Assembly (NCBI GenBank): GCA_030680795.1
Contig: JAUXUL010000007.1
Coordinates: forward strand, 124,001 to 188,000
Direction: 5' to 3'
DNA: 64,000 nt
Origin: Anaerolineales bacterium
GTDB lineage: Bacteria; Chloroflexota; Anaerolineae; Anaerolineales; Villigracilaceae
Within the stretch, counting starts at the first letter, position 1. Every line of letters begins with the position of its first letter. Under the pieces are notes generated by a model. The model was not told the DNA's origin, made no database searches, and was given only the letters and a program-made list of their open reading frames with translations. The translations under genes and the position numbers were made by a program. Shown here piece by piece: positions 1-64,000 of the stretch.

Positions 1-2136
1 GCTGAATCAACTGGGCTGGAAGTGCTGCGCAGACTCGGCGTCACCCCTGACCAGATCCGCCGCCAGACACGCCGCGTGCTGAATGAATCCGCATCGTCCT
101 CACCGACGCCTGCCGGCCCCCAACCAGGCGGACGCGGCGCCTCGGCAGCCAACCCCAAAACCCCCCTCGTCGATCAACTCGCCTCCGACCTGACCAGCAA
201 GGCCGAGGAAAAGAAACTTGACCCCGTCATTGGGCGTCAAATGGAAATCGAGCGCGTCATTCAAATCCTGGCGCGCCGCACAAAGAACAACCCCGCCCTG
301 ATCGGCGAACCCGGCGTCGGCAAGACCGCCATCGTCGAAGGACTCGCCCAGCGCATCGTCGAAGGCGATGTGCCTGCGCCGCTGATGAACAAGCGCGTGC
401 TGCAACTGGACGTGGGCTCCCTCGTCGCTGGCACCATGTATCGCGGCCAGTTCGAGGAAAGACTCAAACGGATCATAGACGAGTTAAAACAATCAGGGTC
501 GATCCTGTTCATTGACGAGGTGCATATGCTGGTCGGGGCGGGAGCCGCAGGTTCATCCGTAGATGCGGCCAACATCCTCAAGCCCGCTCTTTCGCGCGGC
601 GAACTCCAGGTCATCGGCGCGACCACGATGGATGAATATCGCAAATATATTGAGTCTGATGCCGCGCTTGAGCGCCGCTTCCAACCCGTGCAAGTGGACG
701 AACCCTCCGAGGAAGAGACCATTCAAATCCTCAAGGGCATTCGCGGCGCATACGAAGAACACCATCATTTGGTGATTTCCGATGAAGCGCTCGAAGCCGC
801 CGCGCATTTATCCACGCGTTATGTCACCGAAAGATTTTTACCCGACAAAGCCATAGATTTGATTGACGAATCATCGTCACGCGTGCGCATGTACAAGAGT
901 CCCGCCGCAAAACATGCCAAGGATCTATTTGGTCAATTAAGGCTGGCGCGCCAAAACCGCACCCTCGCATTGGAAGAGGGTAACAACGAAGACATCAAGG
1001 AATGGGAAGAGCGCGAAATGGATCTGGGCCAGCAAATTGAACGTTTGCGCACCGGCTGGGATCGTGCCAACAGCCCCGTTGTTTCCGCGGAAGATATTGC
1101 CGAAGTCGTTTCCATGTGGACGGGCGTGCCGCTGATGCAATTGGCAGAGGCCGAATCACAACGCCTGATCAAGATGGAAGATGAACTACGCAAGGGCATC
1201 GTCGGGCAGGAAGATGCGATCATTGCCATCTCCCGCGCAGTCCGACGCGCGCGCGCTGGCTTGAAAGACCCCAAACGCCCGATCGGTTCCTTCATGTTCC
1301 TCGGACCCACAGGCGTGGGCAAGACCGAGCTTACCAAGACTTTAGCCAAATTCATGTTCGGCAGTGAAGATGCCGCCGTGCAATTGGATATGTCCGAGTT
1401 CATGGAACGTCACACCGCCGCTCGTTTGGTGGGCGCACCTCCTGGATACGTCGGCTACGAAGATGCAGGTCAACTGACCGAAGCCCTGCGCCGCAGACCT
1501 TATTCGATTGTTGTCTTCGACGAGATCGAAAAGGCGCATCCTGAAGTCCACAATATGCTGCTGCAGATCATGGAAGAAGGTCACCTGAGCGATGCGAAGG
1601 GCCGCAAGGTGGATTTCCGCAACGCCATCATCGTCATGACCTCCAACATCGGCGCAGACATGATCAAGAATCAAACTTCGCTTGGTTTCGCAACGAAGCG
1701 TGATGAAGCCACCGAAGAACGCATCTCTTATGAAGACATGCGCAAGAAGTTGAACGAATCGCTTAAACGCGCCTTCCGCCCTGAGTTTATCAACCGTTTG
1801 GATTCTGTTGTCATCTTCCGCTCGCTCAACAGGGAAGATATTCAGAAGATCGTCTCGCTCGAACTGGCTAAGGTTTCAGAAAGACTCAAAGACCACAACC
1901 TTATACTCAATGCTTCAACTGACGCATTAGCCTCCATCGCTGAACTGGGCTACGATGCCGAGTTTGGCGCGCGTCCATTACGCCGCGTCATCCAGCAAAA
2001 AGTGGAAGACCCGCTTTCCGACAAATTGCTCTCCGGTGAATTTGTAAACGGCGACTCGATAGACGTGGTCGTCAACGACGACGGCGAAGTTGTCCTTGAT
2101 AAAGCAATAGAAAAACAACCGGAACCAGCCATCTAG
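1..2136 (+). CDS. clpC: ATP-dependent Clp protease ATP-binding subunit ClpC (5' partial)
   Basis: AAA+ unfoldase that feeds substrates to ClpP in the cytoplasm. The reading frame is open from base 1, so the gene starts outside the window; the GTG at 22 is only an internal codon. The visible part begins in the end of the N-terminal Clp repeat domain, followed by a Ser/Pro/Gly linker. Then come D1 with Walker A GEPGVGKT and Walker [10 protein letters not shown], a charged middle segment ([20 protein letters not shown]), and D2 with Walker A GPTGVGKT and a [13 protein letters not shown] Walker B. The C-terminal small domain ([16 protein letters not shown]) is intact and the protein ends normally. 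ClpC rather than ClpB is favoured because the middle region is short. A hairpin follows the stop codon. Confidence 0.95.
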
Positions 2137-2146
2137 AAAGAGCAGC

Positions 2147-2197
2147 AATCCCTAAAGGTCTTTGCGAAGCCCCCGAAGGGGGAGCCCTTTAGGGATT
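2147..2197 (+). terminator. nested hairpin after clpC
   Basis: Outer arms AATCCCTAAAGG (2147-2158) and CCTTTAGGGATT (2186-2197) enclose an inner GCCCCC/GGGGG hairpin. There is no proper T-run, only ATTATTTAA. It lies between the clpC stop and the next start, so it could be a weak terminator or a copy of a palindromic repeat; its right arm ends 7 bases before the next ATG. Confidence 0.55.
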
Positions 2198-2204
2198 ATT
2201 TAAC

Positions 2205-3260
2205 ATGACCAAACAGGAACTTCTCAAGCAAGCCGATTACACCTTCCAGCGCGGCAACCGCGCACTGGCAAAAAAATATTTGTCAGAGTTTCTTTCCACC
2301 CACCCCAATGACGAAGCCGGATGGATGTTGATGGCGCGCATCGAGGCGGAAAAAGAACGTAAGATTCAATGCTACCAGCGCGTGCTCAAGATCAACGCCG
2401 ATCACAACGAAGCCAGGATCGGACTCGCCCGCCTAAAATCGATCAGCCCGACATTGCCCAAGCCGGATCATATAAATGCCAATATCTGGCAAGCTCCTTC
2501 CAAACCATATAAGAATCCCCTGCGCGCAATCCTGGCGGTTGTAGTCGTGCTGTTTTTAATTGGCACAACCACACTTGTTGTGGCGCGAAAAAATCCCGAA
2601 TCGAACGTTGCGAAAATGTTTGCGGTTGCAACGCCCACGCTCTATGGCGAACCATCCCTTGCAAACGATATTGCGCCGCAAACCCGTGCGCAAGTCAGCG
2701 CAACGTACCCGCAGTATGCGCCTCTCGTGGATGCGTTGATCAACATTGCCATCCAAAATTCTGAAAGCGGCATGGAAGGTGCACCGGAACGCCCGGGTGC
2801 CGAGATCGCCACATCAGATAAAACCGGCTTGGAAGCGAAAACAGCACTGGAAAATGCGCTGCCTCAACCTGGTTCATTATCATCAGCAACCATCACCGAG
2901 CAGCAAATCACCTCATGGCTTGCCATGGAAATGAAGAACAGTCCCGACCTGCCCTTAAGTGATGTTCAAATCTATCTGCGTGATGGCAAGATCCAGGTTT
3001 GGGGCATGGTAAACGGAAAAGAAAATTCTACCTCCGCGCTTATTGTTGGAATGCTAAATATTGACAATAATAAACAGCCTTATTTTGAAATAGAATCGCT
3101 CCAGATCGGGCAGCAAATAATCCCCGGCTTACTGCTCTCACAGGTGGAATCCTGGTTAAATCAACTGCTTGTGGAAGAGATCAACCTCCAAGTCCCTGGG
3201 CTTGAGCTGATGAACGTCAATGTGACGAATGGGCTGATTACAGTTTCAGGAATGAGATAA
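2205..3260 (+). CDS. TPR-containing single-pass membrane protein of unknown function
   Basis: 351 residues. Residues 1-78 are alpha-helical with a TPR-like pattern (FQRGNRALAKKYLSEFLSTHPNDEAGW, then a second helix pair), which suggests a cytoplasmic protein-binding part. One clear membrane helix lies at about 107-127 (LRAILAVVVVLFLIGTTTLVVA), so the remaining 220 residues should be outside the membrane. That outer part has no family I recognise; its C-terminal third (from about 225) is predicted beta-rich and resembles secreted domains of unknown function seen in Chloroflexota. The ATG lies directly after the clpC hairpin. The gene ends before a good terminator, so it is probably a single-gene unit. 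Function cannot be assigned. Confidence 0.8.
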   Translation: MTKQELLKQADYTFQRGNRALAKKYLSEFLSTHPNDEAGWMLMARIEAEKERKIQCYQRVLKINADHNEARIGLARLKSISPTLPKPDHINANIWQAPSKPYKNPLRAILAVVVVLFLIGTTTLVVARKNPESNVAKMFAVATPTLYGEPSLANDIAPQTRAQVSATYPQYAPLVDALINIAIQNSESGMEGAPERPGAEIATSDKTGLEAKTALENALPQPGSLSSATITEQQITSWLAMEMKNSPDLPLSDVQIYLRDGKIQVWGMVNGKENSTSALIVGMLNIDNNKQPYFEIESLQIGQQIIPGLLLSQVESWLNQLLVEEINLQVPGLELMNVNVTNGLITVSGMR

Positions 3261-3272
3261 AGAACTTCAAAA

Positions 3273-3296
3273 GGATCGCCGCGAGGCGGTCTTTTT
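3273..3296 (+). terminator. intrinsic terminator
   Basis: Seven-base stem GATCGCC (3274-3280) with GGCGGTC (3285-3291), GCGA loop, followed by TTTTTCTTT. It lies 13 bases after the stop of the TPR membrane protein. Confidence 0.85.
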
Positions 3297-3361
3297 CTTT
3301 AAACTATAATCTCTTCTTAAGAATATTTCCCATCTACGCTGCATCTTATTCAGCAGATCCA

Positions 3362-3450
3362 GGTCATTGCGAGAGCGGTGTTTTCCTGCTCGAAGCAATT
3401 CTCCTCAACTGGAGCTTGCTTACCCATTTTGGTACTATGTCGCCGCAACA
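3362..3450. repeat. decayed copy of the TCATTGCGAG dispersed repeat
   Basis: Begins GGTCATTGCGAGAGCGG and continues with CTCGAAGCAAT and CTTGCTT, the same order of motifs as the more complete copies at 39570-39663 and 44991-45067, but the right-hand closing arm is missing. It lies in the 5' region of msrA, whose real start is further downstream. Confidence 0.6.
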
Positions 3451-3486
3451 GACGCGGTTCGCAACAACAAAAAAGGAGTATTTATT

Positions 3487-4038
3487 ATGAGCACAAATTA
3501 CGAAACCGCCACACTGGCCGGGGGATGTTTTTGGTGCCTGGAAGCCGTTTTTGACGAAATGAAAGGCGTGGGCTCTGTTGACTCGGGTTATTCCAACGGA
3601 CATGTCGCCAACCCATCCTATCGCGCTGTTTGCAACGATGACACGGGTCATGCCGAAGTCGTGCGCATCACATTTGACCCAAGCGTCATCTCCTTCCGTG
3701 ACATTCTCAACGTCTTCTTCGCCATCCATGACCCCACTACCCTGAACCGCCAGGGCGCGGACACGGGCACACAATACCGTTCCGCCATTTTCTATCATGC
3801 ACCTGAGCAAAAAGAAACCGCTGATACACTCATCAGCGAGTTGAATACCCAGAAGATATGGAATAGCCCCATCGTCACAGAAGTGACTGCTGTTGATAAT
3901 TTCTCTATCGCCGAAGATTATCATCAGGAATATTTTGCGCGCAATCAAAACCAACCGTATTGTCAGGCTGTGGTCGCGCCAAAGGTTATAAAATTTAGAA
4001 AGCACTATCTTGAGTTGTTGAAGAAACAACCCGCATAG
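3487..4038 (+). CDS. msrA: peptide-methionine (S)-S-oxide reductase MsrA
   Basis: 183 residues, normal for the family. MsrA reduces S-methionine sulfoxide in proteins using thioredoxin. The catalytic motif GGCFWC is at residues 12-17 (nucleophile Cys14), followed by the usual GVGSVDSGYSNG, the HAEVVRITFDP strand, and the NRQGADTGTQYRSAIFY segment. The start ATG at 3487 is preceded by AAAAAGGAG at suitable distance; an in-frame extension upstream to 3367 only translates repeat DNA and is not credible. No MsrB domain is fused. The resolving cysteine in such proteins is near the C-terminus; Cys at YCQAVVAPK is a candidate. The gene is followed by a terminator hairpin. Confidence 0.95.
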   Translation: MSTNYETATLAGGCFWCLEAVFDEMKGVGSVDSGYSNGHVANPSYRAVCNDDTGHAEVVRITFDPSVISFRDILNVFFAIHDPTTLNRQGADTGTQYRSAIFYHAPEQKETADTLISELNTQKIWNSPIVTEVTAVDNFSIAEDYHQEYFARNQNQPYCQAVVAPKVIKFRKHYLELLKKQPA

Positions 4039-4043
4039 GCAAC

Positions 4044-4076
4044 AGGTGACAGTCACTTTCAAAGTGACCGTCACCT
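4044..4076 (+). terminator. terminator-like hairpin, family copy 1
   Basis: AGGTGACAGTCACTTT paired with AAAGTGACCGTCACCT, six bases after the msrA stop. Near-identical hairpins follow spoVS (54743-54776) and the hypothetical gene ending at 63192 (63202-63234). Confidence 0.7.
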
Positions 4077-4113
4077 AATTAACGGGAAAAATCTTTGTTA
4101 TACTCTTAAAGAC

Positions 4114-5106
4114 ATGAACGAAACCAAATCCCCCACCCTTCGAGACGCTTCGCGTCAGGGCAGCGCCTTCAACATCCGTGATGTGCCGATCTACGGCGAC
4201 GCCATCCTCGCGCCCATGGACGGCTACTCCGACTGGCCCTTCCGTTCGCTTTGCCGCGAGCTGGGCTCGGCCATGAGCTATACCGAATTTGTCAAAGTGG
4301 AAAAAATCCTCAGCCGCTCGAAGCAGCCCGCCAAGCGGATGTACTTCACCGAAGCCGAACGCCCCATCACATTTCAAATCTACGGCGATGACCCAGACCT
4401 CATTTTAAAGGCCGCGTTGAAAATCCAGGAACTCAACCCGGATATCATTGACCTCAATATGGGCTGCCCTGCCAAAACCATCGCGGATCGCGGCGCAGGC
4501 GTGGGTATGATGCCTTCTCCCGTCAAGATCGCTCGCACGTTCAAGAAACTCACATCCGCACTCAAAGTTCCAGTCACAGGCAAGATCCGCCTCGGTTGGG
4601 ATAAAAACAAAAATTACAAACTCATCGCGCGCGTAGTGGAAGAGAACGGCGGCTCGCTCATTGCCATCCACGGACGCACAAAGGAACAACGTTACAGCGG
4701 CAACGCAGATTGGGATGCGATTGCTGAAGTGAAATCGCTTGTTAAAATCCCCGTCATCGGTAGCGGTGACGTGAAAACCGTCGCCGATATTGAACGCATG
4801 AAACAATACACCAACTGCAATGCGGTCATGATCGGGCGCGGCGCACTTGCCAACCCCTGGATATTTTCGCGCCTCGACCGTCAACAAGTCACAGCGGAAC
4901 AAGTGCAGGAAACCGTTCGCAAGCATCTCGCGCGCAGTGTTGAATTCTACGGCGACGATGACGGCTCGCGCCTTTTCCGTAAATACGCGGTGCAATATCT
5001 GCTCATGCAAACCCTCACGCGTGAAACCCGCAAGGAAATTCTTAAGCCAATGCCGTCCGGTGAATTCCTTGAAATGCTTAATCAAGTCTACGCACTGACG
5101 GCATAA
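4114..5106 (+). CDS. dus: tRNA-dihydrouridine synthase (DusB-type)
   Basis: 330 residues. FMN enzyme that reduces uridine to dihydrouridine in the tRNA D-loop. Evidence: LAPMDGYSDWPFR near residue 32, the catalytic-cysteine motif DLNMGCPAKTI (Cys118), KIRLGWD, the IHGRTKEQRYSG motif, VIGSGDV, and MIGRGALANPWIF for phosphate binding of FMN. The C-terminal helical tRNA-binding part is present but short. The first 20 residues are unlike the family and are encoded by GC-rich DNA with a small GACGC/GCGTC palindrome (4142-4154), so translation could also begin at the GTG codon of DVPIYG. The subtype (DusA, B or C) is judged only from the overall pattern. Confidence 0.9.
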   Translation: MNETKSPTLRDASRQGSAFNIRDVPIYGDAILAPMDGYSDWPFRSLCRELGSAMSYTEFVKVEKILSRSKQPAKRMYFTEAERPITFQIYGDDPDLILKAALKIQELNPDIIDLNMGCPAKTIADRGAGVGMMPSPVKIARTFKKLTSALKVPVTGKIRLGWDKNKNYKLIARVVEENGGSLIAIHGRTKEQRYSGNADWDAIAEVKSLVKIPVIGSGDVKTVADIERMKQYTNCNAVMIGRGALANPWIFSRLDRQQVTAEQVQETVRKHLARSVEFYGDDDGSRLFRKYAVQYLLMQTLTRETRKEILKPMPSGEFLEMLNQVYALTA

Positions 5107-5120
5107 CGTATAATCAAACC

Positions 5121-5609
5121 ATGATCCTCGATCTCCCTCTCATTCTCGAAACACGGCGCAATCACGCGCTTGAACACGCCACCATTCATATCCTCAACCG
5201 CCAATTTCCTGGTCAACGGATGGCTGGGCATTCCAACCCAACTGGTTATTATTTGCTCGGCGATCTGCAAACACAGGATATTTGGATCGCTGCAACGGAA
5301 GCACACACGCGATTAAATTCCGGTGAAAGTGGACTTGCGATTCACCCCGGCTGCGGCACCAACCTTGCGACTTCCACGCTTCTTGCCGCGACCTTGGCCT
5401 GGTTACCGCTTCGAGGAAACAAATCCACACTGACGCGACTCCTGCTCCTCCCTTTGGCAGTCATCTTTGCCCTCCTCGGCGTTTTGCTCGCCCGTCCCCT
5501 CGGACCCATCCTGCAACAACACATCACGACTGAAGCAAAACTCGGCCGTTTGCAAATCGTGGACATCATCCCCGTCCGCAAAGGCATTCATCGTATCATT
5601 ACAAAGTAG
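5121..5609 (+). CDS. DUF6391 family membrane protein
   Basis: 162 residues. The N-terminal stretch RRNHALEHATIHIL with its charged and histidine residues, then GYYLLGDLQTQDI and HPGCGTN, is the signature I associate with DUF6391, found in cyanobacteria and Chloroflexota. Two hydrophobic segments follow: about 92-103, a weak one (STLLAATLAWLPL), and about 112-133 (RLLLLPLAVIFALLGVLLARPLG). No enzymatic role is known to me. It lies 14 bases after dus, the stop codon of which is close to the ATG, so the two are probably co-transcribed with holA downstream. Its stop codon lies inside a palindrome. Confidence 0.7.
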   Translation: MILDLPLILETRRNHALEHATIHILNRQFPGQRMAGHSNPTGYYLLGDLQTQDIWIAATEAHTRLNSGESGLAIHPGCGTNLATSTLLAATLAWLPLRGNKSTLTRLLLLPLAVIFALLGVLLARPLGPILQQHITTEAKLGRLQIVDIIPVRKGIHRIITK

Positions 5610-5634
5610 GGACACAGCGGCGCTGTGTCCCTAC
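5606..5634. repeat. perfect 13-bp-arm palindrome across the DUF6391 stop codon
   Basis: GTAGGGACACAGC, a three-base loop, and GCTGTGTCCCTAC. It covers the stop codon of the DUF6391 gene and ends 11 bases before the holA ATG. It has no T-run, so it is more likely a dispersed repeat element than a terminator. Confidence 0.75.
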
Positions 5635-5645
5635 CGATAACTCAA

Positions 5646-6617
5646 ATGCCCAACGTTATCTTCCTCCACGGCAACGACGAATTTGCCATCAACCGCAAGA
5701 TCAAAGACTTTGAGGCAAATTTTAGCGACCCCACCACAGCGGATATGAACACGGCCCGTCTCGAAGCGCGCACAATGACAGAGAATGATCTGAACAATGC
5801 GGTCAATGCCATGCCTTTTCTAGCGCCAAAGAGACTGGTCATCCTTTCGAATCCATCCTCCAAATATATCAACCCAGCCTCACGCAAAAAATTTGGTGAA
5901 TTCCTCAGCAATACACCCGATACAGCAAAATTTGTCATCCATGAATTGATCGAGCCGAAGGAAATTGAAAGACATTGGCTGGTGAAATGGGCGGGGAAAA
6001 ATTCAAGCCTGATAAAAACTCAGGTATTCCTCTTACCCAAACAAAGGGACATGCCCGGCTGGATCATCAATGAAGCCAAGAATCAAGAGGGTAGGATTGA
6101 ACCCGCCGCCGCCGCGAAACTTGCTGAAATGGTCGGCGTGGATACCCGACAGGCTGGGATGGAAATTGCAAAACTGCTGGCCTATGCCAATTGGGAGCGG
6201 CCAGTTCTTGTATCAGATGTGGAAGCGGTTTGTGTCTTCACATCCCAACAAAGCGTGTTTGACTTTGTGGATGCGTTATCCCAGGGCAATGGTAAAACCG
6301 CGCAAAAACTTTTGCACCGCCTGCTTGAAAATGAAGAGGCGTTTTCGTTGTGGGGCATGGTCGTCAGGCAATTCAGGTTATTAATTCAAGCGCGTGAAAT
6401 TTTGGATGGGCGCGGTAATAAAGACGATGTGGCCAGGGCTTTGGGCGTGCATCCCTTTGTGGCAGAAAAAACAAGCGGGCAGGCGAATCGCTTTTCAATT
6501 GAAGCGCTTGAAAATATTTATCATCGCCTGCTGATCATTGATGAAAGAGTCAAAACGAGCCAGATCACTTTGGACCTGGCTCTCGATACTTTGATCGTTG
6601 AACTCGCGGGGCACTAG
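5646..6617 (+). CDS. holA: DNA polymerase III delta subunit
   Basis: 323 residues. HolA opens the beta sliding clamp as part of the clamp loader. The start MPNVIFLHGNDEFAINRKI is the expected first strand and helix of domain I. It is followed by the family pattern (LNNAVNAMPFLAPKRLVIL; FVIHE; LPKQRDMPGWI; the LAEMVGVDTRQAGMEIAKLLAYA helix-rich segment; and the VFDFVDALSQGNGKTAQKLLHRLL collar domain). The ATG at 5646 is chosen because an upstream GTG at 5625 would be inside the preceding palindrome. It lies downstream of dus and the DUF6391 gene on the same strand and is convergent with the next gene, which ends only four bases away. Confidence 0.9.
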   Translation: MPNVIFLHGNDEFAINRKIKDFEANFSDPTTADMNTARLEARTMTENDLNNAVNAMPFLAPKRLVILSNPSSKYINPASRKKFGEFLSNTPDTAKFVIHELIEPKEIERHWLVKWAGKNSSLIKTQVFLLPKQRDMPGWIINEAKNQEGRIEPAAAAKLAEMVGVDTRQAGMEIAKLLAYANWERPVLVSDVEAVCVFTSQQSVFDFVDALSQGNGKTAQKLLHRLLENEEAFSLWGMVVRQFRLLIQAREILDGRGNKDDVARALGVHPFVAEKTSGQANRFSIEALENIYHRLLIIDERVKTSQITLDLALDTLIVELAGH

Positions 6618-6620
6618 CCT

Positions 6621-7010
6621 TTAGAACAACGTTTCCTGTTTCACAGGTCCGCTCAAACCTTTCCACCCATACGTCTTAAAATCAATTCGACCGCGCGGGT
6701 TGAAAAGCACGCCCTCCTCTTTAAGCAGAAGACGCTGCCTGCGCGCGCCTGCGCCATCCCGCTCGCTGATCTCGCCCTTTGAGTTGATCACACGCTGCCA
6801 CGGCACGTCATCGGGACAATGCGCCATCGCACCGCCTACCCATAGCGGACCAAACGCAATGTATTTTTCAATTTCCACGCCCTCGGGCGGCGGAAGTATT
6901 TTCGCAATCTGCCCATAGGAAGCAACTTTTCCGCGCGGAATCTGGCGGACGATTTCCCAGACTTGGGCGTAAAAGGCTTGCGGGTTTGGGGGAGATGTAA
7001 ATTGAGGCAT
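6621..7010 (-). CDS. alkyltransferase-like protein (ATL), MGMT family
   Basis: 129 residues, matching the DNA-binding domain of O6-alkylguanine-DNA alkyltransferases (VWEIVRQIPRGKVASYGQIA, winged helix, RQRLLLKEEGV). In active MGMT the motif is PCHRV with the acceptor cysteine; here it reads VPWQRVINSKG, so Trp replaces Cys. This is the hallmark of ATL proteins, which bind O6-alkylguanine and flag it for nucleotide excision repair rather than repairing it. The PRGKVASYG loop and the Tyr/Arg pair used for base flipping are present. It is convergent with holA with only three bases between the stops, and it has its own upstream region at 7011-7058. Confidence 0.9.
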   Translation of the reverse strand: MPQFTSPPNPQAFYAQVWEIVRQIPRGKVASYGQIAKILPPPEGVEIEKYIAFGPLWVGGAMAHCPDDVPWQRVINSKGEISERDGAGARRQRLLLKEEGVLFNPRGRIDFKTYGWKGLSGPVKQETLF

Positions 7011-7058
7011 GATAATTTTCCTTGTAGCGAACAGACCTAAGCCCTGTGTGTTAGGGTC

Positions 7059-8624
7059 TTAACGAGGCGACAGGTAACGATAATACAATGACTGCCTGAC
7101 ATTGGCAATGAAATTCTGCGAGAGTTTATCGTCCATGAATTGCAAGGTGACAATTTCATCCGCAGTGAGTGCGCCGGGATGCTCATTCTCCGGCGCACCT
7201 GCCTGCTCAAGGTGTGTAGCGGGCGGAGGCGTGAGGCGTTGATCTTCATCTAAAATAAAATAATATTCGTAGGTTCTATAAACCGAACGGTTGATTTCGT
7301 AAAGCGGGGTCAATGCGCCAACGAGAAGAAAGACGACAAAAGCCATTCGATATAAACGCGACGATGAATTTTGAAAAATAACTTCAGCGCACATTATCAT
7401 TAAAAAAAACAACGGCGCAATCGAGGCGCGCATAACGAAATCACCTCCGCTGCCGAGTTGGATGAAGGGAATGAGGATGAGCAGCAAGCCAGTGACCATC
7501 CAGCGCGGGTCGCGCCACAAGCGGGGAGCAAGAAAAAGCCAGAGAATTCCGCCTTCGAGTAAAAAGAAAATGAGGAGGTCTTTGATAGCAATTGATTGAA
7601 ACCCACGCTCCTGGGCGGCGGTGTTGGATGAAAATAAAAGATAGGAAATGATGACGATGATTCCGCTGGCGAGGAGGAGGTCAAAGCGAAGATTTTTGAA
7701 TGGATGTTTGAAATCCGTTTGTTTGATCCATTCGATGAGCAGGTAAGGCAATAATCCAATGGAAGCAAGCGGGGCAAAGAAAAAAGAGAGTGACCAGATG
7801 AATGCCAATTGTCCTCTGATGTCATTCTGAGCGACCTGTTCTTTTGGGAGCGAAGAATCCCTGCCGCCGGGCTGGAGACCCTTTGCGGAGTTTATCTTGA
7901 GCGAAGTCGAAAGGCTCAGGGAGATAAAAAATGAGACACACAACCAAGCAGGCGCAGCCTGATTAAAGACCCAAAATAATTGCGTGGTAAATGATGAATA
8001 CTGCAAATTGTCCGACCAAATTTCGAGATGTTGAATGGGAGGAAAAAGCGTTGGATAATCCGGCGCGAGGATCAGCGTACCGAGCGCGTCCATGCCGCTG
8101 AAGAAGATGAGCAGAAGAGCAGTTTTGAGCAAAGTAGTATTGAGTTTAATGTTGAGATGCAGAGCAGTGAGAAATACGCCAAGCCAAGTCCACAAGAAGA
8201 GGATGAAGTTGGCGAATTTCCAACCGAACAGTTTGCCTGCGAATGCAGCCGGGAGCCAATAGCCCAGGTAGTAGATAAGCATTTTCAATGGTCCACGTTC
8301 GGCGGATGAATAAACGACAGGCCAGTCATAATTAATGAGATCACGCAAAACTGCGTTGCGCCAGTGATGGTCCCAGTTTTGGAAGGCGTATCCGCCAACA
8401 CCGGAGAGGAAGACCCACAGACCAGTAAGTAGTAATAAGTAAAATGGGAATTGGGAATTGGGAATCGGGAATTGGTTGTCTGGGTTTTGTTTAAGCAGAT
8501 TCCATAAAACCCAAAGGAAGATGGCGATCACGGGAATGGCAATGGATAATCGTAACCAGCCCATGAAAAAGATGATGACTGGGAGGGTTAGATAAAGGAT
8601 TGTGATGCGGTGGATGAATTTCAT
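7059..8624 (-). CDS. polytopic membrane protein of unknown function with repeat-derived insertions
   Basis: 521 residues with roughly ten hydrophobic helices (for example ITILYLTLPVIIFFMGW, FANFILFLWTWLGVFLTA, DLLLASGIIVIISYLLF, MVTGLLLILIPFIQL). The layout resembles GT-C-fold proteins and the gene directly follows one of that type, so a role in envelope glycan or lipid-linked sugar transfer is possible but not shown. Two soluble stretches look like translated repeats: NPDNQFPIPNSQFPF (about residues 46-60, from GGGAATT tandem repeats at 8445-8474), and the segment around LKINSAKGLQPGGRDSS (about 230-265, DNA near 7830-7930). The C-terminus after the last helix is about 70 residues and soluble. 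Start ATG at 8624 lies 10 bases after the stop of the upstream gene. Confidence 0.75.
   Translation of the reverse strand: MKFIHRITILYLTLPVIIFFMGWLRLSIAIPVIAIFLWVLWNLLKQNPDNQFPIPNSQFPFYLLLLTGLWVFLSGVGGYAFQNWDHHWRNAVLRDLINYDWPVVYSSAERGPLKMLIYYLGYWLPAAFAGKLFGWKFANFILFLWTWLGVFLTALHLNIKLNTTLLKTALLLIFFSGMDALGTLILAPDYPTLFPPIQHLEIWSDNLQYSSFTTQLFWVFNQAAPAWLCVSFFISLSLSTSLKINSAKGLQPGGRDSSLPKEQVAQNDIRGQLAFIWSLSFFFAPLASIGLLPYLLIEWIKQTDFKHPFKNLRFDLLLASGIIVIISYLLFSSNTAAQERGFQSIAIKDLLIFFLLEGGILWLFLAPRLWRDPRWMVTGLLLILIPFIQLGSGGDFVMRASIAPLFFLMIMCAEVIFQNSSSRLYRMAFVVFLLVGALTPLYEINRSVYRTYEYYFILDEDQRLTPPPATHLEQAGAPENEHPGALTADEIVTLQFMDDKLSQNFIANVRQSLYYRYLSPR
8445..8474. repeat. GGGAATT heptamer tandem repeat inside a coding region
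   Basis: Four tandem heptamer-like units (GGGAATT, GGGAATT, GGGAATC, GGGAATT) within the membrane protein gene. The unit is not a multiple of three, yet the frame stays open and gives the residues QFPIPNSQFP. Confidence 0.8.
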
Positions 8625-8634
8625 GGTCTATGGT

Positions 8635-10137
8635 CTATCGCCGCTCGTAGATGATGTAATCGTCTTTTTGAATTGTGACGGAATAATATTCATTCAAGAA
8701 TGCGCGCAGTTCGGGGAATCCGAGGGAGGTATCTTCGCCGGAGATCCAGGGCTTGTCTATGGCTGTGACTTCGACAATAAAACGCGGGGATGATTTTTGC
8801 AGTTCATCAATAAAATCCGCGCGCAGGTCTTGGATATACGGGTTTGAAACATGGTGATAGAAATAAAAGTCGAAGACATACGGCGTGGCGATGGGTGCGC
8901 GGGTTTCGAGCATGGCAAGCAATGTGCCGCCTGTCCAATCCAATGGTTGAACAGTGTCACCTGCTTCAAGGTTATTTTCGAGAAAACGCGCGATCTCATC
9001 CGCGCGGTCCGCAGAGGTGGCGATGGGTTGGTGATTTATCTGGCGAATAAATGCGGCGGAGGGGCGAACGTTAATGAAAACGACAAGAAAAAAGATGAAC
9101 GTTCCGCTTGAAAGATGAAGGCTTGTCCTGAGCAAAGTCGAAGGGTTGAAGGTCGAGAGGCATAATGATGCTAAAAGTATGATGAAATAAATGAATGGGA
9201 TGTAGTGATAGGGAAAGAACTGGCCTGATAACGCGGGGTAAATTGCATAGCACAACGCGAGACTTGCCAGCAGAAAGGTTTGCTTGTTTTGATGCAGATA
9301 AATACCGAGGATCGCTGGAATTAACCACAACCCGCTTCCGCCGAGACGCCAGGCCTGATCCAGCAAAAAGGACATTCGCCCCGCTGGAGGAGTGATCTCC
9401 ATTTGACCGTTGATCTGAGCGTATAACGGCCAGTAGTTTGCGGCAATGTTCAGGAAGGGGGTCCATGCGTTGTTAATAGCAAGCCATGCAATCACAATTG
9501 CAATTGGGATCATAAATCCAATTGCAGCGGGGAGGATGCTTTTTACGGCAGCATTGAGCAGGGAAATGTTGAGGCGTTTGGAAATGTCAGTGATGTCAAA
9601 GAGCAGGAAGGGCAACAGTCCGAGCGCGGCGTGGGGTTTGATGACTGCCGCCAGGCCGAAGAGAATGCCGAGGCTGAGTCTATGTTTGTGAGTCAGAGAG
9701 TCACGCATCCCCGCCAAAAGGGATAATGCAATGAAGATCAGCAAAAGATATTCGCGTTGAAGCGAGATGGATGGACCGCCTTGAAGATATTTCAAGCCAA
9801 AGAGAATGCCCGCCGCCAATGCGGATGTTTTGCCAAAGCGCCGCATAACGCGATAGGTAATGAAGATCAGCGCGGCGAGCAGAAGAATATCGAGAATACG
9901 GATGCGGAAGGCATTGAAACTACTGAGGCTGCCCAGTAAATAATAGGCCATGTAACTTCCTGGCATTTGAAAGTCGAAGATGTCACGAAAGGGAATGCGG
10001 CCTTCTGCTTGCATAAGGAAGGCTTCGTAAAAGAGCGGAGCTTCGTCATGCGCGATGGGCCAGTGAAGAGAGAATACGGCTTGAGCAATGAGTAATGCGA
10101 CAAGCAGAACGATAAGACCAATTGAAAGACGGCGCAT
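8635..10137 (-). CDS. glycosyltransferase family 39-like membrane protein
   Basis: 500 residues, about 11 membrane helices. The first outer loop carries AHDEAPLFYEAFLMQAEGRIPFRDIFDFQMPGS-type sequence: an acidic residue after TM1 (H-D-E), then Y-x-P-like and G-x-x-P-Y/F-R-D motifs seen in ArnT/PMT_2-type (GT-C) transferases that use polyprenyl-phosphate sugars. The last 130 residues form an outer soluble domain (VNVRPSAAFIRQINHQPIATSADRADEI onward). The segment LSTFNPSTLLRTSLHLSS, about residues 336-353, is a translated copy of the TCCTGAGCAAAGTCGAAGG repeat (9112-9148). ATG at 10137. With the next gene (10-base gap) it forms a two-gene unit. The sugar and the acceptor are unknown. Confidence 0.75.
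   Translation of the reverse strand: MRRLSIGLIVLLVALLIAQAVFSLHWPIAHDEAPLFYEAFLMQAEGRIPFRDIFDFQMPGSYMAYYLLGSLSSFNAFRIRILDILLLAALIFITYRVMRRFGKTSALAAGILFGLKYLQGGPSISLQREYLLLIFIALSLLAGMRDSLTHKHRLSLGILFGLAAVIKPHAALGLLPFLLFDITDISKRLNISLLNAAVKSILPAAIGFMIPIAIVIAWLAINNAWTPFLNIAANYWPLYAQINGQMEITPPAGRMSFLLDQAWRLGGSGLWLIPAILGIYLHQNKQTFLLASLALCYAIYPALSGQFFPYHYIPFIYFIILLASLCLSTFNPSTLLRTSLHLSSGTFIFFLVVFINVRPSAAFIRQINHQPIATSADRADEIARFLENNLEAGDTVQPLDWTGGTLLAMLETRAPIATPYVFDFYFYHHVSNPYIQDLRADFIDELQKSSPRFIVEVTAIDKPWISGEDTSLGFPELRAFLNEYYSVTIQKDDYIIYERR
9112..9148. repeat. TCCTGAGC-AAGTCGAAGG repeat inside a coding region
   Basis: AGATGAAGGCTTGTCCTGAG followed by CAAAGTCGAAGGG. A close copy is at 46803-46838 (5' of the second SDH/FRD flavoprotein gene) and a shorter one at 7894-7921 inside the neighbouring membrane protein gene. 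Confidence 0.75.
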
Positions 10138-10151
10138 TTTTAGCTGGTAAA

Positions 10152-10436
10152 CTATTGAATGAACTCCCCGCCCGTGATTTGTTGTTCGATCAAAGTGCGG
10201 GCTGGCGTGAATTTACATGTGACCTCCACACGTTGAAAACACATGCCATCGCCCATTAATACTTTGCGGGCATAGTACACCTCGCCGCCTTCTTCATATT
10301 CCACGCTGGGGTCATTGTCCAAGTCCACGCGTCCATCAAGGGTCTCGCCGCAGCGCAGGCATTTGACTGTGAGTGTGTAATAGCGTTTTTCGGGTTTGGC
10401 GGAAGTTCCACCGAAGAGTTTTTGGAGGAGATTCAT
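10152..10436 (-). CDS. small conserved protein with one CxxC pair
   Basis: 94 residues. MNLLQKLFGG leader, then YYTLTVKCLRCGETLDGRVDLDNDPSVEYEEGG; the CLRC pair may bind a metal, and a further CFQ and TCKF pair near residues 66-75 (MCFQRVEVTCKF) could complete a four-cysteine site. The protein has no signal peptide or membrane helix. The ATG at 10436 has AAAGGA six to seven bases upstream and is preferred over an ATG six codons earlier. I do not recognise the family beyond a zinc-ribbon-like look; proteins of this kind occur as small conserved hypotheticals in Chloroflexota. It sits between a glycosyltransferase-type gene and surE on the same strand. Confidence 0.7.
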   Translation of the reverse strand: MNLLQKLFGGTSAKPEKRYYTLTVKCLRCGETLDGRVDLDNDPSVEYEEGGEVYYARKVLMGDGMCFQRVEVTCKFTPARTLIEQQITGGEFIQ

Positions 10437-10449
10437 GGTTATCCTTTTG

Positions 10450-10492
10450 ACCATGGACAGTAGACCGTGGACGATGGTTGCTTGTCCATGGT
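10450..10492. repeat. GTGGACGGTAGACC-type inverted repeat
   Basis: ACCATGGACA on the left and TGTCCATGGT on the right enclose TAGACCGTGGAC. Related copies occur at 41491-41555, near 8627-8645, at 38815-38835, and translated inside rsmI (21931-21957) and pyrC (53664-53690). Confidence 0.7.
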
Positions 10493-10499
10493 CTGTTAC

Positions 10500-11264
10500 T
10501 CAAAATTTCCAATTCTTCAACACATCCATCGCCTTGTAATGCGTGAGATCCAATTGCAGCGGCGTAATGGACACATACCCTTGAGCCAGCGCGCCAAAAT
10601 CTGTACCGTCTTCCACAATGCCTGTGGGCGCTTCGCCGCCGATCCAGTAATACGGCTTGCCGCGCGGATCAACACGTTCATCCAATGCGTCGCGATAGAC
10701 ACGCAGTCCCTGACGCGTGATCATAAATCCCTTGAGTTCAACCTCAATCAAATACGGCACATTGACGTTCAGCACCACGCCTACGGGCAAGCCATCCGCG
10801 ATCACTTTTTCAGCCACGCGCCGTGCTATGGATGCCGCGCATGAATAATCCAACGCGCCTGCGTGACCTTCGGGCGAGTCGAGTGAAATTGCAATGCCTT
10901 TCACGCCTGCGATCACGGCTTCCATCGCAGCGGTGACAGTGCCCGAATAGGTGACGTCATGCCCGATATTTGCATTGGGGTTAATGCCTGACACAACCAG
11001 GTCAATCTGCTCTTCGATCAAACCAAGCAAAGGCAGTGCAACACAATCCGATGGCGCGCCGTCAGACATGAACGCGCTTGTTCCGTCAGCTAGAAATGTC
11101 TCCTTCACCCGCAATGGACGTTCCATCGTCTTCACATGCCCCGAAGCAGACCAGTTCTTATCGGGCGCAAAGACAGTCACTTTGCCAAGTTTGCGCATTT
11201 CCTGCGCGAGAGCGAGAAGTCCAGGCGCCTGCACGCCGTCATCGTTGGTAACTAGTATGTGCAT
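10500..11264 (-). CDS. surE: 5'/3'-nucleotidase SurE
   Basis: 254 residues. Metal-dependent phosphatase acting on nucleoside monophosphates in the cytoplasm. The N-terminus MHILVTNDDGVQAPGL contains the catalytic Asp8-Asp9 pair; further family motifs are VFAPDKNWSASGH (with the conserved Ser loop), DGAPSDCVALPL and VVSGINPNANIGHDVTYSGTV (metal-binding Asn and phosphate-binding loop). The later part (GVVLNVNVPYLIEVELKGFMITRQGLRVY) matches the swapped C-terminal region. Length is normal. The gene is on the minus strand with the small CxxC gene downstream; a GTGGACGGTAGACC-type repeat lies between them. Confidence 0.95.
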   Translation of the reverse strand: MHILVTNDDGVQAPGLLALAQEMRKLGKVTVFAPDKNWSASGHVKTMERPLRVKETFLADGTSAFMSDGAPSDCVALPLLGLIEEQIDLVVSGINPNANIGHDVTYSGTVTAAMEAVIAGVKGIAISLDSPEGHAGALDYSCAASIARRVAEKVIADGLPVGVVLNVNVPYLIEVELKGFMITRQGLRVYRDALDERVDPRGKPYYWIGGEAPTGIVEDGTDFGALAQGYVSITPLQLDLTHYKAMDVLKNWKF

Positions 11265-11344
11265 GGGTTTATTTCCGATTTTTTGATTTACGATTGGTGA
11301 TTGGAATTATAACGCTATATATCCCCACCTCTTCTATGCTCAAA

Positions 11345-11374
11345 TAAAAACGTCCCGCGCATCTGCGAGACGTT
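11345..11374 (-). terminator. intrinsic terminator of the CatE operon
   Basis: On the minus strand AACGTCTCGC and GCGGGACGTT form a stem with one wobble, followed by TTTTATTT. It lies just after the stop of the VOC gene at 11382. Confidence 0.85.
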
Positions 11375-11381
11375 CATTTAC

Positions 11382-12293
11382 TTACACTGTTCTCAACACA
11401 ACCCCATTTTGTGACGGGTCGTACAGCAGTAGACCCTCTTCTATTTGATTGGATGGAATTCCTGCTTTATTAATTCTTTCTATCACATCATCCAACGCTT
11501 TTTGATTTGGCAAGTCAATGGTGAAGTAACGCAGGCCAACCGCATCTGTTTGCGGAGGTGGTGCACCTTCGCCTTGCCAGGCGTTCAGTCCCAGGTGATG
11601 ATGATATCCACCCGCGGAGATGAACGCAGCCTTGAATGTGGATGAATTTCCCATCACATCAAACCCGATCATGCCGTGATAAAAATCCACGGCCTCCAGC
11701 ACGTTACGCACATGCAAATGGACGTGTCCCACGCGTGTTTCGAGTGGAAGCGGGTCATCCAATTTATCATCTTCTTTGAGATGGCTGAACAATGCTTCCA
11801 CATCCAAAGGTTCGCGTCCACTGCTCAATGTGCCGTCGGTGCGGCGGGTGACAAAATCATTATTCTCAATGATGAACGTGCCATCTTCGGGAGATTCACA
11901 ATACAGTTCGATTCCATTCCCTTCAGGGTCATCGAGATAGGTGGTCTTGGTCATGATGTGGTCAGTGGGGGAGTTGCGATATTTCAAGGCAAACAAACGC
12001 GCCACCGCACGCGCCAATTCACGGCGGTTCGGGAACAGGACAGCGAAGTGGTACAACCCAGTCACACCGCGATATTTTTTCAGGTCCGGTTCTTCGATCA
12101 GGCGCAGCAAGTCCGCGCCGCCCGCGCCAAGTCCCGCTTTGTTGTTCTCGCGCCAGTGGAGTTTGAATCCAAGCGTCTGCTGATAGAACAGGATCTGATT
12201 ATCAAGATTGGCAACCGTTAAAGAGACACATCCCATTAAAGTGGCAGGGTGAATGGAGAACACTGTATTGTTTACGGTTTGGGTTTGTTTCAT
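11382..12293 (-). CDS. VOC-family ring-cleavage dioxygenase, CatE-like
   Basis: 303 residues with two VOC (glyoxalase/extradiol dioxygenase) modules. Module 1: VSLTVANLDNQILFYQQTLGF, GLYHFAVLFPNRRELARAV, DDPEGNGIELY. Module 2: GHVHLHVRNVLEAVDFYHGMIGFDV, GGYHHHLGLNAW, YFTIDLPN. The histidines of GHVHLHV and GGYHHHLGLN are the likely Fe(II) ligands. The order and spacing of motifs match B. subtilis CatE (catechol-2,3-dioxygenase), which protects against catechols; the assignment is by family resemblance. It is the last gene of the minus-strand operon DoxX - NADP oxidoreductase - LUD - VOC, 67 bases after the LUD gene, and is followed by a terminator. Confidence 0.85.
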   Translation of the reverse strand: MKQTQTVNNTVFSIHPATLMGCVSLTVANLDNQILFYQQTLGFKLHWRENNKAGLGAGGADLLRLIEEPDLKKYRGVTGLYHFAVLFPNRRELARAVARLFALKYRNSPTDHIMTKTTYLDDPEGNGIELYCESPEDGTFIIENNDFVTRRTDGTLSSGREPLDVEALFSHLKEDDKLDDPLPLETRVGHVHLHVRNVLEAVDFYHGMIGFDVMGNSSTFKAAFISAGGYHHHLGLNAWQGEGAPPPQTDAVGLRYFTIDLPNQKALDDVIERINKAGIPSNQIEEGLLLYDPSQNGVVLRTV

Positions 12294-12360
12294 TTTTTCT
12301 CTTGTAGTTTTTGATTACTGTCTATTGGATGGACGACGTTACTGTGAGTTTAATTTCTTT

Positions 12361-13008
12361 TTAGAATCCCAATTCTTCCTTGACAATAATCATTGTGATA
12401 CGGTTTGGGCGGAATTCCCGATTAACGATCAACACTTTGTTGACAGCAGTGCTGGCTTTATAGAGTTCCTGCATATGTTCCTGCTCAAGAGAAAGAACGT
12501 GCTCCTGGATGCGGCGCAAGCCTTCATTCAAATCTTTCACAATTTTCTGGGAACCGACCACCCAGATTACCTTGCCTGCACCAGAAGCATAGGGTCCAAG
12601 TTGACTGCCCGTGTTTGATGCAATCAAGACATGACCATCTTCAGTCACCGCATGAACACTGCCAGCGGCATAATCAGGCGCGCCTCCCAGTTTACGAATT
12701 TCACGCCCCTGAGTCTCGCGATTCATTGCAAACATCTTGGGACGCAGCGCATCAAAACGTCCCGATTGATCAATCTCATCTTTAATGCCCAGTTTTTCAA
12801 GCGTTACAGAAGCGCCGAGAAAGACTTCTGCTCCATCGGGAACCAATTCAAAGAACAGTCGTTTCGCCTCAGCGCCGTTTTCGGCAATCAATACCTGAAT
12901 GCCATTAGCTTCGAGCGCTTTCGAAGTCCGCTCAACTGTTTCATCATTTGCCAGTCTGGCAAATTCCTCAATTGGAGTTGGTGTAATATTTCTACTTAAA
13001 GTGACCAT
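12361..13008 (-). CDS. LUD-domain protein (LutC/YkgG family)
   Basis: 215 residues. Family members act in or near lactate-utilisation iron-sulfur complexes, or stand alone. Visible motifs: NGIQVLIAENGAEAKRLFFELVPDGAEVFLGASVTLEKLG, the AMNRETQGREIRKLGGAPDYAAGSVHAVTEDG stretch, then LIASNTGSQLGPYASGAGKVIWVVGSQKIV, which is the conserved nucleotide-like binding loop of the LUD fold. No LutA or LutB gene is nearby, so a role in lactate oxidation is not supported here. It lies 7 bases downstream of the NADP-oxidoreductase gene and so is translated from the same mRNA. Its substrate is unknown; the context points to redox or electrophile stress. Confidence 0.85.
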   Translation of the reverse strand: MVTLSRNITPTPIEEFARLANDETVERTSKALEANGIQVLIAENGAEAKRLFFELVPDGAEVFLGASVTLEKLGIKDEIDQSGRFDALRPKMFAMNRETQGREIRKLGGAPDYAAGSVHAVTEDGHVLIASNTGSQLGPYASGAGKVIWVVGSQKIVKDLNEGLRRIQEHVLSLEQEHMQELYKASTAVNKVLIVNREFRPNRITMIIVKEELGF

Positions 13009-13015
13009 ACTAAAA

Positions 13016-13660
13016 TTATCCTAGTATCTTTACAGCACTGCCCCAATTCGTGCCGAGCGCGCCTTGCATGGTAATGTGCAGGAGTTGCATTCCTTCGATC
13101 TGGCGGGCGCGACTTAATGGACCAGTGTCAATCGCACGCATGCCGCCATCTGTTACCAGTTGAGAAACCTTGTTCTTCGCGTCGGCATCGTCACCTGCAA
13201 TAAAAACATCGAGCGGCTGACCAGCCACTTCGCCTGCAAGAAGTGTGCCTGCGAAAGTGGTATTGAAAGCCTTCACCACTTTCACACCGTATGCAATCGC
13301 CTTCGCCAAATCTTCCGCAGAGGATGAATCGGGGGCGGTGGCAAGACCATCGTATGTGGAGTTCAATGGGTTGGCAATATCAACGACGACCTTACCAGAA
13401 AGTTTCGCGCCGAGTTGTTTTGCGATCTCGATGTTTGTGCCATACCAAACAGCCAGCACAACCACATCCCCAAGCACTGCATCGCCAAGGCTTGCAGTGG
13501 AAATCGTCGCACCCTTTTTTGCTGATGCCTTCACATCTGCGGCTGTCTTTTCTGCCACTTCAGGATTCGCATCCACAAAAGTGACCGAGTGGCCGCCTGC
13601 TACTGCGCGGGTTCCGATCCCGCGCCCCATATTCCCAGATCCAATAATTGTTATGTTCAT
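13016..13660 (-). CDS. NADP(H)-binding oxidoreductase, NPD-type (F420-dependent reductase family)
   Basis: 214 residues. Rossmann fold beginning MNITIIGSGNMGRGIGTRAVAGGHSVTFVD (GxGNMG loop at residues 7-12). It continues with VVVLAVWYGTNIEIAKQLG, VVVDIANPLNSTYDGL and VKAFNTTFAGTLLAGEVAGQPLDVFIAGDD, which match the family of NADPH:F420 oxidoreductase-like proteins that also includes STEAP-like reductases. Whether it uses F420 cannot be read from the sequence; many members in bacteria without F420 are NADP-dependent reductases of unknown substrate. It follows the DoxX gene by 23 bases on the minus strand. Confidence 0.85.
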   Translation of the reverse strand: MNITIIGSGNMGRGIGTRAVAGGHSVTFVDANPEVAEKTAADVKASAKKGATISTASLGDAVLGDVVVLAVWYGTNIEIAKQLGAKLSGKVVVDIANPLNSTYDGLATAPDSSSAEDLAKAIAYGVKVVKAFNTTFAGTLLAGEVAGQPLDVFIAGDDADAKNKVSQLVTDGGMRAIDTGPLSRARQIEGMQLLHITMQGALGTNWGSAVKILG

Positions 13661-13683
13661 GATTTTCCTCGTAATATCCGTTT

Positions 13684-14073
13684 TTAGAATCCGATGCTGA
13701 AGGGCCAGGGCTGGGGGATCGCCAGAAGAACCAGCGTGTATCCTAGAAGGCCCATGTTCTTGGTGAACGCGACTGTCTCGTTCATCTTCATGGACTGGTC
13801 TTCAACAGCCCAGAAGCTGTGCATCATGAAGGTGACAGGCACCAGGAAGAGGGCGAGCGCCGTAACGGCAACAACAGGGTAAACGCCTGTTAAAATGCTT
13901 AAACTACCGATCAGCAACAGCACGCCTGTGCCGGGTACGGCAATATCCGCCAGAGGCACGCCCTTCATCTTGGCATACGGGATCATGAATTTGGCCTTGG
14001 TGAAGTGGTTGATCGCATTGTAGAACCAGTAAAGGCCAACTACGATGCGTCCGATGAGAAAAACGATTTCCAT
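13684..14073 (-). CDS. DoxX-family membrane protein (CatD-like)
   Basis: 129 residues, four membrane helices: IVFLIGRIVVGLYWFYNAINHF, DIAVPGTGVLLLIGSLSILTG, YPVVAVTALALFLVPVTFMMHSF and NMGLLGYTLVLLAIPQPW. The FYNAINHFTK motif after helix 1 and the P/G pattern of helix 2 are typical of DoxX. In B. subtilis the DoxX-type protein CatD is encoded with the dioxygenase CatE; the same two families occur in this operon. The ATG at 14073 has AAGGAGATATAA upstream. It is the first gene of the operon and is divergent from the TetR gene. Confidence 0.85.
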   Translation of the reverse strand: MEIVFLIGRIVVGLYWFYNAINHFTKAKFMIPYAKMKGVPLADIAVPGTGVLLLIGSLSILTGVYPVVAVTALALFLVPVTFMMHSFWAVEDQSMKMNETVAFTKNMGLLGYTLVLLAIPQPWPFSIGF

Positions 14074-14091
14074 TTTATATCTCCTTTGGTT

Positions 14092-14120
14092 TTGACAAAT
14101 ATCTGTTGGTGTGGTATCTT
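14092..14120 (+). promoter_or_regulatory. promoter of the TetR gene
   Basis: TTGACA at 14092-14097, a 17-base spacer, TATCTT at 14115-14120, reading right toward the TetR gene at 14229. The predicted start falls in the central palindrome at 14125-14150. Confidence 0.75.
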
Positions 14121-14124
14121 TTAT

Positions 14125-14150
14125 ACATCTGTTGCTTATTCAACAGATGT
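14125..14150. promoter_or_regulatory. central operator palindrome for the TetR regulator
   Basis: Perfect 10-bp inverted repeat ACATCTGTTG and CAACAGATGT with a 6-base centre, located between the -10 boxes of two promoters that face each other. A half-site (ATCTGTTGG) at 14100-14108 and a further inverted repeat CAACAAA/TTTGTTG (14185-14206) lie nearby. The TetR protein encoded to the right is the obvious candidate to bind. Confidence 0.7.
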
Positions 14151-14154
14151 TGTT

Positions 14155-14183
14155 AATTTACCAATTCATACCTGCAACGTCAA
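14155..14183 (-). promoter_or_regulatory. promoter of the DoxX-NADP oxidoreductase-LUD-VOC operon
   Basis: Reading leftward: TTGACG (14183-14178), 17-base spacer, TAAATT (14160-14155). The start would lie inside the same palindrome used by the opposite promoter. Confidence 0.65.
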
Positions 14184-14228
14184 CCAACAAAGATTATTAT
14201 TTGTTGACTAAGCAACACTGGAGACGAT

Positions 14229-14795
14229 ATGTTGCCTAACCCCGATGAAAAACTCGATCCCCGCGTCAAACGCACCCGCGGCCTGATTCTGGCATCCTTT
14301 GAGAGCCTCCTCGCTGAAAAAAACTTCAAGAATATCTCCGTTCAGGATGTGACTGACAAGGCGCAGATCAACCGCGCCACCTTTTACGCGCACTTTCAGG
14401 ATAAATACGTTCTGCTCGAAACCTTCATTAGCAAGATGTTCATGCAGGATATAGAAAAACGCACGTTGAACGTGTGCAGTTACAGTTCCGATAATCTACG
14501 AAACCTGATCCTCGCTGTATGTGAATTCCTTGGACGACTGCATACAAGCTGCGCCCAGCCGCACCAGCAGTTCGAGTCGTTGGTGGAGTCAACCATCAAG
14601 AAGCAGGTCTTCGATTTGTTATCCTACTGGCTGAGAAAATCAAAAGTCCCCACCGACATCCCCGCAACCGTGGCAGCCTGGGCGATCTATGGATTGGCAT
14701 CGCACTACAGCCATATGAAAAAACGCCCCATCCTCGATAAATTCGTGGACGAAGCGTTTCCGCTCGTGGCGGTCAATTTGGAGCAGTTTGCGTAA
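14229..14795 (+). CDS. TetR/AcrR-family transcriptional regulator
   Basis: 188 residues. N-terminal helix-turn-helix: TRGLILASFESLLAEKNFKNISVQDVTDKAQINRATFYAHFQDKYVLLETFI, a textbook TetR DNA-binding domain (residues about 18-68). The C-terminal ligand domain has two cysteines at VCEFLGRLHTSCAQ and one at NVCSYSS; these could sense electrophiles, but that is inference. ATG at 14229 with GGAG upstream. It is divergent from the DoxX operon and shares a 155-base control region with a perfect palindrome lying between both promoters, so it very likely represses both itself and the operon. The stop is followed by a strong hairpin. Confidence 0.9.
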   Translation: MLPNPDEKLDPRVKRTRGLILASFESLLAEKNFKNISVQDVTDKAQINRATFYAHFQDKYVLLETFISKMFMQDIEKRTLNVCSYSSDNLRNLILAVCEFLGRLHTSCAQPHQQFESLVESTIKKQVFDLLSYWLRKSKVPTDIPATVAAWAIYGLASHYSHMKKRPILDKFVDEAFPLVAVNLEQFA

Positions 14796-14797
14796 AT

Positions 14798-14824
14798 CAG
14801 CCCTCCTCATTGTGAGGAGGGCTG
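14798..14824 (+). terminator. hairpin after the TetR gene
   Basis: Perfect 12-bp stem (CAGCCCTCCTCA with TGAGGAGGGCTG) and a three-base loop, directly after the TetR stop. No T-run follows, so termination efficiency is uncertain. Confidence 0.65.
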
Positions 14825-14957
14825 GTGGTCGAGTCGAGTAGGCGGCGGTCGTCTGCCATATCAAGACCCAGCCCGACAAAGCAATTTCCGTTTTTGACAT
14901 GAAATTGCTTCACCTGCTCGCCGTTTAAGGCTCGCAGGTTCGCAATGACAAAATAGT

Positions 14958-16025
14958 TTATGTTTTCTCTTCACTCACTACAAGACCATTATGAAATATC
15001 GTCACTTTGTGCTCTGCGCTGATGTAAGCATGAACCGATGTGCCGGGCTGAATTAATTGTGTATGCGGCTTGAAGGCATGGATCAATTTCCCGGAAGACA
15101 GGCGCAGGCGATACTGGTAATATGCGCCGCGGAAGAAACGCGCCAGCACGAGCGCATTAGGATGATTGCGCTGGTCAAAATCCACATCATCGGCGCGAAT
15201 TGCAATTTCAACAGATGAATTGACGGGGATGTTCAATTTTTGGGGAATCAAACCAAGTTCCGTTTGAACTCCATCCTTTTGGGCAGTTCCCGGTAAAAAG
15301 TCACTGTCACCCATGAACTCCGCCACAAAGCGCGTCGCCGAGTCGTGGAAGATCTCTTCGGGCAATCCCACCTGCTCCAGATGCCCGTTTTGGAAGACGG
15401 CGAGTCGGTCACCCATGAAGAGCGCCTCCTCCTGGTCATGCGTGACGAAGACCGCCGTGGCGGACATTGCCTTCAAAATGCCGCGCACCTGCTCGCGGAC
15501 CTCGTGACGCAAGTCCGCATCGAGACTGCTGAACGGCTCATCCATCAACACCAAAACAGGACGCGGCGCCAACGCCCGCGCCAATGCCACCCGCTGACGT
15601 TCGCCTCCGGATAACTGATGCGGGTAGCGCTCCCCAAAATTTTCCAACCCGACGAGTTTCAACATGCCGAGCGTGGTCTCGCGTGCAATCGCGGCGGGCT
15701 GACCCTTCAAACCGAATTTGACGTTCCCGGACACGGTCAAATGCGGGAAAAGCGCGTGATCCTGAAAGACCATGCCGATGCCGCGCTTTTCGGGCGGAGT
15801 GAAATGCCCGGGGCTGGCAACCAACTGTCCCTTAATGTGAAGCGAGCCGCTGTCCGGGCGTTCGAGTCCGGCGATCAATCTTAAGGTCGTTGTCTTACCG
15901 CATCCGCTGGGACCGACGAGCGCGAGGATCTCACCGCTGCGAAGCGTGAACGAAATATCATCCACTGCGGGAGTTCCAGCAGAGGTGAATCTTTTTGTGA
16001 TGTTGCAAAGTTCTAATGCGTTCAT
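14958..16025 (-). CDS. fbpC: ferric-iron ABC transporter ATP-binding protein, FbpC-like
   Basis: 355 residues. Couples ATP hydrolysis to import through the permease encoded next to it. Walker A GPSGCGKTT near residue 36, signature LSGGERQRVALARAL, Walker B VLVMDEPFSSLD, His-switch VFVTHDQEEAL, and a C-terminal TOBE-type region (SVEIAIRADDVDF). The start MNALELCNITKRF at 16025 overlaps the permease stop by four bases (ATGA), which indicates translational coupling; in-frame codons further upstream belong to the permease gene. Last gene of the operon substrate-binding protein - permease - ATPase. Iron specificity rests on the binding protein and on the permease architecture; other members of this subfamily carry sulfate or polyamines. 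Confidence 0.9.
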   Translation of the reverse strand: MNALELCNITKRFTSAGTPAVDDISFTLRSGEILALVGPSGCGKTTTLRLIAGLERPDSGSLHIKGQLVASPGHFTPPEKRGIGMVFQDHALFPHLTVSGNVKFGLKGQPAAIARETTLGMLKLVGLENFGERYPHQLSGGERQRVALARALAPRPVLVLMDEPFSSLDADLRHEVREQVRGILKAMSATAVFVTHDQEEALFMGDRLAVFQNGHLEQVGLPEEIFHDSATRFVAEFMGDSDFLPGTAQKDGVQTELGLIPQKLNIPVNSSVEIAIRADDVDFDQRNHPNALVLARFFRGAYYQYRLRLSSGKLIHAFKPHTQLIQPGTSVHAYISAEHKVTIFHNGLVVSEEKT

Positions 16026-17641
16026 CGAAAAATCTGTTCCCGGCGTAATAGAAAATATAAGGGTCCCGCAGAGGCGACCACCAGTAACAGGGCGGCGGGC
16101 GCGGCTTGGATGTAAAAGCCTTCGGACGCCCAAATCCACACGCGGACTGCGAGCGTATCGAACCCGGCGGGACGAAGCAATAATGTAGCAGGCAATTCTT
16201 TGAGGGAGGTTAAAAAGACCAGACCCGCGCCCGCCAACAGACCGGGCACGATCAGCGGCAAAATGACTTGAAAGATGGTTTGCAGGGATGTGCGCCCCAG
16301 CGTACGCGACACTTCTTCCATCGAAGGGGAAAGTTGATTCAGCGCCGACTCACTGGCGCGGATCGCCTGCGGCATGTGACGCAGCACATATGCCATAACG
16401 ACGACCAGCGGCGTGGCATATAAAAACGGAAGATAACGATTGACCAGCAAGACCAGACTCAACGCGATCACCACGCCGGGGATGGCATAGCCGACCTGAC
16501 AAAAACGCGAGATGGCTTGCGTGAGTTTGTTCGGGTAACGCACCGAAAGCAAAGCAATAGGCAATGAAAGCAGAACCGCGATCAACGCCGCCAGCGCGGA
16601 ACTCCACAGGCTGTTCCATATGTAGTCGCCAAATCCCTGCGAGCCGGAGCGCATAATGGAAGCGAGTGTGGTGGGGTCGAGCAGGGCATCCACACTCCAC
16701 ACACTCAAGACGATGACAGGCACGAGCAGGCTGGCGAAGACGACAAACGCAACCAGCAAAAATGCAAAAGGTTTCCAACGTTTCAAATGATGAGGCGGCG
16801 CGGGTCGCCATTGACTGTCCATTTGGGTATAGCGCGCCTGTCCCTGCAAGCGGAGTTCGCCCCACAGGATGATGATCGCGATCACGATCAACACACCGCT
16901 CAGCACCGCCGCCGCGGAACGGTCATACCTGCCTGAGAGTTGCGCGAAGATCGCGGACGAAAATGTTTCGTAGCGAAGCAATGCAACCGTGCCATACTCC
17001 GCGAGAACATCCAATGCCACGAGCAATGCGCCCGCCGTGATGCCGGGGCGCAACGCGGGCAGTGTCACTTCCCAAAGTGTGCGCCAGTTGTTCCGCCCGA
17101 AGGTGCGCGAGGCTTCCTCTAACGAGGCGTTCAACGAGCGAAACGCCGCCGCACTCAACAAATACACATACGGGAACATGAACAAGGTCAGGATGAACGC
17201 TGCGCCAGCAAACCCCAGCGGGCTTGGCGTCGGCACGGGCTGACCGAACCACTCCGCCAGCAACTGCGGAATCACCCCTCCGCGCGGACGAAGCAGGGTG
17301 AGATGCACGATGCCTCCAATGTAGGGGGGAATTGCCAGCGGCATTGCCAGCATCCAGCGGAAGATACGGCGACCGGGCAGATCCGTCCGCTCGGTGAGGA
17401 AGGACATGCTCACGCCGACGAGGGTCGCGCCGCCGGTCACTGCCGCGGTCAACAGCAGGGTGTTTCCCAGCAATTTCCAGATACGGGTTTGCAGGAGGCG
17501 CATCCACACTTCCGTGCCGCCTGTGACCGCACGGAAGAAGATGTATCCGAGCGGGATCGCCACGAATAACGCCACCAGCCCCGCGGCGAATAAAAGCCGG
17601 GGGCTGATGTTGTAATGCCTGCGTAGTTGCGGGAGTGCCAT
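16022..17641 (-). CDS. fbpB: ferric-iron ABC transporter permease, FbpB-like (fused double permease)
   Basis: 539 residues, about 12 helices in two homologous halves, as usual for FbpB/SfuB permeases. Each half has an EAA loop for contact with the ATPase: SLEEASRTFGRNNWRTLWEVTLPALRPGI and SMEEVSRTLGRTSLQTIFQVILPLIVPG. The N-terminus MALPQLRRHYNISPRLLFAAGLVALFVAIPLGYIFF provides the first helix. ATG at 17641. It overlaps fbpC by four bases and is separated from the binding-protein gene by 155 bases filled with repeat DNA. The plus strand shows long antisense open frames here caused only by high GC. Confidence 0.9.
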   Translation of the reverse strand: MALPQLRRHYNISPRLLFAAGLVALFVAIPLGYIFFRAVTGGTEVWMRLLQTRIWKLLGNTLLLTAAVTGGATLVGVSMSFLTERTDLPGRRIFRWMLAMPLAIPPYIGGIVHLTLLRPRGGVIPQLLAEWFGQPVPTPSPLGFAGAAFILTLFMFPYVYLLSAAAFRSLNASLEEASRTFGRNNWRTLWEVTLPALRPGITAGALLVALDVLAEYGTVALLRYETFSSAIFAQLSGRYDRSAAAVLSGVLIVIAIIILWGELRLQGQARYTQMDSQWRPAPPHHLKRWKPFAFLLVAFVVFASLLVPVIVLSVWSVDALLDPTTLASIMRSGSQGFGDYIWNSLWSSALAALIAVLLSLPIALLSVRYPNKLTQAISRFCQVGYAIPGVVIALSLVLLVNRYLPFLYATPLVVVMAYVLRHMPQAIRASESALNQLSPSMEEVSRTLGRTSLQTIFQVILPLIVPGLLAGAGLVFLTSLKELPATLLLRPAGFDTLAVRVWIWASEGFYIQAAPAALLLVVASAGPLYFLLRREQIFR

Positions 17642-17655
17642 GTTCTTCGTAATAA

Positions 17656-17790
17656 CGTGTCCGCGAATTTACGCTAATCATTGAGAGCTATTTGCAAATT
17701 CGCGGAGATTAGCGGGTAGTTTTTTGTGCTTGCCCACCGGGGGAAGGGAGTCCCCTCTCCCTGCGGGACGCGAAGCGGCTAGAGTGAGGG
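17656..17790. repeat. two dispersed repeats between the iron permease and binding-protein genes
   Basis: 17656-17716 holds an inverted repeat CGCGAATTTACGCTAATC ... AAATTCGCGGAGATTAGCG. 17741-17790 holds the CCCTCTCCCTGCGGGA ... GAGTGAGGGAG element, the same family as the one inside pyrC (53441-53479). They separate two genes of one operon and could lower read-through. Confidence 0.65.
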
Positions 17791-17796
17791 AGTTTT

Positions 17797-18879
17797 TTAC
17801 GGCAACCCAACCGCTTCCATCAAATTCAATGTGCCATTGAAATCGAGCGCGGCTTCCGCCACGTTCACATCCGCGAGACGGAAGTCATCCAGCGGTTGGA
17901 CACCTTCCTTCAACGGCACACCAGCGACGAGCGGATATTCATAATTCAACTCCGCGAACAGTTTCTGACCTTCCGCCGAGAGCAAAAAATCCAAAAAGGC
18001 TTGCGCGGCGGGGACGTTCTTCGCGCCTTTGACGATTGCCGCAGAAGTGGCGTTGGTGATCAAACCGATCTGCCCTTCGCCCTGGTCGGGGATGACGATA
18101 CCAACCGGACTTCCTTCAGCGAGTTGCAGGTAATAATAATAGTGATTGACCAGACCGATCTTGAACTCGCCCGCGCCCACCGCCTTGCGCACATCGGTAT
18201 GACCGCCGAAGAAGGTCACGTCATTCGCCATCAAAGCGACAAGCCATTCCTGCGTATCCACGTCACCGAGCAGTTGACGCATCGCGGCGATCTGCGCCTG
18301 CATGCCGCCATTGGTGGAGCCTGCCGCAGCAATTTGGCCTTTCCATTTTGGGTCGGTCAGATCAAATATGGATGTGGGTGCTTCCCCCGCGCTGACAAGC
18401 TCTGTATTGTACATGATAACGCGCGCGCGCCGAGTGATCCCAACCCAGCTATCTTCAGGTCCGATAAACTCTGCCGGCAGTTCATCCGCCGCCGCAGGGC
18501 GATACGATTGAAAAATACCTTGCTGGTACATGTTTTGCACAGTGAAAATTTCTGTGGTGATGAACACGTCCGCTTGCGGGTTCGACTGCTCTTCGATCAA
18601 CGCATTGGCAAGCGCACTGTTCTGCCCGGACTTGAGCAAAATTTTCACATCCGGATACCTGGCTTGAAATGCATCCAACACAGGCTGGATGAGTTGTTCG
18701 GAGCGGCCAGAATAAATAACGAGATCGCCAGCCACCACCTGTGAAGTTTCTGCGGGGGAAGTCGCTTCAGTCTCGACGGGGGAGGCTGGCCCTGTTACCG
18801 ACGGCGCGCCGCAAGCCGACAACACAAGCGCGGCGATAAGCAGGGTAAAAGGTATAAGGTTTCGTACTGAGAGTTTCAT
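17797..18879 (-). CDS. fbpA: ferric-iron ABC transporter substrate-binding lipoprotein, FbpA-like
   Basis: 360 residues. Lipoprotein signal with lipobox LVLSAC (Cys23), then a Pro/Thr/Glu linker and a type II periplasmic-binding fold: GDLVIYSGRSEQLIQPVLDAFQARYPDVKI, ALIEEQSNPQADVFITTE, WVGITRRARVIMYN, DLTDPKWKGQIAAAGSTNGG. The tyrosine cluster NHYYYYLQL is where FbpA-family proteins place their Fe(III)-binding Tyr pair. The ATG at 18879 follows an AAAGAGGAAAAAG ribosome-binding site. First gene of the iron operon; its promoter carries the CRP/FNR-like palindrome described separately. No Fur-box-like sequence was recognised. Confidence 0.9.
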   Translation of the reverse strand: MKLSVRNLIPFTLLIAALVLSACGAPSVTGPASPVETEATSPAETSQVVAGDLVIYSGRSEQLIQPVLDAFQARYPDVKILLKSGQNSALANALIEEQSNPQADVFITTEIFTVQNMYQQGIFQSYRPAAADELPAEFIGPEDSWVGITRRARVIMYNTELVSAGEAPTSIFDLTDPKWKGQIAAAGSTNGGMQAQIAAMRQLLGDVDTQEWLVALMANDVTFFGGHTDVRKAVGAGEFKIGLVNHYYYYLQLAEGSPVGIVIPDQGEGQIGLITNATSAAIVKGAKNVPAAQAFLDFLLSAEGQKLFAELNYEYPLVAGVPLKEGVQPLDDFRLADVNVAEAALDFNGTLNLMEAVGLP

Positions 18880-18944
18880 CTTTTTCCTCTTTGCTTTGGG
18901 TTTTGATAAATTGTGCCTTTCAGGTCAAATTTATCGTGGCGTGA

Positions 18945-18987
18945 ATTTTAGCATCTATCCCCTAGAATACTAGTGATATTTGTCATA
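18945..18987 (-). promoter_or_regulatory. fbpA promoter with CRP/FNR-type operator
   Basis: Minus strand: TATGACAAATATCACT (18987-18972), then -10 TAAAAT (18950-18945). The operator centre lies about 41.5 bases above the predicted start. There is no -35 hexamer, as expected for an activator-dependent promoter. Matching arrangements precede icd and the second SDH/FRD operon. Confidence 0.65.
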
Positions 18988-19126
18988 TTTTTATTATAAA
19001 TTACAAAAAATACAGGCTGTTTTAAGATAACCCCCTCCGTTTTTTGTAGATTTAACTCATTTTACGAAGTAGGGGCAACCCTTCATGGTTTATCAGGCAG
19101 GCTGGCTCCCGCTGGGCGGGTCGCCC

Positions 19127-20182
19127 CTACGGTAACGACCTTTTGAAATTTAAAGCCGCTTCTTCATCCGATGGGTCAACGCCGTATGCCATGGCGAGAT
19201 AATATGCCATGTAATCGCCGAAGAGGATCAGTGTCCACAAATGAGCGATGATGGATTCGCCGCGCGCGTCGATCACATCTGTGTTCAAGCCTTCGAGCAT
19301 GAATGCCTGACGCATTAAGTCTGAGCGCAAACGGTTGCGTGGGTGGTCGCTCGGGGCGCGCATGAACAGGGTCATCGTGTGGGCATTGAGGGTTGGGCTC
19401 GGGTTGAGTGTGGCGGTCAATGTGTTGTGAGAGGCTTCAGGGATGACTTCAAAATTTGCGCCGGCTTTGGCGAGTTGATTGATCTGTGTCTTCCATCTTC
19501 TGGCAACGGGCGCAAGGTTTTCAGTGCCGACAAATGTGACCCAACGTCCCACCAATTGGCCTGCGTAACGCTTGGCAGGGTTCTTTGCGGCAATCACACC
19601 GGGGACAATATGCTGTTGTGACCTCTTCATCATGGCGATGGCTTCAGCTACATCCTTTGCAGGGTCGGGAATGAATCCCTGACGTGCGAACAACGCAAGC
19701 AATAATCCAAATGGAAAGGCAATGCCTGCATTGGCTTTGCCTTTGTGGTCAAACTTCCACACGAGAATATTTTTTTGGGATGCACGCCTGGTCAATTCTC
19801 CGCCTGTGGAGATGGCCAGCATACTGCAATCGTTTTTAAGCGCTGTTTCAAAGGCATCCAATGTCTCCTCGGTGTCCCCTGAATGTGAAACGCAAATGAC
19901 CAGCGTTTGTTTGCCCCGCGCAAACGCAGGCAGGCCATAATTTCGATGGAATATTACCGGGAGGCGAATGCTAGAGGAAACAGAAGCAGTAACCAGCTCC
20001 GCTGAGAGCGCCGAGTCTCCCATCGCAGAGATGACGATGTTTTGGATATCCTTGTAATCCGGGAGCGGCTGAGTTTGTCCCAATTCCCAGGCCTGCCCCA
20101 ATTGATCGGGCAGTCCGTCAATTTGGGCAAGCATGTTTTGGGCGTCAATTTTTTTGAAGAGATCGAGGTCGTCTAGGTTCAT
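19127..20182 (-). CDS. SIS-domain sugar isomerase, bifunctional phosphoglucose/phosphomannose isomerase type
   Basis: About 351 residues. Two SIS modules: NIVISAMGDSALSAELV ... PVIFHRNYGLPAF ... TLVICVSHSGDTEETLDAFETAL, then a second from about residue 205 (KRYAGQLVGRWVTFVGTENLAPVARRWKTQINQLAK). The typical C-terminal segment (DRPLRSDLM-like: RNRLRSDLMRQAFMLEGLNTDVIDARGESIIAHLWTLILFGDYMAYYLAMAYGVDP) identifies the PGI/PMI family of archaea and some bacteria. It interconverts glucose-6-P or mannose-6-P with fructose-6-P in the cytoplasm. The start MNLDDLDLFKKID at 20182 is preferred; earlier in-frame codons up to 20224 translate repeat-like DNA, and an ATG at 20191 is also possible. A single SIS gene, no operon partner evident. 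Confidence 0.85.
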   Translation of the reverse strand: MNLDDLDLFKKIDAQNMLAQIDGLPDQLGQAWELGQTQPLPDYKDIQNIVISAMGDSALSAELVTASVSSSIRLPVIFHRNYGLPAFARGKQTLVICVSHSGDTEETLDAFETALKNDCSMLAISTGGELTRRASQKNILVWKFDHKGKANAGIAFPFGLLLALFARQGFIPDPAKDVAEAIAMMKRSQQHIVPGVIAAKNPAKRYAGQLVGRWVTFVGTENLAPVARRWKTQINQLAKAGANFEVIPEASHNTLTATLNPSPTLNAHTMTLFMRAPSDHPRNRLRSDLMRQAFMLEGLNTDVIDARGESIIAHLWTLILFGDYMAYYLAMAYGVDPSDEEAALNFKRSLP

Positions 20183-20295
20183 AAATTCCATGATTCTCTG
20201 AGCGACACTTGCACCGCACGCCAATGCAGGTGTAGCGAAGGGTCTCTTAGCTTGTCGTGAAGATTCTTTGCTACGCTCAGAATGACACTGCTTTT

Positions 20296-21783
20296 TTAAC
20301 TCGCATTCTTGATGAATTTTGTTAAATCGTTCTTCATTGTTTTGAGCGAAGGCATGTGGACGTACATCATGTGACCCGCATCGTAATAGGACATGCTGAT
20401 GTTCTTGCGCAGGGAGGCATCCAAGCCGAGGTGATCGAAGGTGTATTCGGTGGCGAAGTAGGGCGTGCCAAGATCGAAATAGCCGTTGGCGACAAAGACC
20501 TTGAGATATTTATTGAAGGTCATTGCCTGGCGCAAGGTTTCAGCGACGTTGACATATTGATTCTGGAAATAACTATACGACCAGTTCGTCCATACTTTTT
20601 CACTGAGGATCTCATAAGGCAGGTCTGTTTCAAATTTGAGTTCGGTGCGGATGTAATCATTGAACGCCGCAGTATACGGACCTGAGACCTGCGCGAACAG
20701 AGGATCATACTCATAGGTTTCGGTAACGCCGATGCGGTCGATGCCGGTGTAGCGGCTGTCCAAACGGCCGACGGTTTTTCCACGTTCGCGCAGGAGTTCC
20801 TTGAAATAATGGCGGTCAAGAATGCGCAGGTTGCTGCGCTGGATGAATTCCTGCGAGATGCCGGTGTACCGTGAAAGTTTTTCAACAATATTAGCGCGTT
20901 CTTCGGGCGTGAGGGAGGCGCCCTTCAGCAATGCGGACGCATATTCACCCATTGCAAATTCCTCGGCTTCTTTAAGCACGGTTTGCAAGGGCGCTTTGAA
21001 ACTCAACTTACCGTGATACCAGGCAGTCGCCGCATAGGCGGGCAGGAAGAGGATGTAAGGCAGGTCGTTGTTGAGATTGAAATCAATGGTGGTGAAATCG
21101 AGCACGGCAGAGATGAGGATGAGTCCGTTGAGGATCATGCCGTGACGATCCTGCAAATAGCCAGAGAGTCCTGCCGAGCGTGTGGTACCGTAGGATTCAC
21201 CTGCCAGGAATTTTGGCGACAGCCAGCGGTTGTAGCGGGTGGTATACAAACGGATAAAATCCCCAACGGAGGCAATATCCTTTGTGAAGGTATGCCATTC
21301 TTTTGATTTTTCACCTTCGACGGGGCGGCTGAAGCCTGTGCTCATCGGGTCAATGAAAACAAGGTCGGTTTGATCGAGGATGGAATATTGATTGTCGGTC
21401 AACTTGAATGGCGGCGGGGGCAGTTCGCCTTCATCGGTCAGCACAACACGGCGCGGACCGAGTACGCCCATATGCAGCCACACGGAGGAGGAACCTGGTC
21501 CGCCGTTGAACGAAAATGTGACCGGGCGTTTGGATTTGTCCTTCACGCCGTCTTTTGTGTAGGCAACGAAGAAAATCTGCGCGCGCGGCTTTTCAACTTC
21601 CGTCTCTTTGTCCTTATCGGTGATCTCTTCCTTGAGTACTATCGTCCCGGTGGTGACAGTGTACTTGATGATTTTGCCGCCGATCTTGACCGAGTGCTTG
21701 CTCCAGACAAGATTGTCCTTGGGAGGGGGTTTTTCTTCTTTCTTTTCGTCTTTCTTTTCTTCGGGTTTCTTTACATCTGCCAT
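20296..21783 (-). CDS. serine carboxypeptidase-like protein, peptidase family S10
   Basis: 495 residues. Alpha/beta-hydrolase with the S10 signature: oxyanion loop FSFNGGPGSSSVW (about residues 91-102), the VFIDPMSTGFS element, nucleophile motif LAGESYGTTR (Ser197), a later Asp in VANGYFDLGTP and His in DAGHMMY. The N-terminus is a Lys/Glu/Pro-rich tail (MADVKKPEEKKDEKKEEKPP-type) and there is no signal peptide or membrane helix, so the enzyme appears cytoplasmic, unlike vacuolar or secreted S10 enzymes. Related bacterial proteins are annotated as S10 peptidases, but their substrates are little known. It is 10 bases downstream of rsmI on the minus strand. Confidence 0.85.
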   Translation of the reverse strand: MADVKKPEEKKDEKKEEKPPPKDNLVWSKHSVKIGGKIIKYTVTTGTIVLKEEITDKDKETEVEKPRAQIFFVAYTKDGVKDKSKRPVTFSFNGGPGSSSVWLHMGVLGPRRVVLTDEGELPPPPFKLTDNQYSILDQTDLVFIDPMSTGFSRPVEGEKSKEWHTFTKDIASVGDFIRLYTTRYNRWLSPKFLAGESYGTTRSAGLSGYLQDRHGMILNGLILISAVLDFTTIDFNLNNDLPYILFLPAYAATAWYHGKLSFKAPLQTVLKEAEEFAMGEYASALLKGASLTPEERANIVEKLSRYTGISQEFIQRSNLRILDRHYFKELLRERGKTVGRLDSRYTGIDRIGVTETYEYDPLFAQVSGPYTAAFNDYIRTELKFETDLPYEILSEKVWTNWSYSYFQNQYVNVAETLRQAMTFNKYLKVFVANGYFDLGTPYFATEYTFDHLGLDASLRKNISMSYYDAGHMMYVHMPSLKTMKNDLTKFIKNAS

Positions 21784-21793
21784 GCTAATCTCC

Positions 21794-22618
21794 TTATTTA
21801 TTTTGATTGACCAACACGTAGACTTCTTTTTTATTCCAACCGCTTTGTTCTGCTAATTCAGCCGAAATTTCCTTTGCGGATTTATCTGATTTCAATTCCT
21901 TCTTAATCGCTTCCAGCAACTCTTCCTCGGTCCACCGTCCACGGTCTACAGTCTTTTGTCCTTCGATCACCAACGTAAACTCGCCGCGCGGTTCTTTGGA
22001 CTTGAAATGTTCAATTGCGCCGCTGGCTGATCCGCGCCAGTATTCTTCGTACATCTTGGTCATTTCGCGGGCGACGCAGATGCGGCGGTCCCCTAAAACG
22101 GAGAGGATATCCTCAAGGGAATCCAGGATGCGATGAGGAGACTCTAAAAAGATTATGGTGTAGGTCAGGTTTGAAACCTGACCTACGTATTTGCGTCGTT
22201 CGCTTGATTTATGCGGGAGGTAGCCGAGATATAAGAATGAATCTGTGGGCAGGCCGGAGACGGTCAAGGCGGCGATGGGGGCGGAGGGACCTGGAACAGG
22301 CAGGACGTCGAAGTTGGAGGCGAGGGCGGCTTTGACCAATTCGTAGCCGGGGTCGTTAATGGCGGGAGTGCCTGCATCGGAGACCAATGCCACGTCACCT
22401 TGTAAAAGTTTTTCGAGAATGAAATCCAGCTTATTGAGTTTGTTGTGTTCGAAGTAACTGGTCAGCGGGGTTTTGATGCCGAAGTGTTTGAGCAGTGCGC
22501 CGGTATGTCGTGTATCTTCTGCGGCGATGAGAATGGCCTCGTGCAATATCCGCACCCCGCGTGGACTGATATCCTCCAAATTGCCAATCGGCGTTGCAAC
22601 AAGATACAGTATGCCCAT
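21794..22618 (-). CDS. rsmI: 16S rRNA (cytidine-1402-2'-O)-methyltransferase RsmI
   Basis: 274 residues. SAM-dependent methylation of C1402 in the 30S decoding centre. Start MGILYLVATPIGNLEDISPRGVRIL, followed by IAAEDTRHTGALL, VALVSDAGTPAINDPGYELV, VLPVPGPSAPIAALTVSGLPTDSFLYLGYLP and IIFLESPHRILDSLEDI: all conserved in order. Two places are unusual. Residues about 145-153 (YVGQVSNLT) are encoded by a perfect 27-bp palindrome (22160-22186) that belongs to a dispersed repeat, placed between LPHKSSERRK and the FLESPHRI motif. Residues KTVDRGRW near position 228 are encoded by a GTGGACGGTAGACC-type repeat (21931-21957). Frame and conserved motifs are intact, so the enzyme is probably active. Confidence 0.95.
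   Translation of the reverse strand: MGILYLVATPIGNLEDISPRGVRILHEAILIAAEDTRHTGALLKHFGIKTPLTSYFEHNKLNKLDFILEKLLQGDVALVSDAGTPAINDPGYELVKAALASNFDVLPVPGPSAPIAALTVSGLPTDSFLYLGYLPHKSSERRKYVGQVSNLTYTIIFLESPHRILDSLEDILSVLGDRRICVAREMTKMYEEYWRGSASGAIEHFKSKEPRGEFTLVIEGQKTVDRGRWTEEELLEAIKKELKSDKSAKEISAELAEQSGWNKKEVYVLVNQNK
21931..21957. repeat. GTGGACGGTAGACC-type repeat inside rsmI
   Basis: TCCACCGTCCACGGTCTACA followed by GTCTTTT, translated in the C-terminal part of RsmI. Same family as the intergenic copies at 10450-10492 and 41491-41555. Confidence 0.6.
22160..22186. repeat. perfect 27-bp palindrome inside rsmI
   Basis: Arms GTAGGTCAGGTTT and AAACCTGACCTAC with a single central base. It lies in frame inside the rsmI coding region. 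Confidence 0.9.
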
Positions 22619-22651
22619 TTGGTTATTTTATCACCCCGTTTGAATAAAAGA

Positions 22652-22678
22652 AAAATCGGGCGTACCTCACGCCTGATT
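22652..22678 (-). terminator. intrinsic terminator of the kinase gene
   Basis: Minus strand: AATCAGGCGT, loop GAGGT, ACGCCCGATT followed by TTTC. It lies three bases after the kinase stop and upstream of rsmI, insulating rsmI from the kinase transcript. Confidence 0.8.
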
Positions 22679-22680
22679 AT

Positions 22681-24111
22681 TTATTCACAACCCTTTAAAC
22701 TGATTTGCAGAACAGTACAACCTGCTTCCTGCGGCGGTACTGTCACGCAACATTGATTTGCAGAATCAAATGTTGCTTCTGATGAGCATTTGTCGAGATC
22801 TGCATCGGAAAGAACAGGCGGGGTACAAATCTTCACGTCCATGACAAGGAAATCGGGTCCTGTGCAGAGCAATAATTGTTTCCCGCCGCTTACGGTTTCA
22901 ACTTTGCATGAGCCCTCAGGATTAAGGACTTCAAACACAGCACCTTCTGGAATGGAAATAAATGAATAAGGATCTTTTTTAATACATGTACTATTGGTTT
23001 CTTTTACATCAGGGACGGGGATGCTGACATCTGAGGAACAGAATGAGGCAAAGGCTGGCGAGGCAGCCTGACCGGCTGTTGGAACTGTGGTGAATGAAGA
23101 AGAATCTGCAGACTGGGCGAGATTGGGTTGATCAGGCGACAATAATTGATTCCGTACTATGAAAAACCCGATCACGGCAACAATCAGAACAATACCGACA
23201 ACAACCAAACCCAATATGCTGCGGGATGAATGCGTGATCAAATTAGCCCAACTTGTCCCTATGACAGTATTCGTGCCCGCTGTCATATTACCCTCGTCTC
23301 CAAAAGCAAGCAGATTTAAGGCTTTCGCCAGATCTATGGTTGTGGAATAACGGTTGGATTTATCCTTCGCCATGGCAGTTTTTATGATTTCATCCACTGC
23401 GGGAGGCAGGCTGGGCACAAATTTCAGGATTTCCGGCACAGGTTCGGTGATGTGTTTTACGACCACGCCCATCGGCGTATCTGCGCTGTAAGGCTGCTGT
23501 CCGCTCAACATTTGATAAACGATCACACCCAGTCCGTAGACGTCACTGCGGCCGTCAATTTCACCGCCTTGTACCTGTTCAGGGCTCATGTAAGCTGGCG
23601 TACCGATCACACCGCTGCCGGTCAATCCGCCGCTTGCTTCTATCAATTTGGCAACGCCAAAATCTGATATAAAGGGGGCGCCATTGTCATCGAACAGGAT
23701 GTTATCCGGTTTGAGATCGCGATGGACAATGCCTTTCTTATGGGAAAAAGCAAGCCCGCGTGCGATCTTTTCAATAATGCGCGCAGTATCCTGAATCGAG
23801 AACTTTTCCTTTTTGATCCAGTCGGAAAGCGAACCGCCTGTCATGTAGCGCATGACAAAATATGGCTGGCCATCTTGATCGCCCACATCATAGACCGGCA
23901 CAATGGCTGGATGCTCCAAGCCTGCAACCATCTTGATCTCACGCTCAAAACGCGAACGAAACTGCGGGTCATGCAACATCTCGCGCGGCAGGACCTTGAT
24001 TGCAACCTCGCGGTCAAAACTTGGGTCGAATGCGCGATAAACCGTAGCCATACCGCCGCGACCAAGCTCAGATTTGATAATGTAACGTCCGATTTTTTCA
24101 GGGATTGCCAT
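22681..24111 (-). CDS. membrane Ser/Thr protein kinase, PknB/Hanks type (1)
   Basis: 476 residues. Kinase domain about 10-270: glycine loop LGRGGMATVY, Lys39 in VAIKV, HRDLKPDN (130-137), DFG (150-152), TPAYMSPEQ, SDVYGLGV. One membrane helix at about 299-319. The outer domain (about 155 residues) is rich in cysteine (FCSSDVSIPV, NSTCIKKD, GSCKVE, LLCTGPD, KICTPP, DKCSSEA, QCCVTVPP, AGCTVLQISLKGCE), about ten in all, suggesting a disulfide-stabilised sensor part. Start MAIPEKIGRY at 24111 corresponds to the start of its paralogue at 62671; an upstream extension is not supported. No phosphatase or substrate gene is adjacent. Confidence 0.9.
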   Translation of the reverse strand: MAIPEKIGRYIIKSELGRGGMATVYRAFDPSFDREVAIKVLPREMLHDPQFRSRFEREIKMVAGLEHPAIVPVYDVGDQDGQPYFVMRYMTGGSLSDWIKKEKFSIQDTARIIEKIARGLAFSHKKGIVHRDLKPDNILFDDNGAPFISDFGVAKLIEASGGLTGSGVIGTPAYMSPEQVQGGEIDGRSDVYGLGVIVYQMLSGQQPYSADTPMGVVVKHITEPVPEILKFVPSLPPAVDEIIKTAMAKDKSNRYSTTIDLAKALNLLAFGDEGNMTAGTNTVIGTSWANLITHSSRSILGLVVVGIVLIVAVIGFFIVRNQLLSPDQPNLAQSADSSSFTTVPTAGQAASPAFASFCSSDVSIPVPDVKETNSTCIKKDPYSFISIPEGAVFEVLNPEGSCKVETVSGGKQLLLCTGPDFLVMDVKICTPPVLSDADLDKCSSEATFDSANQCCVTVPPQEAGCTVLQISLKGCE

Positions 24112-24401
24112 GCGCGCAAGTATAAACCAGGTTAATGTGAGGGCGCAAGCAAAGGGAGCGCGGCCCATGGCTTTCTTAAAGCACAGTCTCCGATCAGGTT
24201 CGTCCGCAAATCTTCGCGAATTTGGGCGAAGATTCAAATGAATACCATGAAGAACATCCTGCAAATACGTGACATATATCAGGCTGATTCCAGGGGTTCT
24301 TCTGAATTTTTAATCAAAATCTGAGCAAACTCATATTGTCCTTTCGCCCAAAACATGGACAATATGGACAGGATAAATACAGACCATTTGAAAAGGTATC
24401 C
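24112..24401. other. intergenic region between kinase 1 and a small membrane protein gene
   Basis: 290 bases without a gene. A CRP/FNR-like sequence CGTGACATATATCAGG lies at 24268-24283 but has no well-placed -10 hexamer. An inverted repeat TATTGTCC/GGACAATA is at 24336-24364. No tRNA or other RNA gene was recognised. Confidence 0.4.
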
Positions 24402-24560
24402 ATGCCCGAACAGAACCGCACAGGCAACAAATCACGCATCCCCAAAAATTCGCTTTTGTTTGAAAAGGTCATTCCTGCACTGCTGATTCTGATGGGGATC
24501 ATCACGCTTGGATTAGTGTTGTTTGCCGCGGGCGTTTTGCTTGGGTTCGTGCGCTTCTAA
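24402..24560 (+). CDS. small single-pass membrane protein
   Basis: 52 residues: a polar basic N-terminus (MPEQNRTGNKSRIPKNS), then one long hydrophobic helix (about residues 23-49, VIPALLILMGIITLGLVLFAAGVLLGF) and a three-residue tail. Positive N-terminus suggests an N-in orientation. ATG at 24402 with AAAAGG upstream; an ATG further upstream would translate an inverted-repeat region. The gene is followed after 21 bases by another membrane protein gene with its own AGGAG site, so the two are likely co-transcribed. The family is not recognised, and nothing indicates a toxin. Confidence 0.65.
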   Translation: MPEQNRTGNKSRIPKNSLLFEKVIPALLILMGIITLGLVLFAAGVLLGFVRF

Positions 24561-24581
24561 TTTCACAGGAGAAAAATAATC

Positions 24582-25403
24582 ATGTCGATCAACCAGATCC
24601 TTCCCTTTATTTCAACTGCGCTCATGCTCGGTTTTACCGTATATGTATTCCAGCGTTTCTTCGTTCGCCGCAACCTCGCCTTTCTTTACTGGGGCATTGG
24701 GCTGACGATGTTCGGTGTGGGAAGTTTTGCCGAAGCGTACCTGGCTTTAGCATGGAACAAATGGGTATTCTTTGCCTGGTATCTTTTCGGCGCGGCCCTG
24801 AATGCCGCCTGGCTTGGGCACGGCACTTTAAACCTGCTTGTGAAAAAATCCTGGGTGCATGTTGCAACCATGGTGTTGATCGCCGGGAGTTTGTTCGCAA
24901 CTTATCTTATGTTGCAGGCAATGCCAAAATTGGACACTGCTGTTTTTACGCTAGATAAACCAATCAGCGAGCAATATGGAACCAAGGCATTGGAAACCGG
25001 CCAGACAGCTCCTGCTGGCGCGCAGACCATAACCGCAACCTATCGCGGCGAAGAAGTGACAGCCGTTCGCGGCCTTTTACCGCTGGGCACTCCTGTGCGC
25101 CTGACGACCCCCTTCTTCAACATCTACGGTTTGTTTACACTCGTCGGCGGGGCAATATGGTCTGCCTATCTTTTCTGGCGCAAGCGTGTAATGCCAAATC
25201 GTGTGATTGCCAATATCTTGATTGCAGCTGGCGCGCTTTCGATTGGCTTTGCCAGCACATTAACCCGCCTGGGGTATGGTCAGTATCTATATTTGGGGGA
25301 ATTGATCGCAGCGGTCCTGATGTTTGCAGGCTTCCGCTATGCTGCAAGACCGCAGCCAGATGAAGCGGCTGTTCAAGAAACAATTCCCGCATCTGCAAAC
25401 TGA
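24582..25403 (+). CDS. seven-helix membrane protein of unknown function
   Basis: 273 residues with about seven helices: ILPFISTALMLGFTVYVFQRF, LAFLYWGIGLTMFGVGSFAEAYL, WVFFAWYLFGAALNAAWLGHG, VATMVLIAGSLFATYLML, an outer soluble loop of about 65 residues (KLDTAVFTLDKPISEQYG to LGTPVRLTT), then LFTLVGGAIWSAYLFW, VIANILIAAGALSIGFAS and GELIAAVLMFAGFRYA. I do not recognise a named family, but the pattern is similar to uncharacterised membrane proteins of Chloroflexota. The outer loop is rich in Thr, Gly and acidic residues. ATG at 24582, start preceded by AGGAG. Ends before a bidirectional terminator. Confidence 0.75.
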   Translation: MSINQILPFISTALMLGFTVYVFQRFFVRRNLAFLYWGIGLTMFGVGSFAEAYLALAWNKWVFFAWYLFGAALNAAWLGHGTLNLLVKKSWVHVATMVLIAGSLFATYLMLQAMPKLDTAVFTLDKPISEQYGTKALETGQTAPAGAQTITATYRGEEVTAVRGLLPLGTPVRLTTPFFNIYGLFTLVGGAIWSAYLFWRKRVMPNRVIANILIAAGALSIGFASTLTRLGYGQYLYLGELIAAVLMFAGFRYAARPQPDEAAVQETIPASAN

Positions 25404-25420
25404 GTAATGCGAATAAAAAA

Positions 25421-25453
25421 ACGAGCCATGAAAAATATGGCTCGTTTTTTTTA
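25421..25453. terminator. bidirectional intrinsic terminator
   Basis: ACGAGCCAT and ATGGCTCGT stem with a GAAAAAT loop, preceded by A7 and followed by T8, lying between two convergent genes and overlapping the 3' end of the minus-strand HTH gene. Confidence 0.9.
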
Positions 25454-26077
25454 TTTATAACGACTGGCATTTCCCAGCGACTCATAAGTTTGTAGCAAAC
25501 TGATCAAAATACCGTCTGTGAAAGCGTGTATTTTCGAATACATCTGCGTTGCCTGTGAAGCCGGCACCTTTGCATCGCCATATACTTTGATGACTGATTC
25601 GATCAACGTATCGCGGAAGAACAAAAAGGCTTTGGCAGCATCCACATAACTAAGGTTATAGCGTCTTGCCCGCGAGGCATATTCATACCCAATCGCATAG
25701 GACTCCGAAGCCGCTTCTTCATCGTTTGCAGAAACATAATTCATCAGGCCGTGGAACAACGAACGCCCGCTCAGGCGATACTGCGCGCGCGCATCCTCAT
25801 CCAATTTTTGATACCAGGACTCAGCCTGCAGACTCCCCTCCGAAATTTGCATGCGGACATTTCGGATGACTTCCTGCATCATATTCTCAGGCTCGATCCC
25901 GCGCGACTCTTGGCTTGATTCTGCCCAAAGGGAAATTTCGCTACGCTTATAGCGACGATGCCCGCCCTGCGTTTTATGCACAGGCAGGACACCTTTATCA
26001 GACCAACGCCTGACAGTGCTGGGATGCACACCCAACACTGCTGCCGCGTCACTTAAGGAAAGCCATTCGTCAGTCAT
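25451..26077 (-). CDS. HTH (excisionase/MerR-like) regulator with helical C-terminal domain
   Basis: 208 residues. The first 60 residues (MTDEWLSLSDAAAVLGVHPSTVRRWSDKGVLPVHKTQGGHRRYKRSEI) form a winged helix of the excisionase/MerR type. Residues about 75-205 are all-helical (FHGLMNYVSANDEEAASESYAIGYEYASRARRYNLSYVDAAKAFLFFRDTLIESVIKVYG), resembling the four-helix RsbR N-terminal-type or globin-like sensor domains; this is only a pattern judgement. No B12-binding motif is present. Start ATG at 26077 is chosen because further upstream lies a palindromic repeat. It is just downstream of a PucC-like carrier gene on the same strand (62-base gap) and may control it. Confidence 0.75.
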   Translation of the reverse strand: MTDEWLSLSDAAAVLGVHPSTVRRWSDKGVLPVHKTQGGHRRYKRSEISLWAESSQESRGIEPENMMQEVIRNVRMQISEGSLQAESWYQKLDEDARAQYRLSGRSLFHGLMNYVSANDEEAASESYAIGYEYASRARRYNLSYVDAAKAFLFFRDTLIESVIKVYGDAKVPASQATQMYSKIHAFTDGILISLLQTYESLGNASRYK

Positions 26078-26089
26078 ATTTAGCCCTCT

Positions 26090-26135
26090 GGAGTCCGACG
26101 GCTTGCCGTCGGCGTGGAGCAAGCTCCACGACTCC
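26090..26135. repeat. three-way-junction palindrome
   Basis: Closing arms GGAGTC (26090-26095) and GACTCC (26130-26135) enclose two perfect 7-bp hairpins: CGACGGC-TT-GCCGTCG (26096-26111) and GTGGAGC-AA-GCTCCAC (26114-26129). It lies between the carrier gene and its HTH gene. Confidence 0.85.
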
Positions 26136-26139
26136 AAAA

Positions 26140-27444
26140 TTATTCCGCCGCCAATGCCACCTTGTCATCAAACGATGGTTCTTCCATTTTGTTCCTAAAC
26201 GCCTGAACATCAATCCGCGTGAGCAGGATGGCGGCGATGAACAGCATCAAGGCTTCGATGCCAAAGACGATCAGATACCCGCTCAAGGCAGAGCCTGTGA
26301 CCTGCGTTGCCACATCCGCCACGACCCCGGCGAGCAGCAAACCAGTCAGGCGGGACATGCCATTCGAGAAACCCCAGGCACCGATATATAAGCCGACTTT
26401 TCCAGCAACAGTCAGGTCAAACATCAAGGACAGGTTTGCAATTGTGGAAATACCTATGCCAAAGCCAAGCAGCATAATGCCAGTGTAGAAAACATTCAGG
26501 CTGTGCATCAAACCGCTTAGGATGATAAACAGGAAGCCAACGAGTGCGCCGAGGTTGCCAGTTTGGGCAACGGTCTTCTTTGGCACACGCCCCTCCAAGA
26601 AGCCTGCAACTACAAAAGCGATCAATGTGAAAACGCCGCTGATGGACACGATGCGGGTGGTGGCTTCAACAGACATACCAAAGGCTTGCGCGCCGAATGG
26701 TTCCAGAAGCACATCCTGCCCGAGGAGCGCGGCCAGCAATAAAAGCAAATAAACGAAGAATACTTTTGCAACAGGATTGGCTGTGATGGCAGAGATCATC
26801 TGTTTCACGGTGTACGACTCGGATTGCGGACTTAAGTTCGCAGACCTGGCGGATGGCTCAAGTTTGATGAGGCCGAGCAGACCAAGGGTCAGGGCTGAAG
26901 CGCCGACGACATTAAAGGCCTGCGAGAGAGTCTCTGGCGAGTAGGTTGTCAACATGCGGCTTAATCCGATCCCCGTCGCAATTAAACCGATCACCATCAT
27001 GAAGAACATGGTCGCAATGGTTTTGCTGCGTTCTTTTTCTCCGGAAAGTTCGGAGGCCAGTGAGAGATAGCATACTGCCGAGAGGTTGAAGCCCATGCCC
27101 CAGGCGCCAAAGGCAAGCAAGCCTGCCAGGATGCCGAGCGCAAAGTTGTCCTGGATCAGGTATGCGACACGCGGGGAGATGACCAGACCCACTACACATA
27201 AAATGAGCCCTGTCAGAATGTATGGTGTGCGGCGATAACCGAGGATCGGGTGACGGTCTGAAAATGAGCCAATGGCGACTTGAATGGGCGAGATCAGATA
27301 CGGGAGCACCGCGAGGATCGAGACGAGGGTCTTTGAGATTTCGAGGTCGAAGATCATCACACGGTTAAGCGTGCTGTTGATCGGGACGAGGGTCATCGCG
27401 ACTGCGACATGAATGAGACCAAGTTGAAAACGTTTTAGGAACAT
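26140..27444 (-). CDS. MFS transporter, BCD/PucC-like family
   Basis: 434 residues, 12 helices. The beginning FLKRFQLGLIHVAVAMTLVPINSTLNRVMIFDLEISKTLVSILAVLPYLISPIQVAIGSFSDRHPILGYRRTPYI has the features of the BCD (bacteriochlorophyll-delivery) MFS family: the NRVMI segment after TM1, the P(I/L)Q-x-x-x-G-x-x-SD motif, and the GxRRTPYI loop. PucC-type proteins help light-harvesting assembly in phototrophs; related proteins in non-phototrophs have no known cargo. Nothing else in this window is photosynthetic, so the cargo is open. ATG at 27444. An upstream hairpin and the 438-base gap contain its control region. The downstream HTH gene is probably functionally linked. Confidence 0.8.
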   Translation of the reverse strand: MFLKRFQLGLIHVAVAMTLVPINSTLNRVMIFDLEISKTLVSILAVLPYLISPIQVAIGSFSDRHPILGYRRTPYILTGLILCVVGLVISPRVAYLIQDNFALGILAGLLAFGAWGMGFNLSAVCYLSLASELSGEKERSKTIATMFFMMVIGLIATGIGLSRMLTTYSPETLSQAFNVVGASALTLGLLGLIKLEPSARSANLSPQSESYTVKQMISAITANPVAKVFFVYLLLLLAALLGQDVLLEPFGAQAFGMSVEATTRIVSISGVFTLIAFVVAGFLEGRVPKKTVAQTGNLGALVGFLFIILSGLMHSLNVFYTGIMLLGFGIGISTIANLSLMFDLTVAGKVGLYIGAWGFSNGMSRLTGLLLAGVVADVATQVTGSALSGYLIVFGIEALMLFIAAILLTRIDVQAFRNKMEEPSFDDKVALAAE

Positions 27445-27796
27445 GCTACCCTTTGGAAAATCTGACCTGTCTCACCTTTGTGATTACTTTCCATAACTTC
27501 TCCAGGAGACGTGCCAGATTTTTTTGAGTTGTTAAATAAGGCAAGGGCGTTTTGCACGCCCTCGCCTCTGATGGTGAAATTTTACTTTTAAGGGCTGAAT
27601 GGTCAATGTAGATTTATGTAGAATTTTACTAGAGATTTATGAGCAGGCGGCAGGAATAATTTATTAGTAACCCCCTGCGCCCGTCAAAGAAATTTATAAT
27701 TCAAGCATTTCATATTAGTTTGACAATAGTTGGCCCGTACACTAAGGCCTATCATTTTGAATTCAGACCCCTTTTGATAGTTTAAATCAATAAAAA
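27445..27796. other. intergenic region between the PucC-like carrier and otsA
   Basis: No gene is seen here. A hairpin GGCAAGGGCG/CGCCCTCGCC (27540-27566, one mismatch) lies about 100 bases upstream of the carrier start. A TTGACA at 27720-27725 has no good -10 partner. The rest is AT-rich and unassigned. Confidence 0.5.
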
Positions 27797-27825
27797 TTGA
27801 CTCTCCTTCCCCCGACTGTTAGAAT
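27797..27825 (+). promoter_or_regulatory. otsA promoter
   Basis: TTGACT at 27797-27802, 17-base spacer, TAGAAT at 27820-27825, about 50 bases before the otsA ATG. Confidence 0.7.
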
Positions 27826-27882
27826 ACTCACCATTGAAGTTGTTAATAACAGAAGATTCCCTGTTGTTGATTGGAGATCCCT

Positions 27883-29370
27883 ATGAAACCATTAATTGTC
27901 GTTATATCAAACCGAGGACCCTTTGAATTCAAGAAAAAAGCAGATGGTCTCTTCGAAGCCCAGCGCGGGAGTGGAGGTTTGGTAACTGCATTGGGCGCGT
28001 TGGCTGAAAAGCACGATGTGCTCTGGGTGGCGGCCGCCATGAGTAAAGATGATCATCGCTGGCTGCAAGCGAGCGGCGATAAACCGCAAAATGTTGAAGG
28101 GATTTCCCTGCTATTGATGGAACCCTCCAAAAAGGCCTATCAGGGCTATTACAATGAGATCGCAAATCCGTTGCTCTGGTTTACTCAACATCAATTATGG
28201 GATACACCGCGCACCCCCAGTATCACACAAGAGACCTGGAATGCCTGGGAGAATGGATATGTCGAAATTAATCGCGCCTTCGCTCGCGTGGTGGCAGAGA
28301 CGATAAAGGATGAAAAGCGCCCCGTGATCATTCTCCCGCAGGATTATCACCTGTATTTGCTGCCTTACTATCTGCGTGAAATATTGGGCGAGAATGTGCA
28401 AATTCAACCGTTTATTCATATTCCATGGCCGGGTCCGGATGCCTGGCGGATATTGCCCAATCGAATACGCAGGGCGATTTTGACCAGTTTGCTGCAAGCC
28501 GACCGGGTTGGTTTTCAAACCCAGAAAGACGCCTTTAACTTTGTTCAGACCTGTCGTTTTTATCTGGAGGATGCTCATTCGCGCGGCAGCCGGAATACTG
28601 TTTATTACAACGAACGTGTGGTTAAGGCGATTGCCTACCCAATTTCAATTGATACACAAATTCTACAAGCCCTGGTTGAAGAACCGCAGACAGACCTGCT
28701 CAAGTCTCAACTGTATAACTTTGTCGGTGATCGCAAACTGATTTTGCGGGTCGACCGTATTGAACCGAGCAAGAATATATTACGCGGCCTTGAAGCCTAT
28801 CGCACGCTGCTTGAAAAACACCCCGAGCATCGCGGCAAGGTGCAAATGCTGGCATTGCTTGTTCCGTCCCGCATGGAGGTGGATGAATATCAGAATTATC
28901 TGCGGGATATTATGTCTGAAGCCGGGATGATCAATGCCAACTACAGCACCCCTTTCTGGGAATCGGTCCGGATCGTTGTAGGCGATAACTACCAGCGTGC
29001 GATTGCCGCCATGCAATTCTATGATGTGCTGCTGGTGAACCCGATAGCCGATGGTATGAACCTGGTTGCCAAGGAAGGTGTGCTTGTCAATCAAAAGGAT
29101 GGCGTTCTGGTTCTTTCAGAAGATGCCGGGGCGTTTTACGAACTTGGCGAGCATGCGCTGACTGTGTCTCCCTTCGATACTTTTAGTACAGCTAACGCTA
29201 TTCATGAGGCATTAACCATGCCGCCGGAGGAAAAACGCGCGCGCGCCGAAGCCCTGCGGCAAATTGTCATCAACGCAGATATCCGTGATTGGTTCTATCG
29301 TCAGGTGGAGGACGCGATGCGTGATTTTGACAGCCAGCCTAAAAAGGATTCAACCCCCGCAACTTCCTGA
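27883..29370 (+). CDS. otsA: trehalose-6-phosphate synthase, GT20 family
   Basis: 495 residues. Transfers glucose from a nucleotide sugar to glucose-6-phosphate. Evidence: VVISNRGPFEF, GGLVTALGAL (donor loop), LPQDYHLYLLPYYLRE, PFIHIPWPGPDAWRILP, ADRVGFQTQKDAFNF, RVDRIEPSKNILRGLEAY, and PIADGMNLVAKEGVL near the donor site. ATG at 27883 with GGAG seven bases upstream; an in-frame TTG four codons earlier is less likely. The protein also resembles glucosylglycerol-phosphate-type synthases, so the product could be another glucoside, but a trehalose-phosphatase gene on the other strand ends inside its 3' end and treS is nearby. The last 70 bases overlap otsB tail to tail. Confidence 0.85.
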   Translation: MKPLIVVISNRGPFEFKKKADGLFEAQRGSGGLVTALGALAEKHDVLWVAAAMSKDDHRWLQASGDKPQNVEGISLLLMEPSKKAYQGYYNEIANPLLWFTQHQLWDTPRTPSITQETWNAWENGYVEINRAFARVVAETIKDEKRPVIILPQDYHLYLLPYYLREILGENVQIQPFIHIPWPGPDAWRILPNRIRRAILTSLLQADRVGFQTQKDAFNFVQTCRFYLEDAHSRGSRNTVYYNERVVKAIAYPISIDTQILQALVEEPQTDLLKSQLYNFVGDRKLILRVDRIEPSKNILRGLEAYRTLLEKHPEHRGKVQMLALLVPSRMEVDEYQNYLRDIMSEAGMINANYSTPFWESVRIVVGDNYQRAIAAMQFYDVLLVNPIADGMNLVAKEGVLVNQKDGVLVLSEDAGAFYELGEHALTVSPFDTFSTANAIHEALTMPPEEKRARAEALRQIVINADIRDWFYRQVEDAMRDFDSQPKKDSTPATS

Positions 29371-30107
29371 ACAAGGAAATCTGCTTCCATTAAAACGGAC
29401 TTGGGCGTGCCCTGCGCTTCGACGCCCAGCCCGTAACACAAACACTGCCCTGATTCTCGCAAACTGCGTGCAGCTCGTAATGCGCTTACATCGGTGGTGT
29501 CATCGCCAATAAAAACCGCGCCGTCCAATTGGTGGTTTTTAATTAATTCTTCAAAGGCTGTACCCTTGTCAATCTTGACTGGCGGACGAAATTCAAAAAC
29601 CATTCGTCCTTGTGCCAAAGTTAGGCCATGCACTCTGGCAATGTCTTCCATGATGGGAGTCACTTCGGCCGCAATCTTTTCGGGCCTCTCTGTCTGGCGA
29701 TAATGCACAGAGAGTGTGGCGCCTTTATCTTCAAAACGCATGCCCTTGAGCATATTTTTCTTGATTTCCACCCCTGCCTTCAAAAGCGCCTCGCGGTAGG
29801 ACTGGACCTTGGCAGATACATGCACTTTCCCATCCATCCAGGTCTCCATCCCATGGTTGCCAATATAGACCAGGCCGGGCAAGCCTACTCTGTGAGCCAC
29901 ATCCTTCGCTGAGCGGCCGGAAATAACCGCCACCAGGGCGAGCTGGTTTTGCAGCAAGGCCAGGAGACGTAAATTTATTGGCGTGACACGGGCGGCATCT
30001 GGCTCATCCACGATGGGGCTGATGGTTCCATCCACATCGGTTACAAGACCAAAATGCGCTACATTCAGCGCGTGTGTAAGTTCGTTTTTTCTATTTTCCC
30101 AATTCAT
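29301..30107 (-). CDS. otsB: trehalose-6-phosphate phosphatase (HAD superfamily)
   Basis: 268 residues. HAD motif I LVTDVDGTISPI (nucleophile Asp24), motif II ALVAVISGRSAKDV, cap region with VYIGNHGMETW and the VHYRQTE segment, motif III/IV region KGTAFEELI and VFIGDDTTDVSALRAA. These match trehalose-phosphatases of the OtsB family. It dephosphorylates trehalose-6-phosphate made by OtsA. It is convergent with otsA: the two coding ends overlap by 70 bases (29301-29370), so the transcripts are complementary there. ATG at 30107. Some N-terminal-region motifs could also fit glucosyl-3-phosphoglycerate-type phosphatases, but the GDDTTD motif favours OtsB. Confidence 0.9.
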   Translation of the reverse strand: MNWENRKNELTHALNVAHFGLVTDVDGTISPIVDEPDAARVTPINLRLLALLQNQLALVAVISGRSAKDVAHRVGLPGLVYIGNHGMETWMDGKVHVSAKVQSYREALLKAGVEIKKNMLKGMRFEDKGATLSVHYRQTERPEKIAAEVTPIMEDIARVHGLTLAQGRMVFEFRPPVKIDKGTAFEELIKNHQLDGAVFIGDDTTDVSALRAARSLRESGQCLCYGLGVEAQGTPKSVLMEADFLVQEVAGVESFLGWLSKSRIASST

Positions 30108-30390
30108 AGGTAAAGATCATCTCTTGGATTCAGCTCGTCAGCGCAACTGAATGGAAAACCAAGAATACCTCAAATGGATTCTATTATCAAGTTGAACACA
30201 GTATCGCCAACCGTTTCAGATGATCTTCGGAGTGATACCAATCCGCAATTTGAATGGAGTTAGGTCAACACGAAAACTCAAACTTGATCTTTCTCCTCCT
30301 GATTTTATTCTCTCTTCCTCTCTTGCACTCCTACCTTCAACTCTGCCTTCTACCCATCCGATCTAATATCTGAACTTTAACCCGTTTAAG
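30108..30390. other. intergenic region between otsB and the LacI-family gene
   Basis: About 280 bases. It must hold the leftward otsB promoter, but no clear hexamer pair is seen. A pyrimidine-rich stretch (TCTTTCTCCTCC ... TCTTCCTCTCTTGC) runs from 30290 to 30330. No gene was recognised. Confidence 0.4.
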
Positions 30391-30434
30391 TTGACACTTT
30401 ACAACTTGATATGCTAAACTGAAAGTGCTTTCAG
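30391..30434 (+). promoter_or_regulatory. promoter and operator of the LacI-family gene
   Basis: TTGACA (30391-30396), spacer 18, TAAACT (30415-30420) with an ATATGC extension, overlapped by the operator CTGAAAGTGCTTTCAG (30419-30434). The same operator core is found before the sugar-transport operon at 31548-31563, so the regulator probably represses its own gene too. Confidence 0.75.
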
Positions 30435-30442
30435 AAAAAATC

Positions 30443-31453
30443 ATGCCGCCTCAAAAAAAAACGCCCACCATCTATGATGTAGCCAAACTATCTGGCGTTA
30501 GTATTTCGACGATCTCGCGCGTGTTGAATGCGCCAGATAAAGTAAATTCGAAAACGCACAAGCGCGTGATGGCTGCCATTGATCAACTTGGATTTGTTCC
30601 AAAGGCGGACGCGCGCGCCCGCGCATTGCAAAACACGGATCGCATCGGTGTCTTGACACCAATTTTCACGGCCCCCTCCTTTGTACAACGCCTCAGAGGA
30701 GTTGCTTCTGCTTTATCAAAAGCAAATTATGAATTGGTGATCTATCCGGTCGATTCAATGGATCACCTGCAAGGGTATATTTCTTCCATTCCACTAATGA
30801 GAAATATTGACGGTTTGATCATCATGTCCCTGTCCATTGGAGATCAGGATGCACAGCGCTTATCCAACCATGACATGGAAACAGTCTTGATCGAATATTC
30901 ACATCCGCAATTGAACAGCATCCAAATTGACGATCTGCATGGAGGGCGGCTGGTTGCGGAGCATCTCCTCAACAAGGGACATAAAAAATTTGCATTTCTG
31001 GGTGATATTGAGCCGCCTGAAAGATTTGCGATCCATCCTGTCAAATCGCGCCTGACGGGATTTAAGCAGGCACTAGACGAAGCGGGTTTGTCATTGCCAA
31101 AAGCATATATCCGCTCAGCTCCCTATACCCAGAAAGAATCCAGGCAGGGCGCACAGGAATTGCTTTGTTTGCCAAAGCCGCCCACGGCAATATTTGCCGC
31201 ATCGGATATTCAGGCATTGAGTGTCATGAAAGTGGCGCGCCAATTAAATATCAAAATCCCAGACGAATTGGCTATTGTCGGTTTTGACGATGTTGATGTG
31301 GCTGAGCACGTGGATCTGACAACCATCTGCCAGCACCTGGATGAATCAGGCAGGCTGGCGGTTGAAATCCTGCTTTCACGCATTGGCGAATCAGGCCGTC
31401 CGCTTCAACATATCAACCTGCCATTGAAATTAGTCGAGCGCATGACCACATAA
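30443..31453 (+). CDS. LacI-family transcriptional regulator of the alpha-glucoside locus
   Basis: 336 residues. N-terminal HTH: TIYDVAKLSGVSISTISRVLNAPDKVNSKTHKRVMAAIDQLGFVPKADARAR (hinge included), then a periplasmic-binding-protein-like effector domain (RIGVLTPIFTAPSFVQRLRGVASALSKANYELVIYPVD ... FAFLGDIEPPERFAIHPVKSRLTGFKQALDEAG ... PPTAIFAASDIQALSVMKVARQLNIKIPDELAIVGFDDVDVAEH). ATG at 30443 is taken because the alternative GTG at 30425 lies in the operator. The leader from the predicted start is only about 15 bases and has no clear ribosome-binding site. It sits next to the sugar ABC operon, which carries a matching operator. The effector is probably an alpha-glucoside. Confidence 0.9.
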   Translation: MPPQKKTPTIYDVAKLSGVSISTISRVLNAPDKVNSKTHKRVMAAIDQLGFVPKADARARALQNTDRIGVLTPIFTAPSFVQRLRGVASALSKANYELVIYPVDSMDHLQGYISSIPLMRNIDGLIIMSLSIGDQDAQRLSNHDMETVLIEYSHPQLNSIQIDDLHGGRLVAEHLLNKGHKKFAFLGDIEPPERFAIHPVKSRLTGFKQALDEAGLSLPKAYIRSAPYTQKESRQGAQELLCLPKPPTAIFAASDIQALSVMKVARQLNIKIPDELAIVGFDDVDVAEHVDLTTICQHLDESGRLAVEILLSRIGESGRPLQHINLPLKLVERMTT

Positions 31454-31515
31454 CCAACGCGTTCCCTGCCAACCTTTACCTCCCGCTTCCTGACAAATTA
31501 ATATTAATAATTTTA

Positions 31516-31563
31516 TTGACTTTCATAAGGGATATGCTATACTGCTTATGAAAGTGCTTTCAT
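31516..31563 (+). promoter_or_regulatory. promoter and operator of the sugar-transport operon
   Basis: TTGACT (31516-31521), 16-base spacer, TATACT (31538-31543), operator ATGAAAGTGCTTTCAT (31548-31563) across the predicted start. The core TGAAAGTGCTTTCA matches the one before the LacI gene. The leader to the ATG is about 135 bases. Confidence 0.85.
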
Positions 31564-31698
31564 CAAAAGTTCTTTCAATTCGTCACATCTTTACCCAAAT
31601 TACATTCATGTATTGAGGAGGTACGCGACAAAATTAACCAATCCCCCAGTTTTCCATCCTATATAAAGTCGTTTAAACCTTTTCCAAGGAGAGAAGAA

Positions 31699-33033
31699 AT
31701 GAAAAAATTACCCTTACAAATATTTGCTTTAGTGCTCTTAGCTGCCATGCTGCTCACTGCTTGTGGTGGCACCGCTACCGAAGCGCCCCCTGCTACCGAA
31801 GCGCCCGCTGCTACTGAAGCGCCCGCTGCTACTGAGGCGCCCGGCGCTGATGACCTGTGCATGGGCGCAGTAGCTGGTGATGAGGTTAGCCTGCTCTATC
31901 AATGGTCCGGTCAGGAAGAAGAACGCCTTAACCAGATCCTTCAACCTCTTGTGGATGCATGTGGACTCGTACTCAAACCAGAATCCACACGCGACCAGGC
32001 CTTGCTTGATACACGCGTACAGGCTGGCACACCACCGGATATTGCTTTCTGGAACGTAACACAACTGACCCAGTATGAAGACAAGCTCTTCGCCATGGAC
32101 GCTCTTGGCGCCAGCGCTGATGCTTATATCCCCGGCGCAATCGACTCAGGCGTGATCAATGGCAAGTGGCTGGGACTCCCAGTTAAATCCGATATCAAAA
32201 CCATAATCTGGTACAGCCCGGTAAACTTTGCCGCCGCTGGATACACCGTCCCAACTACCTGGGAAGAATTGGATGCCCTCGTTGAAAAGATGGTTGCCGA
32301 TGGAAACGTTCCGTGGTCCATGGGCATTGAATCTGGTGATGCGACTGGCTGGACCGGATCGGACTTCCTGCAGGACATTCTTCTTGTCCAACAAGGACCG
32401 GAATATGTCATGAACATCATCAATGGAACAGTCTCGTATGATGATGCAGGCGTTGTGCAAGCCTACGAAACCTATGGCAAATGGGCGACAGATCCAGTCT
32501 ATGCAGTAGGCGGCGCGCAAGGCACCCTCTCAACCGGATTCCTGGATGCGATCCATAAACCGTTCAGCGATCCCGCGGAAGCCATGATGGTGAAGCAGTC
32601 CGGTTTCGCAGGTGGCGAAATTAAGGCTACCTATGCTGACCTGGAATTTGGCACAGACTACGATTTCTTCGTCGTACCTGGCGCTCGCGGATTACAGGGC
32701 GGCTCCGACTGGATGATGGCATTCAGCGATAGCGCTGCTGTGAACGCTTTGGTAGCCTATCTTTCATCGCCTGAAGGCGGTGCAAATTGGGCAAAGGCCA
32801 GCTTTGATCTTTCACCGAATAAAGGCGCGGCAGGAAATTACACCGACCCGTCCTTGATCAAGAAAGCGGAAGCCTTCTACAACTCACAAGGGTTCACGCC
32901 GGATATTGGCGACTCGATCCCTGGCGGCTTCGGCAGCGCCGAGTGGAAAGCCATCGTGGATTACCTCAACGGAGGTGACCTAGCAACCGCATTGGCAGGA
33001 GCCGCGGCAGTCCAAGCAGAAGCATTAAAGTAA
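31699..33033 (+). CDS. sugar ABC transporter substrate-binding lipoprotein (alpha-glucoside type)
   Basis: 444 residues. Lipoprotein signal MKKLPLQIFALVLLAAMLLTAC (lipid Cys at 22), then tandem EAPxATEAP repeats as a flexible tether (TEAPPATEAPAATEAP-type, residues about 27-48). The binding fold then shows EEERLNQILQPLVDACGL, RVQAGTPPDIAFWN, GLPVKSDIKTIIWYSPVNFAAAGYTVPTTWEELDALVEKMVADG, and WMMAFSDSAAVNALVAYLSSPEGGANW. This matches the AglE/ThuE group of extracellular alpha-glucoside-binding proteins. First gene of the LacI-controlled operon. A strong hairpin between it and the permease gene could give more of this subunit than of the permeases. Confidence 0.85.
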   Translation: MKKLPLQIFALVLLAAMLLTACGGTATEAPPATEAPAATEAPAATEAPGADDLCMGAVAGDEVSLLYQWSGQEEERLNQILQPLVDACGLVLKPESTRDQALLDTRVQAGTPPDIAFWNVTQLTQYEDKLFAMDALGASADAYIPGAIDSGVINGKWLGLPVKSDIKTIIWYSPVNFAAAGYTVPTTWEELDALVEKMVADGNVPWSMGIESGDATGWTGSDFLQDILLVQQGPEYVMNIINGTVSYDDAGVVQAYETYGKWATDPVYAVGGAQGTLSTGFLDAIHKPFSDPAEAMMVKQSGFAGGEIKATYADLEFGTDYDFFVVPGARGLQGGSDWMMAFSDSAAVNALVAYLSSPEGGANWAKASFDLSPNKGAAGNYTDPSLIKKAEAFYNSQGFTPDIGDSIPGGFGSAEWKAIVDYLNGGDLATALAGAAAVQAEALK

Positions 33034-33051
33034 GCGCAACAAGACCCATTT

Positions 33052-33081
33052 CTGGGGACGCCTCGGTGGAGGCGTCCCCAG
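33052..33081 (+). terminator. intercistronic hairpin
   Basis: 13-bp perfect stem (CTGGGGACGCCTC with GAGGCGTCCCCAG) and a four-base loop between the binding-protein and permease genes. Without a T-run it may act as an mRNA stabiliser or a partial terminator that raises expression of the binding protein relative to the permeases. Confidence 0.6.
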
Positions 33082-33107
33082 TCTTGATTTCAAAACAGGA
33101 GGACCAT

Positions 33108-34070
33108 ATGGCTGCGCGTTCAGTACCTAACATTATGAAGCAGGGCAAGCTGGCGCCCTGGTTATATCTGCTACCCGCGCTTTTGGTCATGACTTTTTTT
33201 ATCGTCTACCCAATGATCAACACGATCTCATTAAGTTTCAGCAACAAGGACGGAACCGCCTCAGCCGCCACTACCTGTGTGGAAGGCAAACCATGTTGGG
33301 GCATTTTTGAGAATTACCACTATGCGCTAACCGCGGAGCTTGATACCAGCTCCTTCTCCACCTTCTGGTCATCCTTCTGGGGCTCCTCGTATGGAAACAC
33401 GCTCAAATGGATCGTCTTGATGGTCAGTGGATCTGTCGGCTTGGGCTTGACCTTTGCGGTGCTGGCAGACCGCGTTAAGTATGAAGCGTTTGCAAAGTCC
33501 ATTATCTTTATGCCGATGGCCGTTTCCTTCGTTGGGGCAGGCATCATCTGGAAATTCGTCTACGACTACGGGACCAAGCAGATGCAGATTGGTTTGCTGA
33601 ACGCCGTCATTACTTCATTGGGCGGACAACCCGTCGCCTTTTTATCCGTACCGCAACTCAACACGATTGCCTTGCTCGTTGTGGGCGTGTGGATCTGGAC
33701 GGGTTTCTGCATGACTATTCTTTCTGCCTCCCTCAAAGCAGTGCCCGATGAAATCATCGAAGCAGCGCGTGTAGATGGCGCCCAAGAGTGGACTATCTTC
33801 TGGAAAATTATGATTCCGATCATTATGCCAACCATTACGGTTGTGATCACAATCATGGTTATCAATGTGCTCAAGTTGTTCGATATCGTCTATGTAATGA
33901 CCGGAGGCAACTTTGGCACGAATGTGATCGCCAATCGCATGTACACTGAAATGTATAAAAACTTTAACGTGGGGCGCGGCACAGCGATTGCAGTTGTACT
34001 TGTTCTCGCAATCATCCCATTCATCTACTATAATATCAGGCGCTTTATCGCGCAGGAGGAGATGCGATGA
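33108..34070 (+). CDS. sugar ABC transporter permease 1 (AglF/MalF type)
   Basis: 320 residues. Six main helices: LAPWLYLLPALLVMTFFIVYPMINTISL, TLKWIVLMVSGSVGLGLTFAVLA, AKSIIFMPMAVSFVGAGIIWKFVY, TIALLVVGVWIWTGFCMTIL, TITVVITIMVINVLKLFDIVYVM and AIAVVLVLAIIPFIYYNI. The EAA loop is EIIEAARVDGAQEWTIFWKIMIPIIMPTI. The outer loop between helices 1 and 2 (about residues 45-88) is extended and contains two cysteines (TTCVEGKPCWG), which may form a disulfide. ATG at 33108 with AGGAGG; an earlier in-frame start would cross the hairpin. It overlaps permease 2 by four bases (ATGA). Confidence 0.9.
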   Translation: MAARSVPNIMKQGKLAPWLYLLPALLVMTFFIVYPMINTISLSFSNKDGTASAATTCVEGKPCWGIFENYHYALTAELDTSSFSTFWSSFWGSSYGNTLKWIVLMVSGSVGLGLTFAVLADRVKYEAFAKSIIFMPMAVSFVGAGIIWKFVYDYGTKQMQIGLLNAVITSLGGQPVAFLSVPQLNTIALLVVGVWIWTGFCMTILSASLKAVPDEIIEAARVDGAQEWTIFWKIMIPIIMPTITVVITIMVINVLKLFDIVYVMTGGNFGTNVIANRMYTEMYKNFNVGRGTAIAVVLVLAIIPFIYYNIRRFIAQEEMR

Positions 34071-35251
34071 ACCGCGATCGCATTAACAAAATCCTCAACC
34101 AAATACCCACTCACTTCATTATTATTTTCATGATCCTGATCTGGGTGGTCCCTACACTCGGATTGCTTATCACCTCCCTGCGCCCGGTGCAGGCGGTCAA
34201 CACCTCTGGCTGGTGGACGGTGCTTTCTCCTCCACGCGGCTCTGCGGAATACAATCAGTATTGTGCCTCCTGCCACGGAGTGGAGGGTATCGCTATAACA
34301 AACGCCGATCTCACTGATCCGGAATTGATCAGCCGTTTTCCGCGTTCCCTTCAACTATTGGCGACTTTGCGTGCGGATATAAACAGTCAACCCCATATGC
34401 AGGATACGCCTGTTCCCGAAGATCAAGCCGCTGCCGACATTGCCGTCCACCTTAAAAAAATTTCAGGAATTGACGAACAACCGCGTTTCACTTTCAGCAA
34501 CTATATTGACGCTCTCGTCGGTTATCGGGGTACACGCTCATATCAAAAGGACTGTGCGGCTGGAACAGCTCCACTAGACATCCATTGCGATACCAGTGAC
34601 CTGCTCAATCCGCGCGGGATGGGACGTGCTTTTGTAAACAGTTTACTTGTCACAATCCCTGCGACCTTCCTGCCGATCTTATTTGCGGCATTTGCAGGTT
34701 ATGCTTTTGCCTGGCTCGATTTCAAGGGGCGCTTCCTGCTTTTTTCGATCCTGGTCGGCTTGCAAGTCGTGCCTCTTCAAATGACACTGGTCCCAATCTC
34801 TCGGCTTTACGCCCAATTAGGATTAAACGGAACCTTCCTCGGTGTGTGGCTGTTCCATACCGGCTTTGGAATGCCTTATGCGATTTACCTAATGCGGAAT
34901 TTTCTCGGGTCGCTTCCGCGCGACTTGTTCGAATCAGCTTATTTGGACGGCGCATCTCATTGGACGGCTTTCTACCAACTGGTCATACCATTAGCCATGC
35001 CCGCCATTGCATCACTGGGCATCTTTCAATTCCTGTGGGTCTGGAATGATCTGCTGGTTGCGTTGGTATTCCTTGGCGGCACGACGCCGGTCATGACTTA
35101 CCAGATCAGCAATATGGTCACTTCGTTGGGTGCCGGCTGGCAACTACTGACCGCATCGGCTTTTCTTTCGATGCTTTTGCCGATGATTGTATTCTTTGCC
35201 CTTCAGCGATATTTTGTCCGTGGAATGCTGGCAGGCGCGGTCAAAGGTTAA
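34067..35251 (+). CDS. sugar ABC transporter permease 2 (AglG/MalG type) with inserted cytochrome c-like segment
   Basis: 394 residues, about 100 more than usual. TM1 (FIIIFMILIWVVPTLGLLITSL, about 17-38) is followed by LRPVQAVNTSGWWTVLSPP, as in MalG-type permeases. Then comes a stretch (about 57-133) absent from the family: a heme-binding motif CASCH (Cys66, Cys69, His70) and a later PHM (Met111) followed by PEDQAAADIAVHLKKI, the pattern of a small class I cytochrome c. The family sequence resumes at FTFSNYIDALV and continues with the other helices and the EAA loop SAYLDGASHWTAFYQLVIPLAMPAI. A second outer Cys pair (DCAAG, IHCDT) lies before TM2. Topology places the insertion outside the membrane, where heme is attached. 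Frame and neighbours are intact. Confidence 0.85.
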   Translation: MNRDRINKILNQIPTHFIIIFMILIWVVPTLGLLITSLRPVQAVNTSGWWTVLSPPRGSAEYNQYCASCHGVEGIAITNADLTDPELISRFPRSLQLLATLRADINSQPHMQDTPVPEDQAAADIAVHLKKISGIDEQPRFTFSNYIDALVGYRGTRSYQKDCAAGTAPLDIHCDTSDLLNPRGMGRAFVNSLLVTIPATFLPILFAAFAGYAFAWLDFKGRFLLFSILVGLQVVPLQMTLVPISRLYAQLGLNGTFLGVWLFHTGFGMPYAIYLMRNFLGSLPRDLFESAYLDGASHWTAFYQLVIPLAMPAIASLGIFQFLWVWNDLLVALVFLGGTTPVMTYQISNMVTSLGAGWQLLTASAFLSMLLPMIVFFALQRYFVRGMLAGAVKG

Positions 35252-35365
35252 TTGGACCTTATCTGAAAATAGTCGAAAACCGCCCCGCTGGCTAGTCCCC
35301 GACACTGGATTTCGCCCGAACAACTGCGAGAACGGCGGGACTTCAAGTTTTTCCAAATAATATCA

Positions 35366-37129
35366 TTGAACACATCACTGTTGGAACTCCTGCAAAACAA
35401 AATTGATATTACGCATGTCCCTTTCAGCGACCGCGACTCACGCCTGCTGGTGTATCAACGTGCTGATAAATCCAGTTTGTACATAAAACTTGCGGAACGA
35501 CTCATCAAGGTCGAACCCGGAATAGAAAGTTACCAGGGTCGCCCTCCGTTCATTGACGATCTGTGCTTTATTGATGAACACAAAAACATGCTGGACTTTA
35601 ATACATACACATCTGCTGAGATGGTACGGTTTCAAAGTCGTGTGGGTGATTTCCGCCTTGTGTTTCAAGATTTGAACACTTTAGTGTTCGGTATTCCCGA
35701 TCACACAATTGCGGGAATTCGTTTCCGCATACGTCCAACACATTGGCATAAAACAGATTCGGGCGGAGAATTTAGGCATGTGCGAAATGCTATTTACAGC
35801 ATAAATAATGGCAGGGTGATCGCAAATCAAGCTCAAAGCGACGAAAACAGCCTCCTCGTGGAGTTTATCGTTCAGGCAGAATCCGATTGCTCTGCCGCCA
35901 TTCATATTGGCGATGACAGCGCTCCAGCTCAAGTACCTTTTTCGGTCGCGTACACCAACGCGCAAGTCCGCTGGAAAAAATGGTTCGACAGCGTACCAGA
36001 TGTTAATGAAACCTATCGCGAAAAGTACGCGTACGCTTGGTGGGTCATGGCAAATAACCTGATCAGCCCCATGGGGTATGTGACACGTGAAGCCATGATG
36101 CCAACCAAAGCCTTTTACGTTGGAGTATGGTTATGGGACAGCGCGCTTCATGCAATTGCTTATCGTCATATTGACCCCGAATTGGCGCGGGACCAAATCC
36201 GTGTCATGCTGGATCACCAATTATCTGATGGAATGTTGCCCGATGCCATTTTCGATGAAGGGATCGTGTCAGAAATACACCATCCCTTTCATGCGCGCGT
36301 AACCAAACCGCCTATTCTTGCATGGGCGGCATTGAAGATCCATGAAACCGATCCTAATCTTGATTTTTTAAAGGAAATCTACGCTCCGCTAAAACGCTGC
36401 AATGCCTGGTGGTTCAAGGCCAACGATGATGATGGGGATGGGATCGTGCAATATACGCATCCATACTCATCCGGGCTGGATGATAGTCCGCTTTGGGATC
36501 ATGGCATGCCTGTTGAATCCCCTGATATTAACACCTATCTGATCATCCAAATGAACTCTCTCGCAATCATTGCAGAGGCACTTGGCAAGACGGATGAAGC
36601 GCATAGATGGCGAAAAAAAGCGAAGGTGCTTGGTAACCGCACGATCAAACATTTTTGGGATGAAAAGGCTGGCTTGTTTCAGGCCTTGCATAATGAGAAA
36701 CCAATCCCGGTGATTACTCCTGTCAACCTTTATCCATTGTGGACAGGCCAACTGCCCGATAAAATCACAAAGCGCCTGCTCGCGCATTTGACCGACCCAG
36801 CCGAATTTTGGGGAAGATTCGGACTGCCGACCACGGCCTTCAACGGCCCAGCATACAACCCGGAAAAAATGTGGCGCGGACCTGTCTGGGCAAACATCAA
36901 TTATTTTTTTGTAGAGGCTCTGCAAAAGATCGGCGAGCATCAACTTGCAACTGAATTGCGCGATAAGACCTTGCATTTAATCGCCAGCCAGCCGGGTATT
37001 CGAGAATACTATAATTCCCAAACGGGCGAGCCTCCCGCATCAGCCGCCCCGATCTTCGGATGGACCGCGGCGGTTTTTATTGAACTCTCACTTCAAGCGA
37101 ATATGGAAGATCATTCAAGACCCATGTGA
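35366..37129 (+). CDS. GH63-family glycoside hydrolase (mannosylglycerate/glucosylglycerate hydrolase-like)
   Basis: 587 residues. The C-terminal (alpha/alpha)6 barrel is clear: MPTKAFYVGVWLWDSALHAIAYRHIDPELARDQIRVMLDHQLSDGMLPDAIFDEG, LAWAALKIHE, EKMWRGPVWANINYFFVEAL, and GIREYYNSQTGEPPASAAPIFGWTAAVFIEL. In GH63 the acid is the Asp of WLWDSA and the base a Glu near the C-terminal REYYNSQTGE motif. The substrate could be an alpha-glucoside or a compatible solute such as glucosylglycerate. The only usable start near the N-terminus is TTG at 35366; the frame is open back to 35273 without ATG or GTG, and there is no good ribosome-binding site. It lies between the importer and treS on the same strand. 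Confidence 0.8.
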   Translation: MNTSLLELLQNKIDITHVPFSDRDSRLLVYQRADKSSLYIKLAERLIKVEPGIESYQGRPPFIDDLCFIDEHKNMLDFNTYTSAEMVRFQSRVGDFRLVFQDLNTLVFGIPDHTIAGIRFRIRPTHWHKTDSGGEFRHVRNAIYSINNGRVIANQAQSDENSLLVEFIVQAESDCSAAIHIGDDSAPAQVPFSVAYTNAQVRWKKWFDSVPDVNETYREKYAYAWWVMANNLISPMGYVTREAMMPTKAFYVGVWLWDSALHAIAYRHIDPELARDQIRVMLDHQLSDGMLPDAIFDEGIVSEIHHPFHARVTKPPILAWAALKIHETDPNLDFLKEIYAPLKRCNAWWFKANDDDGDGIVQYTHPYSSGLDDSPLWDHGMPVESPDINTYLIIQMNSLAIIAEALGKTDEAHRWRKKAKVLGNRTIKHFWDEKAGLFQALHNEKPIPVITPVNLYPLWTGQLPDKITKRLLAHLTDPAEFWGRFGLPTTAFNGPAYNPEKMWRGPVWANINYFFVEALQKIGEHQLATELRDKTLHLIASQPGIREYYNSQTGEPPASAAPIFGWTAAVFIELSLQANMEDHSRPM

Positions 37130-37144
37130 CAAAATTAGCTTATT

Positions 37145-38761
37145 ATGAATAACACCCTCTGGTACAAAGACGCCATTTTCTACGAAGTCTATGTTCGCGC
37201 CTTTTACGATAGCAACAGCGATGGGCATGGAGATATCAAAGGCTTAATTCAAAAACTCGACTATCTGCAGGAACTCGGGGTTACCTGTCTCTGGCTGCTG
37301 CCCATCTACCCCTCACCCTTAAAAGACGATGGGTATGATATTTCAAATCATTACGGAGTTCACCCAAACTATGGGACTCTGGATGATTTCAAGGAACTGC
37401 TCGACTCAGCTCATGAACGCGGCCTGCGCGTCGTCATGGACCTCGTCCTGAATCACACCTCGGACCAACATCCCTGGTTTCTGGCGGCGCGCGCCAATCC
37501 CAACTCTCTTTTCAGAAACTATTATGTTTGGAGCGAATCAAGTCTGAAATATCGCGACGCGCGCATCATATTTACGGACACAGAAGAGTCGAACTGGGCC
37601 TGGGACGAAGCCTCCAAACAATACTACTGGCATCGCTTCTATTCCTCACAACCTGACCTGAATTACGACAACCCTCTCGTTCAGGATGAAGTTCAAAAAA
37701 TCATCAGTTTCTGGTTCGATCTGGGCGTGGATGGATTCCGCGCGGATGCAGTTCCCTATCTAATCGAACGCGAAGGTACAAGTAGTGAGAACCTGCCCGA
37801 AACCCATGCATTCCTAAGAAAAATACGCCGCTTCATCAATAAAAATTATCCGGGTCGAATTTTGATGGCGGAAGCCAATCAATGGCCCGAAGATGTCTTG
37901 CCCTACTTTGGCAAAGGAAATGACGAATTCCAGATGGGCTTTAATTTCCCGATCATGCCGCGCATCTTCATGTCCATTCGTAAAGCGGACCGCACCCAAC
38001 TCGTATGGATTATGAGCCGCACCCCGTTTCTGCGCGAGAAAAATCAGTGGGTCATGTTCCTGCGCAACCATGATGAACTGACGCTCGAGATGGTCACGGA
38101 AGACGAACGCCAGTGGATGTGGGAACAATACGCGCCCGAACCGCGCATGCGCTTGAATCTTGGGATTCGCCGCCGCCTGGCCCCGCTGCTCGATAACGAC
38201 CGCCGCCAGATAGAACTGGCGCACTCCTTGTTGTTCACCCTGCCCGGCTCGCCGATCATTTATTATGGAGATGAGATCGGTATGGGAGATAATATCTGGC
38301 TGCACGACCGCAACGGTGTCCGCACACCCATGCAATGGGACGCGGAATCAAATGCCGGCTTTTCTGAAGCGCCCGCCCAGTCCATCTACTCCCAAATCAA
38401 TGACGACGAGGTTTATGGGCCGGCAAAGGTGAATGTGGAGAGCCAGCAAAAAGACCCAAACTCAATGTGGTACTCGATTCGTCATATGATATCAATCAGG
38501 AAAGGACATCACGCCTTTGGATGGGGCGACTTTGAATGGATCGATTGCAACAACGATCAAATTGCGGCATATCGTAGAACATACAATGGTGAAACCATTT
38601 TGGTCTTTCAAAATCTCGGCGGCCAAATTCAAAATATATCCTACAAACCAAAAAGACCAATGAAAATTCGCACCGACCTTTTGACACAATTGGAATTCGC
38701 ATCCAGCAACGGAAGGGTTGATCTGCAACTGGAGCCTTACCAATATCTCTGGCTGAAATAA
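37145..38761 (+). CDS. treS: maltose alpha-D-glucosyltransferase/trehalose synthase, GH13
   Basis: 538 residues. TreS isomerises maltose and trehalose. The N-terminus [54 protein letters not shown] is typical. Catalytic residues: Asp in [12 protein letters not shown], Glu in [11 protein letters not shown], Asp in [42 protein letters not shown] and [17 protein letters not shown] are also conserved. The C-terminal beta domain ([21 protein letters not shown]) is complete and no maltokinase is fused. ATG at 37145, 15 bases after the GH63 gene, so one mRNA is likely with the importer genes. It links imported maltose-like sugars to the trehalose pool made by OtsA and OtsB. Confidence 0.92.
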
Positions 38762-38846
38762 TTTATCCAACATGCTGCCGGAGAACTCAAGCCTCGCAAT
38801 GCGCAGCTTGTTATCGCCTACGGTCTATAGTCTTCACTGTCTGAAC

Positions 38847-39554
38847 TCAATCCAACTTTCCTGTCACCATGGCCAGCTTCACTTCACCGATGGCCTTCGT
38901 GATCTTGATATCACGCGGACAGGCTTCGGTGCAGTTATATGCTGTATGACAGCGCACTGTACCATCTGTCTCGCTCAGGATTTGCAAACGTTGTGAAGCG
39001 CCTTCATCGCGGCTGTCGAAGATAAAGCGATGCGCGGTCACAATCGCAGCGGGACCGTAATAGTTGCCGTTCGCCCAATACGATGGGCAGGAGGTGGTGC
39101 AAGCCGCGCACAAAATACATTTTGTTGATTCGTCGAATCGCGCGCGGTCTTCGGGGCTTTGCAAACGCTCGCGTCCATCGGCAGGCAACGGGCTGTCGTT
39201 GATCAAATATGGGAGCATCTTCTTGTAGTTATCGAAGAACGGATCCATATCCACGATCAAATCTTTCTTAACCTTCAAGCCAAGCATAGGTTCAACGGTG
39301 ATATTCGCTCCTACGTCGCGCACCAAAGTTTTGCACGCCAGATGATTACGCCCGTTAATGCGCATTGCGTCCGATCCGCATACGCCATGCGCGCACGAAC
39401 GGCGGAATGCGAGCGAACCATCGGTTTTGCCTTTGATATGTTCAAGCACATCCAACACGCGGTCATTCTCGTCACCTTCCACTACATAAGTTTCGTAATG
39501 GCCGCGCGTATCTTTCTCGGGATCATATCGAAGGATTTTTACTGTTAATTCCAT
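38847..39554 (-). CDS. sdhB: succinate dehydrogenase iron-sulfur subunit (operon 1)
   Basis: 235 residues. [2Fe-2S] domain: CAHGVCGSDAMRINGRNHLAC, in which the third ligand position is Asp (GSD), as in E. coli SdhB. [4Fe-4S]: CILCAACTTSCP. [3Fe-4S]: CHTAYNCTEACP with KITKAIGEVK. Electrons pass from the flavoprotein through these clusters to quinone. Start MELTVKILRYDP at 39554; codons further upstream translate a repeat. Last gene of operon 1 (order C-D-A-B on the minus strand), separated from sdhA by a TCATTGCGAG-family repeat of about 95 bases. Confidence 0.93.
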   Translation of the reverse strand: MELTVKILRYDPEKDTRGHYETYVVEGDENDRVLDVLEHIKGKTDGSLAFRRSCAHGVCGSDAMRINGRNHLACKTLVRDVGANITVEPMLGLKVKKDLIVDMDPFFDNYKKMLPYLINDSPLPADGRERLQSPEDRARFDESTKCILCAACTTSCPSYWANGNYYGPAAIVTAHRFIFDSRDEGASQRLQILSETDGTVRCHTAYNCTEACPRDIKITKAIGEVKLAMVTGKLD

Positions 39555-39569
39555 AAATGACTCCTCTAT

Positions 39570-39663
39570 GTCATCGCGAGGGCGCACTTGTTCTTCGCCC
39601 GAAACAATCTCCCACACAACGAGGGGATTGCTTCGTCGGGAAGAACGCCCTTCTCGAATGACG
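39570..39663. repeat. TCATTGCGAG dispersed repeat between sdhA and sdhB
   Basis: GTCATCGCGAGGGCG on the left and AACGCCCTTCTCGAATGAC on the right, with CAATCTCCCACACAACGAGG and GGATTGCTTC inside. Same layout as 44991-45067. Confidence 0.8.
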
Positions 39664-39673
39664 GAAACTTGTT

Positions 39674-41467
39674 TTAATAAACTCGCGCCTTGGGTTGATG
39701 TTTGGTAATGACCACTGGCTTGTAATTAATTTCCAACTTGCCATTCTTGTTCCATACCAAAGTATGCTTGAGCCAGTTCTGATCATCGCGGTCGGGGAAA
39801 TCTTCGCGTGAATGTCCGCCGCGACTCTCTTTGCGATTCAATGCGCTCAGCGCGACCACTTCAGCAATATCGAGCAGGTTGCCAAATTCCCACGCATTCA
39901 ATAACTCTGTGTTGAAAATTTTTCCTGTGTCGCTCACGATCACATCTTTGAATCGTTCCTTCAACTCGCGCACTTTTTCCAAAGCCGACTGCATGTCTTT
40001 TTCATTTCGATAAATGCCGACGTCTGCGAACATGACCTTCTTCATCTCGCTGGACAAGTCGAACACGTTTTCTTTTCCCGATCCTTTTCGCAACGCATCA
40101 AATTCGGACCGTGAAGCTGATTCAGCGTTCTCTGGCAGTTTCTCAAACTCGGCAGTCTTCGCGTACTCGGCGGCGCGTAATCCTGCATGTTTGCCGAAGA
40201 CGACGATGTCAAGCAATGAATTCGTGCCGAGACGATTTGCGCCATGCACAGACACACACGCACATTCGCCCGCCGCGAACAGACCAGGGAACGCAGTGCC
40301 TTTATCATCAACGATCACTTCGCCATATTTATTGGTGGGGATACCGCCCATCGCATAATGCGCCGTTGGCTGGATCGGCATCATTTGAGTCACAGGATCA
40401 ACTCCCAGATATACGCGACAGAAATCCACAATGTCGGGAATCTTTTTCAGAACCGTGTCACCAGTTATCAGCAGGGGGGAACCGTCTGGGTTGGTACGTC
40501 CATCCACTACCGCAATTTTATTCACCGTTTCAGGACGAATATCCAAATAGACAAAGTTCTTGCCGCCAATGCCGCGACCTTCTTTAATTTCGGTATAAAT
40601 TGCTCGACTGACAACATCACGCGAAGCGAGGTCTTTGACAGTGGGCGCATACTTGGGCATGAAACGCTCGCCTTCGCCATTGATCAACACTGCGCCTTCA
40701 CCACGCGCGCCTTCGGTAATGAGAATACCCAATTTATGAATACCCGTCGGGTGGAATTGGAAAAATTCCATATCCTCAAGTGGAATACCGTGACGCAAAA
40801 GGATCGCGGGACCATCGCCCGTGTATGCATAGGCGTTTGATGTGACTTCAAAGATGCGCCCATATCCGCCTGTAGCAAAGATGACAGCTTTCGCGTGTAT
40901 GGTATGCAACTCGCCCGTAGAAAGTTCAACCACCACAACGCCAGCGGCTTTGCCATTGACCATGATGAAATCAAGCGCTTGATATTCATCGAAGAAATTT
41001 ACTTTGTTCTTCAAGCACTGTTGATACAGCGTTTGCAAAATCATGTGACCCGTGCGGTCTGCGGCGTGCGCGGCTCTTCTGACTGGTTTGCCAGTTTCAT
41101 TGTTGGTGTGCCCGCCAAACGGTCGCTGGGAGATGCGTCCTTCGGGTGTGCGGTCAAATGGAAGCCCCATGTGTTCCAGTTCGAGCACCGCGTCAATGGC
41201 TTCATTGCACATGAATTCGATTGCGTCCTGATCGCCCAAATAATCCGATCCTTTGACCGTGTCGTACATGTGCCATTCGGGTTTGTCTTCTTCGTAGTTG
41301 CCCAGCGCGGCAGAGATACCACCCTGCGCCGCGCCCGTGTGTGAGCGCGTGGGATACATCTTGCTGATCACCGCGGTCTTCGCGAACTTGGATGCGTACA
41401 GACCCGCCAGGAGACCCGCGCCGCCGCCGCCGACAACGACCACGTCAAATTGATGAACTTTTGCCAT
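39674..41467 (-). CDS. sdhA: succinate dehydrogenase flavoprotein subunit (operon 1)
   Basis: 597 residues. FAD-binding start [22 protein letters not shown]; covalent-FAD His in [88 protein letters not shown]; catalytic segment SRAIYTEI; and [18 protein letters not shown] ... [26 protein letters not shown]. The C-terminal [23 protein letters not shown] is typical. The normal size and motif set match SdhA of aerobic type. Adjacent genes sdhD, sdhC and sdhB on the minus strand complete the complex; a 91-base gap with a repeat separates it from sdhD upstream. Confidence 0.95.
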
Positions 41468-41490
41468 GAATTACTCCTGAGTACAAATAC

Positions 41491-41555
41491 ATTGACCGTG
41501 GACGGTAGACCATTGACAATAAACCATTGTCTACGGTCTACCGTCCATCGTCAAA
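41491..41555. repeat. GTGGACGGTAGACC-type inverted repeat between sdhD and sdhA
   Basis: Left arm TTGACCGTGGACGGTAGAC, right arm GTCTACGGTCTACCGTCCAT then CGTCAA, with CATTGACAATAAACCATT in the centre. This is the longest and cleanest copy of the family in the window. Confidence 0.8.
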
Positions 41556-41558
41556 TCT

Positions 41559-41993
41559 TTACGAAGTCCAAATAAGATACAGACCAATGCCGATCATGGA
41601 CAGGATCATCACACCGCTAATGATGCGGACAATCTGACGACCCCTGGCAGTGGAGATGTAATCGTCGGCGATGACAACCAACCCATGCACACCATGCCCC
41701 ACCGCAATGATGAGGAGCGCGCTGGCTGTTAATTTCCATAAAGGCGCTGCCCAGGGGGTGGTATCTGGCAGGGCAGTATTTTCCACATGTGTGACATTAG
41801 GTATGAACGCCCAGCGCATGACATCCGCAAAATTCATGTTGTTGCGCGCGCCCATCACCAACGCGCCGATCAGACCGAAGACGATCAACGCATACATCCC
41901 CAACGCGGAGAGACGTGTGAATGCCCACATGATGGTTTCAAAACTCAATAAGCCGCGTTTGGCAATGGAAAGATTTCGTGATTTCGCAGTCAT
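41559..41993 (-). CDS. sdhD: succinate dehydrogenase membrane anchor SdhD (operon 1)
   Basis: 144 residues, three helices: LSFETIMWAFTRLSALGMYALIVFGLIGALVMG, LWKLTASALLIIAVGHGVHGLVVIADDYI and IVRIISGVMILSMIGIGLYLIW. The RLSALGMY motif before helix 1 and the His-containing GHGVHGL in helix 2 (heme b or quinone region) are expected for this subunit. Start MTAKSRNLSIAKRG at 41993, one base after the sdhC stop, giving tight coupling. No signal peptide. The assignment as SdhD rather than SdhC is by gene order and pattern. Confidence 0.85.
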   Translation of the reverse strand: MTAKSRNLSIAKRGLLSFETIMWAFTRLSALGMYALIVFGLIGALVMGARNNMNFADVMRWAFIPNVTHVENTALPDTTPWAAPLWKLTASALLIIAVGHGVHGLVVIADDYISTARGRQIVRIISGVMILSMIGIGLYLIWTS

Positions 41994-41994
41994 G

Positions 41995-42369
41995 CTAACC
42001 TCCCAACGCCGTGCGGATAATGGCGAAAACCGAAAAGCCATAGACCGCGATGAACGCCACCCATTCAATCATAATGGCTTGACGATGATACAGGATCAAC
42101 TTTGGAAACAAGTCAAGGATCGTAATCCGCAGTCCATTAATGGCGTGGAACAATATGCAGAAGAAGATAAATATTTGGAAAACCCAGTTCTCATAAATGT
42201 TGTTAACAAACCTTCCGCCACTCCCGCCAAGAAACGATGCAAGTAAATGTATCGAGATAAAGACCGCCATCCCCAACCCGCCGATGCGGTGAAGGATGTA
42301 AGTCAGAAACGGACCTTGTCCTTTGTATCGCAGAGCCGTCATCAGGCTTACATTTCTATTTAAGCCCAT
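41995..42369 (-). CDS. sdhC: succinate dehydrogenase cytochrome b subunit SdhC (operon 1)
   Basis: 124 residues, three helices. Start MGLNRNVSLMTALRYKGQGPFLTYILHRIGGLGMAVFISIHLLASFLGG contains the HRIGGLGMAVFISIH motif (SHR/HRxSG-like quinone site and a heme-ligand His). Helix 2 carries FCILFHAINGLRITILD with the second His; helix 3 is AIMIEWVAFIAVYGFSVFAII. ATG at 42369 has AAGGAG six bases upstream; a longer upstream open frame is not supported. First gene of operon 1. The promoter should lie in 42370-42552, but no convincing leftward hexamers were found. Confidence 0.85.
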   Translation of the reverse strand: MGLNRNVSLMTALRYKGQGPFLTYILHRIGGLGMAVFISIHLLASFLGGSGGRFVNNIYENWVFQIFIFFCILFHAINGLRITILDLFPKLILYHRQAIMIEWVAFIAVYGFSVFAIIRTALGG

Positions 42370-42552
42370 CCATGCCTCCTTGAAAAAATAAAACACTGCT
42401 GTTTTCTTCCACTGGAAGAAACCGCGTAATTCTAATCGAATTACTACATCATTGCGAAGAATGTAAACTACTCGGAGAGTTGCATTATGAAATTTTAGAA
42501 ACTGCACTTGCAAAATAGAGATGGCGTTTAAATAAGTAAATGATGAGTGTGT

Positions 42553-42581
42553 TTGACCTAACAAAGAGGGAAGGCTACAAT
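42553..42581 (+). promoter_or_regulatory. promoter of the cupredoxin lipoprotein gene
   Basis: TTGACC (42553-42558), 17-base spacer, TACAAT (42576-42581), about 30 bases before the ATG at 42612. Confidence 0.8.
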
Positions 42582-42611
42582 CTCCTCCTATTAAATTAGG
42601 AGAAAAAAAGA

Positions 42612-43121
42612 ATGAAAAGAATTGCCATACTCGTTGTTGTTGTACTTGTCATGATTTTTGTAACTGCCTGCGGAGCTTCTGCCCCAGCCGCAACCCAGGC
42701 TCCTGTATCACAGCCGCCTTCTCAGCCCGTTGCCACCGAACCGGCTGCTCAGCCTATTGCCACCGAATCATCCACTGGAGCAAACAGCACCGAAGTGATG
42801 ATCACACTGGATGACAACACCATCTCCGCTTCATTGACTACGTTCCAAGTCAGCGTGCCGTACACTTTTGTGATCACCAACGCAGGGACACGCGCTCATA
42901 ACTTTAATATTTCCCAGCCAGTTTCCATAGCCGGCGGTCTTGACGCGGCTTTGCAAACCGCTTTGCTGGCGGTTCCAAAGAGCGAATTAAATTCCGGCGC
43001 AAAGGTCACTGTTCCATTTATATTTCCTGAGACTGCCAGTTCAACACAATTTGAGTTCTCCTGTCTTATCACAAGGCATTATGATGATGGGATGCAATTA
43101 GCTATTTCCGTCACAAAGTAA
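42612..43121 (+). CDS. cupredoxin-like lipoprotein
   Basis: 169 residues. Lipoprotein signal ending in VTAC (lipid Cys20), a Pro/Ala/Thr/Gln linker to about residue 60, then a beta-sandwich of about 105 residues. The C-terminal motif is Cys151-x4-His156-x4-Met161 (SCLITRHYDDGMQ), and the upstream ligand is His96 (RAHNFNI). This is the ligand set of type 1 blue-copper proteins such as plastocyanin and azurin. It probably carries electrons on the outer face of the membrane. It lies between two SDH-type operons but on the other strand, with its own promoter and terminator, so a functional link to them is only suggested by position. Confidence 0.85.
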   Translation: MKRIAILVVVVLVMIFVTACGASAPAATQAPVSQPPSQPVATEPAAQPIATESSTGANSTEVMITLDDNTISASLTTFQVSVPYTFVITNAGTRAHNFNISQPVSIAGGLDAALQTALLAVPKSELNSGAKVTVPFIFPETASSTQFEFSCLITRHYDDGMQLAISVTK

Positions 43122-43158
43122 AATATTTTTGCCCCTCTCTTTTTCAAGAGAATTGAAA

Positions 43159-43184
43159 AAACCGCGCCCATGAGGACGCGGTTT
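43159..43184. terminator. intrinsic terminator between convergent genes
   Basis: AAACCGCG, loop CCCATGAGGA, CGCGGTTT, with A-rich left flank and T-rich right flank. It serves the cupredoxin gene (plus) and possibly the second SDH/FRD operon (minus). Confidence 0.8.
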
Positions 43185-43213
43185 ACTGATTAATTAAAAC
43201 TGATCACTTGCTC

Positions 43214-44047
43214 TTACACTGTCCTCGGCGGCGGAGCAAACTCTTCAATCGCCTTCACTACATCAGCCAAAGGCATTACCTTCGCAAGCAATGATTTCTT
43301 TTTTCCAAATCCAATGCTATCCAGAACCAATGCGCGTTTGAGCAGTTGGATGCCGAAGGCTGGGTCAACACCTTTGGGGCAGGCTTGTGAACACGCGCCC
43401 GCGAAGTGACATTGATACGGTCCGTGGAAAATATCAATCGCTTCGATGCGTTCCTTCATGCCGCAGTCACGGTTGTCGGCAGTGTATCGGTAGGCTTGAG
43501 CAAGCGCCTGAGGTCCAAGGAAGAGCGGATCTGTCGCAACGGTCGGACAAGCCGCGAGGCATAATCCGCATTTGATGCAATGAGTGAACTGGCTAAAGGC
43601 TTCGCGTTCCTCAGGAGTTTGCAGGAATTCACCGGTTGGGGAATCAATTTCGATTTGATCGGTATAAATAATGTAAGGTTTGATCGCCGCGTGCTTTTCG
43701 ATCAATGGCGCGAGATCAGGCACAAGGTCTTTGACATTGTCATAATTTGGAAGCGGCGCGATCGAAACCACGTCCGTTCCCAAATGCAGAACCTGAGTTT
43801 GACAGGCAAGCTGTGGAAGTTCATTGATGAACATCCCGCACGAACCGCAGACTCCCATGCGGCAGGAGGAACGCCACGACAAGGTCGGTTCCTGCTCCGC
43901 CTTGAGCTGGTGCAGCGCCTCGAGCACGGTCATCCCGTCGTGGACATGCTGACGGTATTCGCTCCAATGGGGCGCGGAATCCGTATCAGGGTCAAAGCGG
44001 CGGACGCGGAAGGTGATCTCTCGCGGGGTGTTTGTCTTATCACTCAT
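43214..44047 (-). CDS. fumarate reductase/succinate dehydrogenase iron-sulfur subunit (operon 2)
   Basis: 277 residues. [2Fe-2S] domain: CRMGVCGSCGMFINELPQLAC, with Cys (not Asp) at the third position as in E. coli FrdB. [4Fe-4S]: CIKCGLCLAACP. Third cluster: CHFAGACSQACPKGVDPAFGIQLLKRALV. The motifs differ clearly from sdhB of operon 1, so the two operons are not a recent duplication. The C-terminal extension of about 40 residues ends in a proline-rich tail. Start MSDKTNTPREITFRVRRFDPD at 44047, five bases after the upstream anchor gene. Last gene of operon 2 (order A-C-D-B). Confidence 0.9.
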   Translation of the reverse strand: MSDKTNTPREITFRVRRFDPDTDSAPHWSEYRQHVHDGMTVLEALHQLKAEQEPTLSWRSSCRMGVCGSCGMFINELPQLACQTQVLHLGTDVVSIAPLPNYDNVKDLVPDLAPLIEKHAAIKPYIIYTDQIEIDSPTGEFLQTPEEREAFSQFTHCIKCGLCLAACPTVATDPLFLGPQALAQAYRYTADNRDCGMKERIEAIDIFHGPYQCHFAGACSQACPKGVDPAFGIQLLKRALVLDSIGFGKKKSLLAKVMPLADVVKAIEEFAPPPRTV

Positions 44048-44052
44048 AAAGG

Positions 44053-44421
44053 CTATCCTCCGATCTTGAAACTAAACGTCCACCAGGTGACGTAAGCGCC
44101 GAGTGCGAAAATGAAAAGTCCTAGAAGAATAATGGATGTGTCCACGATCTTTCCGAGCCCCGGGGTAAGCGTCAACTCACGGAGTATTCCGCGCAATCCA
44201 TACAAGCCGTGATACAACGCCGCAGCGAGCAATAAGATGTAAAGAACAAGTTGAGCCACACTGCGTCCGCGCTCGATCATTGTTTCAAAATTGCGCGCCT
44301 CTTCAATGCTCACGCCGTAGAAGACAGGCGCATAGTGCATGACAGCGAAGTGCGCCCCCAGCAATACCACAATGATTGGGATGACAAGCAGATGTACAGA
44401 CCATAAACGTGTTTCTCGCAT
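44053..44421 (-). CDS. SDH/FRD membrane anchor subunit D (operon 2)
   Basis: 122 residues with three helices: WSVHLLVIPIIVVLLGAHFAVMHYAPVFYG, SVAQLVLYILLLAAALYHGLYGLRGIL and IVDTSIILLGLFIFALGAYVTWW. The HxGLYGLR motif in helix 2 is typical of SdhD/FrdD-type anchors and His there may bind heme b. Two further histidines lie in helix 1 (VHLL, AHFAVMHY). The protein follows subunit C by 113 bases that hold a dispersed repeat, and precedes the iron-sulfur gene. Assignment to the D subunit is by order and motif. Confidence 0.8.
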   Translation of the reverse strand: MRETRLWSVHLLVIPIIVVLLGAHFAVMHYAPVFYGVSIEEARNFETMIERGRSVAQLVLYILLLAAALYHGLYGLRGILRELTLTPGLGKIVDTSIILLGLFIFALGAYVTWWTFSFKIGG

Positions 44422-44438
44422 AATGATTCTCCTTTATT

Positions 44439-44521
44439 AACCGCGAAGACCGCAAAGAACGCTAAGAATATCTTTTAAGAACCTTTTCAATCTTTGTGGT
44501 TTAAATCTTTGTGTCCTTCAT
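44439..44521. repeat. AACCGCGAAGACCGCAAAGAACGC-type repeat in operon 2
   Basis: AACCGCGAAGACCGCAAAGA followed by ACGCTAAGA, then TTTGTGGTTTAAATCTTTGTG and TCCTTCATG. The sequence is an imperfect inverted repeat lying between two anchor-subunit genes. Confidence 0.6.
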
Positions 44522-44534
44522 GTTTTAAAAGATT

Positions 44535-44975
44535 TTATGGGAAGAATAAACTCGAACCGCCAAGAATGATGATCAACCCCGCCAGCGCCATGATGATATA
44601 GGTCAGCGGGCGGTGGCGTTTGATGGAAGATGAATATGGATATACAGGTTCTCTGGGTTTACCAAGGAAGAATCCCAACTCGGTGAGCAGCAAGCGCACG
44701 CCGTTCATCGCATGGAAGACAGCCGCGGCGAAGAGTAAATATTCGATCACCCTGAAAAGCGGCGAAGCGAAAAGCGTCATTAATGCTGCCCAAGCTTCTT
44801 CGCCGCGCATGCGATTTGCAGTTTCAACGATGTGCAGGACCATGTAAGCGATCAAGCCCAGGCCAGAGAGACGATGTCCCAAATACAAATATCGTTCAAA
44901 GGTATAACGGCCTGCGTACACCCAGCCTTTCACGCCAAGTCTGTTGTTATAAGCAGTTGGTTTATTTGAGTTCAT
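44535..44975 (-). CDS. SDH/FRD cytochrome b subunit C (operon 2)
   Basis: 146 residues. RYTFERYLYLGHRLSGLGLIAYMVLHIVETANRM carries the HRLSGLGL motif and a heme-ligand His in helix 1. Helix 2 has LFAAAVFHAMNGVRLLLTELG with a second His, and helix 3 is LTYIIMALAGLIIILGGSSLFF. The N-terminal tail (MNSNKPTAYNNRLGVKGWVYAGR) is longer than in operon 1 SdhC. ATG at 44975 after a TCATTGCGAG-family repeat that separates it from the flavoprotein gene upstream. With the downstream anchor gene it forms the two-protein membrane part of complex 2. Confidence 0.85.
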   Translation of the reverse strand: MNSNKPTAYNNRLGVKGWVYAGRYTFERYLYLGHRLSGLGLIAYMVLHIVETANRMRGEEAWAALMTLFASPLFRVIEYLLFAAAVFHAMNGVRLLLTELGFFLGKPREPVYPYSSSIKRHRPLTYIIMALAGLIIILGGSSLFFP

Positions 44976-44990
44976 AATTATTCCTCATCA

Positions 44991-45067
44991 CGTCATTGCG
45001 AGTCTTCGAGAAGCAATCTCCAACTTGATGAGGAGTTTGCTTCAGGCTGTCGCCCTCGCAATGACGA
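44991..45067. repeat. TCATTGCGAG dispersed repeat (complete copy)
   Basis: Left arm CGTCATTGCGAG (44991-45002), right arm CTCGCAATGACG (45056-45067), with GAAGCAATCTC and GAGTTTGCTTC inside: a long inverted repeat with nested arms, lying between two genes of the second SDH/FRD operon. Confidence 0.9.
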
Positions 45068-45068
45068 C

Positions 45069-46781
45069 TTAATACTTCCTCTCCACAGGTTTCCACATGG
45101 AGATATCAACAGGGATGTAATCCAGCTTCGGACCTTCGTTTGTAAAGTTTGCCATCGTGTGCTTTAACCAATTGACATCATCGCGAGTTTGATAATCGCG
45201 GCGGGCATGTCCGCCGCGCGACTCGGTGCGAGCCAAGCCGCCGAGCGTTGCCACTTCAGCCACGTCAAGCATGTATCCGGTTTCAATTGCGCGCACCAGA
45301 TCTGTGTTGTAACGCAGGCTCTTATCTTTAAGATGAATGCGCTTGTAGCGCTCCTTCAATTCGCGGATCTTGTTCAAGCCGGCCTGCATCTCCTCGCCCG
45401 TGCGGAAGACGCCCATTATTTTATCCAAAGTGCGGCGCAACTCAGCGCGGATTTGGTAATGGTCTTCGCTTCCCTTGGACTCAAACAACGCTTCAATTCT
45501 GGACCATTCAGCCTGCGCGGCCTCCACAGGCGACTCTGCCTCTGACGCATTCGCGCAGTAACGTGCCGCCTCCACGCCAGTGACTCGTCCCCATACGAGA
45601 CACTCAGCAGTTGAGTTTGAGCCGAGTCGATTTGCTCCATGCAAAGATACACAAGACACTTCACCCGCCGCCCAAACATTTTCGATCGGAGTATGTCCCT
45701 TAATATCCGTATGCACGCCGCCCATGGAATAATGCGCGACAGCGCGGACCGGGATCGGCTTTTCGATTGGGTCAAGCCCAATATGTTTAATGGTCACTTC
45801 GCGGATGAGCGGAAGGCGTTCAAGAATTTTTTCCCTACCGAGGTGACGTAAATCCAAATGCATGTAGTCCAGACCATCGGGTCCAGGAAAGCCGCGACCT
45901 GCTTCGATCTCAGTCATCTCGGAACGGGAGACCATGTCGCGCGGCGCAAGTTCCATTGCTTTGGCGGCATACTTTTCCATGAAGCGTTCGCCCTTGTTGT
46001 TGAGCAAGTATCCGCCCTCCCCGCGGCAAGCCTCTGTCATAAGAATGCCGCTGGGAATTAATCCGGTTGGGTGAAACTGGACGAACTCCATATCCTTGAG
46101 CGCAAGTCCCGCGCGATATGCCATCGCGAGCCCGTCACCTGTCACAGTTTCGGAATAAGTGGTAAAACCAAAAATTTGACCTGCGCCGCCCGTGGCGATG
46201 ATCAGCGCCTTGCCGCGCATCAAGACATAACGGCCGTTGATCATGTCAATCATGGTCAAGCCCGCGAAACGCCCGTTCTCGATGATGATCGAAGTAACAA
46301 AACCCTCGTCATAGCGATTGATTTTTTTGGTATGCTTCATCAACGTATCGTACAACGTTTGCATTTCGAGGAAGCCCGTTTTATCAGAGGCGAAAACTGC
46401 CCGGGGATAGGTGTGCCCGCCAAACGGTCGCTGTGCGATGTGCCCGTCTTCCGTCCTCGACCAGGGAATGCCCCAGTGATCCAGATGCAAAATTTCCTTC
46501 GGCATCTCATGAACAAAGAAATCCACAACATTTTGGTCAGCCAAAAAGTCAGAGCCTTTGACCGTGTCCCAGGCATGCAATTCGTAACTATCGCCTTTGT
46601 CCTGGCGCATGACGGCGGCTGTGCCGCCCTCTGCCGCCACGGAATGCGCACGCATCAGTTGAAGTTTGGAAACCAAAGCGATATCCAAATCCCCTTTGCT
46701 TTGCTGGGCTGCTTCAAGCGCGGCGCGTAAGCCTGCCAGTCCAGTGCCTAAAATGATAAGATCGTGGTTGTATACTTCCAT
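45069..46781 (-). CDS. fumarate reductase/succinate dehydrogenase flavoprotein subunit (operon 2)
   Basis: 570 residues. HDLIILGTGLAGLRAALEAAQ (FAD), MRAHSVAAEGGTAAVM (covalent-FAD His, with the AAEGG pattern of fumarate reductases), RPFGGHTYPRAVFASDKTGFLEMQTLY, FVQFHPTGLIPSGILMTEACRGEGGYLLN, MVSRSEMTEIEAGRG, VRAVAHYSMGGVHTDIKGHTPI and CVSLHGANRLGSNSTAECLVWG. The start at 46781 (MEVYNHDLI) has GAGGAG about 10 bases upstream; an ATG nine bases earlier is too close to it, and further upstream lies a TCCTGAGCGGCGTCGAAGG repeat. First gene of operon 2; its promoter carries the CRP/FNR-like site. Confidence 0.92.
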   Translation of the reverse strand: MEVYNHDLIILGTGLAGLRAALEAAQQSKGDLDIALVSKLQLMRAHSVAAEGGTAAVMRQDKGDSYELHAWDTVKGSDFLADQNVVDFFVHEMPKEILHLDHWGIPWSRTEDGHIAQRPFGGHTYPRAVFASDKTGFLEMQTLYDTLMKHTKKINRYDEGFVTSIIIENGRFAGLTMIDMINGRYVLMRGKALIIATGGAGQIFGFTTYSETVTGDGLAMAYRAGLALKDMEFVQFHPTGLIPSGILMTEACRGEGGYLLNNKGERFMEKYAAKAMELAPRDMVSRSEMTEIEAGRGFPGPDGLDYMHLDLRHLGREKILERLPLIREVTIKHIGLDPIEKPIPVRAVAHYSMGGVHTDIKGHTPIENVWAAGEVSCVSLHGANRLGSNSTAECLVWGRVTGVEAARYCANASEAESPVEAAQAEWSRIEALFESKGSEDHYQIRAELRRTLDKIMGVFRTGEEMQAGLNKIRELKERYKRIHLKDKSLRYNTDLVRAIETGYMLDVAEVATLGGLARTESRGGHARRDYQTRDDVNWLKHTMANFTNEGPKLDYIPVDISMWKPVERKY

Positions 46782-46802
46782 GAACAACATTCTCCTCGTA
46801 AA

Positions 46803-46838
46803 AAGATGAAGACTTGTCCTGAGCGGCGTCGAAGGGAT
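46803..46838. repeat. TCCTGAGC-GTCGAAGG repeat upstream of the operon 2 flavoprotein gene
   Basis: AAGATGAAGACTTGTCCTGA then GCGGCGTCGAAGGG, near-identical to the copy inside the glycosyltransferase-type gene (9112-9148). It lies in the 5' untranslated leader of operon 2. Confidence 0.75.
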
Positions 46839-46854
46839 CGCCAATTTGGATTTC

Positions 46855-46898
46855 ATTGTAGGATTTCACTCCCGTTTTGGTTAGTGATGATTGTCATT
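46855..46898 (-). promoter_or_regulatory. SDH/FRD operon 2 promoter with CRP/FNR-type operator
   Basis: Minus strand: AATGACAATCATCACT (46898-46883), then -10 TACAAT (46860-46855). The operator centre is about 42.5 bases above the predicted start, the same distance as at icd. No -35 hexamer is seen. Confidence 0.7.
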
Positions 46899-46946
46899 GA
46901 ATGGGGGGATAGATAGCCAAAGGATTCTGTTTCCATTAAAATAATA

Positions 46947-46970
46947 AGTCGGGACTTTTACATCCCGACT
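46947..46970. terminator. intrinsic terminator
   Basis: AGTCGGGA and TCCCGACT stem with an 8-base loop; T6 follows on the plus strand and TTATTATTTT on the minus strand. It lies 10 bases past the stop of the small Lys-rich gene. Confidence 0.8.
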
Positions 46971-46980
46971 TTTTTCATAG

Positions 46981-47117
46981 CTACCTCTTGCCTTTTTTCT
47001 TGACAGGTTTCTTCGTCACTACTTTCTTTTTGGCTGTTTTTTTGGCGCTGCCTTCTTAGCCACAGCCTCTTTCTTGACTTCAATCCTGTAATGCAACATT
47101 CCTTTTCTTCCAGACAT
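46981..47117 (-). pseudogene. small Lys/Ala-rich basic protein gene with a one-base frameshift
   Basis: ATG at 47117 with GGAGGTG nine bases upstream begins MSGRKGMLHYRIEVKKEAVAKKAAPKK. In the present frame it soon stops. One extra A in the A7 run (plus-strand T7 at 47037-47043) would continue the frame as KTAKKKVVTKKPVKKKGKR and end at the TAG at 46981, giving a 45-residue highly basic histone-H1-like or DNA-binding peptide. The terminator directly after that second stop supports the longer product. A missing base in a homopolymer could be a sequencing error, a real mutation or programmed slippage. Confidence 0.6.
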
Positions 47118-47300
47118 AAAAGCACCTCCGTGAATTTATCACAGGAGGGCTTTCTTTTCGTGTCTGTTTTTATGGGGTCAATTCAGAATGGCCTTTTTGT
47201 TTAAACAATCAACGTACTGAAAGCTGATACATGTTGTTTCAGGGGCTAAAAAATTCTTACTCTTTTGAGGCCTACTTTGGAGCCTCCCTGCTATTAAACT
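47118..47300. other. control region upstream of the small LuxR gene
   Basis: Holds a direct repeat TTGGAGCCT at 47278-47286 and 47301-47309 (23 bases apart), the second copy overlapping the -35 of the promoter below. No gene was recognised. Confidence 0.45.
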
Positions 47301-47329
47301 TGGAGCCTATCTTCAGAGGGAATATAGAT
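47301..47329 (+). promoter_or_regulatory. promoter of the small LuxR-type gene
   Basis: TTGGAG (47301-47306), 17-base spacer, TATAGA (47324-47329), about 40 bases before the ATG at 47370. Confidence 0.5.
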
Positions 47330-47369
47330 TATTTGTATGGTTTAACTCCAATAGCAAAGGAGGAAGAAT

Positions 47370-47624
47370 ATGCGTAATCTTTATAAAAAAACAATTTTAA
47401 AGGATGGAATAGATAAGCAAAGGAAGACGCTGTCAATAAGGGAACAGGAGATAATGAAGCATTTGACCCTGGGTGCCTCTAATAAAGCCATTGCCAAATC
47501 CTTGAGAGTGACGATCAATACCGTGGAAAAGCATTTATCAAACATTTACAAAAAACTGGGGATAACATCAAGAACAGAAGCCGTTCTCTGGTGGCTGGAA
47601 AAAGGTAGGGATTTCCGTAATTGA
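47370..47624 (+). CDS. stand-alone LuxR-type (GerE) HTH protein
   Basis: 84 residues. TLSIREQEIMKHLTLGASNKAIAKSLRVTINTVEKHLSNIYKKLGITSRTEAVLWWLEK is a full GerE helix-turn-helix (residues about 20-78) with the usual Glu of the SxREQE motif and the recognition helix VTINTVEKHLSNIYKKLG. There is no receiver or sensor domain; the first 18 residues are basic. ATG at 47370 preceded by AAAGGAGGAAG. Such short proteins act as DNA-binding regulators on their own or with a partner. The downstream DUF2690 gene starts 65 bases later, so it may be the target. Confidence 0.85.
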   Translation: MRNLYKKTILKDGIDKQRKTLSIREQEIMKHLTLGASNKAIAKSLRVTINTVEKHLSNIYKKLGITSRTEAVLWWLEKGRDFRN

Positions 47625-47689
47625 CATGGAAAGCCAAGAATAACATAATTAGTATATCAGTACTAGTATACAAACCAAAAGGAGAACTG

Positions 47690-48178
47690 ATGAAATACCG
47701 ATATATAAGAATGTTGATTGCTTTGACGCTGATGTTTACTTGGCTGGGATTTAGTTCAAGCCCTGCCTCTGCCGCTGGGTTGTGTAAAAATACAGCCTGT
47801 GAGGGACTAAACCCTGCTACTATGCAATGCCCAGCAACTATATCTGGGGTTTTTAAATATTTGCCTGATGGACTAAGTACTGTCGAAACCCGCAAATCAG
47901 GCACCGCCGATTGTGACGCCAAATGGGCGAGAACTTTTAATAAGTCGGGAGGATATAGATATGCTGCGGCAAGTTTGAGGTACGGTTGCTCAAACTATTG
48001 TTACAACCAGAGTGTAACGTCGCCAGGTACAATAGCCAGTTCAAGCACAGTTGGTGTATTCACCCCAATGCACGCATACGCCGCAACACCAACACGATCA
48101 TGCGGAAATGTTTCTACTACTGGGCCTATCCCTGTTCCAATTGGCATATCAAGTACATTTTGTACGGGCGTAAATTAA
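47690..48178 (+). CDS. secreted DUF2690-type protein
   Basis: 162 residues. Signal peptide MKYRYIRMLIALTLMFTWLGFSSSPASA with probable cleavage after ASA (about residue 28), then CKNTACEGLNPATMQCPATISGVFKY ... STVETRKSGTADCDAKWARTFN, the cysteine pattern I associate with DUF2690 proteins (C-x-G-x-x-P ... C, then C-x-A-x-W-A). The C-terminal half (RYGCSNYCYNQSVTSPGTIAS ... SCGNVSTTGPIPVPIGISSTFC) adds four cysteines. No lipobox; likely secreted. ATG at 47690 with AAAGGAG. Function unknown. Confidence 0.75.
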   Translation: MKYRYIRMLIALTLMFTWLGFSSSPASAAGLCKNTACEGLNPATMQCPATISGVFKYLPDGLSTVETRKSGTADCDAKWARTFNKSGGYRYAAASLRYGCSNYCYNQSVTSPGTIASSSTVGVFTPMHAYAATPTRSCGNVSTTGPIPVPIGISSTFCTGVN

Positions 48179-48190
48179 ACTTTAAGGATT

Positions 48191-48919
48191 ATGAAGATGC
48201 AAACTAAAAAGAACAACTTTACATTCTTATTTATCATAGGCCTGCTGATTGTGGCTGCCATGGCGGCCATTGGATTCTACGCTTCCCGCCCGCAAACTAC
48301 AGTTGCCGCAGATGTGGAATTACAGGCTCCTTATCTTGGCAAGCCCGCAGACACGCCAACCCCACAGCCTTCTGTTGAGGTATTATCCAAAACCGTAAAC
48401 GAAATTACAGTTGAGGTAACTTCAGCCAAAATCATAGAGACTGGCGTGGAAATTGGGATATGCTTCACCACATTGGATGGCGGAGAATGGTACGCGGGTC
48501 CCGGCCATTTATTCTATAGCACCTACGAAATCTATCCTGATGAAGCAGAATTTACAACCGAAGTGAAAGCCGATGGCAAGGATTTTGGGAAACGATGTCA
48601 ATTGATTCGCTATCGGATTGACGATTTGCAAAACATCACAACCCCAATTCAATTTTCCATTATAGATGTGTATGCCCCCCAGAGAGAAATGTATACCCCC
48701 TGCCAAGAATTCCAGCAAAGACTGGAGACCCATCCAAAAGCAAATGCCTTTGGTTTGAAAGCAAAATGCACAGAAACCAGTAATGGCGGCATTTCTATTG
48801 AACTGCTTGATAATGCCAGTTCGGTGGCTAAGGAACAGGCAGAAGGTCTTTTAAATCAGATCGCGAAGGCAGAAGTCGTTGGACCTTGGGAATTTACGAT
48901 TACCACGATAGAGAAATAA
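48191..48919 (+). CDS. secreted or membrane-anchored protein of unknown function
   Basis: 242 residues. N-terminal helix FTFLFIIGLLIVAAMAAIGFYASRP (about 10-34) anchors it or acts as a signal. The outer part has a Pro/Thr linker (KPADTPTPQPSVE), then a beta-rich domain with paired cysteines (GICFTTLDGG, KRCQLIRY) and a C-terminal part with TPCQEFQQRLETHPKANAFGLKAKC. I do not recognise the family. It lies 12 bases after the DUF2690 gene, so the two are probably one transcript. A terminator hairpin follows after about 40 bases. Confidence 0.65.
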   Translation: MKMQTKKNNFTFLFIIGLLIVAAMAAIGFYASRPQTTVAADVELQAPYLGKPADTPTPQPSVEVLSKTVNEITVEVTSAKIIETGVEIGICFTTLDGGEWYAGPGHLFYSTYEIYPDEAEFTTEVKADGKDFGKRCQLIRYRIDDLQNITTPIQFSIIDVYAPQREMYTPCQEFQQRLETHPKANAFGLKAKCTETSNGGISIELLDNASSVAKEQAEGLLNQIAKAEVVGPWEFTITTIEK

Positions 48920-48960
48920 CCCGATTTCCTGAAGCTATAAACGAGGGATTGCACCAGATA

Positions 48961-48989
48961 AAAGGGACTGGCTTTTGCCAGTCCCTTTT
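48961..48989. terminator. bidirectional terminator between convergent genes
   Basis: AAAGGGACTGGC, loop TTTT, GCCAGTCCCTTTT: a perfect 11-12 bp stem with A-run and T-run. It lies between the unknown membrane protein gene and icd. Confidence 0.9.
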
Positions 48990-49005
48990 CAATATTCTCT
49001 ATTCG

Positions 49006-50406
49006 TTACATGTGCTTGATGATCGCATCGCCGAACTCGGAGCATTTGATCTCCTTCGCGCCATCCATCAGGCGGGCGAAATCGTAGGTGACGGTCTTCG
49101 CGGCGACAGCGCCTTCCATGCCTTTGACGATCAAATCGGCAGCTTCGCCCCAGCCCATATAACGGAGCATCATCTCGCCGGAGAGAATGACCGAGCCAGG
49201 ATTTACCTTGTCCAAATCAGCATATTTCGGTGCGGTGCCGTGAGTAGCTTCAAAGATGGCGTGACCCGTCACATAGTTAATGTTCGCGCCGGGCGCAATA
49301 CCAATCCCGCCAACCTGCGCGGCCAATGCGTCGGAGAGATAATCACCGTTGAGATTCATTGTGGCGATCACATCGTAATCGCGCGGGCGGATGAGCGTAA
49401 ATTGCAGGCTTACATCCGCGATCGAGTCCTTGATCAACAGCATGGATTTCCACTTGCCATTGCCGTGTGTAAACCATAACTTCAAGGCTTCCTCCACTTC
49501 GCCTTTGATGTCATTCTGCTGGGCAGGGCTCATCATGTCGAAGCCGGGATCGATCATCTTAGCATTCTCTTCCACGCTCAAGTCAGGCCTGTATTCTTTA
49601 TTGGACAGGATCCATGTCTCTCGTTCGGTGACGATCTCATTGCGGAACTCGCGTTTGGCAAGCGCATAGCCCCAATCCTTGAACGCCCCTTCGGTAAACT
49701 TCATGATGTTGCCTTTGTGCACAAAGTTCACACTCTTGCGATTGTTATCCAATGACCATTGAATGGCGGCGCGCACGAGTCGCTCGGTGCCTTCCACGGA
49801 GACTGGTTTGAAGCCGATCCCTGAAGTCCCGGGAAAACGCATCTTGGCGAATTCCTTCGGGAATGCTTCTTTAAATAATTCCTTGAACTTCACATTGTCT
49901 TCAGTGCCATGCGCGAATTCAATGCCTGTATAAATATCTTCTGTGTTCTCGCGGAAGATGACCATATCCACATACTCAGGGTGCTTCACCGGGGAAGGCA
50001 CGCCGGTGTAATAACGCACAGGGCGCAAACAAACGTACAAGTCCAACAATTTGCGAAGGGTTACATTCAACGAACGAATGCCGCCGCCAATGGGAGTCGT
50101 CAGCGGTCCTTTGATGCCAACTAAAAATTCTTTGAACGCTTCGATGGTCTCATCGGGCAGCCAGCTCTGGAACATCTTGAACGGTTTCTCGCCCGCGTAC
50201 ACTTCCATCCAGTGAATTTTGCGCATGCCGCCGTAGGCCTTCTCCACCGCCGCATCGAACACGCGCACCGAAGTGCGCCAGATATCGCGTCCCGTGCCGT
50301 CGCCTTCAATGTAAGGGATGATCGGATGATTGGGAACTTCTAATTTTCCATCTTTGATCGTGATCTTTGCCCCACCTGCCGGGACCGTAACATTTACGTA
50401 AGCCAT
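49006..50406 (-). CDS. icd: isocitrate dehydrogenase [NADP+]
   Basis: 466 residues. Oxidative decarboxylation of isocitrate to 2-oxoglutarate in the TCA cycle. Motifs: [81 protein letters not shown] (substrate Tyr), [14 protein letters not shown] (catalytic Lys), [46 protein letters not shown] and [25 protein letters not shown]; the HGTAPKYAD Lys-Tyr pair indicates NADP. Length matches the bacterial dimeric type. ATG at 50406, with AAGGAGAAAG upstream. Its promoter is the best example of the CRP/FNR-like arrangement. Confidence 0.95.
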
Positions 50407-50436
50407 TTAACTTTCTCCTTGGTATTATTTTGACGA

Positions 50437-50480
50437 ATTATAACAGCGGCCTTTTCCCGCCTTCAGTGACGATTGTCACT
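50437..50480 (-). promoter_or_regulatory. icd promoter with CRP/FNR-type operator
   Basis: Minus strand: perfect palindrome AGTGAC-AATC-GTCACT (50480-50465), then consensus -10 TATAAT (50442-50437). The operator centre is about 42.5 bases above the predicted start, the position of class II activators; no -35 is present. Confidence 0.75.
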
Positions 50481-50545
50481 ACATTTCGCTTCTCGCTTCC
50501 TTCAACGCCTCCGCCTGCCCCCGTTAAATTGATATTCGCTGCACC

Positions 50546-50573
50546 TTGACACTCTTAAAAATCGGCGTAAAAT
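50546..50573 (+). promoter_or_regulatory. uracil permease promoter
   Basis: TTGACA (50546-50551), 16-base spacer, TAAAAT (50568-50573). The predicted leader is about 145 bases and contains a terminator. Confidence 0.75.
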
Positions 50574-50659
50574 TGGGCTCAATATGTCCGAAATAATTCG
50601 AGGTAAACACCTGTTCCCACACCACTTTTTTGGAATGCTCATTTCTGTTTTATGAATTG

Positions 50660-50688
50660 GAGAGTCGCTTTCGGCGGCTCTCTTTTTT
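50660..50688 (+). terminator. leader terminator (attenuator) before the uracil permease gene
   Basis: Nine-base stem GAGAGTCGC/GCGGCTCTC (one G-T wobble) with a short loop, followed by T6. It lies 40 bases before the permease ATG and 85 bases after the promoter, so it must be regulated or partial. Confidence 0.8.
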
Positions 50689-50727
50689 ATGTACGAGTCG
50701 TCCCTAATCCAAAGAGAGGAGAATGTT

Positions 50728-52191
50728 ATGGCAACAAAAAGCAGCAAGCCCAAAAAAGCCGCGCCCGCAAAGGCCAAGGCGATGAATCAGCCCATAGTTC
50801 AGAAGCAGGTCGAGGCGCGCGCGACGCGAACTGCGCCGCAAGGTCAGGTGATGGGGTATCTGCCCAATGATACCCCTCCGTCTGGTCAATTGATTTTATT
50901 GGGGTTTCAACATGTCCTGACCATGTTCCCAGCCACGGTGTTGGTAGCCGCGATCTGCGGTTTCCACGTTGGTACCGTATTGACCGTCTCGGGTGTAGGC
51001 ACAATTGTGGCCCTGTTGCTTGCCAAATGGAAAATCGGAAAATTTATTCCTCTTTTTTATGGCTCCAGCTTCAGCTATATCGCCGCTTATCTTGCCATTG
51101 CCCAGCAGATGACGGGAAGCCTGCCCCAGTTCGGAGTGCCTTTGCCCGATGAGGTCATTAGCACCATTCAGGCTGGCATCGTTGTTACGGGTCTGCTTAA
51201 TATCATCATTGGTCTTATCATCCGCGCCATTGGGAAGGATAAGATCGACCTGGTACTGCCTCCCATCGTTACCGGATCTGTGGCAGCGATCATCGGGTTT
51301 GGACTGGCCTTCGCCGCTCTCGGACAGATGGCGAGCGCTAATTTCCTTGTGGCGCTGATCACATTGTTGCTGACAGTGTTGTTCTCTGTGTATCTGCAAA
51401 ATCGCGGCTTCATCGGGATGGTCCCGGTATTACTGGGCGCAGTTGCCGGCTATATTATTTCTGCGTTGATTGATCCCGGTTCAGTAAGTTTTGCTGCGGT
51501 TGCCTCGCAGGCTTGGTTCGCCGTTCCGCATTTCACCTTCCCCGCATTCAGCGGCGCACTGGTCGCCACGGCTATTTTCAGCGTTTCGATCATGGCCATC
51601 GCCACCATCCCCGAATCCACCGCCCACTTGTATCAGATCAGTTTATATGTTGATCGCCTGGCTGAAGATACTGGCCGCGAAAAATATGGGCTTGATAAGT
51701 ACATCGGATTCAATCTTGTGTTGGACGGTATAGATGATACCCTGAAAGGGTTGCTGGGAGCCACAGCCGGGACAAATTATGGTGAGAACAACTCGCTCAT
51801 GGCGATTACCCGCAACTATTCCGGACCCGCTCTTATCTCAGCGGGTGTGATCGCAATCCTGCTTGGGTTCGTTGGCAAACTGGCCGGGCTGGTGCAATCT
51901 GTCCCGTTGGCTGTCAGCGGCGGCCTGGCGATCTACCTCTTTGGTGTGATCGGTATGCAGGGCATTGCGCTGATGCAGGAGCACAAGGTCAGCATGTTTG
52001 ACCCGCGCAATCTGGCAATCGGCGCGATCATTATGATCGTTGGGATTGGCGGCAATATCGGTTATCCGGGCGGCTTTATTCCGGTTAGCGTACCGGGCAT
52101 CTTCCCCAGCGGTTTGCCCGCTATCGCCACTGCCGCAGTCTTGGGAATTCTGCTCAATGCCGTCTTCCTGATCTTCAAGCCCCAGAAGTAA
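50728..52191 (+). CDS. uraA: uracil-xanthine permease, NCS2 family (UraA-like)
   Basis: 487 residues, 14 helices. NCS2 motifs: LGFQHVLTMFPATVLVAAICGFHVGTVL (QH motif in TM1), FYGSSFSYIAAYLA (TM3 beta-strand region), IATIPESTAHLYQ (TM8, Glu that binds the base), and GTNYGENNSLMAITRNYS (TM10 with the second Glu and Asn). The residue pattern favours uracil over purines. The N-terminal 50 residues are a Lys/Ala-rich tail of the kind MATKSSKPKKAAPAKAKAMN. Start ATG at 50728 with AGAGAGGAG. Its leader carries an attenuator-like terminator, and it stands next to pyrC, so it belongs to pyrimidine supply. Confidence 0.93.
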   Translation: MATKSSKPKKAAPAKAKAMNQPIVQKQVEARATRTAPQGQVMGYLPNDTPPSGQLILLGFQHVLTMFPATVLVAAICGFHVGTVLTVSGVGTIVALLLAKWKIGKFIPLFYGSSFSYIAAYLAIAQQMTGSLPQFGVPLPDEVISTIQAGIVVTGLLNIIIGLIIRAIGKDKIDLVLPPIVTGSVAAIIGFGLAFAALGQMASANFLVALITLLLTVLFSVYLQNRGFIGMVPVLLGAVAGYIISALIDPGSVSFAAVASQAWFAVPHFTFPAFSGALVATAIFSVSIMAIATIPESTAHLYQISLYVDRLAEDTGREKYGLDKYIGFNLVLDGIDDTLKGLLGATAGTNYGENNSLMAITRNYSGPALISAGVIAILLGFVGKLAGLVQSVPLAVSGGLAIYLFGVIGMQGIALMQEHKVSMFDPRNLAIGAIIMIVGIGGNIGYPGGFIPVSVPGIFPSGLPAIATAAVLGILLNAVFLIFKPQK

Positions 52192-52195
52192 TATT

Positions 52196-52236
52196 AGGCT
52201 GTCCTTTAATTTGTTTCCATTACAAACAGCCTTTTC
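52196..52236 (+). terminator. probable terminator after the uracil permease gene
   Basis: AGGCTGT ... TTTGT-TTCCATT-ACAAACAGCCT then TTTT; stem with an inner TTTGT/ACAAA pairing and a bulge. Confidence 0.6.
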
Positions 52237-52269
52237 CTTTGAGAGGAGAGATTGCTGTAAATATCAAAG

Positions 52270-52545
52270 TTATTTTTCCCTCAATACTCCGTTGACGTAT
52301 TTGTGCAGTACACTTGCAATTAATGTTTGATAAGGAATGCCATCACGAATGGCTCGTTTTTGCAGATCAATCAAATCTTTTGAAGCAATGCGAATATTCA
52401 CGCGCTTATCTTTGTTGAATGTGGCGCGCGCATAAATGCGATATTGTTCTTTCTGCTCTTTGATTTTCCTGGCAGACTTCCACTCGTCTGCTTCGTAAGA
52501 TGCAAGGAGCTCGAGTTCATCTTTTTGGAGTTTCAAACTGCTCAT
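52270..52545 (-). CDS. ribbon-helix-helix type antitoxin
   Basis: 91 residues. The C-terminal part DKRVNIRIASKDLIDLQKRAIRDGIPYQTLIASVLHKYVNG is the beta-strand and two helices of an RHH (CopG-like) DNA-binding fold, with VNIRIASKDL as the DNA-contacting strand. N-terminal half is charged (ELLASYEADEWKSARKIKEQK) and would wrap the toxin. ATG at 52545 overlaps the stop of the toxin gene by four bases (ATGA), with the toxin first. It probably represses its own operon. The neighbouring promoter must lie close to the start of pyrC on the other strand. Confidence 0.85.
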   Translation of the reverse strand: MSSLKLQKDELELLASYEADEWKSARKIKEQKEQYRIYARATFNKDKRVNIRIASKDLIDLQKRAIRDGIPYQTLIASVLHKYVNGVLREK

Positions 52546-52823
52546 TTTGTGTTTCCTTTCAAATACTTTTTCGTTGCTTGACGACTGGGAATAATTGTCT
52601 TTAAGAAAATTTCTCTATCGTCCTCTATAAATGGCACAAGATATGCATACTCATCAATTTGAACTACAAATATCTTTTGTCCTTTATACTTTCCCTGATT
52701 GGGATGTTCAAGAACATCGAGCAAAAATCCCATCTCAATAAAAAGGACAATATCTTCAAATGAGATATCCCGCTCAGCCTTTAGCAATTCGTTCTTTTCT
52801 TCGTTCCAAGAAAAATATTTCAC
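52542..52823 (-). CDS. toxin of a type II toxin-antitoxin pair (BrnT/RelE-like)
   Basis: 93 residues from a GTG at 52823: the sequence KYFSWNEEKNELLKAERDISFEDIVLFIEMGFLLDVLEHPNQGKYKGQKIFVVQIDEYAYLVPFIEDDREIFLKTIIPSRQATKKYL has the WNxxKN start, FEDI, a core strand pair and the closing KTIIPSRxATKKY motif typical of this toxin group, which acts on RNA in related systems. The exact family name (BrnT or a neighbour) is uncertain. The GTG has a weak CGGAA upstream. A longer frame back to 52886 would overlap the start of pyrC on the opposite strand, so GTG is preferred. It precedes its antitoxin gene. Confidence 0.8.
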   Translation of the reverse strand: MKYFSWNEEKNELLKAERDISFEDIVLFIEMGFLLDVLEHPNQGKYKGQKIFVVQIDEYAYLVPFIEDDREIFLKTIIPSRQATKKYLKGNTK

Positions 52824-52878
52824 GTTCCGATTGTAGCATTTTGTGTGCCTTTTGGCAACAGAGGATTTCGTCAATCTT

Positions 52879-53946
52879 ATGCTCAAACTCCCCGGCCTAA
52901 TTGATCCGCACGTCCATTTACGCGAACCTGGCGCAACTTATAAAGAAGATTTTGATTCAGGCACATCTGCCGCACTGGCCGGTGGATTCACCGTCGTGCT
53001 TGCAATGCCAAATACCAAACCGCCAATTTTTGATTCGGGGACTCTTGATCTGGCATTAAATGCTGCAAAACAAAAAGCGCGCTGTGACTACGGACAATAC
53101 CTCGGCGCGGGACCAGATAATGCGGATTGGGAATTAAAAAAGTCGTTGCCATCACGCGCGGCGGGACTTAAAATGTATCTCGATTCGACCTTCGGTGAAC
53201 TACGCCTCGATGATATGACTCTATGGCATCCGCATTTTGAAAACTGGCCGAAAGACATGCCCCTCGTGGCACATGCTGAAAGCCGAAGCATGGCGGCGGC
53301 GATTCTATTTGCCTCCATTTACGACCGTTCCCTTCACATCGCGCATGTTTCATTAAAAGAAGAGATCCTGCTGATCAAAGCCGCAAAGGAAAACGGGCTC
53401 AAGGTAACTTGCGAGGTTTGTCCGCATCATTTGTTTATGACCTCTTCCTCTCCCTTCGGGAGAGGGCAGGGTGAGGGAAGAAAAGAAGTCCGCCCGCGTT
53501 TGGCCTCCCAAAAAGATGTGGATGCTCTCTGGGAAAACCTTGATGTTATTGATTGCTTCGCCAGCGACCATGCCCCTCATACAATAGAAGAGAAGGATAC
53601 AGACAATCCGCCGCCCGGCTTCCCCGGCTTGGAAACAGCCCTGCCTCTTTTCCTCACGGCAATGGACAATGGACGGTTGACCATGGACGATATCATCTCC
53701 AAAATGTTCTCAAATCCAAAAAAAATATTCAACCTGCCTGAACAAGCCGAAACCTGGGTTGAAGTGGATGAAAACGAAACTTATGAGATCAAAGCTGCCG
53801 AGCAATTTACACGCTGCGATTGGACTCCGTTTGAAGGTTGGCAGGTGAAAGGCAAGCTTCGCAAAGTTGTCTTGCGCGGCAAAACTGCCTTTGAAGATGG
53901 CAAAATCCTTGTAAATGCCGGCTACGGCAGGGACGTTCGGGGATAA
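52879..53946 (+). CDS. pyrC: dihydroorotase, CAD-like type
   Basis: 355 residues. Converts carbamoyl-aspartate to dihydroorotate. LPGLIDPHVHLREPGATYKEDF (metal His pair), TVVLAMPNTKPP, the GLKMYLDSTFGELRLDD segment (Lys that is carbamylated in the CAD-type enzyme), LVAHAES (His), HIAHVS and CFASDHAPHT (catalytic Asp/His). An in-frame repeat of about 39 bases (53441-53479) gives SSSPFGRGQGEGRKE between HHLFMT and RPRLASQKDVDALW. The start MLKLPGLIDPH is at 52879; upstream codons run into the toxin gene region. It is followed by the probable replication origin. Related to pyrF, pyrE and pyrD downstream. Confidence 0.9.
   Translation: MLKLPGLIDPHVHLREPGATYKEDFDSGTSAALAGGFTVVLAMPNTKPPIFDSGTLDLALNAAKQKARCDYGQYLGAGPDNADWELKKSLPSRAAGLKMYLDSTFGELRLDDMTLWHPHFENWPKDMPLVAHAESRSMAAAILFASIYDRSLHIAHVSLKEEILLIKAAKENGLKVTCEVCPHHLFMTSSSPFGRGQGEGRKEVRPRLASQKDVDALWENLDVIDCFASDHAPHTIEEKDTDNPPPGFPGLETALPLFLTAMDNGRLTMDDIISKMFSNPKKIFNLPEQAETWVEVDENETYEIKAAEQFTRCDWTPFEGWQVKGKLRKVVLRGKTAFEDGKILVNAGYGRDVRG
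53441..53479. repeat. CCTCTCCC-TTCG-GGAGAGG element inside pyrC
   Basis: CCTCTCCC (53447-53454), TTCG, GGAGAGG followed by GCAGGGTGAGGG, translated in frame. A related copy lies at 17741-17790. Confidence 0.8.
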
Positions 53947-54032
53947 AGCATATTGCTATCCGCAGTATTCCCATCAACGGACCACATTTAGGGTCTCTTG
54001 TTTAGACAAGAAGTCTTTCTGGCATCCAAATC

Positions 54033-54402
54033 TGTGGATAAGTGGCACTTAACTGTGGAAAACCACCTCTGCCTGTGGACAATAATCCCAAATTCCCGAA
54101 AAAGGTCTGACTACTTTAAAAGCCACACCCCCATATATGGGGGTGTGGCTTTTATCAGTACCAAAATATGGACAAGGTCCAAAAAGCAAAAGAGAACCCC
54201 TAAATAGGTGGATAAGTTATCCAGCAACTCTCCACAGCCAGGAGCCTGCCTGGAAAAGGAATCAGGCGCAGGTATGGTGGGAGGCGGGGCAAGTCATCCC
54301 GTCTGTGGTGGTGAATCGTTTTTGTCCACACTATCCACAGCCCCTACTAATATTACTAAATCATATAAATATATATATACTGCTTGAATCTATTAAGTGA
54401 AT
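54033..54402. other. probable chromosomal replication origin (oriC)
   Basis: DnaA-box-like 9-mers: TGTGGATAA (54033-54041, perfect), TGTGGAAAA (54054-54062), TGTGGACAA (54074-54082), GGTGGATAA (54207-54215), TTATCCAGC (54217-54225), CTCTCCACA (54228-54236), TTGTCCACA (54322-54330) and CTATCCACA (54331-54339). The first three have the same orientation and are 20-21 bases apart. The last pair are adjacent and are followed by GCCCC, then TAC-TAA-TAT-TAC-TAA (54345-54359) and an AT-rich run to about 54402 (ATATAAATATATATATAC). DnaA box, GC block, trinucleotide series and AT-rich stretch in this order are the known layout of the origin unwinding region in Firmicutes. No dnaA gene is in the window. 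Confidence 0.75.
54118..54153. terminator. 36-bp perfect palindrome in the probable origin
   Basis: Arms of 18 bases each (AAAAGCCACACCCCCATA and its complement) centred at 54135/54136, ending in TTTT. It could terminate pyrC transcription before the origin, or be a structural part of it. Confidence 0.7.
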
Positions 54403-54466
54403 CCTGTACAATCCAGGTAGAGAACGTTTGTCCCCCCCCCTTTTTTTCCAACCCTGGGAGGTTGCC

Positions 54467-54739
54467 ATGGATATAATCAAAGTTGCAGCCAACTCCCGAA
54501 CCTCTGCAGTCGCCGGGGCTATCGCAGGAGTGATGCGCGAGCACAAACGGGCAGAAGTGCAAGCCATTGGAGCAAGCGCCGTGAATCAGGCGGTCAAGGC
54601 ATTGGTGCTTGCCACCAGTTACCTCAAGAACGATGGAATCGATGTGGTCTGTGTCCCGGAGTTCGTGGACGTGGAAATTGAGGATAAGGTTCGCACTGCC
54701 ATTAAGTTGGTGATCGAACCGCGTAATCCGAATCCGTAA
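54467..54739 (+). CDS. spoVS: stage V sporulation protein S (SpoVS)
   Basis: 90 residues. MDIIKVAANSRTSAVAGAIAGVMREHKRAEVQAIGASAVNQAVKALVLATSYLKNDGIDVVCVPEFVDVEIEDKVRTAIKLVIEP is a full SpoVS/Alba-fold match, including the AGAIA, EVQAIGA and A(V)NQA(V)KAL motifs. In Bacillus it acts in spore cortex and septum formation; in bacteria without sporulation its role is unclear and nucleic-acid binding has been proposed from the Alba-like fold. ATG at 54467 with GGGAGG six bases upstream. The leader contains a C9T7 tract (54432-54447). It directly follows the probable origin and is followed by the aggtgac-type terminator. Confidence 0.95.
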   Translation: MDIIKVAANSRTSAVAGAIAGVMREHKRAEVQAIGASAVNQAVKALVLATSYLKNDGIDVVCVPEFVDVEIEDKVRTAIKLVIEPRNPNP

Positions 54740-54742
54740 AGC

Positions 54743-54776
54743 AGGTGACTGTTACTTTGGAAGTGAAAGTCACCTT
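54743..54776 (+). terminator. terminator-like hairpin, family copy 2
   Basis: AGGTGACTGTTACTTT with AAGTGAAAGTCACCTT, three bases after the spoVS stop; same sequence family as the copies at 4044 and 63202. Confidence 0.7.
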
Positions 54777-54916
54777 AACTTATAGACAAGCGAATACAGG
54801 GTGACGTATAATCTTCGCAAGTGGATGTTTCGCTTCGCGCTTTGTTCCGACTGGCTCAACACAAGCTTGTAAGTAGATTCTGCGCGCAGGGCAGTTTCCA
54901 CGCCTTTTCATAGCCC

Positions 54917-57394
54917 ATGCAAAAATGGAATAGGTTCCCGCGTGTAATCTTGTTCCTCGCCCTGCTGATAGGGATTCTGGCTGGAGTCTCTGCGCCCGCA
55001 TTAGTGGACGAGTCCGTGAGCGCGGCTCCGATGGGGGCAAGTGCATTAGATGTGATTATTAACGAGGTTGCATGGGGTGGAACGGCGGCAAATTCATCAG
55101 ATGAATGGATTGAGTTATATAACCCTACAGGCGCGGATATCATTTTATCAGGCTGGACTTTGGTATCTAACGATGTACCAACGCCTAGTCCTAATATTTC
55201 TTTATCAGGAACTATTCCAGCAGGTGGATACTACTTGATTGAATGTACTGATGACTTTACCATTTCCAATATTGTAGCGGATCAAATAATATTAACCACG
55301 TGTTCTTCAAATTTAAATAATTCTGGGGAAATCTTAACTTTACGAGATGCTTCTTCAAATATTATAGATACTGCAAATAGCAACACAACCGCATGGGATG
55401 GGGGAAGCGGCTCCCCAGGTTATTACAGTATGGAACGAATAGGTGTTGTTTCAGATAGTACAACAGCCTGGGTTTCCAACGACGGAATTACTCGAAATGG
55501 ACTGGACGCAAGTGGAAACCCAATTAACGGAACGCCTAAGCAACAAAACTCAGCGTTCGTTTCCTACTCACCCCTTATGATCATCATCAACGAAGTCGCC
55601 TGGGCTGGGACTTCTGCCAATGAATCTCACGAGTGGATCGAGTTATATAACCCCGGCTCTTTCCCCTTAAATTTAAAGGATGGCTGGAGTCTTGTTGCAA
55701 CCGATGGAAGTCCGAACATTGACTTTTCAATAGTAACAACATGCTCCACACCCAATTGCACGATTCCGGCGGGAGGATATTTTCTCCTGGAAAGAGATAC
55801 TGATGGTGTTATCTCAGATATACTTGCTGATTTTATATACACTGGCGCACTTGCAAACGGAGGAGAAACCCTAACTCTCTACTCCCCCACAAACGATGTA
55901 ATTGATACTGCTAATGGAAATGGCGACGCATGGCCCGCAGGAAACACAAGTACATTTAGTACAATGGAACGCAGCATCAACCTACTTCTAGACAGTGATA
56001 CAGCCTGGTATACAAATAACGGCATAACAAAAAATGGACTGGACTATAACGAAGATCCAATTTTTGGTACACCGAAATATATGAATGCGCCCACCCCAAC
56101 ACCGACATCAACCAACACTTTTACCCCTACAAATACATTCACACCCACACCTACCCTCACATTCACACCCAGCAGTACCCCCACACCAGCGGGATTAAGA
56201 TCCGTGATCATCAATGAAGTTGCCTGGGCAGGCACAACATCCGGGCTGAGTGACGATGAGTGGATCGAGTTATACAATCCTGGCAATACCCCCGTCAACA
56301 TCACAGGCTGGAACCTAAAAGCCGCCGATGGCACACCAGACATCGTTCTGAGCGGCTCCATCCCTGCCGGCGGATATTTCCTGCTCGAACGCGGCGCAAA
56401 CCTTTCGGATGACACAACCGTATCAGACATCCCCGCAGATCAAATATATACAGGCACCTTATCCAATAGCGGAGAAGATCTCACGCTATATGACGGTTCA
56501 AATAAGATCATAGATACAGCCAATGGCAACGGCGGCGGTTGGCCCGCGGGAAGTTCATCCACTTACGGCACGATGGAAAGAATTTCAGGAACCGCCGACA
56601 GCGACAGCGCATGGATCACCAACACAGGCGTAAAGAAAAACGGAAAGAACGCAAACGGCGGCGATATTTTAGGGACGCCAAAAAACAGCAATAACGTAGG
56701 GCCCACTCCCACGCCCTCAAAGACAGCCACACCCGTAAGTACCCCAACCTCCGCAGTGTTCGTGATTGACCCTCGTCCCATCATCAACGAAATTCTCCCA
56801 CGCCCCGGCTTCGATTGGAACCAGGACGGCCGCGTGGATGTCTTCGATGAATTCATCGAGATCAAAAACCTGACAGCCATAGATATCAACCTAAAAGACT
56901 GGAAACTGGATGACGAAGAAAACACAGGCTCAAGCCCGTTCACATTACCGGATGTCACCTTGAAACCCAGGCAACGCATTGTCTTCTACGGATCCCAAAC
57001 CAACCTGCTGCTCAGTGACGGAGGCGATAGCGTGCGTCTCATCAACCCCAATGGAAAAATATACGACAAATACACCTATTCCATCGCAAAAGCAGAAGAT
57101 CAATCCATTTGCCGCCTGCCTGATGGAAATGTCTACGGCTCATGGTTCGCAGACTGCATCCCCACGCCCAACCTTACCAATACGCGCGAAGGCCTTGTCC
57201 CTGTCATGCCGGGCGGCAATTATGAATCTCCCGTCTGCGATTTGCCCGATACCCTCCCCGCCGATTTCATCTTCGCTGAATGCCGCGGATATGGAGCAAA
57301 TATCTGGAATTCGTTTTATTGGGATCAAAACGGCTGGCTGGGAGCTCAAATCATCCCCGACAATATGAGCAAGTGGGAATCTTTTATTGAATAA
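54917..57394 (+). CDS. secreted multi-lamin-tail-domain (LTD) protein
   Basis: 825 residues. Signal-like helix PRVILFLALLIGILAGVSAPALV near the N-terminus. Four repeats of the lamin-tail domain type, each starting VIINEVAWxGTxxxxxDEWIELYNP and passing through GWxL, PAGGYxLIE/LLER, D..ADQI/FIYTG and GExLTLYD...IIDTANxN, near residues 45-210, 222-385, 430-585 and 615-730 (the last begins PIINEILPRPGFDW). A Thr/Pro-rich linker (TPTPTSTNTFTPTNTFTPTP-type, about 394-425) separates copies 2 and 3. The C-terminal part ends in a short unique region (NPNGKIYDKYTYSIAKAEDQSICRLPDGN). LTD proteins often bind DNA, or occur in secreted nucleases or adhesins; no nuclease domain is seen. ATG at 54917. Confidence 0.85.
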   Translation: MQKWNRFPRVILFLALLIGILAGVSAPALVDESVSAAPMGASALDVIINEVAWGGTAANSSDEWIELYNPTGADIILSGWTLVSNDVPTPSPNISLSGTIPAGGYYLIECTDDFTISNIVADQIILTTCSSNLNNSGEILTLRDASSNIIDTANSNTTAWDGGSGSPGYYSMERIGVVSDSTTAWVSNDGITRNGLDASGNPINGTPKQQNSAFVSYSPLMIIINEVAWAGTSANESHEWIELYNPGSFPLNLKDGWSLVATDGSPNIDFSIVTTCSTPNCTIPAGGYFLLERDTDGVISDILADFIYTGALANGGETLTLYSPTNDVIDTANGNGDAWPAGNTSTFSTMERSINLLLDSDTAWYTNNGITKNGLDYNEDPIFGTPKYMNAPTPTPTSTNTFTPTNTFTPTPTLTFTPSSTPTPAGLRSVIINEVAWAGTTSGLSDDEWIELYNPGNTPVNITGWNLKAADGTPDIVLSGSIPAGGYFLLERGANLSDDTTVSDIPADQIYTGTLSNSGEDLTLYDGSNKIIDTANGNGGGWPAGSSSTYGTMERISGTADSDSAWITNTGVKKNGKNANGGDILGTPKNSNNVGPTPTPSKTATPVSTPTSAVFVIDPRPIINEILPRPGFDWNQDGRVDVFDEFIEIKNLTAIDINLKDWKLDDEENTGSSPFTLPDVTLKPRQRIVFYGSQTNLLLSDGGDSVRLINPNGKIYDKYTYSIAKAEDQSICRLPDGNVYGSWFADCIPTPNLTNTREGLVPVMPGGNYESPVCDLPDTLPADFIFAECRGYGANIWNSFYWDQNGWLGAQIIPDNMSKWESFIE

Positions 57395-57423
57395 GACAGG
57401 TACACCAGTACGAAAGTAAACAG

Positions 57424-57490
57424 GTGAGTGTCTACTTGTTTCCGCGTCTACGTGCTTACATGTTTACATGTCTACCTGTTTCCTTGTATA
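57424..57490. repeat. short direct-repeat tract before pyrF
   Basis: Imperfect 9-11-base units of the pattern GTCTACNTGTTTCC/TACATGTTTACATG repeat several times between the LTD gene and pyrF. No start codon is favoured inside it. Confidence 0.6.
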
Positions 57491-57499
57491 CTATTCCCC

Positions 57500-58351
57500 A
57501 TGGAAACCTTCTTCACCTTTTTGGAAAAAAGAGTCGAGGACTCAGCCTCTCTATTATGCATTGGACTCGACCCCCACATTCCCGACCTCAAAGAACCAAC
57601 CGCCGCCTCAGCGCTGGACTTTTGCCTGACTCTGATCAAGCAGACAGCTCCCTACGCAGCGGCATTCAAACCCAATGCCGCCTTCTTTGAAGTCTTCGGC
57701 GCCGAAGGTTGGACGGCGCTCAAGCAGGTCATTGAATCCATCCGCACAGAATCAGATCGTCTTGGTTCACACATACCTGTTATCCTGGATGCGAAGCGCG
57801 GTGACATTGCCTCCACGGCGGATGCTTATGCCAAATCCGCGTTTGAAACACTCGGCGCAGATTGCATCACCCTGAATCCGTATCTCGGCAAAGACTCAAT
57901 CGAACCATTCATCCAGAATCCAGATAAAGGCGTTTTCCTGCTTTGCAAAACATCCAACCCGGGCAGTGGTGATTTACAGGATTTAATTGTGACTGAGAAA
58001 AACTTATCAAACCTCCGTCCCTCGTCCTCCGTTCCTTTGTATATTCATGTCGCACACCTTGCTAAACAATGGAACACAAAAAATAATATTGGTCTTGTGG
58101 TTGGCGCGACTCATCTCGAAGCAATAGCGCGGGTTCGCGCCGCCGCGCCTGATCTGTGGTTTCTCTCACCCGGGGTCGGCGCGCAAGGCGGCGAATTGGA
58201 ACTGGCGCTCAAATCCGGTTTGCGCGCAGACGGCCAGGGACTTTTACTGCCTGTCTCGCGTAAAATTGCCCGCGCAGAGAGTCCCGCCAAAGCCGCGGCA
58301 GAATTGCGCGATCAAATAATAAATATCAAAAGAGATTTAACCAGAGATTAA
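57500..58351 (+). CDS. pyrF: orotidine-5'-phosphate decarboxylase (type 2)
   Basis: 283 residues. Decarboxylates OMP to UMP. LCIGLDPHIPDL, AAFKPNAAFFEVFGAEGWTALKQVI, and catalytic VILDAKRGDIASTADAYAKSAF (Lys and two Asp) are the type 2 (PyrF, about 270-290 aa) motifs; also NPYLGKDSIEPFI, LLCKTSNPGSGDLQ, VVGATHLEAIARVR and LSPGVGAQGGEL. The start METFFTFLEKRVEDS at 57500 was chosen; codons upstream belong to a tandem-repeat tract. The last residues (IKRDLTRD) come from an ATCTCTG-family repeat. Followed by pyrE after 80 bases of repeat DNA. Confidence 0.93.
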   Translation: METFFTFLEKRVEDSASLLCIGLDPHIPDLKEPTAASALDFCLTLIKQTAPYAAAFKPNAAFFEVFGAEGWTALKQVIESIRTESDRLGSHIPVILDAKRGDIASTADAYAKSAFETLGADCITLNPYLGKDSIEPFIQNPDKGVFLLCKTSNPGSGDLQDLIVTEKNLSNLRPSSSVPLYIHVAHLAKQWNTKNNIGLVVGATHLEAIARVRAAAPDLWFLSPGVGAQGGELELALKSGLRADGQGLLLPVSRKIARAESPAKAAAELRDQIINIKRDLTRD

Positions 58352-58406
58352 CGGAGATAAACAAAGATTTATTAATTAATTGTATCTCTGTTTATCTCTG
58401 TTCATC
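58341..58406. repeat. ATCTCTGTTTATCTCTG inverted repeat at the end of pyrF
   Basis: CAGAGATTAACGGAGATAAA on the left and TATCTCTGTTTATCTCTG on the right; the left arm contains the last codons of pyrF. Confidence 0.7.
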
Positions 58407-58431
58407 ATGGTGAATTAATAAGGAACCATCC

Positions 58432-59058
58432 ATGACCGACATATTCCGTATCGTGAATCATGAATTATCCTCCCTCGCCGATGGACTGCTCTTGGCAGGC
58501 TGCATCAAATTCGGGGACTTCACCCTTAAGTCTGGCCTCAAATCCCCCCTCTACATTGACCTGCGCCGAATTATCTCATTTCCAAAATTACTTGAACAAA
58601 TCGCGGCGGCCTATTTGCCCATCCTCCGTCCTCTGTCCTTCGACCTTATCGCTGGCTTGCCCTACGCCGCCATTCCCATCGCCACCGCCATCAGCCTCGC
58701 CGGAAATTATTCCATGATCTATCCGCGCAAGGAAGTTAAAACCTACGGTACGAAAGCAGAGATCGAGGGTGAATTCCACGCGGGCGAAATCGCCCTCGTC
58801 ATTGACGACCTCGCCACCACAGGTGGAAGCAAATTCGAAGCCATTGAAAAACTGACAGGCGCAGGTTTGATCGTGAAAGATGTCGTTGTGTTGGTGGATC
58901 GCCAGTCAGGCGCGAAAGAGTCACTGGAACAGGCGGGATACTCCATGTATTCGGTTTTCACCATCACCCAGTTGCTGGATCATTGGGAAGAGACAGGGAA
59001 AGTGTCCAAGGATAAGCTCGAAGCGACGAGAGAGTTTCTGAAGCGCTCAAATGTTTAA
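58432..59058 (+). CDS. pyrE: orotate phosphoribosyltransferase
   Basis: 208 residues. Joins orotate and PRPP to OMP. LADGLLLAGCIKFGDFTLKSGLKSPLYIDLRRIISFPKLLEQIAAAYLP, DLIAGLPYAAIPIATAISL and MIYPRKEVKTYGTKAEIEGEFHAGE (with Lys and Tyr residues of the flexible loop) are conserved. The PRPP-binding site ALVIDDLATTGGSKFEAIEKL is complete. ATG at 58432, preceded by AAGGAACC. It is followed by a DUF1905 gene that overlaps or lies 22 bases after its stop, depending on its start. Part of the pyrF-pyrE-pyrD set. Confidence 0.95.
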   Translation: MTDIFRIVNHELSSLADGLLLAGCIKFGDFTLKSGLKSPLYIDLRRIISFPKLLEQIAAAYLPILRPLSFDLIAGLPYAAIPIATAISLAGNYSMIYPRKEVKTYGTKAEIEGEFHAGEIALVIDDLATTGGSKFEAIEKLTGAGLIVKDVVVLVDRQSGAKESLEQAGYSMYSVFTITQLLDHWEETGKVSKDKLEATREFLKRSNV

Positions 59059-59080
59059 ACGTCAGGAGATTGAATTTTCT

Positions 59081-59545
59081 ATGCCCAAAAAACATACCTT
59101 CACAGCAACTATCCAAAACGCGGGCGGAGGCGGCGCGTTGGTTGAAATCCCTTTTGATGTGGAAAAGGCTTTTGGCTCGAAAAAGCCCAAAGTCAAAGCC
59201 ATGATCGAGGGTGTCCTCTATCGCGGCAAATTAACACGGATGGGCGGTGAACATCATATCCTGATCATCCTGAAAAACATCCGCGAGCAGATTGGGAAAA
59301 CATTCGGCGATGAAATAAAAATCATCGTGGAGGAAGATACCGAGCCGCGCGTGCTCGAAATCCCAAAGGATTTGTTGAAAGAGTTGAAGAAGGATAAGGA
59401 TGCGAAAGCCTTCTTTGACAAACTTGCGTACACACATCAAAAAGAATATGTGACCTGGATCAACGAAGCCAAGAGGGATGAGACGCGACAGGCGCGTGTT
59501 GTGAAAACAATAGGGATGTTGAAGAAGGGTAAAAAGGCGCGTTAG
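59081..59545 (+). CDS. DUF1905/YdeI-like protein
   Basis: 154 residues. HTFTATIQNAGGGGALVEIPFDVEKAFGSKKPKVKAMIEGVLYRGKLTRMGGEHHILIILKNIREQIGKTFGDEIKIIVEEDTEPRVLEIPKDL is the DUF1905 beta-barrel, and the C-terminal helix (AYTHQKEYVTWINEAKRDETRQARVVKTIGMLKKGKK) is the YdeI/OmpD-associated bacteriocin-resistance part. No enzyme activity is known. ATG at 59081; an ATG at 59051 inside the pyrE end is also possible, but the conserved part begins with the later start. It lies between pyrE and pyrD and its stop overlaps the pyrD GTG by one base (TAGTG). Confidence 0.8.
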   Translation: MPKKHTFTATIQNAGGGGALVEIPFDVEKAFGSKKPKVKAMIEGVLYRGKLTRMGGEHHILIILKNIREQIGKTFGDEIKIIVEEDTEPRVLEIPKDLLKELKKDKDAKAFFDKLAYTHQKEYVTWINEAKRDETRQARVVKTIGMLKKGKKAR

Positions 59546-60624
59546 TGTATCCACTCCTTCGTTCGTTTCTCTTTCGCCTTGAACCTGAGCGCGCCCATGG
59601 GCTTACGCTTCAAGCATTACGTATTATGGGAAAATTCGCGCCTTTGCGTTGGCTTGTCGCGCAACAATTCAAAGCGCCATTAAAACCTGTGGAAGCGTTT
59701 GGATTAACTTTCAAGAACCCGGTTGGGTTGGCCGCAGGCTATGATAAGGATGGCATTGCCATTCGCGGCCTCTCGGCTTTGGGTTTTGGTCACATGGAAA
59801 TTGGGACGGTCACGCCCAAGCCTCAGCCAGGGAATCTGTCCCCGCGCGTTTTTCGCCTTTTGGAGGATGAAGCGCTAATCAACCGCATGGGGTTTCCAAG
59901 TCGCGGCGCTGAGTTCGTGCAGATGCAATTGAACCCAAACCTGCGCATGAATTGGATCGCACAGGCTGTAGGATTTTCACCGCGAAAGCGGCAAAGTGTT
60001 CAACGGAAATGGAATACGATTCTCGGTGTAAACCTCGGCAGGAACAAAGATACTCCGAATGAAGAAGCTGTGCTTGATTATCTTGCCCTGTTGCAAAACT
60101 TTGCAGGCTATGCCGATTACTTGACCATCAACGTCAGTTCGCCAAATACAGTCGGGCTTCGTAATTTGCAGGGACGTGAAGCGCTCGAAGGCTTGCTTGT
60201 ACAATTGAATCAACAACGCTTGATCGAACAAAGGGAATATAAAAAACAGGTGCCGATCCTCGTTAAACTTGCGCCAGACTTGAGTGAACCAGAACTCGAT
60301 GATGCCATTGAAGCCATTCTGCGCGCAGGCATGGATGGGATCATTGTTACGAATACGACTCTCGGGCGCGAGGGATTGAGGTCAAACCTAAAGGGAGAAT
60401 CAGGCGGGTTGAGCGGCAGCCCGCTCAGGGTAAAGAGCGAAGCGGTCCTCCGTCAAACGGTGAAGCGCGTGAATGGAGAAATCCCGATTGTGAGCGTGGG
60501 CGGCATCATGAGTCCCGACGACGCAAAACGCCGCCTCGATTGCGGGGCGGCGCTGGTGCAGGTCTATACGGGCTTGATCTATCGCGGGCCTGGTTTGGTG
60601 AAAAGGATCGTCAGGAAAATTTAG
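59545..60624 (+). CDS. pyrD: dihydroorotate dehydrogenase (quinone), class 2
   Basis: 359 residues. Membrane-associated FMN enzyme that transfers electrons to quinone. The N-terminal helix MYPLLRSFLFRLEPERAHGLTLQALRIMGKF is the membrane-contact helix of class 2. FKNPVGLAAGYDKDGIAIRGLSALGFGHMEIGTVTPKPQPGN, INRMGFPSRGAE, ILGVNLGRNKDTPNEEAV, DYLTINVSSPNTVGLRNLQG, ILVKLAPDLS, IIVTNTTLGREGL, GGLSGSPLRVKSEAVLRQ and GGIMSPDDAKRRLDCGAALVQVYTGLIYRGPGLV are conserved. An insertion of about 20 residues (NLRMNWIAQAVGFSPRKRQS) precedes ILGVNLG and contains a CCGC-GAAA-GCGG hairpin in DNA. Start GTG at 59545 shares one base with the previous stop. Confidence 0.93.
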   Translation: MYPLLRSFLFRLEPERAHGLTLQALRIMGKFAPLRWLVAQQFKAPLKPVEAFGLTFKNPVGLAAGYDKDGIAIRGLSALGFGHMEIGTVTPKPQPGNLSPRVFRLLEDEALINRMGFPSRGAEFVQMQLNPNLRMNWIAQAVGFSPRKRQSVQRKWNTILGVNLGRNKDTPNEEAVLDYLALLQNFAGYADYLTINVSSPNTVGLRNLQGREALEGLLVQLNQQRLIEQREYKKQVPILVKLAPDLSEPELDDAIEAILRAGMDGIIVTNTTLGREGLRSNLKGESGGLSGSPLRVKSEAVLRQTVKRVNGEIPIVSVGGIMSPDDAKRRLDCGAALVQVYTGLIYRGPGLVKRIVRKI

Positions 60625-60625
60625 A

Positions 60626-62671
60626 TCACTTTTGCGCAGGACGGATGGCCGGCAGGGGGGTGTCGTTGCGGCGGGTGAAAAATCCATCCGGCAAAGGAAT
60701 GGATTCAAGGGTGCGGCTGGTGGATAGTGTATCGGCGGGCAGGTAATATAAATTGATAGAGCTGTCGGGTCCGAGGCGGATATCCTGGAAGGCGAAGATG
60801 ACGAAGGTTCCATCCGGGCTGAAAGTTGCATCGCGGTAACAGCAGTACCCTTCAATGGGGGCGAGCTTTTCAAGTTTATGCGTGAAGGTGTTGTAAAGTC
60901 CCATGTCTCCAAAACCGCCGTTGCGCACATTGCTGTTCAGGAAGAAGAGCAAGTCACCATTCCAATCGAAATTAATGATTTCGTTATTGAATCTGAAACG
61001 CGCGCCTGGGAATTCATCCAATCGTATGGGTTCGGCATCCTGGCAAAGTTTAATATCCATGATGCGAATGGTGTCGGCAAACACATTGTTGGAGGGAGCA
61101 AGGAATTTAATGGCGAGTTTTCCCCCGTCATCAGACCATAATGCATCCTTCACGGCGATTTTATTATAGAAAAGACAGCCATCCATGGCGAGCAGCTCTC
61201 TCTTTTTGGTTGCGCTGCTTAATTTCTCAAGGTCAAATGGAACCACGTACAGTTCGCGCGCAAGGCTGAACGCGGCTTGTTTTCCGTCAGGGGAGACGTG
61301 GAAGGATTCAAAATATTCAGCAGAGATAAAACTGAAAATGATCTCCTCGCGCAAGCTATCAATATCCACTGTCTTTACGGTCTTGCCAGCCATGTAAAGG
61401 AGGGTCTGGCCGTCGGGCAGCCATTCAAGGTTGAATTTTTCCACGCCATCGTTGGTAACGGATCTCAAGTCACTGCCGTCAACGTTCATGACCCAGATGT
61501 CGTTGTTTCGTAAAAATGCGATCTTATCTCCGCCGCCAATGACGGGCAGTGTGGGTATGGTAACTTCAGTTGGTGCTGTGGCGGCGGTCTCACCAATGGA
61601 CGATGTTGCTTCGATCAATGGACTGGAAGTTTCGATTGGCAGGGCGGCTGTGAAAGTTGGGAAAGGCGTTTCAAACCCAAGCGGGAGCATGTTTCCGCTA
61701 AATAAAAAGACTCCAACCCCGATCAGGATCACAACCAAAAATCCTGCAATCATAGCCAGTGGGCGCCACCGTTTTTTCTTTGAAACAAATGTTTTGTTAA
61801 ATGGGGAGACTTTTAATGTCGGTCGGTCGTGTTTCTTTATTTCAGTTGGTGTTTCGCCGCGCTGAAATGCTTTGATCGTCTCCACCATTTCAACGGCGGT
61901 TGAGAAGCGCTCATCCCTGTTCTTTGCCATGCCTGTGGAAATGACCTTTTCCATCCAGATCGGCAGGTTTGCCTTTGTTTCCAGAATGTGCGGGACAGGG
62001 TCTGTTATGTGTTTGATCGCTAAAGAGAGGGGGGTATCAGCCTGATAGGGCTGTTTGCCCGTCAGCATTTCATACAGGATGACGGCCAATGCGTAGATAT
62101 CAGCACGTCCGTCAAGGGCTTCTCCGTTTGCCTGTTCTGGAGCCATGTAAGCAGGTGTGCCAATGATGGCGCTCCCTGTCATACTTCCTGCTTCGCCCTG
62201 TGTGAACGTGGCGATCCCAAAATCGGAAATGAGGGGAACCCCGTTATTGGTAAATAAAATATTGCTTGGTTTCAGGTCCCGATGAACGATCCCTTTTGCG
62301 TGGGCTTCATCCAACCCCGGAGCGATCTGTTCCAGGAGTTTTACAGCAGCCTCCACACTGAATGTGCCGGCTTTTATGCGATCAGAGAGCGAGCCTCCAT
62401 TCACATAACGCATAACAAAATAAGGCTGGTTGTTTTCCTCGCCCACATCATAGACAGGTACAATCGCTGGATGCTCGAGCTGGGCGATGATCTTTGCCTC
62501 GCGTTCGAATCTTAAACGAAATTGCGGGTCTGCGTGGATCAGTTCGGGAGGCAGCACCTTGACAGCCACCTCGCGCTCAAAACGCGGATCGTATCCGTGA
62601 TAAACAGTTGCCATGCCCCCGCGCCCCAATTCGGATTTTATTTCGTAACGTCCAATTTTTTCAGGCTGCAT
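60626..62671 (-). CDS. membrane Ser/Thr protein kinase, PknB/Hanks type (2)
   Basis: 681 residues. Kinase domain about 10-275 with LGRGGMATVYHGYD, VAVKVL (Lys38), HRDLKPSN (about 130-137), DFG (150-152), TPAYMAPEQ and ADIYALAV. A membrane helix lies near 315-337. The outer part from about 390 carries WD40-like/TolB-type beta-propeller repeats (KIAFLRNNDIWVMNVDGSDLRSVTNDG, TLLYMAGKTVKTVD, FHVSPDGKQAAFSLARELYVVP, ATFSPDGTFVIFAFQDI). The start MQPEKIGRYEIK at 62671 aligns with MAIPEKIGRY of kinase 1. It is a paralogue of kinase 1 (22681-24111), with a different sensor domain. It ends two bases after the convergent pyrD stop. Confidence 0.92.
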   Translation of the reverse strand: MQPEKIGRYEIKSELGRGGMATVYHGYDPRFEREVAVKVLPPELIHADPQFRLRFEREAKIIAQLEHPAIVPVYDVGEENNQPYFVMRYVNGGSLSDRIKAGTFSVEAAVKLLEQIAPGLDEAHAKGIVHRDLKPSNILFTNNGVPLISDFGIATFTQGEAGSMTGSAIIGTPAYMAPEQANGEALDGRADIYALAVILYEMLTGKQPYQADTPLSLAIKHITDPVPHILETKANLPIWMEKVISTGMAKNRDERFSTAVEMVETIKAFQRGETPTEIKKHDRPTLKVSPFNKTFVSKKKRWRPLAMIAGFLVVILIGVGVFLFSGNMLPLGFETPFPTFTAALPIETSSPLIEATSSIGETAATAPTEVTIPTLPVIGGGDKIAFLRNNDIWVMNVDGSDLRSVTNDGVEKFNLEWLPDGQTLLYMAGKTVKTVDIDSLREEIIFSFISAEYFESFHVSPDGKQAAFSLARELYVVPFDLEKLSSATKKRELLAMDGCLFYNKIAVKDALWSDDGGKLAIKFLAPSNNVFADTIRIMDIKLCQDAEPIRLDEFPGARFRFNNEIINFDWNGDLLFFLNSNVRNGGFGDMGLYNTFTHKLEKLAPIEGYCCYRDATFSPDGTFVIFAFQDIRLGPDSSINLYYLPADTLSTSRTLESIPLPDGFFTRRNDTPLPAIRPAQK

Positions 62672-62826
62672 AGGTCCAAGTATACCTATCCAGATGAATG
62701 CGTGCAAGAAAAAAGCGCTGCAAATATGAAAGGGACCGCCTTGGGCCCGGCAGGAAATTCTAATAAGATTCTGAAACTTTCATCCTTCATAGTTGTGGTA
62801 TATTCCCGCATACAACAGGTAACCTT

Positions 62827-63192
62827 ATGGACGATAAAATCACAATCATTGAAGGACCACCCCCAATCTTTGAGCATGTTAATGATGGTTGGGCAATGGG
62901 CTTGAACGAAAGTCCAACTCTCTCCGTCCCTGCGCTGACGCGTTTGCGAACCTTTAACGGCCCCGCGCTCGTGCAAAGATGCTACACCGCCTGGCATAAC
63001 AAGGCATCCATCCACTTGCAGTATCGCAACGACATGGGCCTCGAGCAAACAGCCCCCATCCTGGCCGCCCGCAATGTGGAAACCGCCGATGGCCACGTTC
63101 TGCTTTTGTGGGTCTATCTCGATGGCGATGGCGTGGAATATGAAATGGATGCCGGCGACGACGACCAGCTTGAAGATAACCAGGACGAATAG
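62827..63192 (+). CDS. small conserved hypothetical protein
   Basis: 121 residues. ITIIEGPPPIFEHVNDGWAMGLNESPTLSVPALTRLRTFNGPALVQRCYTAWHNKASIHLQYRNDMGLEQTAPILAARNVETADGHVLLLWVYLDGDGVEYE, followed by a very acidic tail (DAGDDDQLEDNQDE). No signal, membrane helix or known motif. Two Trp and Cys-Tyr residues are in conserved-looking positions, and the pattern suggests a small single-domain cytoplasmic protein, probably specific to Chloroflexota. Start ATG at 62827. It is divergent from kinase 2 and followed by the aggtgac-type terminator with a real T-run. Function unknown. Confidence 0.75.
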   Translation: MDDKITIIEGPPPIFEHVNDGWAMGLNESPTLSVPALTRLRTFNGPALVQRCYTAWHNKASIHLQYRNDMGLEQTAPILAARNVETADGHVLLLWVYLDGDGVEYEMDAGDDDQLEDNQDE

Positions 63193-63201
63193 AAAGGAAT
63201 C

Positions 63202-63239
63202 AGGTGACAGTCACTTTGGAAGTGACTGTCACCTTTTTT
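63202..63239 (+). terminator. intrinsic terminator, family copy 3
   Basis: AGGTGACAGTCACTTT with AAGTGACTGTCACCTTTTTT; ten bases after the stop. It is the copy with the best T-run. Confidence 0.85.
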
Positions 63240-63246
63240 GAATCAC

Positions 63247-64000
63247 ATGCCAACGCTTCTTTCTTCGGCGCAAGCTGGCTCTGTTATCCTGACGCTTAAC
63301 CGTCCCGCACGCGCCAACGCCTTCAACTTTGAGATGGCCAATGAATTACAACAGGCCCTCACCGATGCAGAGAATAATCCGCAAGTACATTGCGTAGTCA
63401 TCACTGGCGCAGGGACTGTTTTCAGCGCAGGGCAGGATATTGGCGAAATGAAAAAGGGCGGATCCATTTCTTACCGTGAGCATTTGAACAAAACCTATAA
63501 CCCATTGATTCTGCAAATTCGAAACATGGGCAAACCAGTCATTGCTGCAGTCAATGGACCATGCGCCGGTGCGGCCTTTGGCATTGCACTGGCGTGTGAT
63601 TTGCGGATTGGCAAAGCCACTGCCTATTTTGTTGTGGGATTCAGCGGCATTGCCCTCGCGCCTGATTCTGGCGTCTCCTTGTTCCTGCCAAAATATATCG
63701 GACTCGGACGCGCGCAGGAATATTTTTATTCCAACAAAAAGATTCCCGCGCAACTCGCTTATCAATGGGGCCTGCTCAATCAAATAGGTAGATTCAACTA
63801 TCAGCGCAGGGTCAGGAGAATTGCGGCCGAGCTGGCACGAGGTCCGCGTGAAGCGTTTGCGGCGGGCAAGAAGGCCTTCAACAAGGCGATCCTGCCCAAC
63901 CTGGAGGAAGTCCTGAATTACGAAGGAGTCCTGCAAGAGCAGGCGGGCAAATCAGCGGAGCATCAGGAGGGCCTGGCGTCCTTCTTTGAAAAGCGGGCGC
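63247..64000 (+). CDS. enoyl-CoA hydratase/isomerase family protein (3' partial)
   Basis: 251 residues before the window ends; the gene continues to the right. Crotonase fold: AGSVILTLNRPARANAFNFEMANELQQALTDAENNPQVHCVVITGAGTVFSAGQDIGEMKKGG (oxyanion-hole Gly in FSAGQD), MGKPVIAAVNGPCAGAAFGIALACDLRIGKATAYFV, FSGIALAPDSGVSLFLPKYIGLGRAQEYFF and a C-terminal RRIAAELARGPREAFAAGKKAF. The catalytic Glu usual in hydratases at GxxPxxGG is replaced here by Asp-Ser-Gly (PDSGVS), similar to PaaG-type isomerases; the substrate is therefore uncertain. ATG at 63247 begins eight bases after the terminator T-run. Confidence 0.85.
   Translation, partial: MPTLLSSAQAGSVILTLNRPARANAFNFEMANELQQALTDAENNPQVHCVVITGAGTVFSAGQDIGEMKKGGSISYREHLNKTYNPLILQIRNMGKPVIAAVNGPCAGAAFGIALACDLRIGKATAYFVVGFSGIALAPDSGVSLFLPKYIGLGRAQEYFYSNKKIPAQLAYQWGLLNQIGRFNYQRRVRRIAAELARGPREAFAAGKKAFNKAILPNLEEVLNYEGVLQEQAGKSAEHQEGLASFFEKRA

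Follow-up and report, generated by a model that had tools for sequence, protein, structure and literature searches.

Why should the permease of a bacterial sugar importer carry what looks like a cytochrome c in its outer loop, and does it really do so? The question arose at a MalG/SugB-type permease gene (34067–35251, + strand) in the window, the whole 64,000-nucleotide stretch of Anaerolineales DNA analysed here. The gene encodes 394 amino acids and starts inside the stop codon of a MalF-type gene (33066–34070), confirming the ATGA overlap described in the initial annotation of the locus. Residues 207–387 matched BPD_transp_1 (E 7.2e-15, 55.6 bits; cut-off 26.4 bits), and the best Foldseek matches of the whole-permease model were SugB (8hps_B, E 6.6e-9), followed by MalG (3puv_G, E 1.9e-8). 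In this AlphaFold2 model, TM1 covered residues 15–37 (34109–34177, + strand), a compact helical domain occupied approximately residues 52–135, and TM2 began at residue 185 (helix 185–216; 34619–34714, + strand). The stretch ESAYLDGASHWTAF, which we take to be the EAA-like motif, was intact when read from the sequence. The reading frame, the TM helices and the EAA loop had all been called intact, which the Pfam match, the model and the sequence supported.

The segment between TM1 and TM2 (residues ~52–135; 34220–34471, + strand) had been read as a mono-heme class I cytochrome c, and this reading was supported by Pfam, models and fold matches. Within the whole protein, residues 57–120 matched Cytochrome_CBB3 (PF13442) with E 4.5e-5 and 24.1 bits, and the insert alone matched with E 9.2e-6 and 26.3 bits, both just short of the curated cut-off of 27 bits. 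A structure prediction had been suggested for residues 50–140; block pLDDT was 80–92 across residues 51–140 in the whole-protein AlphaFold2 model and 87.9 in a model of the insert alone. Each of the 50 structure matches listed for the insert model was either a cytochrome c or a larger protein containing one as a domain, among them cytochrome c6 (9krr, Z 7.0), OmcF (3cu4, Z 6.9), CcoP (3mk7, Z 6.7) and c550 (1mz4, Z 5.8). The Z scores among these matches (5.5–7.0 over 72–89 residues) are moderate, in the range where the tool advises caution, and would be moderate evidence if taken alone. Foldseek returned no match to the insert model at E 0.001 (best E 0.028). A profile built from 36 inserts matched CcoP alone at E 5e-6 to 2e-5 and reached E 2e-7, a sum across several domains, with a fusion of CcoP and cytochrome cy. 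Where this permease has 96 loop residues, nine insert-less orthologues had 18–34 in the alignment; the 62–78 extra residues agree with the approximately 75 originally claimed. The length of the insert was nearly constant (87–104 residues in single-heme forms), and in one protein (L091) this loop contained a tandem pair of the domains, both of which had a second His.

The heme-binding residues were compared among 89 distinct sequences scoring above 130 bits, one of which (L074) was insert-less and the other 88 insert-bearing. The heme-attachment motif CASCH was confirmed at residues 66–70 (34262–34276, + strand), and no insert of this family lacked CXXCH among the 88 distinct sequences. A second His followed the proximal one at 40 residues in 77 sequences, at 41 in nine and at 39 in one; in the exception, L064, the loop is shortened, the His stands at 34 and a Met-Pro follows later. 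In the window's permease this second His is His110 (34394–34396, + strand). Since 88 distinct permeases carried CXXCH in the loop, 87 of them with the second His at 39–41, and the AlphaFold2 pLDDT was 80–92, chance was excluded, and the loop domain is almost certainly a mono-heme, class-I-like cytochrome c. Met111 (34397–34399, + strand) was also found where the initial annotation had placed it, but its proposed role as the axial ligand was rejected on conservation. Met occurred there in 28 of 45 aligned sequences and in 42/88 overall, and the residue after the second His was otherwise Leu (25), Val (12), Ile (6) or Thr (2) among the 87 sequences; even when any Met 36–49 residues past the proximal His was counted, only 48/88 sequences had one. 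Met111 is thus a neighbour of the conserved His110 that only some lineages have. A structural alignment with the c6 mutant M58H (4h0k) ran from 10–92 in the insert to 4–86 in c6, and, barring compensating gaps in between, these ends pair His70 with c6 residue 18 and His110 with the distal ligand at residue 58. Because Met111 is unconserved while the His at 39–41 is kept in 87/88 sequences, the distal ligand is probably His110, giving a bis-His heme (His70 and His110).

This ligation bears on the possibility that the domain senses a gas or small ligand (NO, CO, O2 or sulfide), which would displace the distal ligand and block or enable uptake. Putative eNOR genes, or fusions of a cytochrome with nitrite reductase, occur in some Anaerolineales (PMC8756737), and the changed distal region of L064, with its added Met-Pro, would also suit such a sensor. 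However, the near-fixed distal His (87/88) would make the heme six-coordinate and less suited to gas binding, and we consider gas sensing improbable.

The insertion was not confined to the window. A search for it in related genomes had been proposed as a check, and with the first 178 residues as the query, insert-bearing permeases were found in 12 of 61 relatives' genomes. With an N-terminal profile they were found in 55/301 genomes of the order (in one, the match is truncated by the end of the contig) and in 22/298 genomes of the class, including 16 outside the order in 12 families. A draw from the phylum yielded 10 in 400 genomes, all in the family of the window's genome; the relatives, order, class and phylum draws overlap. 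Scores in the order draw were clearly split: among insert-bearing matches the truncated one was the weakest (E 2.9e-49), and the next match (E 2.9e-22) was an insert-less orthologue. All 55 insert-bearing genomes of this draw had the CXXCH. A profile of the insert alone recovered the same 22 of the 298 class genomes, each with a single match (E 1.3e-25 or better), and nothing else close, so that in the class sample the domain was found only in this permease. A further 14 genomes matched at E 4.6e-7 and weaker, and the one picked from these for its permease-like length (G922) proved to hold an unrelated protein with two CXXCH motifs. Origin from another cytochrome of the same genome was also rejected, as no close relative of the insert was found among the other proteins of the window's genome (next best E 0.003). 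In a contig scan for permease loci, for which 80 of 382 candidates were kept, the matched ORFs of the Actinomycetota loci among them were without CXXCH. The insert is an old feature of many Anaerolineae rather than a one-off.

An assembly join or a misread frame could in principle have produced such a gene. The same architecture was present in dozens of other genomes from many independent assemblies, including those of two genomes from the same genus that each form a single contig (G021 and G026). Misassembly at this locus, of which the initial annotation had seen no obvious sign, was therefore excluded, and the probability left to an artefact is negligible.

The history of the insert was examined in a maximum-likelihood tree of 94 permeases, constructed by a quick method with the insert columns excluded and containing some long branches. 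One clade (SH-aLRT 99) held all 45 insert-bearing rows together with 16 insert-less rows. The 33 rows outside this clade, from Chloroflexota and Actinomycetota, had no CXXCH in the loop. Within the clade, insert-less rows fell in about three places (L076/L077; L082, L090 and kin; L074), and 12 of the 16 carried Anaerolineaceae names. Parsimony needed four changes in all, two of them forced by well supported branches, and such counts alone give no direction of gain or loss. The pattern best fits a single gain in the ancestor of this Anaerolineae clade followed by two to three clean losses. No decayed cytochrome remnant was seen in the insert-less rows: the whole domain was gone in the nine measured orthologues, and in the alignment the further insert-less rows looked the same, L092 aside, which is a fragment adjoining a different MalG copy with an unrelated insert.

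Compared with 11 orthologues, the insert had a pN of 0.17–0.33 and a pS of 0.71–0.91. The pN of the rest of the permease was 0.03–0.11, so that non-synonymous differences were 2.8–6.5 times higher in the insert, with synonymous sites near saturation throughout (pS 0.68–0.91 across insert and rest). These values point to purifying selection on the insert that is looser than on the permease part. An old, tolerated insertion without any role, carried along neutrally, would be compatible with the lineages inside the clade that have a similar operon and no insert. We regard such neutrality as very improbable: non-synonymous differences were far fewer than synonymous ones, and CXXCH and the second His have been kept in 88 sequences over a class-wide range.

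Among the partner proteins, residues tracking the presence of the insert amounted to one conservative column in MalF (39 vs 15 sequences) and none in the binding protein (38 vs 14 sequences). Cysteine pairs of MalF (71/77), MalG (163/174) and the binding protein (54/88) were considered as redox switches and rejected; they also occur without the insert and are therefore probably structural. The MalG pair lies in the remainder of the outer loop (34553–34588, + strand). Both residues were present in 45/45 heme-type rows, and among the insert-less clade rows of the alignment C163 was found in 15/16 and C174 in 16/16, indicating that the pair probably forms a structural disulfide.

Cytochrome c maturation genes, the presence of which had been suggested as a further check, were found in the window's genome. 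Two PF01578 matches lay 7 kb apart on one contig (C9) in frames of 695 and 292 amino acids, which by size would be CcmF- and CcmC-like, and a third lay on another contig (C43). COX1 is likewise encoded in this genome, as are several further proteins with CXXCH. For a comparison across genomes, 47 of 56 clade loci were tested and L092 was then dropped. PF01578 was present in 31/31 insert-bearing genomes vs 8/15 genomes with an insert-less orthologue (Fisher p 1.2e-4), and COX1 above the cut-off in 23/31 vs 2/15, in genomes that are mostly metagenome assemblies with no completeness given. Both associations are merely suggestive because, after allowing for relatedness, they rest on 2–3 independent pairs, and at least six informative pairs are needed for significance. 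The relatives set was uninformative on cytochrome c maturation since it is nearly universal there (12/12 heme-type vs 46/49 other genomes); COX1 above the cut-off was present in 11/12 and 42/49, respectively. A strict tie to oxygen respiration was unsupported, because COX1 above the cut-off was missing in 8/31 heme-type genomes and PF00115 cannot separate oxidases from NO reductases. Sister lineages without the domain are often without cytochrome c maturation.

The permease gene is part of a run of sugar-related genes on the + strand. The first gene of the conserved neighbourhood encodes a LacI-family repressor (30425–31453; Pfam LacI and Peripla_BP_3). It is followed by a sugar-binding lipoprotein with a lipobox-like start, LTACGG (31699–33033), and the MalF/SugA-type permease (33066–34070; BPD_transp_1, E 1.4e-18). 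Downstream of the insert-bearing permease are an MGH1-like or GH63-type glycoside hydrolase (35366–37129; PF22422, E 5.5e-79) and a trehalose synthase-type GH13 enzyme (37145–38761; TIGR02456 treS_nterm, 802.7 bits, cut-off 678). OtsA and OtsB are encoded just upstream of the operon in the window. None of the operon genes scanned, from LacI to TreS, encoded an ATPase; sharing of an ATPase encoded elsewhere in the genome is common in the MalG/SugB-type (CUT1) family. Among 55 clade loci, an orthologue of the binding protein was found in 53, MalF in 54, a LacI-like ORF in 42 (in L063 downstream), a GH13 ORF similar to that of the window in 44 and a GH63-type hydrolase-like ORF in 14, with short contigs lowering these counts. 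The operon is conserved across the clade loci. The binding protein gave weak indications of its substrate: its best PDB match was AcbH (E 2e-10), no Pfam family matched at 1e-3, and NCBIfam sugar-binding models stayed below their cut-offs. The trehalose synthase-like GH13 enzyme, the nearby OtsA and OtsB genes and the rank of the fold matches make trehalose, or a glucoside related to it, the likely substrate.

What, then, might a heme do on this importer? Our preferred reading, which we hold tentatively, is that the insert is a redox-responsive regulatory element controlling transport. Slightly more tentative is its specific form, in which a covalent bis-His heme c senses the redox state at the cell surface and gates sugar delivery by the binding protein, so that carbon uptake is directly coupled to respiration without gene regulation. 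Outside the membrane, the genome's Ccm system would link heme c to the domain, and ligation by His70 and His110 would give a low-potential, six-coordinate heme of the electron-transfer type. A cytochrome pool at the membrane surface might then reduce or oxidise the heme domain. The redox change would alter docking or stimulation by the sugar-binding lipoprotein at the outer loop of MalG, and uptake of trehalose or a related sugar would thereby track the respiratory state. Residues 70–72 of E. coli MalG presumably lie in this same TM1–TM2 loop. In a simulation of E. coli MalFGK2E these residues, on the periplasmic side, contact MalE directly and are among those of MalG moving most in the ATP cycle (PMC3150292). 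The insert-bearing loop is on the docking side of the binding protein; for a heme at this site, the two His ligands and the near-constant insert length would suit a fixed redox element better than a free electron shuttle. That the heme is needed is suggested by the CXXCH of all 88 inserts, by the complete loss of the domain in the nine insert-less orthologues measured and by the Ccm and COX1 associations, and the purifying selection on the insert also speaks for a function. Against redox control, almost no residue of MalF or the binding protein tracks the insert, though a docking partner might co-vary, and non-synonymous differences are 2.8–6.5-fold higher in the insert.

Electron transfer offers another role for such a heme. 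The permease would then be a scaffold anchoring a cytochrome between an enzyme of the outer surface and the respiratory chain. The outer partner could be, for instance, a multiheme cytochrome or a dehydrogenase that oxidises sugars. As a rule, class I domains with bis-His ligation carry electrons, and the COX1 gene and the several other CXXCH proteins of the window's genome, as well as the tandem domains in the loop of L091, would be in keeping with this role. However, a search for a heme partner revealed no recurrent CXXCH gene beside the operon in the 55 clade loci; in 11 of them, a scattered ORF of at least 100 amino acids with CXXCH occurred in the fetched flanks, six of these on the minus strand. 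A sensor therefore fits better than a dedicated electron-transfer path, and we consider an electron-transfer role unlikely.

The main rival to redox regulation is a structural role, in which the heme serves the fold only and stiffens a folding, stability or docking module on the outer face of the importer. Permease and operon are intact in the insert-less orthologues, so transport itself does not require the domain, as would be expected of such a module. The near-constant insert length suggests a rigid part, and the fast protein-level change outside the heme residues would likewise be consistent with a structural role. Occasional apo versions would be expected in that case, but CXXCH was present in 88/88 sequences and the second His likewise in 88/88 (87 at 39–41 and one at 34). 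Moreover, the insert-less orthologues partly accompany the absence of Ccm (7/15 without), which also argues against heme as a mere stiffener. We judge a structural role to be possible, on the unlikely side, and retain redox-responsive regulation as the working hypothesis.

Few transporters are understood as well as the binding-protein-dependent sugar importers, none of which is known to us to bind a heme covalently. Should the domain gate uptake, carbon import would be linked to the respiratory chain at the post-translational level, and a single mutation could put this link to the test. If it is structural, a redox cofactor would have been recruited as a lasting permease part across a class. 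The Anaerolineae are little-cultured bacteria in which respiratory control of sugar use would be worth seeking; the clade-wide heme domain suggests a possible link between their sugar import and the redox state of the cell.

In permease fold and operon partners, the system resembles the mycobacterial LpqY-SugABC (SugB) and the E. coli MalFGK2 (MalG) transporters, and the trehalose-type neighbours (TreS, OtsA and OtsB) fit a trehalose-like substrate, as in LpqY-SugABC. In contrast to the 394 residues found here, the listed MalG and SugB chains have 254–293, most of the surplus here being due to the insert. The insert in turn shares its fold, the CXXCH and, judged by where the alignment starts and stops, the site of the distal ligand relative to the proximal His with c6, CcoP of the cbb3 oxidase and c550 (PsbV). 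The usual distal ligand of c6 and CcoP is Met, whereas here it would be His. The ligation of c550 is bis-His (also in structure 1mz4), like that proposed for the heme here. Class I cytochromes are soluble carriers or oxidase subunits; here, such a domain is inserted in the loop of a membrane transporter.

Both parts, a MalG/SugB permease and a class I cytochrome c, are thus known, and their combination is apparently undescribed: we found no description of a MalG-type permease with a cytochrome c insert in the open-licence literature searched. ORFs joining a cytochrome (C1) homologue with FTR1, EcfT or ArsB_NhaD domains appear in Table A3 of a published survey and are rare or isolated; a text search of the paper found no mention of MalG, UgpE, BPD_transp or ABC transporter, and no MalG-type protein was among the table entries considered (PMC8756737). 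Those fusions also join a transporter to a cytochrome, whereas the one described here is of the MalG type and conserved in a clade. No FTR1, EcfT or ArsB-type family was found in the window's permease at E 1 in Pfam, its permease part being BPD_transp_1. A further related system is CydDC, an ABC transporter tied to heme and respiration; its ATPase is reported to be modulated by hemes (PMC4132815), and heme transport is reported for it (PMC10374445). The heme of CydDC is a substrate or effector, whereas the heme c predicted here would be held covalently in a domain of the sugar importer itself.

Within the heme clade, the group to which the permeases carrying a CXXCH insert in the TM1–TM2 loop belong, the permease of L091, a locus from another genome, had two cytochrome domains in tandem in this one loop (L091:4986-6566). 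Each of the two domains contained a CXXCH followed by a PH[IV]P motif. The heme-type permease of a further compared locus, L064 (L064:5387-6565), had a shortened distal loop, in which the His stood 34 residues after the proximal His, as well as an extra GQMP; together, these alterations possibly reflect a switch of the axial ligand. In locus L092 (L092:3688-5666), a MalG copy carried a different, non-heme insert in this loop and was directly followed by a second, N-terminally broken MalG copy near the heme clade.

Two genes for Fer2_3/Fer4-type iron-sulfur subunits of the succinate dehydrogenase/fumarate reductase kind (38847-39617 and 43214-44047) were encoded on the same strand, approximately 3.6 kb apart. 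The reading frames of the trehalose genes otsA and otsB were convergent and shared 70 bases at their 3' ends (29301-29370). The trehalose genes were adjoined by a gene for a PucC-like MFS protein (26140-27444; PF03209, E = 1.2e-74), and a similar gene adjoined the permease operon of locus L054. The PucC-like MFS family is known from phototrophs.
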